A DNA stretch of 46,007 nt, taken from positions 1-46,007 of the forward strand of contig JAHDVX010000020.1 of the NCBI GenBank assembly GCA_023382455.1, given 5' to 3'. Origin of the DNA: Flavobacteriales bacterium (lineage in GTDB: Bacteria; Bacteroidota; Bacteroidia; Flavobacteriales_F; PHOS-HE28). Positions 1 to 46,007 of the stretch are shown here, piece by piece (position 1 is the stretch's first letter; every line of letters begins with the position of its first letter). A model generated the notes under the pieces. The model worked only from the letters and a program-made list of their open reading frames with translations. It was not told the DNA's origin and did no database searches. Position numbers and translations under genes: made by a program.

Positions 1-188
1 CCTTCCCCGGCCAGGATCTTCCAGGCCTCGGCATTGGCCGCTTGGCCGAAATCCCAGGTGGAGACTACAATGGCCCCCCTTGCCTGCCCGGGTAACGCTT
101 CACGCCGACGGCCTGCAAAGGCACCGCCCGCCATGGCAGCCCCGGAGAACAAGGTGGATAATCGGAGAAAGGTCCGGCGGTCGATCAT
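1..188 (-). CDS. N4-(beta-N-acetylglucosaminyl)-L-asparaginase, N-terminal part (3' end outside window)
   Basis: Reading leftward from an ATG at 188, the frame stays open to the window edge (62 residues). It begins MIDRRTFLRLS, a twin-arginine signal with hydrophobic stretch, then an Ala/Gly-rich region and the segment IVVSTWDFGQAANAEAWKIL, which matches the start of mature glycosylasparaginases (N-terminal nucleophile hydrolases that cleave the GlcNAc-Asn bond). The autocatalytic Thr lies beyond the window, so activity cannot be judged. The Tat signal implies folded export to the periplasm. The gene lies 48 bases after the GT-C gene on the same strand and may be the last gene of that cluster. 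Function is inferred from the N-terminus only. Confidence 0.8.
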   Translation of the reverse strand, partial: MIDRRTFLRLSTLFSGAAMAGGAFAGRRREALPGQARGAIVVSTWDFGQAANAEAWKILAGE

Positions 189-236
189 TGAGTTCTGGGA
201 CTTGCCCGAATGTACAGGTTGAACTTGCCGGATCTT

Positions 237-1328
237 TCAGCATGTCAATAGATCACCCTTCAGCCAGAGCACGAACCACCCCAACTGTAGCATGAACGCC
301 ATGGCCAAAATGGGAACTTTCCATCGTTGCCCGGCGAGCCAGTTCCCCGCCAGCAGGAACAACGGGAAGAGTACCGTGGTGAAGCGCGGCATGGAGGCCA
401 CGGACCCACTGAAAAGCGGAAGCAGGATACTGACCCACAGCAGCAGATTGAGCGATGGGGGCAATTGCTTTCGGACCGTGAACGCGACCCCTAATAAACC
501 GATGGTGAACCACGAATCAAATTGCGTTGCCAGGTCACCGGCGTTAAAGAAGCCTTTGAACGGCCAGGTCAATGACCGGCCCCAACCCGCTTGTGCCGCT
601 GAGAAGGCGAAAGGTTCCCCTGTCATGTGCCATTGGTGAATGCACCAACCGGCAAATGCAGCCAATGGGAACAGCAACGGCCATGATCTTTGGAACGCGC
701 CCATTGGATCGCGCCAAAGCGACGACACGGGATTTCCATCCAGTTCATTCGCGTAAAGGACCAGCACCGGCAGCAGGAACAGCCCGTTGGGCCTCGTCAA
801 CACCAGGATCGAGGCGCAAAAGGCCAGGCCCCATGGCCAGCGCTTTTTCACGGCAAGGAAGCAACCCAACAAAGCACATAGGAACAAGGCCTCTGTCATG
901 CCCAGATGGAAATAGATCCCAAAGGGTTGCGACAACAATGCCAGCACGCCCCAGTATGCCGATGTTGCCCCCTGCATGTAAGAGAACAAGTGGTAGGCCA
1001 TCAGCGCAAGCAATGCGGACAACAGCGCGCCCAGCACCATGTACACCTGTCCGACCCCAAGGCCTGTGGCGTGCAGCGTTGTCCGTACCAACCATGGATA
1101 GAGCGGGAAAAAGGCCCATTCCGTCTGGTGTATGTCTGTTCCCTGCCAATGTCCCAGATCTTCCCCGGACCCCACTTCAGGATAGCCGTTCAGGGCAATG
1201 CGTTTGTACCATCCCGCGTCACAGCTGATACAATCTGCATTAGCCCCGTCGACATACCTTCCGAGGATCGCATAGATCAACCCAATGCCTGCGGCAAACA
1301 GGCAGACGAGGAGCAAGTGGCGGCGCAT
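237..1328 (-). CDS. GT-C fold mannosyltransferase, PIG-V-like integral membrane protein
   Basis: A 363-residue multi-pass membrane protein. An N-terminal membrane segment (about 4-22) is followed by a large first loop with D37-x-x-W40-Y41, a GY at 48-49 and the block TEWAFFPLYPWLVR (69-82). This Asp and the FFPLYP motif are hallmarks of the PIG-V / bacterial GT-C mannosyltransferases, which move a sugar from a polyprenyl-phosphate donor to an acceptor outside the membrane. About eight to ten further hydrophobic segments follow. It starts 6 bases after the KdsC-like gene, so co-transcription with the Kdo genes is likely and a role in a surface glycan is plausible. Donor and acceptor cannot be read from sequence. 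Confidence 0.75.
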   Translation of the reverse strand: MRRHLLLVCLFAAGIGLIYAILGRYVDGANADCISCDAGWYKRIALNGYPEVGSGEDLGHWQGTDIHQTEWAFFPLYPWLVRTTLHATGLGVGQVYMVLGALLSALLALMAYHLFSYMQGATSAYWGVLALLSQPFGIYFHLGMTEALFLCALLGCFLAVKKRWPWGLAFCASILVLTRPNGLFLLPVLVLYANELDGNPVSSLWRDPMGAFQRSWPLLFPLAAFAGWCIHQWHMTGEPFAFSAAQAGWGRSLTWPFKGFFNAGDLATQFDSWFTIGLLGVAFTVRKQLPPSLNLLLWVSILLPLFSGSVASMPRFTTVLFPLFLLAGNWLAGQRWKVPILAMAFMLQLGWFVLWLKGDLLTC

Positions 1329-1334
1329 GCTGGT

Positions 1335-1988
1335 TCAGCGCGCGCCCCGCACTACCCGCGGCTCTTTGCCGTTGCGCACCTTGAGGTAGCGTTGGTACTC
1401 CGGGCTGTATGCGGCGCGGTGGTCGAACACGGCGCCGAAATTGCCCAGGAGATCGATCACGGCCTCGGTGGCCTCGCGCAGGCCGTTCTCCCCGCCGCTG
1501 CACTCGGTCACGATGTCGGCATCGCCACGGGCAACCACGTGCTCGGTAAAACGTTTTCCGCTCCTACGGCCGATCATCACGCGCAGGCCGCATTGCCGGG
1601 CCACAGGCAGGTCGATGGCATCATCGAAGAAGAAGGCCACCTCATCCGCCTTGAGGCGCTGATCCAGCAGGAATTGCCGAAAAGCATCGGGCTTGTTGAT
1701 GAAGCCCATGTACAGGCCGTGGAAGCGTTCACGTTGCACAAAGCGCTCCGCATGCGGATTGAGCTGCCCGGTGATCACCGCTGCCGCCGGTTCCTTGCCG
1801 TTCTTCAACCAGAGGGCGAATCGCAGCATGTTCACGCCCATGCTGCCCACCTCGCTGAACGGGCTGCCGCCATCCAGGTCCTTCCAACCGTCGTTGAACA
1901 CGCCGTCCCAATCGAACAGCACGGCCTTGATGCCTGCCGCCCGCTCTTGGAGCTCGGCGGTGCCGCGGATGAACCGGGTCGGGAACAT
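1335..1988 (-). CDS. HAD-superfamily phosphatase, KdsC-like (Kdo 8-phosphate phosphatase candidate)
   Basis: A 217-residue HAD hydrolase. Motif I is FDWDGV with nucleophile D26 and D28, motif II is VITGQ (T73), motif III lysine is K99 in INKPDAF, and motif IV is FFFDDAIDLP (D122/D123). The end of the core, ECSGGENGLREATEAV, is the GG..G.RE pattern of KdsC, which removes phosphate from Kdo-8-phosphate. At 217 residues it is longer than typical KdsC (about 170-190), with about 20 extra N-terminal and 25 extra C-terminal residues. Position two genes after kdsA supports the assignment. A different sugar phosphate substrate is possible. Confidence 0.7.
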   Translation of the reverse strand: MFPTRFIRGTAELQERAAGIKAVLFDWDGVFNDGWKDLDGGSPFSEVGSMGVNMLRFALWLKNGKEPAAAVITGQLNPHAERFVQRERFHGLYMGFINKPDAFRQFLLDQRLKADEVAFFFDDAIDLPVARQCGLRVMIGRRSGKRFTEHVVARGDADIVTECSGGENGLREATEAVIDLLGNFGAVFDHRAAYSPEYQRYLKVRNGKEPRVVRGAR

Positions 1989-1989
1989 G

Positions 1990-2121
1990 GGGACGGGGGT
2001 GTCCGTTGTCCGTTATCAGTTGCCAGTTGTTCGTTGTCGGTTGGTCGTTGTTTGGGTCTCCAAAGGATTGTCCTTACCCCTCCTGACAAAGAACAACTGA
2101 CAACTAACAACTGTGAACTAC
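1990..2121. repeat. Intergenic degenerate short-unit repeat with inverted arms
   Basis: The 133-base gap between the HAD gene and the transaldolase-CBS gene is built from variants of a 6-9 base unit. The left arm (about 2001-2055) has repeated GTTGTC / AGTTG units, and the right arm (about 2083-2115) has CAACTGACAACTAACAACTG-type units that are roughly the reverse complement. The transcript could fold into a long imperfect hairpin between two genes of the cluster. The low-complexity GT/CA composition is unlike anything else in the window. Confidence 0.7.
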
Positions 2122-3144
2122 TCAAGCGGAGATCGCCTTGATCAGGTCTTGGATGTCCAGCATCCCGAGCTGTTTGCCGTTCTCGCTCACGCTCAACGTG
2201 TCCACCTTGTGCTCCTTGAACGCTTTCTGGGCCTCGTCCAGCAAGGCTTCCGGCGATACGGTGTAGGGCGCGTTGAACTTCAGCGTGCTCAGCTTCTTCG
2301 TGAGGAACTTGTTGCCTTCCTTCTCCAGCCCGCGGCGCAGGCCGCCATCGGTGAACACGCCCACGTTCTTTCCCTTGGCATCCACCACCATCACGGCGCC
2401 GAAGCCGTGCCTGGTCATCTCCACCAAGGCTTCGCTCACGGTCTTGCTGTCCTTTACCACGGGGTTGTTGCGGGTCAGGATGTCCTTCACCTTCATGGTG
2501 ATCAGGCGGGTGTCCACGTAGAACTGCTTGGTACCGATGGCCGTGAAATGGTTGTCGGTGAGCTGCCTCATCAGCTTCCAGGGCACGGTGATGGTGTGCA
2601 CGCCGAGTTCCACCGCATTGCGGACATGCTCCACGGTGCGCACGCTGCTGAACATGATCTTGGTGTCGTAGCCGTAGTAGTTCACGGCGCGCACGCATTG
2701 CTCCACCAGGGCGAGGGCGTCGTGGCCCTGGTCCTGCAGGCGGCCCACAAGCGGACATACGTAGTTGGCACCGGCCTGCATGGCCATGTAGGCCTGCTGG
2801 ATGGTGTACACCAGGTGCACGTTCACCATGATGCCCTCGTTGCGCAGCATCTTGCAGGCGCGCAGGCCCTCCAAACTCACGGGGATCTTGAAGACGGTGG
2901 TCTCCTTCTTCAGGCCCATTTTCAGCTGGCGCTTGGCCTCCTTCACCACCTCTTCGGCGGTCTCGCCCAAGGCTTCCACTTGGAGAATGGGCACCTTCTT
3001 GGCCAGGTCCAGGATCATCTTGTCGATGTCCGTGACGCCGCCGCGGTGCATGAAGGTGGGCGTGGTGGTGAGGCCGGTGAGGAAGCCGAGCTTGAAGGCT
3101 TCGTCGATCTCCTTGATGTCGGCGCTGTCCAAGTAAAGTTCCAT
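2122..3144 (-). CDS. Transaldolase (fructose-6-phosphate-aldolase-like) fused to a KdsD-type CBS pair
   Basis: A 340-residue two-module protein. Residues 1-207 form a class I aldolase barrel of the short transaldolase / F6P-aldolase type: LDSADIKEID (5-14), TTTPTF (26-31), Schiff-base lysine K86 in VFKIPVS, NVHLVYTIQQA (108-118), YVCPLVGRLQD (128-138) and the YG-DT / SVR segment (157-169). Residues 208-340 are two CBS motifs whose signature (LVEMTRHGFGA, VGVFTDGGLRR, VDTLSV, IQDLIKA) is that of the C-terminus of arabinose-5-phosphate isomerase KdsD. It lies 75 bases after kdsA and before the KdsC-like gene. Arabinose 5-phosphate supply or Kdo-linked feedback control of a transaldolase are inferences. 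The SIS isomerase domain of KdsD is absent. Confidence 0.85.
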   Translation of the reverse strand: MELYLDSADIKEIDEAFKLGFLTGLTTTPTFMHRGGVTDIDKMILDLAKKVPILQVEALGETAEEVVKEAKRQLKMGLKKETTVFKIPVSLEGLRACKMLRNEGIMVNVHLVYTIQQAYMAMQAGANYVCPLVGRLQDQGHDALALVEQCVRAVNYYGYDTKIMFSSVRTVEHVRNAVELGVHTITVPWKLMRQLTDNHFTAIGTKQFYVDTRLITMKVKDILTRNNPVVKDSKTVSEALVEMTRHGFGAVMVVDAKGKNVGVFTDGGLRRGLEKEGNKFLTKKLSTLKFNAPYTVSPEALLDEAQKAFKEHKVDTLSVSENGKQLGMLDIQDLIKAISA

Positions 3145-3183
3145 GGGGGAATGCGGAGTGGTTATGGTTTGGAGCCACTGTCG

Positions 3184-3204
3184 CGTCGACCCGATGGGTC
3201 GACG
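3184..3204. repeat. Perfect 9-bp palindrome with 3-base loop between kdsA and the transaldolase gene
   Basis: CGTCGACCC (3184-3192), GAT, GGGTCGACG (3196-3204) form a 9-bp perfect hairpin in the 75-base kdsA-transaldolase gap. No T-run follows, so it is not a classical terminator. It could be a REP-like element, an RNA processing or stability signal, or an attenuator. Confidence 0.6.
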
Positions 3205-3219
3205 GTACAGCTGCGGGGA

Positions 3220-4068
3220 TCAGATCTTTTCGGAGGCGTATTGGCGGTGCTTCACCTCCACGGCGTGCAGGTCCAGCAAGGGTTTCAGGAATTCCTCGAG
3301 GTCATATACGCAGAGCTGGCTGGCCGCGTCGCACAGGGCCGTGGAGGGGTCGGGGTGGGTTTCGATGAACACGCCATCCACGCCCGAGGCCACGCCGGCC
3401 CGTGCGATGGTGGGCAGGAACTCGCGGTTACCGCCGCGCGGGTCGGCGCTGGGGATGCCGTACTTGCGGATGCTGTGCGTGATGTCGAACACCACGGGGT
3501 AGCCGGTCTGCCGCAGGTGGTAGAAGCTGCGCGGGTCCACCACCAGGTCGTTGTAGCCCAGCACGAAGCCGCGCTCGGTGAGGATGATCTTCCCGTTGCC
3601 CGTGCTCTCGATCTTCTTCACCGGCTTGGCCATGTTGTCCGGGGCCAGGAACTGCCCGTGCTTGAGGTTGATCACCGCACCGGTCTTGGCGGCCTCGGTG
3701 ACCAGCGTGGTCTGCATGCACAGGTAGGCCGGGATCTGCAGCACGTCGCACACCTCGGCCGTGGCTTTCACCTGGCTGGGGTAATGCACGTCGGTGAGCA
3801 GCGGGAAGCCGAATTCCTTCTTCACCTTCTCCAGCATCTTCAGGCCTTCGTCCAGGCCCGGCCCCATGTAGAACTCCACGCTGCTGCGGTTGTCCTTCAT
3901 GAAGCTGCTCTTGTAGATCACCGGCACCTTGGTGCGCTCGCTCACCTCGCGCAGCTTCTCGGCGGTGCGCATCATGATGCTTTCCTCCTCGATCACACAG
4001 GGACCGGAGATGAGGAAAAGCTGGTCCGAGCCGCAAGGGATGGACCCCACTTGAACGATCTTGGTCAT
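3220..4068 (-). CDS. kdsA: 3-deoxy-8-phosphooctulonate synthase (Kdo-8-phosphate synthase)
   Basis: Condenses arabinose 5-phosphate with phosphoenolpyruvate to Kdo 8-phosphate, the first committed step to the inner-core sugar of lipopolysaccharide. The 282 residues match the family from MTKIVQVGSI. Recognisable blocks are LFLISGPCVIEEE (18-30), KSSFMKDNRSS, GPGLDEGLKML, LLTDVHYPSQ, VINLKHGQFLAP, DITHSIRKYG and IETHPDP near the C-terminus. C24 in SGPC marks the metal-dependent class (Aquifex type) rather than the metal-free E. coli type, which has Asn there. The longer open frame upstream of 4068 reads into the FAH gene and was dropped. A TAACTTCG box lies 25 bases upstream. Confidence 0.95.
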   Translation of the reverse strand: MTKIVQVGSIPCGSDQLFLISGPCVIEEESIMMRTAEKLREVSERTKVPVIYKSSFMKDNRSSVEFYMGPGLDEGLKMLEKVKKEFGFPLLTDVHYPSQVKATAEVCDVLQIPAYLCMQTTLVTEAAKTGAVINLKHGQFLAPDNMAKPVKKIESTGNGKIILTERGFVLGYNDLVVDPRSFYHLRQTGYPVVFDITHSIRKYGIPSADPRGGNREFLPTIARAGVASGVDGVFIETHPDPSTALCDAASQLCVYDLEEFLKPLLDLHAVEVKHRQYASEKI

Positions 4069-4092
4069 GGGTGCTGTTGCTGAATGAAGGCG

Positions 4093-4100
4093 CGAAGTTA
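4093..4100 (-). promoter_or_regulatory. -7 box TAACTTCG upstream of kdsA
   Basis: TAACTTCG followed by CGCC, 25 bases before the kdsA ATG and overlapping the stop codon of the FAH-family gene. A TTG lies 24 bases further upstream. It fits the Bacteroidota TAnnTTTG -7 consensus with one change. kdsA may therefore start its own transcript. Confidence 0.5.
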
Positions 4101-4718
4101 CCCTTTTGCAACGGTAGCGTTCAGCAACCGCTTGCCATTGAGGAACCCCTCCAGCACATCGCCCCCCACGATGGGGCCCACTCCGGCGGGAGTGCCTGTG
4201 AAAAGCAGGTCGCCTGGTTCCAAAGTGATGAAGCGCGATACGTAAGCGATCAGCTCCGCCACGGGGAAGATCATGTGGGCAGTGGTGTCCAGCTGCACGG
4301 TCTGCCCGTTCTTCTTCAACTCGATGCTGAAGGCCTGCAGGTCCGTGGAGGCGGTCATGGGCAGCTCCACCTCGCCCAGCACGGCGCTGCCATCCCACGC
4401 TTTGGCCTTTTCCCAGGGCAGGCCCTTTGCCTTCAGTTCGTTCTGCAAGGTGCGCGCAGTAAGGTCGAGGCCCAGGGTGAAGGAGGCCACCAGGCCCAGT
4501 GCCATGTTCACCGGCACATCCTTGGCGTAGCTGTCGATCATCACCACCAGCTCCAGTTCATGCTCGATCTCCCCGGCGATGGGCGGCAACACGATGGGCT
4601 GGCCCGGGTACAGGCAGGCCGTGGTGGGCTTCAGGAAGAAGACCGGCTCGGCCGGGACGGAGCTTCCCAATTCCTTGGCGTGGTCGGCGTAGTTGCGCCC
4701 GATGCAGATAATCTTCAT
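4098..4718 (-). CDS. Fumarylacetoacetate hydrolase (FAH) family protein
   Basis: A 206-residue single-domain FAH-fold protein, similar in length to FAHD1/YcgM-type acylpyruvase or oxaloacetate decarboxylase enzymes. It opens KIICIGRNYADHAKELG, the family N-terminus, then FFLKPTTA (28-35), the metal-binding segment EIEHELELVVMID (50-62, E54 and E56) with a third acidic ligand in GLDLTAR, KAWDGSAVLG, and ends with PGDLLFTGTPAGVGP. All key residues seem present. The exact substrate (acylpyruvate, oxaloacetate or similar) cannot be assigned. It is cytoplasmic and sits just upstream of kdsA on the same strand. No pathway link between the two is evident. Confidence 0.85.
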   Translation of the reverse strand: MKIICIGRNYADHAKELGSSVPAEPVFFLKPTTACLYPGQPIVLPPIAGEIEHELELVVMIDSYAKDVPVNMALGLVASFTLGLDLTARTLQNELKAKGLPWEKAKAWDGSAVLGEVELPMTASTDLQAFSIELKKNGQTVQLDTTAHMIFPVAELIAYVSRFITLEPGDLLFTGTPAGVGPIVGGDVLEGFLNGKRLLNATVAKG

Positions 4719-4857
4719 GCCCGATCGGTTATGGTCTTTGGTTCAAGGTTGGCCGCAACTTGCTTCTCCCCAGCCCCGGCGGTACAAAGGCCAAGGGGGC
4801 GAAAGCGCTTGATGGCCATTGCGCCGTGCCGGGAATCCATCCGCAAGGTGTGTCCCA

Positions 4858-5628
4858 TCAGTCGTGCACGTCGGCCAATACATTCTTCATGATGGCCATG
4901 GTGCTGGCGGGAAGCTCGGCCTTGGTCATCAGCCAATGCAGGTATCCGGGGTCGCTGCGGCCGATGTTCTCCACGGGCCAGCCTTTGTACTTGCCGAAAG
5001 AGAGGCAAACGGCACCGTGGTCGTCAAACTGGAGCTTGCCGGCCGCGTCGGGAGCCCGGCGCCGGTCCCCGCAGAAATCGCCCAAGGCATCGGTGGTCCG
5101 GGGCAGCTCGGCATAGCGCTCGATCTGGGCCAGCAGCACCTCGGTGGTGGCTTCCACGTCGGCCATGGCATCGTGTGCGCCTTGGTGCTCCTTCCCGAGG
5201 TAGAAGAGCGAGGCTGCGCTGAGGTCCCTGCGCTCGAAATGGTGGAAGATGCGCAGCGGGTCGATCACGCGGAAAGCGGACGGGTCCCAGGGCGTGCCCA
5301 CGCGGAACAGTTCCTCGCTGAGGAAGGGCAGGTCGAACCGGAGCACATTGAAGCCGCAGAGATCGCAGCCCTCAACCTGCTGGACGATCTCCCCGGCCAG
5401 GTCCTCCAGCAGGGGGGAATCCGCCACATCGGCGTCGCTGATGCCGTGCACGGCGGTGGCCTCGGCGGGGATGGGCATGCCTGGATTGACGAGGCTCTGC
5501 CATGGTTTGCGGCTGCCGTCCGGCAGCAGGCGCATAACGGCGATCTGCACGATGCGGTCCTGCCCGATGCGGGTACCGGTGGTCTCCAGGTCGAAGATCG
5601 CCAAGGGGCGCTCCAGCTTCAGGTTCAT
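4858..5628 (-). CDS. DEDDh 3'-5' exonuclease with C-terminal DUF3820-like domain
   Basis: A 256-residue protein whose first about 170 residues are a DnaQ/epsilon-type exonuclease: ExoI FDLETTG with D13 and E15, ExoII around LCGFNVLRFDLPFL, and ExoIII HDAMADVEAT with the catalytic His and Asp. The C-terminal part (from about 195) reads FGKYKGWPVENI...PGYLHWLM, the pattern of the small DUF3820 domain often attached to such nucleases. It is not joined to a polymerase. Role is probably RNA/DNA end processing or proofreading-like turnover. It is separated from the PorE-like gene by a terminator and from the FAH gene by 139 bases with no clear signal. Confidence 0.85.
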   Translation of the reverse strand: MNLKLERPLAIFDLETTGTRIGQDRIVQIAVMRLLPDGSRKPWQSLVNPGMPIPAEATAVHGISDADVADSPLLEDLAGEIVQQVEGCDLCGFNVLRFDLPFLSEELFRVGTPWDPSAFRVIDPLRIFHHFERRDLSAASLFYLGKEHQGAHDAMADVEATTEVLLAQIERYAELPRTTDALGDFCGDRRRAPDAAGKLQFDDHGAVCLSFGKYKGWPVENIGRSDPGYLHWLMTKAELPASTMAIMKNVLADVHD

Positions 5629-5646
5629 GGTGGAAAGTTGGGCATG

Positions 5647-5676
5647 AAAAAGCCCCCGCAGTGGCGGGGGCTTTCC
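5647..5676 (-). terminator. Rho-independent terminator after the PorE-like gene
   Basis: AAAGCCCCCGC (5649-5659), loop AGTG, GCGGGGGCTTT (5664-5674): an 11-bp perfect stem, GC-rich, followed on the minus strand by a run of T. It sits 22 bases after the stop codon of the PD40/OmpA gene. The A/T flanks on both sides would let it work in both directions. Confidence 0.9.
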
Positions 5677-5698
5677 ATTTTTTTGAACAATTCGCGGA

Positions 5699-7954
5699 TC
5701 AGCGGGCCTTGAGCTTCACGTACTGGAACGCGCCGTATTTCTCCGTGTTCTTGTAGTCGCCCCGGTACTTGGGTCCCTGCACCAGGTGTTTCACGGAGCT
5801 CAGCATCAGGTTCTTCGTGTCCTTGCCGGCCGCGCGCACGGCGTCCAGCAGCGCCTGCCGGGCCACTTCCATGCGTTCGTTGCTCAGCTTGTCGTTGGTG
5901 CCGTAGGTCTTGGTGGGCACATGCGATGCGCTGGACTCGATGATGAGGTCCACCTTCTCCTGCTTGTCCATCAAAGCCAGCACCTTGTTGATGAATTCCT
6001 TCCAATTGGCGTCCTCGGTGCCGATGGCGGTCTGGTTGTACCCGTGGAACTTCACGTACTCCGCTGCAACGGTGGCATCCGGCGTCACGTGCTTCTCACC
6101 CTGCTCCTTGCGCTCGGCATCGGTCTTGGCCGGAGCGGGGGGCTGCGTCTTGGTCACCGTTTTTTCCGAAGCCGTCACGTCGGTCTTCCCTCCGGGCACA
6201 GGCACCACTCCAGGCTTTTCCTGCACCGGTTCGCCTTGTTCCTTGCTTCCCGGAGGCGCGCCTTTCGGCAGGTCCACAATGCTGGCCGCGCCGTCCAGCT
6301 CCACGGGATTGAGGTACACTTCCTTATTGATCTCCTGGTAGGCGCTTTCGCACTCCACGAAGATGTCCTCGGTGTGGACGGTCTTGCCATCCACCCGATA
6401 GTCGAGGTTGTAGTTCTTGCAGGGTGCCAGGATGGCCACATACACGCCATCGCGCTGACGCGGTTTGTAGCTCCTCACCTCGCCGGTCTCCTTGTCGGTG
6501 ACGTAGAGCACCGTGGTGGGCGAGAGCGGTTGCCCCGGAGGGGGAATGATGAAGCCCTTGAGCACGGCCAGGCCCTCGGCGCCCATTTCCTCGGGGAAAT
6601 CCACGAAGTAGATGTCCTTCTCCCCGTAACCGCCCATCTTATCTGAGCTGAAATAGCCGCGCCGACCGTCGGCGGTGGTCACAAAGAACACGTCGTCATC
6701 CACCGTGTTCAGCGGGTAGCCGATGTTGGTCGGGGCACTCCATCGGCCATTGTCCTGCATCTCGGTGGTGAAGATGTCGAACCCGCCCATGCTGTTGTGG
6801 CCCTTGCTGGAGAAATACATGGTGCGGCCGTTTGGGTGGATGAACACCCCATCCTCATCATACGGGGTATTGATGGTATTGCCCAGATTCTGTGCCTTGC
6901 TCCACTCCCCGCTGGGAAGCTTCACCACGCGATAGATGTCGCGGCCGCCTTGCCCACCGTTCCGGTTGCTGACGAAGTAGAAGGTGTTGCCGTCCGCGCT
7001 CAGGGCACCGTGGGTTTCCCAGGACTTGGTATTGATGTCCGAACCCATCTTCACGGGGTCGCTCCAGATCTCACCCACCAGCTTGCTCTCGTACAGGTTT
7101 CCATCGCCGTCGTCATCCTTGTAGATGATCAGGGTCTGGCCGTCGGCGGACACGTTAACCGTGGCCAAATGGCCGATCACGGGGTTGATGTTCAGCAATT
7201 CCGGGGCCTGCCATTTGCCTGTGCGGTCCTTCAGGCTCACATAAATATTCTCGAATGGAAGGCCGGCCGCGGGGTCGATCATGTCCAGGTTGGAACTGTC
7301 CGGACGGATCCTACGGGAAGTGAAGTAGACCGCATTGCCGTCCACGCTGATCACCGGGCTGAAATCGGGGTACTGGCCATTGATCACGGGGCCGACGTTG
7401 TTGATCTGGTACTGCTTGGGGTCGGCCATGAGCTTGCGGGCGTTGGCCGTTTCCTCCAAGCCCCGGGAGGCCAATCGCTTGAAATCATTCTTGTCGCCCG
7501 CCTCGGCAATGAACTTGGTATACGCCGCATCGGCCTTGTCAAACTCGTTGTTCAGGTGGTAGGCCTTGCCCAACCAGTAGTCCACTTGGGCCGGGGCGTT
7601 CTTTTCCTTGGGGTCGAAGGGGTCGTATCCCGAACTGTTGAGCGCACCATAACCCTTGCCACGCGTGGCGGCCGCCTTCTCCAGATAGGGCAACGCCTTA
7701 TACTTCTCGTTGTAGGAGAGCATGTAGGCCTCACCCACCTTCCAGTTGAGGTTGGAATTCTCCGGGTCCGTGGCCATCAGGGCTTTCCATTCCTCTGCTG
7801 CCGGCCCGTACAATTTCTCTTCCATCAACCTGCTGGCCTCGTCAAAGGATCCCTTCTTGGCGACCTCGGCGCCGCCGGAAGGTTGCGCCAATACGCCCAT
7901 AACCGGCGCCAGCGCGGGGATCATGGCCAAAAGGAAGTATATCGGTCGGATCAT
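5699..7954 (-). CDS. PorE-like outer-membrane-associated protein: TPR, PD40 propeller, OmpA-like C-terminus
   Basis: A 751-residue secreted protein counted from the ATG at 7954, which gives a clean signal peptide (MIRPIYFLLAMIPALAP); an in-frame ATG at 7978 adds 8 polar residues. After the signal come TPR-like repeats (about 25-160), a WD40-like PD40 propeller (about 185-470) with blocks such as FTSRRIRPDS, FVSNRNGGQGGRDIYR, FSSKGHNSMGGFDIF and YFSSDKMGGYGEKDIYF, a carboxypeptidase-regulatory-like beta domain (about 480-560), a Pro/Lys linker and a diverged OmpA-like domain (IIESSASHVPT, KLSNERMEVA). This is the architecture of PorE, a type IX secretion component thought to anchor the machine to peptidoglycan. 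Paralogy to PorE rather than identity is all the sequence supports. A related protein lies at 24885-31019. Confidence 0.8.
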   Translation of the reverse strand: MIRPIYFLLAMIPALAPVMGVLAQPSGGAEVAKKGSFDEASRLMEEKLYGPAAEEWKALMATDPENSNLNWKVGEAYMLSYNEKYKALPYLEKAAATRGKGYGALNSSGYDPFDPKEKNAPAQVDYWLGKAYHLNNEFDKADAAYTKFIAEAGDKNDFKRLASRGLEETANARKLMADPKQYQINNVGPVINGQYPDFSPVISVDGNAVYFTSRRIRPDSSNLDMIDPAAGLPFENIYVSLKDRTGKWQAPELLNINPVIGHLATVNVSADGQTLIIYKDDDGDGNLYESKLVGEIWSDPVKMGSDINTKSWETHGALSADGNTFYFVSNRNGGQGGRDIYRVVKLPSGEWSKAQNLGNTINTPYDEDGVFIHPNGRTMYFSSKGHNSMGGFDIFTTEMQDNGRWSAPTNIGYPLNTVDDDVFFVTTADGRRGYFSSDKMGGYGEKDIYFVDFPEEMGAEGLAVLKGFIIPPPGQPLSPTTVLYVTDKETGEVRSYKPRQRDGVYVAILAPCKNYNLDYRVDGKTVHTEDIFVECESAYQEINKEVYLNPVELDGAASIVDLPKGAPPGSKEQGEPVQEKPGVVPVPGGKTDVTASEKTVTKTQPPAPAKTDAERKEQGEKHVTPDATVAAEYVKFHGYNQTAIGTEDANWKEFINKVLALMDKQEKVDLIIESSASHVPTKTYGTNDKLSNERMEVARQALLDAVRAAGKDTKNLMLSSVKHLVQGPKYRGDYKNTEKYGAFQYVKLKAR

Positions 7955-8003
7955 GGTGGTTGGGTTCGATGGAGCCAATATCTGGGTTACTCCGGGCAGG
8001 TTA

Positions 8004-8011
8004 CGAATGTA
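8004..8011 (-). promoter_or_regulatory. -7 box TACATTCG upstream of the PorE-like gene
   Basis: TACATTCG about 50 bases before the chosen ATG (7954), fitting TAnnTTyG. The flank upstream is AT-rich (GAAAAATT). No clear TTG at the -33 spacing. Confidence 0.45.
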
Positions 8012-8032
8012 GAATTTTTCACTTCCGTTGGA

Positions 8033-9382
8033 TCAGATCTCCGTATCCACGGACCAGGCCTCGAGGATATCGGCGACGCGCCGCACGAACTTACCGCCGA
8101 GCGCGCCGTCCACCACGCGGTGGTCATAGCTATGGCTCAGGAACATCATGTGGCGGATGGCGATCACGTCACCGGCCTCGGTCTCGAGCACGGCGGGCTT
8201 TTTCCGGATGGCGCCGGTGGCCATGATGGCCACCTGCGGTTGGTTGATGATCGGCGTGCCCAGTACATTTCCGAAGGTTCCCACGTTGGTCACCGTGTAG
8301 GTGCCGCCACCGATCTCGTCCGGTGAAAGTTTTCCTTGGCGGGCGCGACTGGCCAGGTCGTTCACCGATTTCGCCAGGCCCACCAGGTTCAGGCGGTCGG
8401 CATTGCGCACCACGGGCACGATCAGGTTGCCGCTGGGCAGGGCGGCGGCCATGCCGATGTTGATGTCCTTCTTCTTGATGATCTTGTCGCCCACCACCTG
8501 CACGTTGATCATGGGCATTTCGCGGATGGCTTGGGCAATGGCCATGATGAAGACGGGCGTGAAGGTGATCTTCTCCCCTTCGCGCTTCTCGAAGGCCTGC
8601 TTCACCTTGTTCCTCCACAGCACCAGGTTGGTTACATCGGCCTCCACGAAGCTGGTGACGTGGGGGCTGGTGCGCTTGCTCATCACCATGTGATCGGCGA
8701 TCAGCTTGCGCATGCGGTCCATCTCCACCAGTTCATCGCCGGGGGCCAGCTTGATCTCGGGGATCGCCTCGGCCTGTGCCGGTGCAGCCTGCCGGGGTGC
8801 GGGTGTCGGTGCAGCAGCAGGTGCCGGCTGCGCCGCCTGTACAGGCGCGGGGGCCGCCGCACCGCCGTTGGCCGCCCCCCTCATCGGCAGGTAGTTCAGC
8901 ACATCCTGCTTGGTGACGCGGCCTCCTTGGCCGGTGCCTGCAATGGATTCCAACTCCTGCATGCTGACCCCTTCGCTCGCCGCGATGTTGCGGACCAATG
9001 GACTGTAGAACTTACCGCTGGGCCCCACGCGCTCCACCTTTCCGTCCGTGGAGCCGGTGTGGACCTGCGGGGCGGGCTGGGCTTTCGGGGCCGCTTGAAC
9101 CGCAGCCGGTGCAGCGGCAGGGGCCGCAGCCACGGTGGCGCCCTCCGCCCCCAACATGGCAATGGCCTGGCCTACTTGCACCACATCATTCTCATTCACC
9201 AGGCGCTTCAGCAGGATGCCGTCCTGGGGAGCAGGCACTTCACTGTCCACCTTGTCCGTGGCGATCTCCACCAAGGGTTCATCAGCCTTCACGTGGTCTC
9301 CTTCGTTCTTCAGCCACTTGGTAATGGTGGCCTCCGCCACGCTCTCGCCCATCTTGGGCAGCAAAATCTCGATCTGTGACAT
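8033..9382 (-). CDS. 2-oxo acid dehydrogenase E2 component (dihydrolipoamide acyltransferase)
   Basis: A 449-residue E2 subunit. It has one lipoyl domain (1-77) with lipoyl-lysine K44 in IATDKVDSEVP, an Ala/Pro linker, a peripheral-subunit-binding domain (about 125-165, YSPLVRNIAASEGVS...GRVTKQDVLNYL), a second Ala/Pro/Gln linker, and the catalytic acyltransferase domain ending with SYDHRVVDGALGG (H421, D425). It transfers an acyl group from E1-bound intermediate to CoA. Bacteroidota proteins of this type are usually annotated as pyruvate or branched-chain E2; the acyl specificity is not readable here. No E1 or E3 gene is adjacent, so it seems to be transcribed alone from the TAACTTCG box 36 bases upstream. 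Confidence 0.92.
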   Translation of the reverse strand: MSQIEILLPKMGESVAEATITKWLKNEGDHVKADEPLVEIATDKVDSEVPAPQDGILLKRLVNENDVVQVGQAIAMLGAEGATVAAAPAAAPAAVQAAPKAQPAPQVHTGSTDGKVERVGPSGKFYSPLVRNIAASEGVSMQELESIAGTGQGGRVTKQDVLNYLPMRGAANGGAAAPAPVQAAQPAPAAAPTPAPRQAAPAQAEAIPEIKLAPGDELVEMDRMRKLIADHMVMSKRTSPHVTSFVEADVTNLVLWRNKVKQAFEKREGEKITFTPVFIMAIAQAIREMPMINVQVVGDKIIKKKDINIGMAAALPSGNLIVPVVRNADRLNLVGLAKSVNDLASRARQGKLSPDEIGGGTYTVTNVGTFGNVLGTPIINQPQVAIMATGAIRKKPAVLETEAGDVIAIRHMMFLSHSYDHRVVDGALGGKFVRRVADILEAWSVDTEI

Positions 9383-9417
9383 GCGGTTCGGTTTCGGACG
9401 GGGAAACTCCGAGGCTG

Positions 9418-9425
9418 CGAAGTTA
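9418..9425 (-). promoter_or_regulatory. -7 box TAACTTCG upstream of the E2 gene
   Basis: TAACTTCGCAGCC, 36 bases before the E2 start codon. The octamer is identical to the boxes upstream of kdsA and DUF1599. Confidence 0.5.
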
Positions 9426-9510
9426 TCCGCCCACCGGGAACATGCCTCGTTTCTTTATCACGCTGGCTCCCCTGCAGATCTCCGGCAACACAGGGGTCCA
9501 TCAGCGCAGG

Positions 9511-11439
9511 TCAGGCGGCAACCATGCGGCCCAGCGACCTGAAATGGCGCACCACGAGCCGGAGGTCGGACCACATCCGGTAGTCCTTGGCGTACTCCAA
9601 GTTCATGCGCCGGACGGTGCGGTCACCCGGCGGCGGATCACCGGGGTCGGGCAGGTCCAGCCGATGGCTGAGGATCCCGGGCCTGATCCGAGGGAGGCGT
9701 TGGTCCTTCACGGAGGCCGCATAGCCGACCCAGGAACATCGGCCGGAGAGCACGGCCTCCAGGTTCAGCAGGAAGCCCTTCTTCTCCCTGATGAACCAGA
9801 TGGCCACGGGCAAAGCCAGCAGAAGGGCCGAGGCCAGCACGAGGTCCATGGTCCTGCGCCGGCGCAGTGAAGAAGCGTTGTTCACCGCATGGTCGCGCAG
9901 CACCAGCAGGTCCTGCAGGCTCTCGGTGGTGCTGGGCCCGATGATGAAGGCCGCTCCCGGCTGGGCGATCTTGAACACGGCGCGGGTATCACGCAACTGC
10001 TCCATCAGGTCGATGATGCGGTGCGTGGGCAGGTCTTTTGCGGCGAAGACCACCTCATGGATGCGCTCCTTGGCAATCATCTTCCGGAGGTGCTCCGCCC
10101 CATTCGGTGCCGCAGCCGCGGCGGCATCCAGGGTGATCTCCCGGCCGAGGCCATAGTGCGTTTGCCACAGCAAGCCCAGCGCCAGCTTGGTTTCCTGCGG
10201 GGAACCTGCCGCCAGGATACGGGCACCTTCCACCCCGGAAGAGGAGGAGAATGAGTTGCGCCGAATACCGGCAACGTGTAGCAGTAGCCGCAGGGCGAAG
10301 AGTAAACCGACCACCGCCGCCAAGGCCGGCAGGATGGTAAAGACATCAACGTCCGTCCATGGCTGCACGGCGAACGCCAAAGCCACCAGCACGGCCAATG
10401 CCTTCAGCATGTTCACCCATTTCATGGGCCGGTCATACGCGCCAAACAGCCCCAACACCGCCAGGATGCCGCCTGCGGACACCAGTGTGCCGGCCGCTCC
10501 CATGGGCGGCGCCCAGCCTTGATCTTGGAACTGGCTCAACAGCACGAACCCCAAGGCGAGGTCCACCAAGGGCAGCAGGGCCTTGTTCAGGAAGCGCATC
10601 ACGATGGCCGCCGCCGCACTGAGGTAGATGGCACCGCGGATGATGGCCGAGAACAACTGGGGACCGCGCCGGGTAAAGTGCTTGCGGGCGAAGATGACCA
10701 TCGCGTTGTAGAACACGAACACGTAGTTCACGCTGCTCTTCTTGGTGCTCTCGCCCTTGTAGTGGATGATGCGCGCCTGTGGCAAGTACCAGTTCTCATG
10801 GCCGCCCAGGGTGATGCGGTAGCTCAGGTCGATGTCCTCACCGTACATGAAGAAGCTCTCATCCAACAGGCCCACCTGGTCAAGCACCTTCTTGCGCAGG
10901 AACATGCAGGCACCGGAAAGGATCTCGATGGAGGCGGCCTCGTTCTCCGGCAGGTGCCCCAGATGGTATCGGCCGAAGTAGCGGCTCCGGGGGAAGAGCC
11001 TGGAAAAGCCCATGATCTTGAAGAAGGCGACGGTGGGCGTAGGCAGGCCGCGCTTGCTCTCGGGGAGGAAACGGCCGGTACCGTCGATCATCTTCACGCC
11101 CAGTCCGCCGGCCACGGGGTGCGCGTCCAGGAAAGCGACCACCTTGTGGAAGACATCCTCGCCCACCACGGTGTCCGGGTTCAGGAGCAGCACGTACTCC
11201 CCCAGACTCTCACGGATTGCTTGGTTATTGGCCCGGCTGAAGCCCACGTTCTCGCGGTTGGCGATCAGGCGCACCTGCGGGAATTTCCGGCGCACCATCT
11301 CCACGCTGCCGTCCGTGCTCTGGTTGTCCACCACGAACACCTCCCCCTCCAACCCTTCCAACGCCTCGAACACCGTGCGCAGGCACTGTTCCAAGTAGGC
11401 CTTCACGTTGTAGTTGACGATGACCACGCTGAGCTTCAT
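9511..11439 (-). CDS. Family 2 glycosyltransferase fused to a degenerate polyprenyl glycosylphosphotransferase-like C-terminus
   Basis: A 642-residue membrane protein from the ATG at 11439; the longer frame upstream overlaps recR and is not family-like. Residues 1-about 260 are a GT-A glycosyltransferase: VVIVNYN (5-11), FVVDNQSTDGS (35-45), NVGFSRANN (64-72), LLNPDT (86-91, D89 in the DxD-like position), FFMYGEDIDLSYR. Then come about five membrane segments and a Rossmann-like region (about 395-515), one more membrane segment and a tail containing GRCSWVGY, LPRIRPGILS and NLEYAKDYRMWSDL. That tail resembles the end of WcaJ/PglC-type phosphoglycosyl transferases, but the catalytic KRxFD / KFRTM part is missing. 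Probably acts in exopolysaccharide or O-antigen assembly. Whether the tail has any activity is doubtful. Confidence 0.8.
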   Translation of the reverse strand: MKLSVVIVNYNVKAYLEQCLRTVFEALEGLEGEVFVVDNQSTDGSVEMVRRKFPQVRLIANRENVGFSRANNQAIRESLGEYVLLLNPDTVVGEDVFHKVVAFLDAHPVAGGLGVKMIDGTGRFLPESKRGLPTPTVAFFKIMGFSRLFPRSRYFGRYHLGHLPENEAASIEILSGACMFLRKKVLDQVGLLDESFFMYGEDIDLSYRITLGGHENWYLPQARIIHYKGESTKKSSVNYVFVFYNAMVIFARKHFTRRGPQLFSAIIRGAIYLSAAAAIVMRFLNKALLPLVDLALGFVLLSQFQDQGWAPPMGAAGTLVSAGGILAVLGLFGAYDRPMKWVNMLKALAVLVALAFAVQPWTDVDVFTILPALAAVVGLLFALRLLLHVAGIRRNSFSSSSGVEGARILAAGSPQETKLALGLLWQTHYGLGREITLDAAAAAAPNGAEHLRKMIAKERIHEVVFAAKDLPTHRIIDLMEQLRDTRAVFKIAQPGAAFIIGPSTTESLQDLLVLRDHAVNNASSLRRRRTMDLVLASALLLALPVAIWFIREKKGFLLNLEAVLSGRCSWVGYAASVKDQRLPRIRPGILSHRLDLPDPGDPPPGDRTVRRMNLEYAKDYRMWSDLRLVVRHFRSLGRMVAA

Positions 11440-11503
11440 GGCAGGGCGGTGCGGCTGTTGATGCCGCGCGGCTGCTTGCGGTCCGGGTACGTTCCGGGCG
11501 GCA

Positions 11504-12121
11504 TCAACGGCGCTGGGCGTGGTGGTAGGGCTTGCGGTCGGCAATACTACGCCCCAGGGTTGCTTCATCCGCCTGGTCCAGGTCGCCGCCCACGCTGATG
11601 CCGCGTGCGATCACGCTCACCAGCACGCCGGTACCGTCCAGTTTCCGGTGCAGGTAGAAGGCTGTGGTATCGCCTTCCAATGTGGCGCCCAAGGCCAGCA
11701 CCACCTCCTTCACGCCCCCCTGCCCCACGCGTGCCAGCAGCTCCTTCACGTGAAGTTCATCCGGCCCCACCCCGTCCATGGGGCTGATCACCCCGCCGAG
11801 CACATGGTAGAGGCCCTTGTACTGGCGCGTGTTCTCGATGGCGATCACATCGCGGATATCCTCCACCACGCACACCATGGAGCGGTCCCGGGCCTGGTCC
11901 GAGCAGATCTCGCATATCGGCCGGTCGCTGATGTTGCAGCATTCGGAGCAGTACATCACCTCCTCGCGCAGCCGGCGGACGGCCTCGCTGAAACGGACCA
12001 CCTCGGGAACCTCGCGGCGGAGCAGGTCCAAGGCCAGGCGCATGGCCGTGCGGCGGCCGATGCCGGGCAGGGAGGCCAATTGGTCCACGGCTTGGTCGAG
12101 CAGAACGGAACTGAGTGCCAT
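11504..12121 (-). CDS. recR: Recombination mediator protein RecR
   Basis: A 205-residue RecR, normal family length, which helps load RecA at gaps with RecF/RecO. It shows the helix-hairpin-helix (LASLPGIGRRTAMRLAL, 16-32), the zinc cysteines C58, C61, C70 and C73, the Toprim segment (VCVVEDIRDVIAIE) and the C-terminal LGGVISPMDGVGP and ARGISVGGDLDQAD blocks. It is 64 bases upstream of the glycosyltransferase gene in the same direction. CATCTTTG ends five bases before the ATG, so the message may have almost no leader. Confidence 0.95.
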   Translation of the reverse strand: MALSSVLLDQAVDQLASLPGIGRRTAMRLALDLLRREVPEVVRFSEAVRRLREEVMYCSECCNISDRPICEICSDQARDRSMVCVVEDIRDVIAIENTRQYKGLYHVLGGVISPMDGVGPDELHVKELLARVGQGGVKEVVLALGATLEGDTTAFYLHRKLDGTGVLVSVIARGISVGGDLDQADEATLGRSIADRKPYHHAQRR

Positions 12122-12125
12122 GCGG

Positions 12126-12133
12126 CAAAGATG
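12126..12133 (-). promoter_or_regulatory. Possible -7 box CATCTTTG next to the recR start
   Basis: CATCTTTGCCGC abuts the recR ATG (12121). The same TTTGCCGC-ATG arrangement precedes the methyltransferase at 43806. One mismatch to TAnnTTTG. Confidence 0.35.
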
Positions 12134-12166
12134 CGCGCTGCCCGCCCGCCTCCGGTCCTTCCGGGA

Positions 12167-12928
12167 TCAAAGCATCACCTTCAGGCCATCATAGGCCAGC
12201 TCCACGCCCGGGGGCAGCTCCACCCAGGCATGGTGCCCCATCAAGTGGCTGATGTGCGTAAGGAAGGCCCGGTCCGGCGCCACCTCCTCGATCAGGGCTA
12301 GCGCCTCGGCCAGGTTGAAATGGGAGATGTGCGGCTCCTTGCGCAAGGCATTCACCACCAGCACGCGGCTGCCCATGATCTTCCGCTTCTCCGCCTCGTC
12401 GATGGTCTTGGCATCGGTGATGTAGGTGAGGTCACCGATCCGGAAGCCGTGCACGGGCATCCACTTGTGCAGCACCTCCACCGGCCGGACCTGCACATCC
12501 GCCGCGGTGAACACCTCCTGGCCGATGGCGTGCAGTTCGAACTGCGGCATGCCCGGATACTGGGAGCCGGAGAAGGCATAGGCGTACACCCGGCGGACGG
12601 CATCGAGCGTGCGGGGCGCACCATAGATGGGGATGGGACGCGGCGGTTCGTGCAGGAAGCTGAAGGAGCGCAGGTCATCCATGCCGGCCAGATGGTCCAT
12701 GTGCTCATGGGTCAACAGTACGGCGTCCAGGTCGGCCACACCCTCCCGCAACATCTGGGTCCGCATGTCCGGCCCGGCATCGATCAGCAAGGTTCGTCCC
12801 TGCGTTTCCACCAAGGCGGAGCATCGTGTGCGCCTGTCGCGGGGGTCGGCACTTTGGCAGACCGGGCAGTTGCATCCGATCACGGGAACGCCTTGGCTGG
12901 TGCCGGTACCGAGGAATGTGAGCTGCAC
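12167..12928 (-). CDS. Metallo-beta-lactamase-fold hydrolase (PhnP/RNase Z-like)
   Basis: A 253-residue protein from a GTG at 12928, giving VQLTFLGTGTSQGVPVIGCNC, the usual N-terminus of this group; the open frame upstream of it has only a TTG at 13018 and unconserved residues. Zinc-binding motif is LLTHEHMDHLAGMDDL. There is a Cys pair in IGCNCPVCQSADPRDRRTRCS, an Asp in ITDAKTI and a late His in LTHISHLMGHH. Members include the cyclic phosphodiesterase PhnP and putative nucleic-acid phosphodiesterases, so a phosphodiester substrate is likely but not known. It lies between the TPR lipoprotein gene and recR on the same strand. Confidence 0.85.
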   Translation of the reverse strand: MQLTFLGTGTSQGVPVIGCNCPVCQSADPRDRRTRCSALVETQGRTLLIDAGPDMRTQMLREGVADLDAVLLTHEHMDHLAGMDDLRSFSFLHEPPRPIPIYGAPRTLDAVRRVYAYAFSGSQYPGMPQFELHAIGQEVFTAADVQVRPVEVLHKWMPVHGFRIGDLTYITDAKTIDEAEKRKIMGSRVLVVNALRKEPHISHFNLAEALALIEEVAPDRAFLTHISHLMGHHAWVELPPGVELAYDGLKVML

Positions 12929-13014
12929 GGGGACAAGGGCTGAAGGTGGCGAAGGTATGCACCCGTGCAATCGGGGCTCCGACCAGGAGCGGTAGGCTAC
13001 ACGGTTTGCCGGCC

Positions 13015-14076
13015 TCAACGCCTCGTCTTTCCAAGGTCGATCCGTACGCCCTTGGATTGCAGTCGATCAAGGCCCCGTGCGGCCAGGTCGTGGCCGGGAT
13101 CCTGACCGATGGCCTTGCTGTAGTCCGCTGCCGCACTGTCCAGCTGACCGGACCGTTCCCTGGCCAACCCGCGGTTATACCAGGCATTGGTATAGCCCGG
13201 TTCCAGTTTGATGGCCTCGCTGAAATCATGTTCGGCCGTGGAAGGGTCATGCAGATGCTCCAAGCGCACCCAGCCGCTGTTGAACCAGGCCAAGGCATTG
13301 TCCGGGGCGATCACCTTGATGGTGTCGTAGCAGGCCAGGGCCGCGCTGTCCTTGCCATTTTCCTGGAGGAATATGCCCTTGTTGTACCAGGCCTCCACGC
13401 TGCGGGGCCGCAGCGCGATGGCCGTGGCGTAGTACTGCTCCGCCAGCGGGTCGCGGCGCGCCGCGCTGATCTTGCCCAGCATGATGTAGGCCGAATAGTC
13501 GGCCGGATCCTGCTCCACGGCGGTGCGGAAGCTGCTGAGGGCGAGCGCGGTGTCGCCTGTCTCCATGTAGATCCAGCCCTTGAGGAAATAGCCGTGGGCG
13601 GCATGCTGGTCCTTGCGCAAGGCGTCGTTCACCAGGTTCATGCTCTCGTTGTACTTGCGCAGCACCAGCTGGATCTCGGCCTGCTTCAGGATGGCCGGTG
13701 TGCTGGAGGGGTCGATCCGGGCGGCCTGCTCAAACTGGCTGAGCGCCTTGTCCACTTGGACGGTCCGGTAGCAGAGGTCGCCCAGTTCAAGGCGGTAGAG
13801 CACGTTGGTGCTGTCGAGCTTCACGGCGCGTTCAAGGTCGCGTTGGGCGGCGGCCAGGCTGTCCACCTGCAGCAGGAAGTGGGCCCGGGCCTGGTAGTGC
13901 GCCGCCTTGGCGGGTTCCTGCACGATCCGGGCATTGATGGAGTCCATGGAGGCCTGAAAGGGATCGGTGGCGGCCACGGGCGCCGCTGGGGCCGGAGGCT
14001 CTCCACAGGACATGGCCGCCCACAGGGGAAGCACGAAAATCGGGGTGCCGCGAAGAAGCTTGATGGAAACCTGCAT
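13015..14076 (-). CDS. TPR-repeat lipoprotein
   Basis: A 353-residue protein from the ATG at 14076 (MQVSIKLLRGTPIFVLP), with a lipobox-like LWAAMSC and then a Pro/Ala stretch. The rest is about eight 34-residue TPR units (for example SAYIMLGKISAARRDPLAEQYY, EAWYNKGIFLQENGKDSAALA, NAWYNRGLARERSGQLDSAAA). It should be lipid-anchored and serve as a protein-binding scaffold in the envelope. The ORF could open 18 codons earlier, but that adds no signal features. A TACTTTTG box lies 51 bases upstream. No partner can be named. Confidence 0.8.
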   Translation of the reverse strand: MQVSIKLLRGTPIFVLPLWAAMSCGEPPAPAAPVAATDPFQASMDSINARIVQEPAKAAHYQARAHFLLQVDSLAAAQRDLERAVKLDSTNVLYRLELGDLCYRTVQVDKALSQFEQAARIDPSSTPAILKQAEIQLVLRKYNESMNLVNDALRKDQHAAHGYFLKGWIYMETGDTALALSSFRTAVEQDPADYSAYIMLGKISAARRDPLAEQYYATAIALRPRSVEAWYNKGIFLQENGKDSAALACYDTIKVIAPDNALAWFNSGWVRLEHLHDPSTAEHDFSEAIKLEPGYTNAWYNRGLARERSGQLDSAAADYSKAIGQDPGHDLAARGLDRLQSKGVRIDLGKTRR

Positions 14077-14127
14077 GGTGATCGGGGCCTGCGCCGCTCC
14101 TGGTGCCGGCGGTGAAGTGCAGGTGGC

Positions 14128-14135
14128 CAAAAGTA
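14128..14135 (-). promoter_or_regulatory. -7 box TACTTTTG upstream of the TPR lipoprotein
   Basis: Exact TAnnTTTG match 51 bases before the ATG at 14076, in the 234-base gap between recA and this gene. No TTG at the expected -33 spacing. Confidence 0.5.
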
Positions 14136-14224
14136 AGACCAGGGCCGTACCGGGAGCGGGAGTGCCACAGGCAGCGGCGGCGGTACCCGGAGGAACGGAC
14201 CTTCAGGCCCATGCAGATGTGGAA

Positions 14225-14249
14225 AGGGTGCGACCGCCGGCCGCACCCT
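14225..14249 (-). terminator. Possible weak terminator after recA
   Basis: AGGGTGCG (14225-14232) and CGCACCCT (14242-14249) form an 8-bp stem with a 9-base loop, about 60 bases after the recA stop. Only three T follow on the minus strand, so the call is tentative. Confidence 0.4.
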
Positions 14250-14310
14250 CCCACAATCCTGCCTCCCTGTCCAAGAGGCCACTCCTGCCCGGCTCCCCGG
14301 GCTGTTCCGT

Positions 14311-15327
<1,017 letters not shown>

Positions 15328-15341
15328 GTTGTTGGTTGTGG

Positions 15342-15872
15342 TTACGTGGTTTGGAAATGCTCCGCCCTTGGGGCGTTCTCCGGGAGGTCGCCCCCCGGGC
15401 CGGGTAGCAAGGTTTGGGCGGTGGCCAGGACCTGTGCGGCGTGGTCCTTGGTATTCACCTTGGTGATCACGTGCCGGATGATGCCCTTTTCGTCGATCAG
15501 GAAGGTGGTCCGCAGGATGCCGTCGTACTCCCGGCCCATGAACTTCTTCCGCCCCCATACGCCATAGGCCAGGGCGGCCACTTTATAGGGATCGGAAAGC
15601 AGGCGGAAAGGCAAGGCGTGCTTCTCGGCGAACTTCCGATGGCGTTGCACGGTGTCCGGGCTAACGCCGAGCACATCCCAGCCGGCACCGCTCAGGTCCG
15701 TCCATCCATCGCGCAGGCTGCATGCCTCGGCCGTGCATCCGGGGGTATCGTCCTTCGGGTAGAAGTACAGCACCAGCTTCCGGCCGGCATACTGTGCCAA
15801 GCCCACCGGACGGCCGTCCTGGTCAACCCCGCTGAATGAAGGGGCCGGGTCTCCTGCCTGTAGTTTGCTCAT
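15342..15872 (-). CDS. bcp: Thiol peroxidase of the Bcp / PrxQ type
   Basis: A 176-residue peroxiredoxin that reduces hydroperoxides using thioredoxin. Peroxidatic C46 and resolving C51 sit five apart in [17 protein letters not shown], as in alpha-helix-resolving PrxQ proteins. Other blocks are [43 protein letters not shown]. The last about 20 residues ([19 protein letters not shown]) are an extra, uncharged/proline tail beyond the usual end. It is first in a pair with recA and has the best promoter of the window, plus an AGGAGG ribosome-binding site 4 bases before the ATG, which is rare here. Confidence 0.95.
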
Positions 15873-15878
15873 TGCCTC

Positions 15879-15912
15879 CTGACGAAAATACCGTCAGTTG
15901 ATTGACATGCAA
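15879..15912 (-). promoter_or_regulatory. Full promoter with overlapping inverted repeat upstream of bcp-recA
   Basis: On the minus strand a TTG (15912-15910) is followed after 19 bases by TATTTTCG (15890-15883), the spacing and sequence of a Bacteroidota promoter. An inverted repeat CTGACG-7-CGTCAG (15879-15897) spans the -7 box, so a protein bound there could block transcription. An AGGAGG lies directly before the ATG. Confidence 0.65.
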
Positions 15913-16045
15913 TTAAGCACAGATAATTCGGGCATCCAAATTTCCAAGGCCGAAAAGTTTTGAACAGATCGGCTCCTGTCCTTGTATTTCTGCCTTCCAT
16001 GGAGGGCCGAGACCAACCCGGTCATGGAAGAGAACCGGCCTAGGG

Positions 16046-16053
16046 TAGTTTTG
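16046..16053 (+). promoter_or_regulatory. -7 box TAGTTTTG upstream of rarA
   Basis: Exact TAnnTTTG match ending 9 bases before the rarA ATG at 16063. A start about 5 bases downstream of the box would leave a very short leader. Confidence 0.5.
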
Positions 16054-16062
16054 CGCCATCCC

Positions 16063-17349
16063 ATGGAAACCGCGCCCCTCGCCGAACGCATGCGCCCCAG
16101 CACCTTGGGCGAGATCGTGGGGCAGGAACACTTGGTGGGCCCTGAAGGCATCATCCGCAAGGCCATCGCGGGGAAGATCCTTCCCAGCATGATCCTGTGG
16201 GGGCCTCCTGGTGTGGGCAAGACCACCATGGCGCAACTGCTGGCCAAGGAACTGGACCGTCCCTTCCACACCTTGAGCGCCATCAACAGCGGGGTGAAGG
16301 ACATCCGGGAGGTGATCGCCAAAGCCGGGGGAAGCGGCCTGTTCTCGCGCAACGCTGTGCTCTTCATCGACGAGATCCACCGGTTCAGCAAGGCCCAGCA
16401 GGACTCGTTGCTCGGTGCGGTGGAAAAAGGCGTAATCACCTTGGTCGGGGCCACCACGGAAAATCCCTCATTCGAAGTGATCGGGGCGCTGCTCTCGCGC
16501 TGCCAGGTCTATGTGCTCAAGCCGCTCACCGAGGAAGACCTGTTGGGCCTGCTGCAGCGGGCCATGCGCACGGACGCCGAGCTGAAGCACCTGCGGATCG
16601 ACCTGCGGGAGACCGGGGCCCTGCTGCGTGCCAGCGGCGGCGATGCCCGGCGCCTGCTCAACACCTTCGAGCTGTGCGTGCGCGCAGGCCAGGGTGAGGG
16701 CGGCGAGGACCACGCCGTGGTCACCGATGCCCTGGTGCAACAGGTAGTACAGACCACTGCGGCGCGCTACGACAAGCAGGGCGACCTGCACTATGACATT
16801 GTGAGCGCTTTCATCAAGAGCCTGCGCGGCAGCGACCCCAACGCGGCCCTCTATTGGTTGGCGCGCATGGTGGAAGGTGGTGAGGACCCGCTGTTCATCG
16901 CCCGCCGGATGCTCATCCTGGCCAGTGAGGACATCGGCAATGCGGACCCGAACGCACTGCTGATGGCCACCACCACCATGCAGGCCGTGCAGATGATCGG
17001 CTGGCCCGAAGGCCGGATCATCCTGGCCCAATGCGCGGTCTACCTCGCCTGCGCACCGAAGAGCAACTCCAGCTACAAGGCCATCGGCATGGCCCAGCAG
17101 GAGGTGCAACGCACCGGGGACCTGCCCGTTCCCATCCATCTGCGCAATGCGCCCACCAAACTGATGAAGGACCTTGGGCACGGCAAGGACTACCAGTACA
17201 GCCATGACGCACCCGGGCACTTCTCCGATCAGGAATTCCTGCCGGAAAAGCTGTCCGGCACCGCGTTCTACACGCCCGGGGACAACCGGCGGGAACAGGT
17301 CTTTGCCGCCTACTTGAAACAGGTCTGGGGCGGCAAGTACGGTCCGTGA
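16063..17349 (+). CDS. rarA: Replication-associated recombination protein A (AAA+ ATPase)
   Basis: A 428-residue RarA/MgsA from METAPLAERMRPSTLGE, the family start; an upstream in-frame ATG at 16024 would precede the promoter box. It has Walker A GPPGVGKTT (47-55), Walker B LFIDEIHRF, sensor 1 VGATTENPSFE, arginine-finger region ALLSRCQVY and the C-terminal tetramerisation region with NAPTKLMKDLGHGKDY and YQYSHD. It acts at stalled replication forks with RecA and single-strand-binding protein. It is divergent from bcp-recA, with 150-190 bases between the start codons, which places three replication/recombination genes (with recR nearby) together. Confidence 0.95.
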   Translation: METAPLAERMRPSTLGEIVGQEHLVGPEGIIRKAIAGKILPSMILWGPPGVGKTTMAQLLAKELDRPFHTLSAINSGVKDIREVIAKAGGSGLFSRNAVLFIDEIHRFSKAQQDSLLGAVEKGVITLVGATTENPSFEVIGALLSRCQVYVLKPLTEEDLLGLLQRAMRTDAELKHLRIDLRETGALLRASGGDARRLLNTFELCVRAGQGEGGEDHAVVTDALVQQVVQTTAARYDKQGDLHYDIVSAFIKSLRGSDPNAALYWLARMVEGGEDPLFIARRMLILASEDIGNADPNALLMATTTMQAVQMIGWPEGRIILAQCAVYLACAPKSNSSYKAIGMAQQEVQRTGDLPVPIHLRNAPTKLMKDLGHGKDYQYSHDAPGHFSDQEFLPEKLSGTAFYTPGDNRREQVFAAYLKQVWGGKYGP

Positions 17350-17405
17350 GGCAACTGCCCGGGCTATCCCTTCCCTCTCCGGGAACCGTCGTCAGTGTCC
17401 GGTGC

Positions 17406-17852
17406 TCAACCCGCCCGCTCCGCCTCCATGAAATTGCGGTGCAGGTCGTACACGATCCCCAAGCCGACCATCAGCCCGCCTATGGCCTGCTCGATGACCT
17501 GCCACACCAGGTCGACCACCACGTGCTGAATGCCATGATCCGCGAAGGAAAGGCCGGTAACAAGCAAAAGCAGGTACACAAGCACGCCCATGCACGCCCC
17601 GACCATCATCGTCTTCACATGGAACGCCTGTTTCATGGAGATCCACTCCCGTATGATGGCGGCCTGGATCACCAAGGTCAAGACCAGCGCGATGCCCAAG
17701 TAAGCCAAGGAGGAAAGGCCCAGATACAGCCAGAGGTTCATCCGCAGGTCCGAAATGTCCGTGAGCGCCAACCCATGCCACACATAGGATAGCACGCCCA
17801 TCACCAGCGCACTCAACAGCCAAGGGGATAAGATGCGTCGTTTCAGCAGCAC
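17406..17852 (-). CDS. Small four-pass membrane protein of unknown function
   Basis: About 148 residues from a GTG at 17852 (VLLKRRILSPWLLSALVMGV). Four hydrophobic segments alternate with short loops (around SPWLLSALVMGVLSYVW, LWLYLGLSSLAYLGIALVLTLVIQAAI, TMMVGACMGVLVYLLLLVTGL, and the C-terminal LVWQVIEQAIGGLMVGLGIVY). I do not recognise a family. The start is uncertain: the frame has no ATG near its beginning, and TTG (17858) or GTG (17852) are the candidates. An ATG at 17875 right after a perfect TACTTTTG box opens only a six-codon ORF that ends at 17855. Convergent with rarA, 56 bases apart. Confidence 0.7.
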   Translation of the reverse strand: MLLKRRILSPWLLSALVMGVLSYVWHGLALTDISDLRMNLWLYLGLSSLAYLGIALVLTLVIQAAIIREWISMKQAFHVKTMMVGACMGVLVYLLLLVTGLSFADHGIQHVVVDLVWQVIEQAIGGLMVGLGIVYDLHRNFMEAERAG

Positions 17853-17876
17853 GTTCAAGCCATTTCCGTGTTCATG

Positions 17877-17884
17877 CAAAAGTA
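17877..17884 (-). promoter_or_regulatory. -7 box TACTTTTG upstream of the small membrane protein
   Basis: Exact TAnnTTTG match, with ATG starting two bases after it (17875). That ATG begins a six-codon ORF, not the membrane protein frame. Confidence 0.5.
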
Positions 17885-17978
17885 AGCAGGTCCATTAAGC
17901 ATGGATCACGGAGCAAGGGCAAGAGGTATGCCATGGTGTTGAACATGGGACCAGGACAACCGATCGGACGCGGCCACC

Positions 17979-17986
17979 TACCTTGG
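17979..17986 (+). promoter_or_regulatory. Possible -7 box TACCTTGG
   Basis: One mismatch to TAnnTTTG, ending 5 bases before the ATG of the lipoprotein gene at 17992. Confidence 0.35.
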
Positions 17987-17991
17987 CCACC

Positions 17992-19593
17992 ATGTTCAGG
18001 CCTCGGAACGGTTGCGTGGCAGCAGGAGCGCTGGCCGTCCTGATACTTTCCGCTTGCCGAAAGGACCGGCCAGACCCGGTGTGGGACCTGGATATGACCG
18101 TTCCACTGGCCAAGACCTCCCTGACGCTTGGCGACCTCCTGCCCGACAGCATCCTTCAATCGGACACGGCCGGCGGCGTGAGCATCCTCTACACCGCCAA
18201 CCTGTTCAAGCTTTCCCTGGACACGGTGCTCACCGCGCCGGACACCACCTTCCGCTATGCCTACGCCATCCCCTTCCCGGGCCCCATCCAATTTGCCCCC
18301 GGCAGCGCCTTTGAGAGCAGCGATGACGTGACGCACTTCGACCTGGAGGACCTGGAGCTCACCAAGCTCATCATCCGTACGGGGCAGCTGGACTTCTCCG
18401 TCACCAACATGATGAACGGGAACATCGTTGGGGATTTCGCCATTCCGGGGGCCTCCTTGGACGGGCAATCCTTCAGCATGGAACTGATCCTGCCGCCGGG
18501 CACGCCTGCCGCCCCTTCCTCCCTGTCCGCATCGAGGGCCTTGGACGGCTACGAGTTCGACCTGCGCGGCCCGGACCAGAACAGCGTAAACGCCCTGGCC
18601 ACTCAGTTGACCTACATGAACGCGCCCTGGGGCGCCCCGGTCAACATCACCGACCAGGACAGCTTGCTGGCCTATGTGGCGTACCATGACATCGTGCCCG
18701 AGTATGCCAAAGGGTCCTTCGGAACGCGCGTCTTCACGGTGGACCCGGACACCACCGGCATCGACCTGTTCGCGAACATCACCGGCACCATCGACCTGGC
18801 GCAGGCAGAAGCCCGCCTGACAGTCCGAAACGGCCTTGGAGTTGACGCCCAGGCGCACCTCCACTTCATCCACTCGATCAACACCCGCAACGGCAACACG
18901 GTGGACCTTACCGGGCCGTTGACCACCGGTCCGGTGAACATCACCCGTGCCACGGACCTGGGCAATGGTTTCCAGCCGACGCAAACCACCTCGGAACTCA
19001 ACCAGGGCAACAGCAACATCGAGCAATTCCTGGAGAACCTTCCGAACCGCATCGGCTATGCGCTCGACTTCACCATCAACCCCATGGGCGACATCAGCAA
19101 CGGCCATGACTTCCTCTACCACGACAGCGAGATCAATGCCGACCTGGAAGTGGAGATCCCATTGCGGCTGATCGCCACGGACCTGGTGCTCCAGAAAGCC
19201 ATGGAGCTGGACCTGCCGGGAACTTCCACCTCACATGCCTGGCGGTCGGGCACACTGCACCTCTTCGCCGAGAACGGCTTCCCCTTCAGTGCCCAAGTGG
19301 AACTGGCCGTGGTGGATGCCTCCGGCCAAGTCCTGGCCTCGCTCGGTCCGGGTGGCACCATTGGCGCTGGCTCCCTTGGCACCAACCTATTCGTGACCTC
19401 ACCGAGCTCGGCGAGGATCGACTTCCCCATCGGCACGGAGCAGATGGACCTGATCCACCAGACCGGCCTGGTCCGGGTGCGGGCCACGTTCAACACGGCG
19501 GAGCAGTCCCAGCACATCCAGTTGCTTACCCACTACCGGATGGACCTGCAATTGACGGTGGATGCCAATTACGCGGTGAACGGGGATGAATAG
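17992..19593 (+). CDS. Secreted lipoprotein of unknown function, partner of the DUF5723 protein
   Basis: A 533-residue protein from the ATG at 17992 (MFRPRNGCVAAGALAVLILSAC), where LSAC is a good lipobox; Cys is followed by charged RKDRPDP. The mature part is Gly/Thr/Asp-rich and looks all-beta, with segments such as WDLDMTVPLAKTSLTLGDLL near the start and IEQFLENLPNRIGYALDFTINP in the middle. No named domain is recognised. Its last 8 bases overlap the start of the outer-membrane barrel gene, so the two are probably made together and may act as an outer-membrane lipoprotein plus barrel pair. Confidence 0.8.
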   Translation: MFRPRNGCVAAGALAVLILSACRKDRPDPVWDLDMTVPLAKTSLTLGDLLPDSILQSDTAGGVSILYTANLFKLSLDTVLTAPDTTFRYAYAIPFPGPIQFAPGSAFESSDDVTHFDLEDLELTKLIIRTGQLDFSVTNMMNGNIVGDFAIPGASLDGQSFSMELILPPGTPAAPSSLSASRALDGYEFDLRGPDQNSVNALATQLTYMNAPWGAPVNITDQDSLLAYVAYHDIVPEYAKGSFGTRVFTVDPDTTGIDLFANITGTIDLAQAEARLTVRNGLGVDAQAHLHFIHSINTRNGNTVDLTGPLTTGPVNITRATDLGNGFQPTQTTSELNQGNSNIEQFLENLPNRIGYALDFTINPMGDISNGHDFLYHDSEINADLEVEIPLRLIATDLVLQKAMELDLPGTSTSHAWRSGTLHLFAENGFPFSAQVELAVVDASGQVLASLGPGGTIGAGSLGTNLFVTSPSSARIDFPIGTEQMDLIHQTGLVRVRATFNTAEQSQHIQLLTHYRMDLQLTVDANYAVNGDE

Positions 19594-20821
19594 ATCCTTG
19601 GCCCTCCTGTTGGCGACCCTACCCTTGGCCACCACCGCACAAGTGGACAGCACCGGGACCCGCAAGGACCATGGGACCCGCTTTATGCTGGAAGCATCGG
19701 GGGCCTATGATTCCAACACCCTGCGCAACGACCTCCTCCTTGGCCTTTACCAAGGAGGCGAACTGGAACGGGACCTTCGCCAACGCACGCTCGACGGCCT
19801 GCACGATGCCAACCGGGGCGGTTACGAATGGCGGGTTTCCGCCAGCTGCACCTGGGGCGACAGCCTATTCGGGAACCCACGCTGGAAGCCCCGCGCCAGC
19901 CTTTCGGCACAGGGGATGATGGGCATCCGATTCCCGAAGGATGCCTACGCCCTCGCCTTCTTCGGCAATGCGGGTTACGAGGACCGAACAGCGCATGTGG
20001 GGCCGGCACGCTTCGAGCAGGTGGCCTTCCAAAGCATCCGCTTCGGCGTGGAGGATCACCCGAGCGGCTCCTACCTGGAGCTTGGCCTGGTGAACGGACA
20101 GGCACTGCACACCGGGCGCTTGGACAAGGCCGACCTCTACACCGCACCGGACGGGCGATACCTTGAACTGGCATTGGATGGCGAATACCATGTGGGCGAT
20201 ACCGCCGCAGGCCGCTGGTCCAAGGGGATCGGGGTGGCGATCGAAGGGCAATGGAACCACGGGATCCGCCTGGTGGGCAGCCCGGCCACACTGCGCATCC
20301 GCGTTTCAGACCTGGGCTTCGTGGCTTGGAATCCGGGCTCGCTTTCCGTATCACAGGATTCCGTGATCCACTACGAGGGCATCGAGGTGAACGGAATCCT
20401 GGACCTGGACGAGCTGGTACTGGACCGCCACCGTATCCAAGACAGCCTGGGGCTCGGCTATAAGGCCGGCGGCTTCGTGCGGATGTTGCCTGCCAAGGCG
20501 GCCTTGGCACTTGACTTTGGCCGGGAACACGAATTGCCGACGGGGACCGTGATCCGCGCCTATACCGTGCAGGTGGACCATCGCCTGATACCCGGCTATA
20601 TCCCGCAGGCTTCGGTGATCCGGCAACTGGTGCTCGGCAAAGCCTTGGTGGCGCAGGCCGGGGTGCTGTACGGTGGCTTCGGCGGCCTGCGTGCCGATGT
20701 GGGGCTGGGCTACTCGGGCAGGCACTGGGGCCTGCATGTGCACACTCCGAACGTCATCGGCCTGGCTTCGCAGGGTGCACAGGGAAGGTCGCTCGCCGCC
20801 CGGTTGGACGTGGTGTGGTGA
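19586..20821 (+). CDS. DUF5723-like outer-membrane beta-barrel protein
   Basis: A 411-residue protein with a signal peptide (MNRSLALLLATLPLATTAQ) and alternating-residue beta-strand patterns through the chain, ending in an aromatic residue (LAARLDVVW). The pattern of strands, the internal VSVSQDSVIHYEGIEV-type segment and the length match the Bacteroidota DUF5723 proteins. It should sit in the outer membrane. The start overlaps the lipoprotein stop by 8 bases. Function is unknown for the whole family. It ends 15 bases from the oppositely oriented proline-rich gene. Confidence 0.7.
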   Translation: MNRSLALLLATLPLATTAQVDSTGTRKDHGTRFMLEASGAYDSNTLRNDLLLGLYQGGELERDLRQRTLDGLHDANRGGYEWRVSASCTWGDSLFGNPRWKPRASLSAQGMMGIRFPKDAYALAFFGNAGYEDRTAHVGPARFEQVAFQSIRFGVEDHPSGSYLELGLVNGQALHTGRLDKADLYTAPDGRYLELALDGEYHVGDTAAGRWSKGIGVAIEGQWNHGIRLVGSPATLRIRVSDLGFVAWNPGSLSVSQDSVIHYEGIEVNGILDLDELVLDRHRIQDSLGLGYKAGGFVRMLPAKAALALDFGREHELPTGTVIRAYTVQVDHRLIPGYIPQASVIRQLVLGKALVAQAGVLYGGFGGLRADVGLGYSGRHWGLHVHTPNVIGLASQGAQGRSLAARLDVVW

Positions 20822-20836
20822 TCACTGAACCTCGGC

Positions 20837-21910
20837 TCAGTTCTCGGCCAGGGCCTCCTGCTCGTAGGTGAGCTGCGTGCAGCTGACACCGTTCTTGAAA
20901 AAGTAGATACCGCTGTACTTGCGGGCCACGCGCCGGTACTCGGTCACCCTTTCTCCCTCCTCCAGCTTGATCACGGTTATCACTTCGTTCGGCCTCACGA
21001 TCACATCCTGGTGGCGGATCACCGGGGCCGGAGTCGGCTCGAACTTGGGCCGGGGCTCCTCCATGGAATGTGCCAACGCCGGTTGCACCCGCGATGGTTC
21101 CTCCATCATGCGCGGGGCCGATCCCTTGCGCGGTTCCGTCAGCTCCCGTGGAGCCGGGATGGTAGCTGTACGTGCCGGTTTCGGCGGAGGTGCCAGGCGT
21201 GGCTCGGCCTTGGGCTGCTCAGCCGGTGGTGGCGGTGGCGGAGCGGGTGCCGGAGGAGGTTTGGGCGGGGCCACCGCCGCAACCGGCTCCTTCTTCTCCC
21301 GTTCCTTGGCTTCCTTGGCGGCCCGGGCTTCCTCCTTGGCCTTCTCCTTGGCCTCACGCTCCCGTTGTTTGGCAGCCTCGGCCTCACGGCCAGCTTCCTC
21401 CTTCTGTTTGGCCTCCACCTCCTGTTGGGCGGCTTGCAGGGCGCTTTGAATACTCTTGGTGTAGTCCGTGTCGTAATCCAGGTCACCCAAGGCCGCATCA
21501 TAGCGGATCATGCCCACGGGCTGGTTGAAGACCACCGTGTTCAACCCGTCATACTGTTTGAACAGGGCAACGACGAACTCGAACGGGCGGAACCCGGTCG
21601 GGTCGGCCGTTGCGGGCACGCGGGTATTGAACGACAGCTTTTTGGTGACGAAGCCCGGTTTCTCAAAAGACAGGATGAAGCTCTCGTTCAATTCCAGCTC
21701 CAGGGAGAATCGTTGGAGGTCCGAGGTGATGGTGCGGTGCTTCTCGCCGTTCTTGTACACCACCATGCGGCAGCCGTCCAGTCCCCCACCCTCCACCTTC
21801 AGGCGACCGTTAATGACGAACTTTCCTTGGGCCATGCAGCAGGCAGCCAGCCATGCGGCCACCAGCGTGGAGCAAAGCCTCAAGGCCATCCGTCCGTTCA
21901 ACCGTGGCAT
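20837..21910 (-). CDS. Secreted beta-domain protein with Ala/Lys/Glu coiled coil and Pro-rich linker
   Basis: About 357 residues. After a signal peptide ending near CCMAQG, residues about 25-120 form a small regulatory-type beta-sandwich (INGRLKVEGGGLDGCRMVVYKNGEK...FEKPGFVTKKLSFNTRVPA). Next is a highly charged helix of Glu/Ala/Lys repeats (about 150-210), then a Pro/Ala linker (PPPAPAPPPPPP), and a short C-terminal domain (GERVTEYRRVARKYSGIYFF). The beta part is related to the proteins at 39304 and 42012. Start choice: ATG 21910; a GTG at 21922 overlaps the stop of the 40-residue ORF upstream, and ATG 21889 is also possible. Likely periplasmic and able to span some distance; function unknown. 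Confidence 0.75.
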   Translation of the reverse strand: MPRLNGRMALRLCSTLVAAWLAACCMAQGKFVINGRLKVEGGGLDGCRMVVYKNGEKHRTITSDLQRFSLELELNESFILSFEKPGFVTKKLSFNTRVPATADPTGFRPFEFVVALFKQYDGLNTVVFNQPVGMIRYDAALGDLDYDTDYTKSIQSALQAAQQEVEAKQKEEAGREAEAAKQREREAKEKAKEEARAAKEAKEREKKEPVAAVAPPKPPPAPAPPPPPPAEQPKAEPRLAPPPKPARTATIPAPRELTEPRKGSAPRMMEEPSRVQPALAHSMEEPRPKFEPTPAPVIRHQDVIVRPNEVITVIKLEEGERVTEYRRVARKYSGIYFFKNGVSCTQLTYEQEALAEN

Positions 21911-21918
21911 AGGGCAGC

Positions 21919-22041
21919 TCACGAGGCGAGCACGGATGTGGAGATCAGCCCCTTGGCCAACATGGCCACCACCAGCCCCACCATCAGGATACCGGCCATG
22001 ATCAATGTGCGCACGGCCACGGAGTTATTCGGCTTGGTCAT
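21919..22041 (-). CDS. Single-pass 40-residue membrane protein (small ORF)
   Basis: ATG at 22041 opens a 40-residue frame, MTKPNNSVAVRTLIMAG followed by a strongly hydrophobic helix (ILMVGLVVAMLAKGLI) and STSVLAS. It sits directly upstream of the proline-rich protein gene. The TGA overlaps a GTG that is in frame with that gene (GTGA). CTCCTTTG ends two bases before the ATG, like other genes in this window. The composition is clearly that of a membrane protein, not random sequence. No family recognised. A regulatory or assembly role for the downstream gene is a guess. Confidence 0.6.
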   Translation of the reverse strand: MTKPNNSVAVRTLIMAGILMVGLVVAMLAKGLISTSVLAS

Positions 22042-22149
22042 TGCAAAGGAGTTTGCCCCCTTTACGTCCTTGGCGCTTATCGGGTTACACACATGGCATT
22101 CGCCTCCGGAGCGAAACCACCGGAGCGCTATGCCGTATTAAGCGCCGAC

Positions 22150-22674
22150 ATGATCCGCAACATCCTCCTGTTTTCCCTCCTTTGCACGTCACCGGCCTTG
22201 CTCGCCCAAGGCGACGCGGCGCAAGGAAAGACGGAAGACCTGTTCCGTGAAGGGGAGCAGGCCTACCGCAACGGTGCCTATCCGAAAGCCATCGGGCTTT
22301 TCACGCAAGTGCTCGAACAGGACCCCGACCACCTGAACGCCTACTTGCAGCGGGGCTTCTGCCACAGCCTGCAGCAGGAATACGAGGCTGCCGTGGCGGA
22401 CTTTACCGCCGTGATCGGGCGGAAACACGACCACCTCTGGGCCTACACCAGCCGCGGAAGCGCATACAACAAGCTGGGCAAGCAGAACCTGGCCATCGCC
22501 GACTTCAACACGGTGATCGGCCTGGACCCCAAGAACCAGGAGGCCTACAACAACCGCGGCTGGGCCAAGAAAGGCCTGGGCGACCAGGCCGGCGCCTGCG
22601 CCGATTGGGAGGAGAGCCGGAAAATGGGGAATGCCGAAGCCAAGATCATCCTGAAGAACAACCGATGCAAATGA
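22150..22674 (+). CDS. Secreted TPR-repeat protein
   Basis: A 174-residue protein from ATG 22150 (MIRNILLFSLLCTSPALLAQ, signal peptide); the frame is open 19 codons further upstream without signal features. Three to four TPR units follow (AYRNGAYPKAIGLFTQVLEQDPDHLNAYLQRG, EAAVADFTAVI, NLAIADFNTVIGLDPKNQEAYNNRG). The C-terminus CADWEESRKMGNAEAKIILKNNRCK is the common end of Bacteroidota TPR proteins of this kind. Its stop overlaps the next ATG (ATGA), so it is coupled to the downstream secreted protein. Acts in protein binding; partner unknown. Confidence 0.85.
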   Translation: MIRNILLFSLLCTSPALLAQGDAAQGKTEDLFREGEQAYRNGAYPKAIGLFTQVLEQDPDHLNAYLQRGFCHSLQQEYEAAVADFTAVIGRKHDHLWAYTSRGSAYNKLGKQNLAIADFNTVIGLDPKNQEAYNNRGWAKKGLGDQAGACADWEESRKMGNAEAKIILKNNRCK

Positions 22675-23075
22675 CCCGGACCATCCCAACCGTTCTCCTC
22701 TCGTTCCTGCTCGCGCTCGGAACGTCGGCCCAGGACCAGAGCTACGCCGATTGCCTGGTGAAGGCCTCCAGCAGCTGGGGGAAGCCCTGCGAAAAGTGCG
22801 AGCAGTACAAGGGCTACAAGCGCGACTACAGCGGCGTGTACCAGGTGGAATTTCGCAACATCTGCCGGGACATGCTGGAGGTGAAGGTGGCCGTGGAGGA
22901 GATCAATGGCACGTGGCGCACCTTTCCGGTGAAGTCCCTGGCCAGTGGCGATACCCTGCTGGCCTTTGCCTGCCAGGGCACTGGGAAGGTGCTCTATTGG
23001 GCACGCCGGGTGGATGACACCGAGATCGTGCTGCCCACGGACAACGAGATCGTGAGCGCCTATCCCGGCAAGTGA
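22671..23075 (+). CDS. Small secreted protein of unknown function
   Basis: A 134-residue protein from ATG 22671 (MTRTIPTVLLSFLLALGTSAQ, signal peptide) overlapping the TPR gene by 4 bases; an ATG two codons earlier is equally possible. The mature part has a Cys pair (GKPCEKCEQYKGYKRD), then NICRDMLEVKVAVEEINGTW and SLASGDTLLAFACQGTGKVLYWARRV, which looks like a beta-sandwich with up to five Cys. Not recognised. Coupling to a secreted TPR protein suggests both act in the envelope. Confidence 0.75.
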   Translation: MTRTIPTVLLSFLLALGTSAQDQSYADCLVKASSSWGKPCEKCEQYKGYKRDYSGVYQVEFRNICRDMLEVKVAVEEINGTWRTFPVKSLASGDTLLAFACQGTGKVLYWARRVDDTEIVLPTDNEIVSAYPGK

Positions 23076-23154
23076 GCATACAACAGGCCGGCCATCAACG
23101 CCTGGATGTTGATAGTCGCAAAGCCCCCTATGCCCGTTCGCCCCACGACTGCCC

Positions 23155-23181
23155 TACATTGGGCCGGAGAGAAATCCGGCC
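23155..23181 (+). promoter_or_regulatory. Possible -7 box and inverted repeat upstream of the SiaC-like gene
   Basis: TACATTGG (23155-23162) overlaps by one base a 7-bp inverted repeat GGCCGGA-GAGAAA-TCCGGCC (23162-23181) that ends at the ATG at 23182. The repeat covers the region where transcription should begin, so it may be an operator or a leader hairpin. Confidence 0.4.
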
Positions 23182-23574
23182 ATGTCGATCAAGCACATGC
23201 ATATCGGAGGCACGCCCACCTCACCCGAGGTGGAGATGGACCTGGAAAGCGGCACCATCGACATCGTAGGACGTTCCTTACCGGCCAACAGCGAACAGTT
23301 CTACGGCAGGGTGTACCGCTGGCTGGAGGAATACTTGAAGACTCCTTGTGACCGGACCACGGTGAACATGCGGCTTGACTACATGGACACCAGCAGCACC
23401 AAGCATTTCTACAATATTTTCGATCGGCTGCGCGAAGTGAACGCACAAGGCCGGTCGGTTGAAGTGAACTGGCACTTTGAGACCGGGGACGAGGAGATGG
23501 CGGAAACGGGCAAGGACTACCAGCTCCTTTTCCCGATGCGGTTCAACTTCATCGAGGTGAAGGACCTCTTCTGA
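23182..23574 (+). CDS. SiaC-like regulatory protein (DUF1987 family)
   Basis: A 130-residue single-domain protein matching SiaC: an N-terminal SPEVEMDLESGTIDIVGRSLP, then ANSEQFYGRVYRWLEEYL, and the segment RLDYMDTSSTKHFYNIFDRL. In SiaC the Thr in the DTSS-like block is phosphorylated by kinase SiaB and dephosphorylated by SiaA, and the unphosphorylated form controls a diguanylate cyclase. Here that residue is T70. No siaA, siaB or GGDEF gene is in this window, so partners must be elsewhere or the role differs. Followed by a terminator. Confidence 0.8.
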   Translation: MSIKHMHIGGTPTSPEVEMDLESGTIDIVGRSLPANSEQFYGRVYRWLEEYLKTPCDRTTVNMRLDYMDTSSTKHFYNIFDRLREVNAQGRSVEVNWHFETGDEEMAETGKDYQLLFPMRFNFIEVKDLF

Positions 23575-23595
23575 ACTTGGTTCCGGCACAAAAGA

Positions 23596-23623
23596 AAAGC
23601 CCCCGGCTTGTGCCAGGGGCTTT
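23596..23623 (+). terminator. Bidirectional terminator between SiaC-like gene and tRNA-Arg
   Basis: AAAGCCCC-C-GGC and GCC-A-GGGGCTTT form an 11-bp stem with one mismatch and a TTGT loop, flanked by A-rich sequence on the left and CTTTCACGATTTTG on the right. It could serve both the plus-strand gene and the minus-strand tRNA. Confidence 0.75.
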
Positions 23624-23633
23624 CACGATTTTG

Positions 23634-23707
23634 TGGACCCGTAGGGAGTCGAACCCCAAACCTCCTGATCCGTAGTCAGGTGCTCTATCCAATTGAGCTA
23701 CGAGTCC
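23634..23707 (-). tRNA. tRNA-Arg (anticodon ACG)
   Basis: Minus strand reads from GGACTCG at 23707 to CGGGTCC at 23635 plus discriminator A. Acceptor stem pairs GGACTCG with CGGGTCC (one G-U). D arm is around GCTCAATTGGATAGAGC, anticodon stem CCTGA/TCAGG with loop CTACGGA (anticodon ACG, read after A34 deamination as inosine), and the T arm has GGTTCGACTCC. The CCA end is not encoded. 74 bases including the discriminator. Confidence 0.93.
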
Positions 23708-23742
23708 TGTCCATGCTTTCACCTTTCAGCCGAAAGCGGGCG

Positions 23743-23750
23743 CGAATATA
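23743..23750 (-). promoter_or_regulatory. -7 box TATATTCG upstream of tRNA-Arg
   Basis: TATATTCGCGCC lies 35 bases before the mature 5' end of the tRNA, the same TTCGC type found before kdsA, E2 and DUF1599. Confidence 0.5.
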
Positions 23751-23761
23751 ATGCCCTTTGG

Positions 23762-24568
23762 TTATTGGGGCTTGTAATATTTCATGGCCTCCGGCATGTA
23801 GGCCTCCAGGTCGGCGATACGGCGCTCGTCGTTCGGGTGGGTGCTCAGGAACTCCGGTGGCTTGGCTCCGCCTTGCGCCGCCATGCGCTGCCAGAACTGC
23901 GGGGCCACGCGCGGGTCATAGCCGCCCATGGCCATGAACACCAGGCCCATCTTATCGGCTTCGCTCTCCTGCTTGCGCCCGTAAGCCAAGAGGCCGAGCT
24001 GGCCGCCGATACCGAAGGCTTGCAGGAAGAGATTGCTGGCCGTGCTGGGGTTTTCCGAGGTCAACGCCTGCAACGTGACGCCCGCCCCCTGCATCGCGAT
24101 GGCCTGGCTCATGCGCTCGTTGCCATGGCGGGCTATGGCATGCGCGATCTCGTGTCCCATTACCAGGGCGAGGCCTCCTTCATCCTTCGTAACAGGCAGC
24201 AATCCGGTATAGACCACCACCTTCCCGCCCGGCATGCACCAGGCGTTCACCGTAGGGTCGTCCACCACATTGAACTCCCAAGCGAAGTCCTTCACGCGGT
24301 CCGCCGCGCCGTTCTCATTGAGGTACTTGGTGGCGGCATCCGCCAGCCGATCACCGATCTTGCGCACCATCACCACCCTCGGGTCGGATGGCGGCAAGGG
24401 CGGGTTTTCCTTGAGGAAACTCTGGTACTCCGTCAGGCTCATGCTCATCATTTCGCCTTCGGGAAGCAGGTTCAATTGGCTCCGTCCGGTGATGGGCACC
24501 TTGGAGCAAGCGGCCACGGAGCCTACCAAAAGCAGGACGGCGGCGGTACGGTAAAGGGGTGACTTCAT
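23762..24568 (-). CDS. M48-family metallopeptidase lipoprotein (LoiP/BepA-like)
   Basis: A 268-residue protein from ATG 24568 (MKSPLYRTAAVLLLVGSVAACSK, lipobox VAAC). The zinc site is MGHEIAHAIARHG, with a third ligand in QESEADKMG; the substrate-side blocks WCMPGGKVVVYTGLL and THPNDERRIADLEAYMP near the end are typical of LoiP/YggG-type M48 peptidases that work on misfolded outer-membrane or periplasmic proteins. The ATG overlaps the clpS stop (ATGA). A tRNA gene lies 55 bases downstream. Last in a long same-strand run beginning at tpiA. Confidence 0.92.
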   Translation of the reverse strand: MKSPLYRTAAVLLLVGSVAACSKVPITGRSQLNLLPEGEMMSMSLTEYQSFLKENPPLPPSDPRVVMVRKIGDRLADAATKYLNENGAADRVKDFAWEFNVVDDPTVNAWCMPGGKVVVYTGLLPVTKDEGGLALVMGHEIAHAIARHGNERMSQAIAMQGAGVTLQALTSENPSTASNLFLQAFGIGGQLGLLAYGRKQESEADKMGLVFMAMGGYDPRVAPQFWQRMAAQGGAKPPEFLSTHPNDERRIADLEAYMPEAMKYYKPQ

Positions 24569-24852
24569 TGGATATCGGCGGACAGTCCCCTTTGGCAAAG
24601 GGCCTCGCACATGGGTTTGAGTGCAGCAAACGTGCCACGTTTCACGCTGCACTTTCCGGTGTAATGGACCAGCCAGGCACATTGCTCGGCCTGCAGGGGA
24701 TCATGGTCGCAGATCTCCATCAGGCTCACGATCACATGCTCGAAGGTGTTCACGTCATCGTTATGCAGGATGATCTCCTTGCGGTCGGTATCCACGTCGA
24801 GCGTCGTGGTCCAGGCCCGCTGGTCCTCGTTCGGCAGGATCGGCTTCTTCAT
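24565..24852 (-). CDS. clpS: ATP-dependent Clp protease adaptor ClpS
   Basis: A 95-residue ClpS from ATG 24852 (MKKPILPNEDQ); an ATG at 24888 adds a stretch that overlaps the neighbouring gene. The conserved core is EIILHNDDVNTFEHVI (binds N-degrons), then AEQCAWLVHYTGKCSVKRG and the C-terminal helix. It delivers proteins with destabilising N-terminal residues to ClpAP/ClpCP. 32 bases after the stop of the 2,044-residue gene and overlapping the next gene by 4 bases. Confidence 0.92.
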   Translation of the reverse strand: MKKPILPNEDQRAWTTTLDVDTDRKEIILHNDDVNTFEHVIVSLMEICDHDPLQAEQCAWLVHYTGKCSVKRGTFAALKPMCEALCQRGLSADIQ

Positions 24853-24884
24853 CACTATTCCGAGGCCGAAAAATACGGAACCTT

Positions 24885-27800
24885 TCACTGATCGACCAGG
24901 CTGGGATCGGCGAGCACGGCATTGCCGAACTTGGCCAGCAAGGCACGGGCGTCCCGAATGGGGATCCGCTTGCCGTTGAGGTAGGCCGTGATGAATGCAT
25001 CCGCAACGCCCAGGGCCACGGTTTGCCCTTTCCGGCGTCCGGCAGCAGCCTCATCCAGGAAAATGCCGGTGGTGTAGCGGATCTTGCCGTTGGCGGTCAG
25101 CTCGCTGTTCAACGGGGTGATGTTGAACAGGCGGTCCAGCGGTGTGGGCTTGCTGTACACACCGACCTGGACTGTGAAGAAGAGCCCCTTGACAGCTTCC
25201 ACCTGCTTGGCGGGGGCGGCCGTGGGATCGTTGTAGTAGCCCGTGTTCACGGTCGCGGTGTTGAATGCGGCCAACACCTCCTCGGCCGTGGGCGGGTACG
25301 CGGCCAGCACGGCGGCTTCCGAGGCCGAGGCCGCCGTGGGGCTGGACAGGTTGACCGCTGCGGGAGGCACGACCTGGGCGGGCTGGGCAATGGCCGGGGC
25401 TTGGGTCAAGGCTGGCGCCTGGGCCAAGGCACGTTCGGCTTGTATGGCCTGGTTGAGCGGAACACGCCGACCATCCATGTAGGCCACCACGAACGCGTCG
25501 CGGTACCCCCGGGCGCGCACCTTCCGTCCGGCCTCGGAGGCCTTTTCCGCCGAAGTGAACATGCCGGCGGTATAGCGCACCAGCCCGTTGCCCGCATACT
25601 CGCCGGCCAGCGGTGCCATATCACTGAACGCCTCCTGCGGCAAGGCGTTACGGAACGCCCCGACCTGCACCTTGTACACGATGCCTTCCGGCATCGGGGC
25701 GTCCATGGGGATAGGCTCGGTCCGGGGTGCGGGATCGGCATTCAAGGTGAAAATGTCCTGTGTCAATGGGCCGGTGAAGGCTACAGGTGCCGCAGGCAGC
25801 GTCGTGGTTGCGGGTGCCAGTCGGGCCGGTGGTTCAGTCCTGGCCTGGGCGGTAGTTCCGGGTACGGTGGCATCGGCTTGGGCAATCTCATGGCCGACGG
25901 CGGCCGGCGCCACGGCAGGCTGGGTGGCGACCTGGGGCCGAGTGCGGGCTAGCAAGGGCTCCGTACGCCGGTGGGATTGCTCAAGGTCCATGATCTCCGC
26001 GGAACGATCGGCGGGAATGGACTGCATCAGGCTGGCAGCCTGTGCATCGATCAGGTCGGCCGACCGGAGCAGGTCTCGGGCCGATGCTTCCAAGGAATCG
26101 GCACGCTGGTCCAGCCCATCCGCCCTGGCTTCCAACCGGCGCACCTGGCCTGCCGGATCGGCCACACTGGCGCTATCCTTTTGCACGCTCACCGCCTCGG
26201 CACGCAGGACCCGTGCCAGTTCACGGGAACCATCCGCCTCATCCCTGTTACCGGTGGCTTGGGCACGGTCCGCCATGGAGCGGCCTTTCATGAGGAAGTA
26301 GCGGCTCTCCGGCTCGCCGGCCAAGATCTGTTGGCGTTGTGCAACGTCGAGGTAGTAGTACGCATTCAAGTACCCGGAGAGCAGCTCGCTGTCCGTGGCT
26401 TGCACGGCGGACGGATGGGGCGTGATGCCGTGAACTGCCGGTACGGGAGGTTGTGCGGCCATCACCTCCGCAGGCTCAGCCGAAGGTTGCTTCAGTTGAT
26501 CCACGGCCAAGGTGGTGTCCGCGGCGATGGCGGGCGGGGCTTCCGGTTGTGCGGCTTGGGCAAGTACGGCGGACGGGAACATCCGCTGCTCCACCTTCTC
26601 GTAGGTCAACGCCTCGCCCGGCACCGCCCGGCCACTCAGCAGGTAATTGCGGACGGTGAGCAAGCGGTCCATGTCGCTCAGCGCCGCTAGCTCCTGTGCA
26701 TAGGCTTGCCGGTACAGGCTGTTCCGCTTGAAGATGTCGCCTTCGTTGTCGGCCTGCTTGCGCAGTTTCTTCCCTTCGGCCATGCCGGACTCGGCGGAGC
26801 CCTCCAAGGCCTTGGCCATCTGCACCAAGGGCTCATTGGGGGGCAGGCCGAGCCGCGCCAACTGCTTGGCAAGCACCTTGGCGCTGTCCCGTGCCGCGGC
26901 GTACTCGCTGCCGCTGATGAAAGCGGTGCGCTGGCCGACGTCCATCTGGTGGATCAGCAGGTCATCGATCTTCCGGTCGATCCGTTCGCGCAGTTTGTCG
27001 TAGGCCTCGCTTTCGGTTATCCCGGAAAGCACGGCTTCCAGGCTGTCCACCTCAGCCTGCATCACCTCCTCCGCTCCCAGGTCCCGGTCCATCGTGGCCA
27101 AGGCCTCGGCTCCGTCCTCGGAACGTGGCGCCAAGCTGCTCCTGTAGATGTCGGTATGCGGGTCGATGCGTATGTACGAATCGTTGTGCGGCGTGGCGGA
27201 CTGCCCTGCCGTGGCGGCCAAGGGCTCGGTGGCCCCGGCCTGCGCTGCGAGCACCGCATCCTCCATGGCCCGGGTCTCCGGGGAATCATAGGCTTTGTCC
27301 ACTGCGGCCAACGCCTGTTCGGCTTCGGCCACGTGGGCCTCTTTCAAAGTGCGCCAACGAGCCAGGCGGGGAAGCAATGAATCGGACCTGGCGGGATCCC
27401 GCTCCAGCACGGTCAGCACCAAGGCGGTGCGGGCATCGATGCTGTCCACCAGCTGCATCTCCAACGCATGCAGCATGGCGGCCTTGTCCTCGGCGCTGCC
27501 CGGCCCGTCCATGATGGCCTTGCGGCGCAGCGTGAACCCGGGATAGACATCCTCGGTCAACTGTTCGTCCAGCATGGAGAGGTCGAACTCCAGCGGAACG
27601 AACACCACTTGCCCGTGCTCCGTCTCTTCGTGTGTCGTACCGGGCACCTGCTGTTCCCGCTGGACGGAGGTGGAAGCGATCAGTGCCTTTTGCTTGGCGA
27701 TGGCCTCGTCCAAGCTGTCCTTTCGTGCCCTGTTCTTTTCCGCGGCGCGCAACTGCTCCAGCTCGGCCAACTGGTTGGCTTGGATAAAAGCCTGTTCCTC

Positions 27801-30800
27801 GGCAGAAGTAGGTGTTTCCACCTCGCGGTCCCCTTGGGAGGATTCCCGTGTGTGCTCCTGTCCTGGCTGCTGTGCTGTGGCGTTCGCCTCATGGTCTGCT
27901 TCCAGTTGCACGGCAGCCTGTTGCGCGGCTGACAGCTCCCTGGCCGTATTTGCACCCGGTTGTGGCGGGACATTCCCCAAGGCCACAGCGGATCCTTGAT
28001 TCCCGGTATCTTGGTTCACCGTTGATCCCGTTCCGGTCGTACCAGTGTGTTCTTGGGCCGGGGCATTTCCCGGTGCAATGGCGGCTTCCGCTTGTACGGC
28101 GGCTTGGTTCACGGCAAATTCCGCACCGGCCGTACCCGCACCTTGCGAGGCGACATTCCCAGGGGCCATGGCACTTTCCACACCCTGGTCCGCATCGGAT
28201 CCCTTTCCGGCCGTGTCAGCAGCCTGGTGCGAGGGGATATCCTCCGGGCCAACGGCGACTTCCTGCTGCGCGATGGCCTGGTTGGTGACCAATGCGATGG
28301 GGTCCGGATCGGCCCCGGTACTTATTCCATGGACGGCCGGATCATGAGCCATTTCCGCGGGAATGTCCTGCCCTTCCCGGGTTTCCGTCGTTGGAGGTGT
28401 GACACCCCGGGCCACAGCTCCGCCATTCGTTCCACCCCCTGATGAGCCAGCACCATCGGCAACACCTGCCTGGGTTTCCACGATCGTACCGGTGTTTCCG
28501 CCGATCTTCCCCGGTCCAACGGCCTGCCGCGTAATGGTCGTGTTGGAGGCCAACACACCAGTGGAGGTCCTGGCGCCCGCCCAATCGAACATGCGCCGCT
28601 CGCGCTCCTCGGCGGAAACATCGGCCAAGGGCATGTACTGCGGGCCGATGTCCAAGTTCTCATTGCCTTGGCGCACCGCGGCCAGGCGTTGTTGCAAGGA
28701 GGCCAATTCCGTGGCATCGACCTTGGGATCGGAAACGGCATCCGGGGTTTCTTCCAGGTATTTCACCAATGCGGCCTGTCCCCGGGCGGATGCAGCTCCT
28801 TCCTCGGCCAGGCGGGCTTGCCCGAATGCTTCCTCCACTTCCTGGTGCATCGCGGCCTGCTGGTCCTCCAGTGTGGCAAGCTCTGCGAGCAATGTCTCCT
28901 TCTTCCGGCCTTTGGCCTCTTCCGCCTCGCGCCGAAGCCGGCCCACGCGGTCGATCAGCATGGTTTCCTCCTCCCGTTGGACGTTGGCCTGCCGGAGCAA
29001 CCGGGCCGCGGCACTGGCGGAATCCGCTGCGGCACGGCGCATGCGTTCCCTTTCGTCCGGGCGGGCATCGGGGCCTTTGCGCTCATCGATGTCGGCCTTC
29101 AGCTCCTTCAGCGCAGCGGTTAGCGCCGGCCCGTCCTTGGCTGCATTTGCCCCGGCGATGCGGGTGTTCAGGGCACCCATGCTTTCTGCACGCTGCCGGC
29201 TTCGGGTGGCCGCCTGCTCCAAGGCCTTGCCCGCCTGGTAGGCCGCGTAGGCCCGTGCCGAGGCTTCCAAGGAGAATTGCTTCGCCTCGGCGGCCTGGCG
29301 CATCAACATCACCTTGCCGGCCTCATCGGAAGCGGCATCCGCCTGTTTCACCAGGGCGGCGGCAAGCCTCGCCTGATCCTCGGCCACATCCAGGTTCTCC
29401 AGGGCCAAATCCATGGCCGAGGCCGACTGCTGGCCCTGCTGCTTGCCTTGGGCCGTGGCAAAGGAGGCTTCCGTGCCCGCCACGGTGAGCACTTGGTCCA
29501 AGGTGGCGGTACCGTCAAACCCGGCGGCTTGCAGCGGATCCTGTCCGGCCGGGGCCTGGTCCTGCGTCAACGTCTGGGGCTGGGCCTCGGTGGCATTCAC
29601 ATCCAGGCGTGCACGCCGGCGGATCTCATCGAGGGCCAAGGCCATGATGTCCCCGTTCAGCGGCGCATCGAAATGGTTGGTCACCTCCACCTTCACGCCC
29701 CCGCGTTCCACAAGCGCGATCTCCTGCTGGAAGGCCTGGGGTTTTGTTGCGGGGGGAATGTCCAAGGTGGTCAGGTACGAGCGTTTCCCTGGCCCCCCCT
29801 CCACGAGTACCTTGTAGCGCCCTCCGCGGGGCAGCGCCAGCACGTACTCCCCGTTGGCGTCGGTGGTCACGTCGGCAACGCGCTCGCGGGTCAGTTCATC
29901 CTCCACGATGATGTGGGCCTCCTTGTCGGTGGGGTCGAATGCGGATGCGAAGGTGCCCTTGAAGACGGTGATATTGATGGGCGTTTGCGTGGTGCTGACG
30001 CGATACACATTGAGGGTGCCCTGCTTGCTGTCGCGGTCGCTGGCGAAGCACGCCTGTTGGCCGTCCGGCCCCACGACATACAGCAGTTCATCGGCCGGCG
30101 TGTTCACGGCAAAATCCAAGTTCACGGGCGGGCTGAAGACGTCCATGCCCGGATCGTGGGTGCTCTTGAACACGTCGTACCCGCCCATACTGTTGTGGCC
30201 CTTGCTGCAGAAATAGAAGCTGCGGCCATCGGGCGCCATCACGGCGAAGTCCTCATCCTGGTCGGTATTGATGTAGCCGGCCAGCTTCACCGGCGTGGCA
30301 TAGCCACCGGTGGGCAGCACCTCGGTTCGGTAGATGTCCTTGCCGGTCTTGCCGTCCTTGCCGTAGCTGCCGAAGTAGATGGCGCCGCCCTGGTCCGGGA
30401 GGAAGACCAGGGAAGGCTCCTTGCTCTTGCGGTCGAGTGCGGTGAGCAGCTCGTCGGGTGTCACCACGATCTTGCCACCGATGCTGCTCAGGTCGTAGAA
30501 CCGGAAGAAATCCGAGGCTGCGACCTCGGTCTTCTTGAGCACGCGGATGTCCTTGAGGCTGCTCAGCAGGAACTTCCCGTTCCGGCATTGCTGCTCCAGG
30601 ATGTCCACGGGATATTTCGCCAGCAGTTTCTTGTCGGCCGTTCCCTTGAAGTGCTGGTATGCGGCCAGGGCCTCGTCAAACTGGTAATCGAGCTGGTAAG
30701 CCTTGCCGAGGAAATAGCGGGCGAGTTCCGGGGTGTCCGGCCCGCCGACCGCGAACTTCAGGTAGCCGATGGCCTTGGGCTTGGGGTCGCCGCCATAGAG

Positions 30801-31019
30801 GGCGCAGGTGCCGAACTTGTAGTTGAGCTCATGGTCCTGCGGGGCCAGGCTCACCAACTGGGAGTACATCGGATAGGCCTTGGCATACTCGCCGGCCTCG
30901 AAGAGCTTGTCCGCCGCGGCCTTGAGGGCCTGGTCCCCACCTTGGCCGTAGCCATGGCCCGTTGCGGCCCATGCGCATGCCAGGAGCACTACGGTGCGTA
31001 TGGGGAGCCGTGCCTTCAT
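24885..31019 (-). CDS. Giant PorE-like envelope protein: TPR, PD40, coiled coil, two SPOR domains
   Basis: A 2,044-residue secreted protein (signal MKARLPIRTVVLLACAWAATG). It has TPR-like repeats (about 28-150), a PD40 propeller (about 200-365, for example FYFCSKGHNSMGGYDVF and CFASDRDSKQGTLNVYR), a carboxypeptidase-regulatory-like domain (about 375-455), long Ala/Glu/Lys coiled coils (about 535-800 and 1130-1700, broken by loops), a Gly/Pro/Ala/Gln-rich repeat block (about 910-1060) and two SPOR-type modules (about 1775-1856, KVQVGAFRNALPQEAF; about 1943-2030, TVQVGVYSKPTPLDRLF). SPOR modules bind denuded peptidoglycan. The likely role is an envelope-spanning tether, perhaps at the type IX secretion or division site. 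It starts inside the plsY stop (ATGA overlap). Confidence 0.8.
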   Translation of the reverse strand: MKARLPIRTVVLLACAWAATGHGYGQGGDQALKAAADKLFEAGEYAKAYPMYSQLVSLAPQDHELNYKFGTCALYGGDPKPKAIGYLKFAVGGPDTPELARYFLGKAYQLDYQFDEALAAYQHFKGTADKKLLAKYPVDILEQQCRNGKFLLSSLKDIRVLKKTEVAASDFFRFYDLSSIGGKIVVTPDELLTALDRKSKEPSLVFLPDQGGAIYFGSYGKDGKTGKDIYRTEVLPTGGYATPVKLAGYINTDQDEDFAVMAPDGRSFYFCSKGHNSMGGYDVFKSTHDPGMDVFSPPVNLDFAVNTPADELLYVVGPDGQQACFASDRDSKQGTLNVYRVSTTQTPINITVFKGTFASAFDPTDKEAHIIVEDELTRERVADVTTDANGEYVLALPRGGRYKVLVEGGPGKRSYLTTLDIPPATKPQAFQQEIALVERGGVKVEVTNHFDAPLNGDIMALALDEIRRRARLDVNATEAQPQTLTQDQAPAGQDPLQAAGFDGTATLDQVLTVAGTEASFATAQGKQQGQQSASAMDLALENLDVAEDQARLAAALVKQADAASDEAGKVMLMRQAAEAKQFSLEASARAYAAYQAGKALEQAATRSRQRAESMGALNTRIAGANAAKDGPALTAALKELKADIDERKGPDARPDERERMRRAAADSASAAARLLRQANVQREEETMLIDRVGRLRREAEEAKGRKKETLLAELATLEDQQAAMHQEVEEAFGQARLAEEGAASARGQAALVKYLEETPDAVSDPKVDATELASLQQRLAAVRQGNENLDIGPQYMPLADVSAEERERRMFDWAGARTSTGVLASNTTITRQAVGPGKIGGNTGTIVETQAGVADGAGSSGGGTNGGAVARGVTPPTTETREGQDIPAEMAHDPAVHGISTGADPDPIALVTNQAIAQQEVAVGPEDIPSHQAADTAGKGSDADQGVESAMAPGNVASQGAGTAGAEFAVNQAAVQAEAAIAPGNAPAQEHTGTTGTGSTVNQDTGNQGSAVALGNVPPQPGANTARELSAAQQAAVQLEADHEANATAQQPGQEHTRESSQGDREVETPTSAEEQAFIQANQLAELEQLRAAEKNRARKDSLDEAIAKQKALIASTSVQREQQVPGTTHEETEHGQVVFVPLEFDLSMLDEQLTEDVYPGFTLRRKAIMDGPGSAEDKAAMLHALEMQLVDSIDARTALVLTVLERDPARSDSLLPRLARWRTLKEAHVAEAEQALAAVDKAYDSPETRAMEDAVLAAQAGATEPLAATAGQSATPHNDSYIRIDPHTDIYRSSLAPRSEDGAEALATMDRDLGAEEVMQAEVDSLEAVLSGITESEAYDKLRERIDRKIDDLLIHQMDVGQRTAFISGSEYAAARDSAKVLAKQLARLGLPPNEPLVQMAKALEGSAESGMAEGKKLRKQADNEGDIFKRNSLYRQAYAQELAALSDMDRLLTVRNYLLSGRAVPGEALTYEKVEQRMFPSAVLAQAAQPEAPPAIAADTTLAVDQLKQPSAEPAEVMAAQPPVPAVHGITPHPSAVQATDSELLSGYLNAYYYLDVAQRQQILAGEPESRYFLMKGRSMADRAQATGNRDEADGSRELARVLRAEAVSVQKDSASVADPAGQVRRLEARADGLDQRADSLEASARDLLRSADLIDAQAASLMQSIPADRSAEIMDLEQSHRRTEPLLARTRPQVATQPAVAPAAVGHEIAQADATVPGTTAQARTEPPARLAPATTTLPAAPVAFTGPLTQDIFTLNADPAPRTEPIPMDAPMPEGIVYKVQVGAFRNALPQEAFSDMAPLAGEYAGNGLVRYTAGMFTSAEKASEAGRKVRARGYRDAFVVAYMDGRRVPLNQAIQAERALAQAPALTQAPAIAQPAQVVPPAAVNLSSPTAASASEAAVLAAYPPTAEEVLAAFNTATVNTGYYNDPTAAPAKQVEAVKGLFFTVQVGVYSKPTPLDRLFNITPLNSELTANGKIRYTTGIFLDEAAAGRRKGQTVALGVADAFITAYLNGKRIPIRDARALLAKFGNAVLADPSLVDQ
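27840..28295 (-). repeat. Degenerate repeat of about 30 residues inside the giant SPOR protein
   Basis: Five imperfect copies in the translated region, with units like SAMAPGNVASQGAGTAG, AAIAPGNAPAQEHTGTTG and SAVALGNVPPQPGANTA. Copies are diverged in sequence and length. The block is low in order and likely an extended linker between the coiled-coil parts. Confidence 0.6.
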
Positions 31020-31666
31020 GCCTTGGTGTTGGATCGGCCCAGAAGGTCCATCCGTGCCTCATTGCCCTTCAAGAGGCGGCCGATGTTCTGGCGGTGGGTG
31101 TAGAAGACCACGATGCACAGTGCGATGGCGAAGACCCTCAGGACCATGCCCGGCTCGCGGAACACGAGCATCACGGACAACGGGAAGGCCACAGCGGCCA
31201 CCAAGGAAGAGAGCGAGACGAACCGCGTGGCGATGAACACCACAAAGAACACGGCGATGCAGATCAAGGCCGATCCGGGATGGATGGCGAGCACGCCCCC
31301 CAGGGAGGTGGCGATACCCTTGCCGCCGCGGAACCCGGCGAAGACCGGATAGAGATGGCCGATCACCGCCGCTGAAACCAGGAGGACGCGCAACAGGGCC
31401 CAAGCATCGGAATAGGGTTCGAGCCCGCTCCAGATGGGGAGCAGGCGTGCCGGCAGGAATCCCTTGGCCACATCCAGGAGCAGCACGGGAATACCGGCGC
31501 GCGGCCCCAGCACACGGAAGGTGTTGGTGGCCCCGGCATTGTGGCTGCCATGCTCACGCACATCCAGACCGTGGAACGCCTTGCCCCACCAGACGGCACT
31601 GGGAATGCTGCCGCAGAGATAGCTGATGGCCATGGCCGCAAGTCCGTAGGTCCAGGGAAAATCCAT
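31016..31666 (-). CDS. plsY: Glycerol-3-phosphate acyltransferase PlsY
   Basis: A 216-residue multi-pass membrane enzyme from ATG 31666 (MDFPWTYGLAAMAISYL), transferring acyl from acyl-phosphate to glycerol 3-phosphate to begin phospholipid synthesis. It has GSIPSAVWWGK, GSHNAGATNTFRVLG and the third conserved block GFRGGKGIATSLGG. Starts two bases before the stop of the large upstream gene and its own TGA overlaps the next ATG, so it is tightly coupled to both. A frame opening at TTG 31672 is less likely. Confidence 0.95.
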   Translation of the reverse strand: MDFPWTYGLAAMAISYLCGSIPSAVWWGKAFHGLDVREHGSHNAGATNTFRVLGPRAGIPVLLLDVAKGFLPARLLPIWSGLEPYSDAWALLRVLLVSAAVIGHLYPVFAGFRGGKGIATSLGGVLAIHPGSALICIAVFFVVFIATRFVSLSSLVAAVAFPLSVMLVFREPGMVLRVFAIALCIVVFYTHRQNIGRLLKGNEARMDLLGRSNTKA

Positions 31667-31668
31667 GC

Positions 31669-34600
31669 TCAAAATCCGAATCGGTCGCGGAAGTCGTCCG
31701 CCTTCTTCTTGTTGGTGAGAATGAACTGGTAGTCCGGCGCCCCTTTCTTGCCGGGGAACTGGTGCTTGTCGTCCTTCAGCTCGCTGATCATCGTATTGAA
31801 GGCCGCATCACTGCTGTAGGTGTAGAGATAGCCCCGCGCATACTGGAAGAACCAGTAGGTCTGCTCATCCAGCATCAGGAACACGGTCATCACATCGCCG
31901 CTGCGCTTGCGCTGGAACTCCACCTTCCCCCGCAAGGTGCGGTACACGGGCTTTTTCAGCACGGTGCCCAGGCCGAGCGTGCCGGTGCTCTGCCAAGCCT
32001 CGTCCTTGGCGCTCCATTCCATGTTCAGGTCGCAGAACACCAAGGCCTTCACCAGTTCATCCGGCAGGCGCTTGATCTCGCCCTTGATGCTGAGCTCGCT
32101 GATCAGCTTGTCGCTCCTCTCCTTGCCGAGCACCTCGCGAAGCGCACGCTCGTAGGGCGTCTTGGCCAGGTCCACTTGCTTCTGCTCGGGGTAGGCGGCA
32201 ATGTCCTCCACCATCTTCTCCAAGGCCTTGTCCAGGAACGGGAAATCGGTGATGAGGGTGACCCGCGCGGCCACGGTCTTCTGCTCGCTGCGGTATTCCA
32301 AGGTACCGTAGGCATCGGCCTTCACCTGGCCGAGGTCGGTGCCTTGGCCGATATGACCGTCGGCGGAGAGCAGGCAGGTTTCCGTGGAAAGCGCCACGAG
32401 GTTGCCCGGGAGATCGTTCTGGCGGATCTTGTCCTTGTTGGAGATGACGTAGGACTTCTTGGCCTTATCGTAGAAGAGCAGGCCCTTCGCACTGATGATG
32501 TCCCGGTCATCCTTGTCCTGTTTCCGGCTCAGGAAGGTTCCGTAGGTGGTGAAGGGGTCCTCCTTGGTCATGTAGATGCCGGTGCCCACGGGGAGCCCTT
32601 CCGCATCGGTGAGGGAATCGCTCACGGGGATGAAGACTTCCAGGGGATCGATCTTGCCCGTGAAGCCCATCCAGTTCTTGGAGATGCCGGTGCACTCGTG
32701 CATGATTCGCGTGTTGCCGGTGAAGGCGAGCTCCTTGCTGGAGGCCTCCAGCCGCACATCGCCGAAGAAGTCGAAGGCGGGGCTCAGTTGGAATCCGGCT
32801 TCCTGGGGCACCCTGCCCAGGGCATAGGTCTGGAAGGCGGTGTCCACGTTGATGTTGCGCATCTCGATCGGGAAGAGCTTGCCTGTCTCGTCCTTGTAGT
32901 CGTAGGTTCCCGAGCCGCTGTACTGCCTGCGCGCGGCGATGTTCACTGTGGCATGGTGGATGGTGTGGTACTTGGTGACGAAGTTGGCGGTGACCGTGGC
33001 GTTCAACAGCGGGTCCATCTTGGCGTTTCGCCCGATCCGCACGCGCATGCTGTCCGGGGTGATCAAGGCATCGGCCACTTGGATGTACTGCACCTCGTTG
33101 GCGGTGATCAGGTGCCGTTTGAGGTCGTACCGGGCCTTGGGGGCCATGAAGCGCAGGGAATCCTGGTCGGGCCGGATGCTGATGAAATTGGATCCTGAAA
33201 GCTGGAGGTCCTCGTTGCCGGCAGCTACGGTCTGATCGCTTTCGAGCTCGATGTCGCCCTGGTCCATGTACCACTTGAAGCGGTCCATGTAGCAGATGTA
33301 CTGGTTGTAGGGGAATTCCACCTTGGTCTCGTCGCCATTGCTGACGAATTCGCCGATACGCTCATCCAGCTTGATGGTGGCGTTCACATTGTCCGTGCGG
33401 AAGGCGATGCTGGTGGTATCGCCTTCGGTGAGGCGGAAATCACTGGTATCGGCATGCACGTTCATGGTCTTGAACTCGAAGAGCCTGGAGCTGAGCGTGG
33501 CGTTGGTGAAATCCACCAGTCCGGCGCCGGTCATGCCATTGGGTCGCAACTCGGTCTTGCCGTACAGGAAGGCTTGTGCGTCGTACATGACCATGGGCGC
33601 CTCCAGGTTGCGGGCCAGCAGCACGTCCTTGGCGGGCTCCAGCCGGAGGAACACCTTGGCCGCCTTCACGTTGGGCACGTTCAAGGTGGCGCTGGCGGCC
33701 GCACCGTTGTACAGGGTATCGGCCACGCCGAAGGTGGTGTCCGGGGTGAAGATGAGGTTCTTGCTGCGGGCCATGGTGGTGAGGTAGCTGAAGTCGCCTT
33801 CGCCATGCAGGCCCTGTCCGTCCAGCTTGATCGTCTCGGCGAACTTGGCCTTCTTGCCGTATAGCGGAAGGCCACCGTCGCCGGTGCCCCGTACGAAGCC
33901 GAGGGCATAGTCCTGTTGCAGGCGCAGGGTTTCCCGGATGTCCGGGAAGATGCCGGCGCTCACCAGGGTGCCGTCGAAGCGCAAGCCCTCATTGGTGAAG
34001 TTGTCGAGGCTGTCCAGCAGGAAGGGATCGCTTCGGTAGTAGAACCCGTCACGCTTGTATGCGCCATGCTGGATGGTGCTCCGGTCGTAGAACACGAAGC
34101 TCTCCTTGCTGCTGTGGAACTTGGGGTACTCGGGGTATTTTTCCTGCTGCAGGCCGTTCTTGTTGCCGGGTGCGTCCACCTCCAAGGTGCCGGTCACGTT
34201 CTCCAGCACGTTCTTCACCTTGCGCAATCCGAAGCGGCCGTTCTCGTCCGGTTCGAAACTGTCCGCCAGGAACGCCACGCTGTCCACATTGAGCAGGTCG
34301 ATGGAGAATGGCTCGTAGTGGAAGTAGTACTCCTTTCCGTAGAAACTGAGCTTGCCTGCCTTGATCATTCCGCCGAAGGCGAAATCACGGTCCTTCTTGA
34401 TGGTGACCGTCTTCTCGGCCGGGTAGATCTTCACGTCCTGGGAGTCGCTCAGGTTGATCTTGGAAACGCCGTTGAGCACCAGGTCGTTGTTGAGCAGGTT
34501 GATGCTTCCGTTCACTCCGTTCGGCGCGTTGCTGTTGAACTGAAGGACATCGTAGTCCACCCGGCCGGCGCTGGAGAGGATATGTTGCAGTAGTCGCGGC

Positions 34601-36150
34601 TTCACGGTCACCCATCCTTCGTCCAGGTCGTATTCCACATAGCCCTTGTTGGCCATGTCGATCAGCATGGGCTTCACTTGCGACATCTGCAACTTGGCGT
34701 ACTGCGCGAAGGCCTTGTCCTCGAACACCTCTCCGTTCTCCTTGCTGAATGCACGCAGGCGGGACAGCGGGTGGATGTTGTCGATACCGAGCATGGCGGT
34801 GTATCGGCGCTGTTCGAAATAATTGGCGCTCTCGAAGGACGTGCGTGTCTGGGTTGAGCCCTGCATGTTGCCCATCTGCAGCAGGGGATCATCCTGTTTC
34901 CAGCGCATCTCCTCGAAGTACATGTCCAGCTTGTGGAAGGAGTCGTAGAAGGGTCCTTTCGAGAGGCCTTCATCGCGCTTGATCAGGGTGAGCTGCCTTT
35001 TGTCGCGCATGAAGCGCAGGGTTACGCTGGGGTGGAAGATGGAGTCCTTGTCCAACTTCACCGTCAAGGCCACATCCTCGCTGGAGACCTTGTCGGGCTC
35101 AATGGTGTAGACCAGGCCCTTGGTCACGATGAAGGGTTTGCCTTCGCGCCGGAAGGTGAGCGATGCGGGCTCCTCCTTGGTACCGTAGCCCTGCAACTTG
35201 GCGCCCTGCATGGTGAAGCCGCCCTCGAAATCGATGCCGGGCACAATGTCATTGATGCGTTTGCGCAGGTCATAGCTTTCAAAGCGGGGATAGCTGGCGG
35301 TGTTCTCCTTGACGTTGGCCTGCAACTTGTCCACCACCCTTCCCAGCAGGATCCGGTCGAAATAGGGATCGGCGAAATCCACGCTGTCCACGGTGATCTC
35401 TGTGGTCTTAAGCTTGACCGAGTAGGCATGTCGCCAAGTGACGAAGGTTTGGCGGGGGTCCAGCCCGGCGCGGCGCCAGGTGATGGTGCCCCCTTTGCCG
35501 ATCCAGGTATTGGTCAGCGGGAGGAACGTCCCGGAGGTTCCTTCGATCACGGAGCTGTCCGTACGCGACGCCCAAACCAGGTCCGTGGCCTCGAAGACGA
35601 CCTTGGGCACTGAATCGTAAGCGAAGGTGAAGCGGCCCATACGGGCGTGCCAATCCGTGGCCGCAGTGCGGTACAGCACAGCTTCCTGCATAAGGGAATG
35701 GCCCAGGGCGAGCAGGTCCTCCATATCCTGCTTGCGCGAGGAACGGCCGGCCATCTCCAAGCTTTTCAGCCAGGCATCCAGTTCAGCCGGTGCGTGGCCC
35801 TTGGCGGGGAAGGCGGCCGTAGCACCCAGCATGTCCATGAGGTCCGGGATTGCACTGAAGCGCTTCTTGCCCATCACGTTGGCCAAGGCCACGATGCGGG
35901 AGCGTTGGTCGGCGGTGACGTTGGTCCCGTTCCAGAACGGGGTGAACACGGACTCCATGAACTCGGTGCCCTTTCGCTTGTCCGCCCCGGTCAGATACTC
36001 GTTGACCTGCTTGAGAAATGCAGCCTGGTCGTTGGAGAAGACCGGGGCCTGGGCCACCGCTGCGTTCGGCCGGGCCCAACACAGGGCAACACATGCCGCC
36101 AAGACCACGAATGGCCTGCTGCTGATCAATGACCTCCGGGTTTCCGCCAT
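31669..36150 (-). CDS. Very large secreted protein of unknown function in the plsY operon
   Basis: 1,493 residues from ATG 36150 (MAETRRSLISSRPFVVLAACVALC, signal peptide to about AVAQ); an ATG at 36165 adds five residues. A helical N-terminal 130 residues are followed by a long beta-rich chain with repeated YDLRK / VVxxG / DxxSVxF patterns, for example KARYDLKRHLITANEVQYI (reminiscent of OstA/LptA-like beta-jelly strips), and a helical C-terminal end. No recognisable enzyme motif or clear domain. It lies between prmA and plsY and overlaps prmA by 25 bases. A periplasmic or outer-membrane scaffold role, perhaps in lipid or LPS transfer, is only an inference. Confidence 0.8.
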   Translation of the reverse strand: MAETRRSLISSRPFVVLAACVALCWARPNAAVAQAPVFSNDQAAFLKQVNEYLTGADKRKGTEFMESVFTPFWNGTNVTADQRSRIVALANVMGKKRFSAIPDLMDMLGATAAFPAKGHAPAELDAWLKSLEMAGRSSRKQDMEDLLALGHSLMQEAVLYRTAATDWHARMGRFTFAYDSVPKVVFEATDLVWASRTDSSVIEGTSGTFLPLTNTWIGKGGTITWRRAGLDPRQTFVTWRHAYSVKLKTTEITVDSVDFADPYFDRILLGRVVDKLQANVKENTASYPRFESYDLRKRINDIVPGIDFEGGFTMQGAKLQGYGTKEEPASLTFRREGKPFIVTKGLVYTIEPDKVSSEDVALTVKLDKDSIFHPSVTLRFMRDKRQLTLIKRDEGLSKGPFYDSFHKLDMYFEEMRWKQDDPLLQMGNMQGSTQTRTSFESANYFEQRRYTAMLGIDNIHPLSRLRAFSKENGEVFEDKAFAQYAKLQMSQVKPMLIDMANKGYVEYDLDEGWVTVKPRLLQHILSSAGRVDYDVLQFNSNAPNGVNGSINLLNNDLVLNGVSKINLSDSQDVKIYPAEKTVTIKKDRDFAFGGMIKAGKLSFYGKEYYFHYEPFSIDLLNVDSVAFLADSFEPDENGRFGLRKVKNVLENVTGTLEVDAPGNKNGLQQEKYPEYPKFHSSKESFVFYDRSTIQHGAYKRDGFYYRSDPFLLDSLDNFTNEGLRFDGTLVSAGIFPDIRETLRLQQDYALGFVRGTGDGGLPLYGKKAKFAETIKLDGQGLHGEGDFSYLTTMARSKNLIFTPDTTFGVADTLYNGAAASATLNVPNVKAAKVFLRLEPAKDVLLARNLEAPMVMYDAQAFLYGKTELRPNGMTGAGLVDFTNATLSSRLFEFKTMNVHADTSDFRLTEGDTTSIAFRTDNVNATIKLDERIGEFVSNGDETKVEFPYNQYICYMDRFKWYMDQGDIELESDQTVAAGNEDLQLSGSNFISIRPDQDSLRFMAPKARYDLKRHLITANEVQYIQVADALITPDSMRVRIGRNAKMDPLLNATVTANFVTKYHTIHHATVNIAARRQYSGSGTYDYKDETGKLFPIEMRNINVDTAFQTYALGRVPQEAGFQLSPAFDFFGDVRLEASSKELAFTGNTRIMHECTGISKNWMGFTGKIDPLEVFIPVSDSLTDAEGLPVGTGIYMTKEDPFTTYGTFLSRKQDKDDRDIISAKGLLFYDKAKKSYVISNKDKIRQNDLPGNLVALSTETCLLSADGHIGQGTDLGQVKADAYGTLEYRSEQKTVAARVTLITDFPFLDKALEKMVEDIAAYPEQKQVDLAKTPYERALREVLGKERSDKLISELSIKGEIKRLPDELVKALVFCDLNMEWSAKDEAWQSTGTLGLGTVLKKPVYRTLRGKVEFQRKRSGDVMTVFLMLDEQTYWFFQYARGYLYTYSSDAAFNTMISELKDDKHQFPGKKGAPDYQFILTNKKKADDFRDRFGF

Positions 36151-36968
36151 TGTGAGAATGCCCATTCACCTTCTTCCGATCGATCCATTTTCACCAGGCC
36201 CGCCTGCTCCGCCGCCTGGTCCATGATGCCTTCGTCGGCCCGGACGAAGCCACTGAGCAGCAGATCTCCCCCGGTTTGCAAGGCCGCGGCCAGCTGCGGC
36301 ATGGCCCTGACCAGGGTGTTCCGCTCGATATTGGCCAAAATAGCGTCCCACGCGGCGACTGCATCAAGGTCCGTGCCTCCCTTTTCCACAGTCACACGCT
36401 GACAATGGTTCAATTCCACGTTCTCCTTGGCATTGGTCACGGCCACCGGGTCGATGTCGATCGCGAGAACAGCGGCGGCACCGAGGCGCTCGGCCAGGAT
36501 GGCGAGCACGCCGGTGCCGCAGCCCAGGTCGCACACGCGCTTGCCGGCCAGTTCGAGGCCGAGCATGGAGCGCACCATCATGCGGGTGGTGGCGTGGTGC
36601 CCGGTGCCGAAGGCCATTCTCGGCGTGATGATGATCTCGTGGTCGAAGCCATCGGCCGGCCGGTGGAACTCGGCGCGCACGCGCACCTTGCCGTCCACCT
36701 CCACCGGTTGGAACTCCTGCTCCCACCGGGCGTTCCAGTTGATGTCCGGCACTTCACGCACAGTGTGGCTGAGCGAGAGGTGCGGGTCGCGCGCCACGAG
36801 CAGCCGCCCGAGGTCCGCATGCCTGAAATCCACCGTGGGGATGTAGGCCTTGAGGCCGCCGGTGGTCTCCTCAAAACCCTCGTAGCCCAATTCCATCAGC
36901 TCCACCATGAGCAGATCGCGCCAGGGATCCACGGGCGCCACCAGGAAATCCACTTCGGTGTAGCGCAT
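36126..36968 (-). CDS. prmA: Ribosomal protein L11 methyltransferase PrmA
   Basis: A 280-residue class I methyltransferase from ATG 36968 (MRYTEVDFLVAPVDPWRDLL). SAM-binding blocks are VCDLGCGTGVLAILAERLGA and AIDIDPVAVTNAKEN, the substrate side has PRMAFGTGHHATTRMMV and the NPPF-like catalytic segment reads AILANIERNTLV. It trimethylates L11. Its start overlaps the tpiA stop by one base and its end overlaps the start of the next large gene, so three genes are read as one. Confidence 0.94.
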   Translation of the reverse strand: MRYTEVDFLVAPVDPWRDLLMVELMELGYEGFEETTGGLKAYIPTVDFRHADLGRLLVARDPHLSLSHTVREVPDINWNARWEQEFQPVEVDGKVRVRAEFHRPADGFDHEIIITPRMAFGTGHHATTRMMVRSMLGLELAGKRVCDLGCGTGVLAILAERLGAAAVLAIDIDPVAVTNAKENVELNHCQRVTVEKGGTDLDAVAAWDAILANIERNTLVRAMPQLAAALQTGGDLLLSGFVRADEGIMDQAAEQAGLVKMDRSEEGEWAFSQWRKPGGH

Positions 36969-37759
36969 CAGCGGGGGTATTTCACCGTCCCTGCGATACG
37001 AACCAGCTCGATGAACGAGGCGGCCTGCAAGGCGGCACCACCGATGAGGCCGCCGTTGATGTCGTTCAGGGCGAACAGGCCTTCCGCGTTGTCGGGCTTG
37101 CAGGATCCACCGTACAGGATGGGGATGGACTCCGCCCCTTCCCCTGCCAGCTTGCGCAACTCGCCCCGGATGAAGGCGTGCATCTCCTGCGCCTGGTCCG
37201 GGGTGGCGGTAAGCCCTGTGCCGATGGCCCAAACGGGTTCATAGGCCACCACCACGCGCGCCAACTCCATGGGGGTGAGCGCCCCCAGGGCTGCATGCAT
37301 CTGCCGGGCCACAGTCTCTCGGTGCGTGCCCGCCTCGCGCTCCTGGCGTTGCTCGCCGCAGCAGTAGATCGGTTGCAGGCCGTGCTTCAAGAGCATGGCC
37401 ACCTTCCTGCCCACCGCTTCATCGGTCTCCCCGAAGTACTGCCTTCGCTCACTGTGGCCCACGATGCAGGCGCCCACGCCCAGCGACCGAAGCATGGGCA
37501 CGCTCACCTCGCCGGTGAAGGCCCCTTGCTCCTGTTCATGGCAGTTCTGTGCCGCGATAAGGATTGCCGGCTTGCGGCCCATTGCATCGGGTTGCGCCGC
37601 ACGCTGCACCGCTGCGGCCAGAAAGGGAAACGGCGGTGCCACCACCAGCTCCACGGCCGTGGGGTTCGCCGCCGACCAATCGGCCAACTCGCCCAGCAGG
37701 GCCATGGCCCCCCCGGCATCCGTATGCATCTTCCAATTCCCGGCCACGATGGTCCTCAT
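36968..37759 (-). CDS. tpiA: Triosephosphate isomerase
   Basis: A 263-residue TIM barrel from ATG 37759 (MRTIVAGNWKMHTD), with catalytic GNWKM (Lys), IVGHSERR (His) and VAYEPVWAIGTG (Glu), and the phosphate gripper GGSCKPDNAEGLF. An ATG at 37777 sits right behind TATTTGCCGCC and would give a 6-residue extension. First gene of the long minus-strand run down to 23762. Normal length (about 250). Confidence 0.97.
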   Translation of the reverse strand: MRTIVAGNWKMHTDAGGAMALLGELADWSAANPTAVELVVAPPFPFLAAAVQRAAQPDAMGRKPAILIAAQNCHEQEQGAFTGEVSVPMLRSLGVGACIVGHSERRQYFGETDEAVGRKVAMLLKHGLQPIYCCGEQRQEREAGTHRETVARQMHAALGALTPMELARVVVAYEPVWAIGTGLTATPDQAQEMHAFIRGELRKLAGEGAESIPILYGGSCKPDNAEGLFALNDINGGLIGGAALQAASFIELVRIAGTVKYPR

Positions 37760-37782
37760 GTTCCCTGCTTGCCTCATGGCGG

Positions 37783-37790
37783 CAAATATC
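37783..37790 (-). promoter_or_regulatory. Possible -7 box GATATTTG upstream of tpiA
   Basis: GATATTTGCCGCC, six bases before an in-frame ATG at 37777. One mismatch to TAnnTTTG. Confidence 0.35.
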
Positions 37791-37857
37791 GCCGCGCCAC
37801 CGGCAGCACCGAAGGTAGCGCCGGGAGTTTGTCAACCGCTGCCGTGGCAAAGGCACC

Positions 37858-39198
37858 CTACCTCAAGGTCTTGGCCGCCTTGGCGAAGGTGGGCACATCG
37901 TTGCAATGCCACTTGCCCCGCACGGTGCCTTGCTGCAGCAGGACCACGCCCGGGTTGCTGCGGATCACGGTCTTCAGGGTCACCTCGTCGCAGGTGAGGT
38001 ATTCGAACATGTTCTGGTTGGCGTGGCGGAACTCCTCCGTCTCGTCATAGGAGCTGCTGGTGAGCCCGTACACGTGCCACCCCGCCTGCTGGGCCTCCGC
38101 CGCCAGGCGGTTGATCTCCGGCTGGCAGCTCGTCGAGGTCTCGCGGATGGTCTTGGCCACCACCAGCAACACCGGCACCTCGGACTCCAGCACGTCCATG
38201 GTCATATCGTCGCCGTCGTAGTTGTATAGAATGAAATCCTGCACCTGGGAGGGCACACCGGGGTCCACCACTTCCACGCGGGTGCTGTTGGGCACGTTCT
38301 CGAAGTTGGGGTCATCCCAAGGATAAGGCTCCGAGGTGAGGTACTCCTTCACCTCGCCGGTGGTCTTGTTGCGATAACTGACGTAGGTGCGGTTCACCGG
38401 GGGCTTGGCCTCGAGCATCTGCCCGCTGATGCTCTTTCCCACGGCATAGGGCCGATAGTCGCGGACCGGCAAGTGGGCCAGGCCGAACCACATGAACACG
38501 GCCACGGCCAGTGCCACCCACCCCGCGGTGATCCATTCCGAACGGGGCGGCTCGCTGAAACGCTTGATCGCCAGGTACCCGGCGAGCACGGCCAAGGTGA
38601 AGGCCATGGGGAACCACCATGCGAACACCCAGCAATAGAAGGCAAGCAGCACCAGCGATGCGGGCAGCAGGGCCAGGTCGTCACCCCAAGTGTTGAAGGT
38701 GATCCTCTTGCGGAAGATGAACAGCGGCAGCACGAAGACCAGCAACACCATGTCCTTGCTGAAGCTTTCCCAAGGGGTGAGCGAGCGCCCCAAGGAACCC
38801 TTCATGGCATCCCCGAAGCAGCCACAGTCCGTGACGCAAGTGACATCGCGCAGCTCCACGTTTCCATTCACCACTACTTCGTACTTGGCCAACGGGTCGC
38901 ACGTGGCCGTGTAGGCGGTGAGCCAGCCGAAGAAGAGCGTCAAGCCCAGCAGGGACCATGTGGCGAGCTTCATACGCCCGCCCACCAGCACGGCAAAGCC
39001 GAGGACCACTTCGGCGAGGCAGGCCACCATGGCGAGCACCAGCGAATAGGGCATCAACCAAGGCAGGCCCAATGCGCTCTCGGCGAAATACTCCTCCAGT
39101 TTGTAGCTGAATCCCAATGGGTCGTTGGCCTTGATCAGGCCGCTGATGATGAAGGTTGCACCCACCAGGATGCGACAGATCAACAGTGTAATGCGCAT
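37858..39198 (-). CDS. DoxX/MauE-like membrane protein, BT_3928 family
   Basis: A 446-residue protein from ATG 39198 (MRITLLICRILVGATFIISG). Residues 1-about 260 have seven or eight membrane segments in a DoxX/MauE-like fold, with a Cys-rich loop (ATCDPLAKYEVVV...VTCVTDCGCFGDAMKG) that carries the CGCFG motif of this family. The C-terminal about 180 residues have a thioredoxin-like outline (DVLESEVPVLLVVAKTIRETSTSCQPEI) without a CxxC. In Bacteroidota this gene is usually next to tpiA, as here. It may handle disulfide or quinone chemistry, which is inferred from the fold. TACCTTCG (39242-39249) lies 43 bases upstream. Confidence 0.85.
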   Translation of the reverse strand: MRITLLICRILVGATFIISGLIKANDPLGFSYKLEEYFAESALGLPWLMPYSLVLAMVACLAEVVLGFAVLVGGRMKLATWSLLGLTLFFGWLTAYTATCDPLAKYEVVVNGNVELRDVTCVTDCGCFGDAMKGSLGRSLTPWESFSKDMVLLVFVLPLFIFRKRITFNTWGDDLALLPASLVLLAFYCWVFAWWFPMAFTLAVLAGYLAIKRFSEPPRSEWITAGWVALAVAVFMWFGLAHLPVRDYRPYAVGKSISGQMLEAKPPVNRTYVSYRNKTTGEVKEYLTSEPYPWDDPNFENVPNSTRVEVVDPGVPSQVQDFILYNYDGDDMTMDVLESEVPVLLVVAKTIRETSTSCQPEINRLAAEAQQAGWHVYGLTSSSYDETEEFRHANQNMFEYLTCDEVTLKTVIRSNPGVVLLQQGTVRGKWHCNDVPTFAKAAKTLR

Positions 39199-39303
39199 GA
39201 GGAAAAGCAAATCCCCTGGCCTGTCCGCAGCCAAGGCCCGGCGAAGGTAGTCCAACCTCCAGTTTGCTTGCCGGTATTGGGAAAGGTTGTCAAAAGGCAC
39301 ACT

Positions 39304-39864
39304 CTAGAGCACGAGGGCCTCCACCAGGATGCTTCCATGAAGCCTGGTGCTGGCCAATTGCCCGCTCGCCCTGGCCAAGCGATCGTAGAGAGCCATGGCT
39401 TGGCGCACCTCGGCCTGGATGTTCCGCTCATAGGTCTGGCTCCAGCGCACATGGCCCGTGGCCGGCTCGAACCGGGCAATCCCCAACGGGAGGTCCAGGC
39501 TGGAAAGGTCCGTGCCGTAGATCCGGCCGGGAAGCCGGATTTCCACTTCCAGGCTCCGCACCCGCCGGTCGCCGGCCCACTCCGCGCCTTGGGTACCGAT
39601 GGTGATGCACTTGCCCTGGTATCCGGGGGCATCCACGCGCACCACATAATCCGCTCCATTGTCCAGGCTCACTGCATACTTGCCATTGGCCTTGGTGGTG
39701 CACACCTGGGCAAGGGCGCCGTTCTTGTAGACCCGCACGCGGGCTTGCATGGCCTTGCCGGTGGCGTAGTCCGTCACCAGGCCGTCCAGCTTCAAGCTGA
39801 AGCCCCAAGCCGCCGTGCCGACTGCATGGATGACCAGGACCAGTAACAGCAAAATGGTACGCAT
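39304..39864 (-). CDS. Secreted carboxypeptidase-regulatory-like domain protein
   Basis: A 186-residue protein from ATG 39864 (MRTILLLLVLVIHAVGTAAW, signal peptide). It has a single beta-sandwich (FSLKLDGLVTDYATGKAMQARVRVYKNGALAQ...ADYVVRVDAPGYQGK) and a C-terminal helical piece (ERNIQAEVRQAMALYDRLA). It is paralogous to the protein at 42012 and to the N-terminal half of the protein at 20837: all share VTD..GKP....RVYKNG, then DLSS(L/F)...P.GIAR(Y/F). Function unknown, presumably structural in the envelope. It lies 105 bases upstream of the DoxX gene start on the same strand. Confidence 0.75.
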   Translation of the reverse strand: MRTILLLLVLVIHAVGTAAWGFSLKLDGLVTDYATGKAMQARVRVYKNGALAQVCTTKANGKYAVSLDNGADYVVRVDAPGYQGKCITIGTQGAEWAGDRRVRSLEVEIRLPGRIYGTDLSSLDLPLGIARFEPATGHVRWSQTYERNIQAEVRQAMALYDRLARASGQLASTRLHGSILVEALVL

Positions 39865-39895
39865 GTGGCAAGCCCGACTCATCGGAAGAGGGCGG

Positions 39896-39903
39896 CGAAT
39901 CTA
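39896..39903 (-). promoter_or_regulatory. -7 box TAGATTCG
   Basis: TAGATTCGCCGCC, 31 bases before the ATG at 39864, same TTCGC(C)GCC form as at DUF1599. Confidence 0.5.
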
Positions 39904-40043
39904 TCCGTACCCGGTGCGGGATCCAAGGCGTTTTGGGGGATTTCCACGAATTGCACCAACAGCGGGCTGTTCATTACCTGCCCCGTACCTGTACAAGTTG
40001 GCCATTCAATGCCGATCTTGGCCTCAGCAATCTTCGATATAGG

Positions 40044-40577
40044 ATGGTGATCCGGCTCCTCCCCCCCTTGATGACCTGCCTGTTGTGGGCTTCGGCAACA
40101 CATGCCCAGGAAGGTGCACGCGTGGTGACGCGTGTGGTAACGGACTCCGCACCGGCCTGGAAGACATGGAGATCCGACGGCATGAGCATTTACCACCCCG
40201 TGACCTGGACCGTGGACGGCTCGGCCACGGGTGACACGTTGTTGGTGCTACAAAAGCCTGGGGATGCAGGCTCCGGGCCGACGGCGGCCACCGTCGCGGT
40301 GCAAGGCTTCGACGGGGCGGCGCCAACCGTGGCCTCGCGCCTGGCGGGTGTAGCCGATGGCGACGTGGAGGTGATTGACGGGGAGGCGAACGGGAATAAG
40401 CGGACCGAATACCGTTACAAGGTGGATGGGGTCGGCTTCCTGCGCCTGGAGGAGGTATTGCCCTCCGGCGGCCGGACCTTCGTGCTGAGCTATGTGGCGC
40501 CGGAAGAGTCGTTCAACGAGCACCTGTTCCTGGCGGAAGCCATGCTCAACTCCTTCACCCCTCCGGGTTCACGGTAG
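40044..40577 (+). CDS. Small secreted protein, PsbP/DcrB-like outline
   Basis: A 177-residue protein from ATG 40044 (MVIRLLPPLMTCLLWASATHAQ, signal peptide). The mature part starts with SDGMSIYHPVTWTVDGSATGD and ends with LAEAMLNSFTPPGSR, the outline seen in PsbP/DcrB-like envelope proteins, where a short beta-sheet packs on helices. This similarity is weak. It ends 9 bases inside the convergent DUF1599 gene (40569-40577). Role unknown. Confidence 0.65.
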   Translation: MVIRLLPPLMTCLLWASATHAQEGARVVTRVVTDSAPAWKTWRSDGMSIYHPVTWTVDGSATGDTLLVLQKPGDAGSGPTAATVAVQGFDGAAPTVASRLAGVADGDVEVIDGEANGNKRTEYRYKVDGVGFLRLEEVLPSGGRTFVLSYVAPEESFNEHLFLAEAMLNSFTPPGSR

Positions 40578-41123
40578 GGTTGCTTCGCCCTCGCCGAGTA
40601 GGATGAGCGCGAAGACCGCGTAGTTCACGATATCCAGGAAGTTGGCATCGATGCCCTCGCTCACGAGGGTGCGCCCTTGGTTGTCCTCGATCTGCTTGAT
40701 GCGCAACAGCTTCACCAGGATCAGGTCCACGAGGGAGCTCACGCGCATGCTTCGCCACGCCTCCCCGTAATCATGGTTCTTGCGGGTCATCAGGTCGCGG
40801 GCCTGGGCAATGCGTACTGCCACCTGGCGCACGGCCGCGGAAGCCTCCAAGTCCGGCGTTTCGGCCACCCCTTTATCCAGCTGCACCAAGGCCATCGCGG
40901 CGTAGTTCACGATGCCCACCAGCTCCGGCCGGACACCCTCCCCCACCCGGTTCACCCCGGTTTGCTGCAAGGTGCGGATCCGCTGCGCCTTGATCATGAT
41001 CTGGTCGGTGAGCGAGGGCACGCGCATGACGCGCCAGGCGGTGCCGTAGTCCTCGGCCTTCTTGGCAAAGAGGGCCAAGCAATCCTCGGCCACGCGGTCA
41101 TATTGCTGAAGGGTCTTTTCCAT
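40569..41123 (-). CDS. DUF1599-family protein (two-repeat nucleotide-modification-associated domain)
   Basis: A 184-residue protein made of two copies of an about 80-residue unit. The first contains KAEDYGTAWRVMRVPSLTDQIMIKAQRI and GVRPELVGIVNYAAMALVQL, the second KNHDYGEAWRSMRVSSLVDLILVKLLRI and GIDANFLDIVNYAVFALILL. This internal duplication and the DYG-W-MR signature are those of DUF1599. Acidic residues (KAEDYG, KNHDYG) could bind metal in a MazG-like fold. Divergent from folP with 29 bases between the ATGs. It is a regular member of the Bacteroidota folP neighbourhood. Biochemical role unknown. Confidence 0.85.
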   Translation of the reverse strand: MEKTLQQYDRVAEDCLALFAKKAEDYGTAWRVMRVPSLTDQIMIKAQRIRTLQQTGVNRVGEGVRPELVGIVNYAAMALVQLDKGVAETPDLEASAAVRQVAVRIAQARDLMTRKNHDYGEAWRSMRVSSLVDLILVKLLRIKQIEDNQGRTLVSEGIDANFLDIVNYAVFALILLGEGEATLP

Positions 41124-41139
41124 GTTCAGGGCGCCTGGC

Positions 41140-41147
41140 GAAATTTG
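41140..41147 (+). promoter_or_regulatory. Possible -7 box GAAATTTG upstream of folP
   Basis: GAAATTTGCCGGC lies directly before the folP ATG (41153). One mismatch to TAnnTTTG. Leader would be close to zero. Confidence 0.35.
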
Positions 41148-41152
41148 CCGGC

Positions 41153-41998
41153 ATGGCGGAAGGCGGCGAAGTTATCGTGTGGGCCTCTCATGGCCGGTTG
41201 CTCCGCGTGCCGGCCCCGGCGGTGATGGGGATCCTGAACATCACACCGGACTCCTTCGTGGCCGCTTCCCGCCAGGGCACGATGGAGCAGGCCTTGGCCA
41301 CGGCGGGGCGCATGCTGGAGGAAGGTGCGACCATCCTGGACATCGGTGGAGCCAGCACGCGGCCTGGCTCCACCGCCGTGGATGAGGCCGAGGAATTGGA
41401 ACGGGTGGTGCCGGTGGTCGCCCAAGTGCGGCGGCATTTCCCGCAGGCCGTGATCAGTGTGGACACCTGGCGGGCCTCCGTGGCGGCCGAGGCGGTGAAG
41501 GCCGGCGCCTCCCTGGTGAACGACATCGGTGCGGGCGCCTTGGACGAAGCCATGCTGGAGACCGTGGCCGGCCTGGGCGTGCCGTACATCCTGATGCACA
41601 TGCAGGGTACGCCGCGCACCATGCAGGAGGCGCCATGCTACGGGGATGTGCTCGCTGAGGTAACGGCCTTTCTCAGCAGCCGTATGCAGGCCGCGCGCCG
41701 TGCAGGTATCGCGGACGTGGTGGTGGACCCCGGGTTCGGTTTCGGCAAGACCGTGGACCACAACTTCAGCCTGCTCCGCGGGCTGCCCGCCCTCAAGCAA
41801 CTGGGCGTACCGGTGCTGGCGGGCTTGTCGCGCAAGCGCATGATCAACGAAGTATTGGGCACCACACCCGGGGAGGCCCTGAACGGCACCACCGTGGTGA
41901 ACACGATGGCCTTGTTGGGGGGCGCGGACATCCTGCGGGTGCACGACGTGCGGCCGGCGGTGGAGGCGGTGAAATTGGTGGCCGCCTTGGGGCGATGA
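41153..41998 (+). CDS. folP: Dihydropteroate synthase
   Basis: A 281-residue enzyme that joins p-aminobenzoate to the pterin pyrophosphate in folate synthesis. Motifs in order: VMGILNITPDSF, ILDIGGASTRPGS (Ala where Glu is usual), VISVDTWRASVAAEAV, LVNDIGAG, PYILMHMQGTPRTMQ, DVVVDPGFGFGKTVDHN, VLAGLSRKRMI and LRVHDV near the end. Normal length (about 280). Its upstream region carries the promoter of the divergent DUF1599 gene (41167-41174) inside its own first codons. Downstream it is convergent with the gene at 42012 with 13 bases between; the diadenylate cyclase gene that commonly follows folP in Bacteroidota is missing here. Confidence 0.95.
   Translation: MAEGGEVIVWASHGRLLRVPAPAVMGILNITPDSFVAASRQGTMEQALATAGRMLEEGATILDIGGASTRPGSTAVDEAEELERVVPVVAQVRRHFPQAVISVDTWRASVAAEAVKAGASLVNDIGAGALDEAMLETVAGLGVPYILMHMQGTPRTMQEAPCYGDVLAEVTAFLSSRMQAARRAGIADVVVDPGFGFGKTVDHNFSLLRGLPALKQLGVPVLAGLSRKRMINEVLGTTPGEALNGTTVVNTMALLGGADILRVHDVRPAVEAVKLVAALGR
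41167..41174 (-). promoter_or_regulatory. -7 box TAACTTCG of the DUF1599 gene, inside the folP coding region
   Basis: TAACTTCGCCGCC on the minus strand, 43 bases before the DUF1599 ATG (41123). It lies within codons 5-8 of folP on the other strand, so the two transcripts overlap at their 5' ends. Confidence 0.5.
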
Positions 41999-42011
41999 CC
42001 GGTCCCGCACC

Positions 42012-42575
42012 TCAACGGATCGCCTCCCGACCGAGCCGGTCACGGCGCTCGTAGTACCCCCGGTGGGTCTTCTCGTATTCGTCCATCACCTTGGAGAACA
42101 TGGGACGCATCTGTTCGGTGTAGGGCGTGTCCCAGCTCATATTCCGGACGCTGGCCTTGTAGGCCGCCAATCCAATGGCCTCCTCGAAACTGGAGAGATC
42201 CACATCCCGGATCCAGGCAAAGAGCGACACCTGAAGGTCCATTTCATAGAAGGGCACGTCCGGGTAGGGCGGGATCTCGCGCGTGTCGATCACCACGTGC
42301 TTGGTTACCATGTTCTTCTTGCTGAACCAGACCTCGTACTTCCAGCCACGTTCCAGGCGGAACTTGTAGCGGCCGTCCCCCTTGGTCAAATGTTGCTGGT
42401 CCTCCTGCCCGGCCTTGATCACACGGACCAAGGCCCCCTTGATCGGATCACCGGAAAAAAGCTCGGTGACCTGGCCCGAAAGCTCCACCGTGAATTCCTG
42501 CGCTTGCGCCGGCCGGAAACCGGCCATGGCCAAGACCATGCCCAGAAGAAGGCCGACCGGAATACGTGATCGCAT
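42012..42575 (-). CDS. Secreted beta-sandwich protein, paralogue of the 39304 protein
   Basis: A 187-residue protein from ATG 42575 (MRSRIPVGLLLGMVLAMAGF, signal peptide ending near AQA). The beta unit reads FTVELSGQVTELFSGDPIKG...RVIKAG and WKYEVWFSKKNMVTKHVVIDTREIPPYPDVPFYEMDLQVSLF, then DLSSFEEAIGLAAYKASVRNMSWDTPYTEQM. The C-terminus is helical and basic (EKTHRGYYERRDRLGREAIR). Similar units are in the 39304 and 20837 proteins. Function unknown. A perfect TACTTTTG lies right before the ATG. Confidence 0.75.
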   Translation of the reverse strand: MRSRIPVGLLLGMVLAMAGFRPAQAQEFTVELSGQVTELFSGDPIKGALVRVIKAGQEDQQHLTKGDGRYKFRLERGWKYEVWFSKKNMVTKHVVIDTREIPPYPDVPFYEMDLQVSLFAWIRDVDLSSFEEAIGLAAYKASVRNMSWDTPYTEQMRPMFSKVMDEYEKTHRGYYERRDRLGREAIR

Positions 42576-42579
42576 GCCA

Positions 42580-42587
42580 CAAAAGTA
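42580..42587 (-). promoter_or_regulatory. -7 box TACTTTTG
   Basis: Exact TAnnTTTG match ending 4 bases before the ATG at 42575 (TACTTTTGTGGC-ATG). Very short or absent leader. Confidence 0.5.
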
Positions 42588-42696
42588 TTCTCCGATGCAT
42601 AGCGCCCCTCGCCTCCGTTGCGCCGGGCGGTCGACCTGTTTTCCGAACTTCATTCAAGGGCAAACAGCATTGCAAGGACCGCGCCATGATCGGCAT

Positions 42697-43749
42697 TCAT
42701 GCCTGTTCGTTGGTGGTGGCCCCGGGTGCCATCCGTTCCACGGTCCTCACCATCAACTGGCGCTTTCCGCCTTTCACGCGCAAGGCGATGGGCTCCCCGA
42801 AGCGGAAATGGTTGGCCGCGTCGGGCATGCGGTCCAGCATCTCCTGGGTCACCATCAGGTGGGCCTTCTGGCTCTTGGCCATGGATTGTACGCGGCTCAC
42901 CGTGTTCATCACATCGCCACTGAGGTCGATGGCGCGCTTGATGTGGCCCACCTGGGCGGTGATCACCCGCCCGCCGTGGAGCCCGCCGCGGAATTCGGGG
43001 GCGGCACCGAACTCGCGCATCATGTGCTGGCGGTGCGCGTCCAGACGTTCCTTGATGTCGAAATAGAGCGCCAGGCAGTTGTTCCGCTCCACGCCCGTAC
43101 GCATCGTCCACGTGAAGATCACCTCATCGCCCACGTACTTGTGGATCTCGGCATCATGCCGCAATACCGCATCGGTCATCAGCGAATGCGTGGTGTTGAG
43201 GAAGCGGAAGTAGAGCATGTCTCCCAGCCGCTCATTGAGGGCCGAGCTGCCTACCAGGTCGATGCTGAGCACCACCCGCTCATCCACCCGGGGCTTGTCG
43301 TACCAGCCGAGCAGGAAGCCCAGGAAGAATCGCCTGCCCATGAACTCCTCCACCTGCACCACCAGGATGGCCACGGAGGTGATCACCACCACCTGCAGGG
43401 CAAAACGGTAGAAGCCGATGGCCAGCACCAGGTCGCCCAGCGGCAGGTGCACGGTGGCGTGCCCCCGGCTCGCCATCCAGGCCAGGCCCATCACGAAGAT
43501 GGTGAAGAGGTTCACCGCAAGGGCCTTCCCCAGGAACTGCAGCGGGATGGCCAGCGACCGGAAGCGGCGACGGAACAGGAATTCCTCCAGGATACCGGTC
43601 CATGCGCCGAGGAAGATCCAGGCAAGCAGGAGGCGAAGCTCCAGGTGCCCGCTGAACAAATGGAGCACCGAGCCTACGGCCGCCGTCACCAGGGCATACT
43701 TCAGCACCTTGCGCAACTTGTAGCGCGTAATGGAGGAGATCCTAGCCAA
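42697..43749 (-). CDS. Membrane-bound class III adenylate cyclase
   Basis: A 350-residue protein. Residues 1-about 145 hold four to five membrane segments; residues 155-345 are a class III cyclase domain. Metal residues are D164 (LSIDLVGSS) and D208 (YVGDEV). Substrate-selecting K204 (EIHKYVG) and D275 (AIDLSGD), and transition-state N282 and R286 (MNTVSRV), are those of an ATP-using cyclase, so cAMP is the likely product. It is a complete catalytic set in one chain, which would work as a homodimer. No HAMP or sensor domain beyond the membrane part is visible. Divergent from the methyltransferase gene with 57 bases between the starts. Confidence 0.85.
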   Translation of the reverse strand: MARISSITRYKLRKVLKYALVTAAVGSVLHLFSGHLELRLLLAWIFLGAWTGILEEFLFRRRFRSLAIPLQFLGKALAVNLFTIFVMGLAWMASRGHATVHLPLGDLVLAIGFYRFALQVVVITSVAILVVQVEEFMGRRFFLGFLLGWYDKPRVDERVVLSIDLVGSSALNERLGDMLYFRFLNTTHSLMTDAVLRHDAEIHKYVGDEVIFTWTMRTGVERNNCLALYFDIKERLDAHRQHMMREFGAAPEFRGGLHGGRVITAQVGHIKRAIDLSGDVMNTVSRVQSMAKSQKAHLMVTQEMLDRMPDAANHFRFGEPIALRVKGGKRQLMVRTVERMAPGATTNEQA

Positions 43750-43793
43750 AGCCGGGGAATTGGGCGGCGCGAAAATAGCTCCGGGCCATGGCC

Positions 43794-43801
43794 GACCTTT
43801 G
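43794..43801 (+). promoter_or_regulatory. Possible -7 box GACCTTTG
   Basis: GACCTTTGCCGC-ATG, the same arrangement as at recR. One mismatch to TAnnTTTG. Confidence 0.35.
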
Positions 43802-43805
43802 CCGC

Positions 43806-44459
43806 ATGTCCTGGTTGCAAAGCGTGTTGAGCTATGTATGGCCGGTCACCGTATGGGAAGGCCCCGGCAAATACGGCCCGCTGAAACTGGTTTGGGAGCA
43901 GGGGCAATTGGTGGTGAACAGCGATCACGCCAACCAGAGCTATGGCAACCTGCACGCCATCTGGCAGCAATGCCTGGATGACCGGCAGGTGGTGCGGCGC
44001 AAGCCCGGGAGCATCCTGGTGCTGGGTTTCGGGGCGGGCAGTTGCGCCAGCATCCTACGACGGGAGCTTGGGATCAAGGCCCCGATCACCGGCGTGGAAG
44101 GAGACCCGGAGATGCTCCGCCTGGCCCGCGAGCACTTCCGCATCGGCCGGTTGGGCGATCTGGACCTGGTGAACGCCGATGCCTTGGAATTCGCGCAATC
44201 GCATGAGCGGGCCTATGACCTGGTACTGGTGGACCTGTGCCATGAGCTCGACCTGGTGCCGGGCGTGGATGAGGAACCCTTTATCGCGGCCCTTCGGCAG
44301 CGCACCGCCCCGGGCGGCCTGCTGTGCTTCAACACCATTGTCCATGACGAAGGGAGCGGCAAGCGCAGCCAACGGGTAAGCGACCTGCTGCGTCTCCATT
44401 TCGGCTGCTGCGAGGAGCGCCTGTACCAAAACATTAACCGGGTGTTGACGGCGTGGTGA
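43806..44459 (+). CDS. Spermidine-synthase-like methyltransferase-fold protein
   Basis: A 217-residue protein from ATG 43806 (MSWLQSVLSYVWPV); an ATG at 43788 adds six residues and is also possible. It has SILVLGFGAGSCASILRRELG, ITGVEGDPEMLRLAREHF, LVNADALEF and YDLVLVDLCHELDLVPG, matching the spermidine synthase / class I methyltransferase fold. It lacks the N-terminal beta-hairpin domain typical of polyamine synthases, although a short hydrophobic-aromatic start is there. Substrate unknown. Transcribed away from the adenylate cyclase. Confidence 0.8.
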   Translation: MSWLQSVLSYVWPVTVWEGPGKYGPLKLVWEQGQLVVNSDHANQSYGNLHAIWQQCLDDRQVVRRKPGSILVLGFGAGSCASILRRELGIKAPITGVEGDPEMLRLAREHFRIGRLGDLDLVNADALEFAQSHERAYDLVLVDLCHELDLVPGVDEEPFIAALRQRTAPGGLLCFNTIVHDEGSGKRSQRVSDLLRLHFGCCEERLYQNINRVLTAW

Positions 44460-44529
44460 ACAAGGCGTTCACTTGCTAGCGCCCATCGGTGGCCATGCGG
44501 CCCGTATTTTGCTTATCCAAGTTCCCGGT

Positions 44530-46007
44530 TTGAAGAACGTACGCACGACCATTGGGGGACTCGCCCCTTTGCTGCTCGCCTTGGGCACTTGGTGCCAGGC
44601 CGGGGCCCAGCCTGTGTGCTCCATCTCGCTGGGGGCGGACGCCACCATTTGTCAGGGATCAACCGTCACCCTGAACGGACCATCCGGCTACACCAACCAC
44701 CTGTGGAGCACCGGTGCCACCACCCCGTCGATCACCGTGGGCACCGCAGGCGACTATTGGTGCGAAGTGAGCTACCCGAGCGGCAACCTGGTGACCAACG
44801 GTAACTTTTCGGCGGGGAATACCGGTTTCTCGAGCCAATTCTCCTATTCATTGTTCTCCGTGCAGAACGAGGGCGTGTACACGGTGGGGCAAAATGCCAG
44901 CTGGTACCATAATCAGTTTCAAGGCACCGGGAACGGCAACTTCCTGATCGGCAATGCCGGCTGGGTGAGTTGGGTGAACGGCCAGCAGGATGTCTGGTGC
45001 CAGACCATCCCTTGCTGTCCGGGGCAGACCTATACCCTCAGCTATCGGGCACTCACCTTGAGCAACGAGATACCGGCACGGGCACTGTGGGTGATGGACG
45101 GCGTCATTGCCCAGTGGCCTGACTTCACGTTTCCGGCCTATGGGGCGGGGTGGCAACAATCCACCATCACCTGGACTGCGGGCCCCGGGCAGACCAGTGT
45201 GAATGCCTGCATCAGGATCACCTCCGCCGATGGTGTTGGGGATGATTTCGGGTTAGACGACATCTCCATGTCCTCCACCGTCGTGCTTCGCGATACGGTA
45301 CATGTAAACGTGACGCCCCTGCCCACGGTGAATCTGGGACCGAACCAGGTGCTGTGCGCAGGTGATGTGCTGAACCTGAACGCCGCTGTACCCGGGGGTA
45401 GCTATGTGTGGCAGGACGGAAGTACCAACCCGACTTTCCAAGTATCCACGGCCGGCACCTACTCGGTGGACGTCACCGCCCAAAGCTGCACCAACTCGGA
45501 CCAGATCACTGTCGCGTACAACCCGCAGCCCGTGATAAACCTCGGGCCGGACACCACCCTCTGCGCCGGATCATCCCTCACCCTTTCCGCGCCCGGCGCG
45601 GGCTACAGCCACCTCTGGCAGGACGGCTCCACCGCTCCGGCCTTCACCGTGACAGGCCCAGGGACCTATTGGGCGGAGGCCACCCTGAACAACTGCAGCA
45701 CACGCGACACCATCCAGGTGGCCTACCTGCCCATGCCCACCGTGGACCTGGGCAACGACACCGCCATCTGCGCCGGGACCTCCCTGCTGCTGGATGCCAC
45801 CGTGCCCGGCGCCACCTATCTCTGGCAGGACGGCAGCACGGCATCGTCCTTCACCGCCACGGCCGCGGGCACGTACCAGGTGACCGTTGACCTCAACGGC
45901 TGCACCGCACAGGACGCCATCAACGTCTCCGTCAACCCGCTGCCCGCGGTGGACCTCGGGCCGGACACCACCCTCTGCGCCGGATCATCCCTCACCCTTT
46001 CCGCGCC
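44530..46007 (+). CDS. Large repeat adhesin, likely type IX secretion cargo (3' end outside window)
   Basis: An open frame of 492 codons to the window edge. The only in-frame start with a signal peptide is the TTG at 44530 (KNVRTTIGGLAPLLLALGTW...AQP); no ATG is in frame upstream. A first Ig/PKD-like unit (LGADATICQGSTVTLN) is followed by a jelly-roll-like domain (NGNFSAGNTGF...VWCQTIPCCPGQTYTLSY) of the sort found in gliding/adhesin proteins, then 69-residue repeats from 45334, each with LG...C.G..L.L.A......Y.WQDGST and a later Cys. The C-terminal sorting signal would lie beyond the window. TATTTTG (44505-44511) lies 18 bases upstream. Confidence 0.8.
   Translation, partial: MKNVRTTIGGLAPLLLALGTWCQAGAQPVCSISLGADATICQGSTVTLNGPSGYTNHLWSTGATTPSITVGTAGDYWCEVSYPSGNLVTNGNFSAGNTGFSSQFSYSLFSVQNEGVYTVGQNASWYHNQFQGTGNGNFLIGNAGWVSWVNGQQDVWCQTIPCCPGQTYTLSYRALTLSNEIPARALWVMDGVIAQWPDFTFPAYGAGWQQSTITWTAGPGQTSVNACIRITSADGVGDDFGLDDISMSSTVVLRDTVHVNVTPLPTVNLGPNQVLCAGDVLNLNAAVPGGSYVWQDGSTNPTFQVSTAGTYSVDVTAQSCTNSDQITVAYNPQPVINLGPDTTLCAGSSLTLSAPGAGYSHLWQDGSTAPAFTVTGPGTYWAEATLNNCSTRDTIQVAYLPMPTVDLGNDTAICAGTSLLLDATVPGATYLWQDGSTASSFTATAAGTYQVTVDLNGCTAQDAINVSVNPLPAVDLGPDTTLCAGSSLTLSA
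45334..46007 (+). repeat. Tandem repeat of exactly 207 bases (69 codons), three copies plus a fourth begun
   Basis: Repeat boundaries (codon for Leu in LG) are at 45334, 45541, 45748 and 45955. Spacing is 207 each time. Copies 2 (45541) and 4 (45955) are identical for the 53 bases seen before the window ends, while copies 1 and 3 differ from them at many places. The region is part of the adhesin gene. Confidence 0.9.

Follow-up and report, generated by a model that had tools for sequence, protein, structure and literature searches.

The window analysed here, a stretch of 46,007 nucleotides from a Flavobacteriales bacterium, encodes a transaldolase-fold/CBS-pair fusion of 340 amino acids (positions 2122..3144, minus strand; an ATG-started ORF with profile and structure matches) which very probably supplies D-arabinose 5-phosphate (A5P) to the neighbouring KdsA-type synthase, KdsA', and replaces KdsD, its flux probably being set by a CMP-Kdo-type ligand on the CBS pair. 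The LPS of most Gram-negative bacteria contains Kdo as a basic unit, and the textbook enzyme for its precursor A5P is KdsD. The replacement of KdsD is supported by the gene order, by a near-complete mutual exclusion with KdsD and by co-occurrence with kdsA, and further by five homologues whose catalytic site has decayed, in a family that lacks kdsA, and by an operon without the fusion in a genome that has KdsD elsewhere. We found no earlier description of the fusion in the open-access literature, to which our search was largely confined.

Residues 1-212 form a TAL_FSA barrel (2509..3144, minus strand; Pfam and alignment), with the Lys86 codon at 2887-2889, and residues 213-340 and the stop codon (2122..2508, minus strand) make up a CBS pair of the KdsD type, assigned by Pfam, PDB match, profiles and tree. 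The Pfam search matched residues 3-201 to PF00923 (TAL_FSA, E 8.5e-37) and the C-terminal part to two PF00571 CBS stretches (E 2.4e-17) and yielded no SIS domain, the isomerase domain of KdsD, in agreement with the original prediction. The protein scored 62.3 bits against TIGR00393 (KdsD), through its CBS half alone, and 163.9 bits against TIGR00875 (TalC/FSA), and reached neither curated cut-off (203.7 and 245.95, respectively). Structure comparison of the barrel gave a Z of 29.2 to 3s0c over 215 residues, with an rmsd of 1.7, which is the transaldolase fold. Since 98 distinct related sequences (query coverage >85%) keep the TAL_FSA-CBS order, the fusion is not a chance arrangement. It resembles KdsD/KpsF/GutQ in its proposed product, in the kind of its CBS pair and in a comparable place in the Kdo operon, and is nearly mutually exclusive with them, but where they have SIS as the catalytic domain, the fusion, judged from its sequence, would use an unrelated barrel of the transaldolase type, with a lysine that forms the Schiff base.

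The CBS pair had been predicted to be of the KdsD type, and it did group with KdsD CBS pairs by profile, by sequence and in the tree. The CBS part of 36/36 aligned family members matched the KpsF and KdsD models at E <= 1e-10, and its best PDB sequence match was 4o9k, the CBS pair of an A5P isomerase, whose ligand we take to be CMP-Kdo. In the tree the fusion fell with KdsD CBS pairs, and a 94/93 branch separated this group from RPE-CBS and IMPDH; the program warned of long branches for RPE with IMPDH and for the KdsD of E. coli and genome G347, and the branch of the fusion itself is long, at 2.16 changes per column. Structure alone is not decisive for the CBS type, because the non-KdsD pairs 2rif and 3fhm came within 1 Z of 4o9k. 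An origin of this region from unrelated CBS proteins was ruled out by the profile and sequence matches to the KdsD type.

The ORF positions and the profile matches of the neighbours confirmed that the gene lies between kdsA and a KdsC-like phosphatase gene, as first proposed. The kdsA' gene (3220..4068, minus strand), of the Kdo-8-phosphate synthase family, exceeded the TIGR01362 cut-off (331.3 bits versus 314), and kdsC' (1335..1988, minus strand), a KdsC-like HAD phosphatase gene conserved downstream of the fusion, matched the KdsC model weakly (51.8 bits, below the cut-offs; 208 bits). The order kdsA'-fusion-kdsC' is widely conserved, and kdsB and the 8-amino-Kdo genes kdnA and kdnB join it in places. 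Of the 67 loci with enough flank, 49 have kdsA on the upstream side of the fusion and 58 a HAD gene on the downstream side, mostly adjacent (totals from L011-L090; the printed rows omit L091-L093 and L096-L118, which are short stretches or duplicates); a neighbour was counted as present when it lay on the available stretch, and kdsB had to score at least 120 bits, kdnA and kdnB at least 250. A chance neighbourhood with Kdo genes was ruled out by this conserved order across loci. In a KdsD locus (L095) the order was kdsA-kdsC-kdsD.

At locus L146, the neighbours KdnA and KdnB matched 5k8b (E 5.8e-139) and 5k8c (4.9e-126), enzymes of 8-amino-Kdo, and KdnB, a Kdo 8-oxidase by its PDB name, adjoined the fusion operon in several loci. 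KdnA and KdnB have reportedly been studied in Shewanella and are said to act after Kdo is made. KdnB was found in 31/40 genomes with the fusion and kdsA versus 2/10 genomes with KdsD, in 0/5 genomes of family f42 with a lysine-less homologue and in 1/5 genomes without kdsA, KdsD or the fusion; these counts show association only, and 8-amino-Kdo was not retained as the cause of the enzyme swap. KdsB was present in 60/60 genomes examined, including those without kdsA, and its presence was therefore dropped as proof of Kdo.

In the host genome, which is 99.95% complete, no protein matched above the KpsF/KdsD cut-off, and the SIS proteins, read from their sequences, were GlmS, MurQ-like, PGI/PMI-like and GmhA-like; a KdsD hidden elsewhere was thus not found by profile search and reading of these proteins. 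Our survey of 295 genomes of the host's class showed that, among the 211 that were kdsA-positive (E <= 1e-50), 48 had the fusion only (E <= 1e-45), 157 had KdsD only (E <= 1e-30, a threshold that gave 167 genomes, 154 of them over the curated cut-off; at least 10 of the 157 rest on matches below it), two had both (G422 and G443, of one genus) and four had neither. These four were G351 (80% complete), G426 (60%), G210 (a weak kdsA match) and G434 (98%). The Fisher value among kdsA-positive genomes was 3.5e-40, which ignores relatedness, so that a fairer measure is given by the six families (f3, f9, f11, f44, f49 and f73) that each contain fusion-only and KdsD-only genomes without overlap. In 198 genomes of the phylum, the fusion was found in four and KdsD in 143, with an overlap of 0. 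Seventy of the 74 class genomes without fusion and KdsD were also without kdsA, while seven of the 57 genomes with a fusion match gave no match to kdsA (six belong to family f42; the seventh, G332, is 67% complete) and eight genomes had a KdsD match without one. The fusion occurs almost only where KdsD is missing and is therefore probably an unrecognised replacement for it. The link to A5P supply made in the original prediction is thus supported by the KdsD-type CBS pair, the strong co-occurrence pattern and the search of the host genome, which found no kdsD, but the second route beside KdsD that it proposed looks like a replacement, with 48 fusion-only genomes against the two that have both.

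Lys86, the Schiff-base lysine position of TalC/FSA, is intact in the fusion, as predicted, and was kept in 99/99 aligned rows outside family f42, in which T28, E57, N108, H110, C130, L132, R135, S167 and R169 were likewise identical; L061 was left out of alignment A1. The barrel resembles TalC/FSA (TIGR00875, PF00923) in its fold, in Lys86, Asp6 and the phosphate-site residues and in Glu57, the transaldolase type, found also in TalB and in a TalC-like protein of the host (E. coli FSA has Gln). It differs in its appended CBS pair, in scoring below the family cut-off and in having T28, H110, C130 and L132 where those enzymes have N28, T109, A129/S and Y/F131; because N28, T109, A129 and Y131 of FSA are replaced, the predicted F6P-aldolase type holds for the fold and fails for the pocket. 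From the catalytic-water triad of TalC/FSA (Q/E59, T109, Y/F131), to which Thr109 and Tyr131 of FSA belong according to PMC13259622, E57 is retained and H110 and L132 are substitutions. The alternative raised at the outset, Kdo-pathway feedback on an otherwise ordinary transaldolase or F6P aldolase of central metabolism, would have the fold and the retained Lys86, Glu57 and phosphate-site residues in its favour, but it fits poorly, because the host's TalC-like protein is encoded separately (G000:C11:94747-95406) and the pocket of the fusion is altered and invariant; the fusion also falls short of the TIGR00875 cut-off, the exclusion of KdsD is left without a reason, and we rejected this alternative as the least probable reading of all. 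Also very improbable is that the fusion is catalytically idle and controls KdsA' as a CBS sensor, with A5P coming from GlmS or another enzyme, as eukaryotic GFAT-type enzymes might allow. Five homologues from f42 look like such a dead sensor by their residues, with Lys86 changed to R in 4/5 and to S in 1/5 and with D266 and R271 of the CBS pair retained (six f42 genomes had a fusion match and five were read, G449 being left out), but the catalytic residues are identical in every row outside f42, and exclusion of KdsD is not expected of a sensor.

The motifs of KdsA' bear on a further alternative, in which the product of the cassette is another ulosonic acid and the fusion yields a different aldose phosphate that KdsA' has evolved to use. 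The window KdsA' lacks the usual K-A-N-R and R-Q-T, presumably motifs of the sugar-phosphate site, and has K-D-N-R and M-Q-T. More generally, K-D-N-R, C-M-Q, K-H-G-Q-F and H-S-I-R-K-Y-G-I-P replace the usual motifs in KdsA' (K-A-N-R to K-D-N-R, R-Q-[TS] to M-Q-[TS], K-K to K-H, and a loop H-x-[IV]-R-K-Y-G-I-P), changes at conserved sites that are unexpected if plain A5P is its substrate. K-D-N-R was present in 69/75 extracted KdsA sequences, two of the 75 apparently coming from KdsD loci, and 6/75 did not fit the pattern. The reading of 13 KdsA' rows of fusion loci (with no row for L087, L128, L129 and L130) and of 25 KdsD-positive genomes showed ordinary motifs in 22/25 of the latter, although in four of the 22 (G217, G238, G380 and G427) the KdsD match was below cut-off. 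KdsA' formed a separate clade in the KdsA tree (support 100/99), and the donor pocket of the fusion is altered too. Against a different product, however, the window KdsA' exceeds the Kdo8P-synthase cut-off, the N-R of the A5P motif is retained, and the Kdo 8-oxidase KdnB stands beside the operon in several loci. Moreover, G454 has kdnA-kdnB-kdsA'-kdsC'-kdsB without the fusion between kdsA' and kdsC' and with KdsD elsewhere, its KdsA' nesting among those of fusion operons (support 99/97); G422 and G443 have KdsA' with both enzymes; and G335 and G300, with the fusion but without a detected KdsD match, carry a second kdsA with ordinary motifs. We consider this alternative improbable. The additional kdsA in G335 and G300 might stem from contamination during binning.

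The best reading remains that the fusion is a CBS-regulated, Lys86-dependent source of A5P, its presumed product. Lys86 would bind C1 of a pentose 5-phosphate as an imine, R135, S167 and R169 would hold the phosphate like the matching transaldolase residues, and CMP-Kdo or CMP-8-amino-Kdo would bind the CBS pair and set the flux. The most likely chemistry, which we propose tentatively, is 2-epimerisation of ribose 5-phosphate (R5P) to A5P: Lys86 would capture R5P, C2-C3 cleavage would give a bound glycolaldehyde enamine and glyceraldehyde 3-phosphate (G3P), and the bond would re-form on the opposite face of C2. Net aldol addition of free glycolaldehyde to G3P, the second option, is rather unlikely, and isomerisation of ribulose 5-phosphate (Ru5P) by another mechanism is distinctly unlikely; starting from Ru5P, a lysine imine alone would leave the nitrogen on C2 and so give no free aldose. 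PDB 3upb is, by its entry title, a transaldolase in covalent complex with A5P. According to PMC9947464, FsaA forms A5P from glycolaldehyde and G3P and TalB F178Y yields A5P and R5P, so that this glycolaldehyde assimilation pathway likewise uses a transaldolase-fold A5P aldolase; it is engineered, whereas the fusion is a dedicated natural gene in a Kdo operon. Eukaryotic GFAT can convert Ru5P to A5P, as stated in PMC11301363, and is likewise an A5P source other than KdsD, but it belongs to glucosamine synthesis, is no transaldolase and has neither a CBS fusion nor a place in a Kdo operon. Given this activity, the GlmS-like protein of the host is a counterpoint. More doubtful is the broader reading that the fusion represents a new enzyme class, a Lys-dependent ribose-5-phosphate 2-epimerase (A5P synthase) acting by intramolecular retro-aldol/aldol on a transaldolase barrel, and that this barrel is one of three unrelated domains (SIS, transaldolase and ribulose-phosphate-epimerase) joined to CBS pairs in Bacteroidota next to ulosonate synthases of the KdsA or DAHP-synthase type; on this reading, the CBS pair would serve as a transferable module that brings the committed step in the synthesis of Kdo or Kdo-like sugars under feedback control.

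If the fusion is a source of A5P, many Bacteroidota make this precursor with an unrelated enzyme (the fusion is in 50/211 kdsA-positive class genomes sampled), which would explain kdsA-positive, kdsD-negative genomes. Such a protein would be taken for a transaldolase or F6P aldolase, and its genome would seem to be without the A5P step; it would call for caution about KdsD as a universal target and would offer a natural A5P-forming biocatalyst. A third arrangement was observed in the kdsA-less genomes examined, namely an RPE barrel, often fused to CBS, beside a DAHP synthase.

An ORF at 2122-3144 on the minus strand confirmed the predicted transaldolase-CBS fusion between kdsA and a KdsC-like phosphatase gene. 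Of its 340 residues, 3-201 form a TAL_FSA barrel (Pfam, E 8.5e-37), followed C-terminally by two CBS stretches (E 2.4e-17). kdsA (3220-4068, above the Kdo8P-synthase cut-off) lies upstream and the HAD phosphatase gene (1335-1988, a weak match) downstream; the intergenic stretch 2000-2115, between fusion and phosphatase, holds by eye many short repeats of the AACAACTGACAACT kind. The AlphaFold2 model had a mean pLDDT of 91.6, and comparison of its barrel with transaldolases gave 3s0c (Z 29.2, 215 residues, rmsd 1.7).

No KdsD above the family cut-off was found in the host genome (3.43 Mb, 99.95% complete), where the SIS proteins resemble, on reading, GlmS, MurQ, PGI/PMI and GmhA types. Of 198 genomes of the phylum, 4 carried the fusion, 143 carried KdsD and none carried both. 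The 295 genomes of the class contained the fusion in 57, KdsD in 167 and kdsA in 211. These 211 kdsA-positive genomes comprised 48 with the fusion only, 157 with KdsD only (at least ten of them counted on matches below the curated cut-off), 4 with neither and 2 with both (G422 and G443, of a single genus). kdsA was also absent from 70 of the 74 class genomes lacking both fusion and KdsD. The fusion occurred without a kdsA match in seven genomes (six of family f42, and G332, 67% complete) and KdsD in eight class genomes. Fisher's test over the kdsA-positive genomes gave 3.5e-40, a value inflated by relatedness; better evidence of exclusion is that six families (f3, f9, f11, f44, f49 and f73) each contain both fusion-only and KdsD-only genomes. 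The evidence that the fusion functionally replaces KdsD is strong for a computational case. The original prediction of a second route to arabinose 5-phosphate (A5P) had the main direction right, the link to A5P supply; what changes is that the fusion appears to take the place of KdsD. In one genome of the host's genus, G360, with a listed completeness of 100%, KdsB and KdnB are present, yet kdsA, KdsD and the fusion all went unmatched, and even a permissive search with the KdsA model returned nothing of the DAHP-synthase type; this may reflect an assembly gap or a further route.

The C-terminal part, folded on its own, best matched the CBS pairs of A5P isomerases (4o9k, Z 18.1; 3k2v, 18.0; 3fna, 17.6), with other CBS pairs within 1 Z of these. 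The KpsF and KdsD models were matched at E <= 1e-10 by 36 of 36 aligned fusion members, and in a tree the fusion CBS pairs grouped, on a long branch, with those of KdsD; support of 94/93 separated them from IMPDH and from the CBS pairs fused to ribulose-phosphate-3-epimerase (RPE). The predicted KdsD kinship of this half was therefore borne out, and is clearer by sequence than by structure.

The family's imine lysine, aspartate, water-holding acid and phosphate site have aligned counterparts in the fusion (Lys86, Asp6, Glu57, and Arg135, Ser167 and Arg169), whereas four E. coli FSA residues, N28, T109, A129 and Y131, give way to Thr28, His110, Cys130 and Leu132. Lys86 and nine pocket residues were identical in 99 of 99 rows (the window's fusion and 98 distinct sequences, all outside f42) and Asp6 in 98, with one gap. 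PMC13259622 assigns Gln59, Thr109 and Tyr131 of FSA to binding of the catalytic water, Tyr131 also to proton shuttling, and Asp6 and Asn28 to contact with the donor. Set against these roles, the conserved substitutions show a remodelled donor side next to an unchanged lysine and phosphate site. The alternative of a normal transaldolase was rejected on this altered pocket and on the separate TalC-like protein encoded by the host.

A5P is the predicted product that fits all observations. PDB 3upb is, by title, a transaldolase in covalent complex with A5P, which would make an A5P adduct on the fusion lysine structurally reasonable. PMC9947464 and PMC6298115 report that FsaA forms A5P from glycolaldehyde and G3P, and that TalB F178Y yields A5P as well as ribose 5-phosphate. 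If an enzyme on this scaffold can reach either epimer at C2, it could turn ribose 5-phosphate into A5P through a retro-aldol and an aldol step that need no free glycolaldehyde; we rank this putative route first because it requires only a universal metabolite. The CBS type suggests regulation by CMP-Kdo or CMP-8-amino-Kdo. Alternatively, A5P might be supplied by GlmS, given that eukaryotic GFAT is able to form A5P from Ru5P (PMC11301363).

Among 67 loci with enough flank, kdsA was on the upstream stretch in 49 and the HAD gene downstream in 58, mostly as direct neighbours; the 56 loci with at least 3.5 kb on each side contained kdsA (40), HAD (49), kdsB (13), kdnA (11) and kdnB (11). The gene order of a KdsD locus (L095) is kdsA-kdsC-kdsD. 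The kdn proteins of L146 matched the 8-amino-Kdo aminotransferase 5k8b (E 5.8e-139) and the Kdo 8-oxidase 5k8c (E 4.9e-126), and 31 of 40 examined genomes with fusion and kdsA, the host included, had KdnB, versus 2 of 10 KdsD genomes; the pathway in many fusion-carrying bacteria therefore probably leads from Kdo to 8-amino-Kdo. A KdsB-type cytidylyltransferase was present in 60 of 60 genomes examined, kdsA-less ones included, and is thus not diagnostic. A contig titled Candidatus Saccharibacteria (L058), probably mis-binned from Bacteroidota, carries the fusion at 67% identity.

The KdsA of the fusion operons (KdsA') does not fit the A5P picture in its motifs: K-A-N-R becomes K-D-N-R, R-Q-[TS] becomes M-Q-[TS], K-K becomes K-H, and the loop differs (H-x-[IV]-R-K-Y-G-I-P). 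KdsA' uses either another aldose phosphate, or A5P in a different manner, for example passed on by the fusion. Examination of 25 KdsD-positive genomes showed ordinary motifs in 22 and KdsA' in three (G454, G422 and G443). In G454, a single contig of 7.0 Mb, the genes kdnA-kdnB-kdsA'-kdsC'-kdsB follow the order of fusion operons, but kdsC' comes after kdsA' without a fusion in between; its KdsD lies elsewhere, beside a gene read as recQ-like. Its KdsA' is nested within the fusion-operon clade (99/97), which makes loss of the fusion, with KdsD in its role, the most likely history. Two fusion-positive genomes in which KdsD went unmatched encode another kdsA in addition to kdsA' (L211:2812-3636 in G335; L212:2606-3415 in G300), and this copy shows the ordinary motifs K-A-N-R, C-R-Q-T and K-K-G-Q-F. 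Unless the copy is a contaminant, the fusion is the sole candidate identified for providing its A5P. Both the KdsA' of G454 and these second copies favour A5P over another aldose phosphate.

The catalytic site decays where kdsA is gone: in five homologues read from kdsA-less f42 genomes, the lysine at position 86 has been replaced (four R, one S) and both T26 and H110 have been lost, whereas the CBS pair retains D266 and R271. The f42 loci L122-L126 hold transaldolase-CBS homologues lacking the catalytic lysine, with an intact-looking CBS pair. Since f42 genomes also have an RPE barrel to which no recognisable CBS pair is attached, the inactive fusion may act as a separate sensor.

When 14 kdsA-less genomes were scanned with the KdsA model under a relaxed cut-off, all but G360 gave a match. 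A match adjoined an RPE barrel fused to a CBS pair in 8 of 13 (seven by Pfam, L165 by a custom CBS profile and reading); in the other 5, all f42, Pfam recognised no CBS pair on the adjoining RPE barrel. The DAHP-synthase cut-off TIGR01361 was passed by 11 of 11 scanned synthases (those of the 13 other than L160 and L165), and a KdsC-like phosphatase was on the stretch in 12 of 13. The eight RPE-CBS loci (L153-L155, L158, L162 and L164-L166, one stretch each from G243, G204, G211, G206, G230, G041, G218 and G236) all include this phosphatase within the stretch except L154, and their genomes gave no match to kdsA, to KdsD or to the transaldolase fusion. G236 has another DAHP synthase, next to a gene read as trpA-like, so the RPE-linked one need not be the aromatic enzyme. 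This arrangement may represent a third route to Kdo or a Kdo-like sugar; with it, CBS pairs are found on three unrelated catalytic domains beside such synthases.
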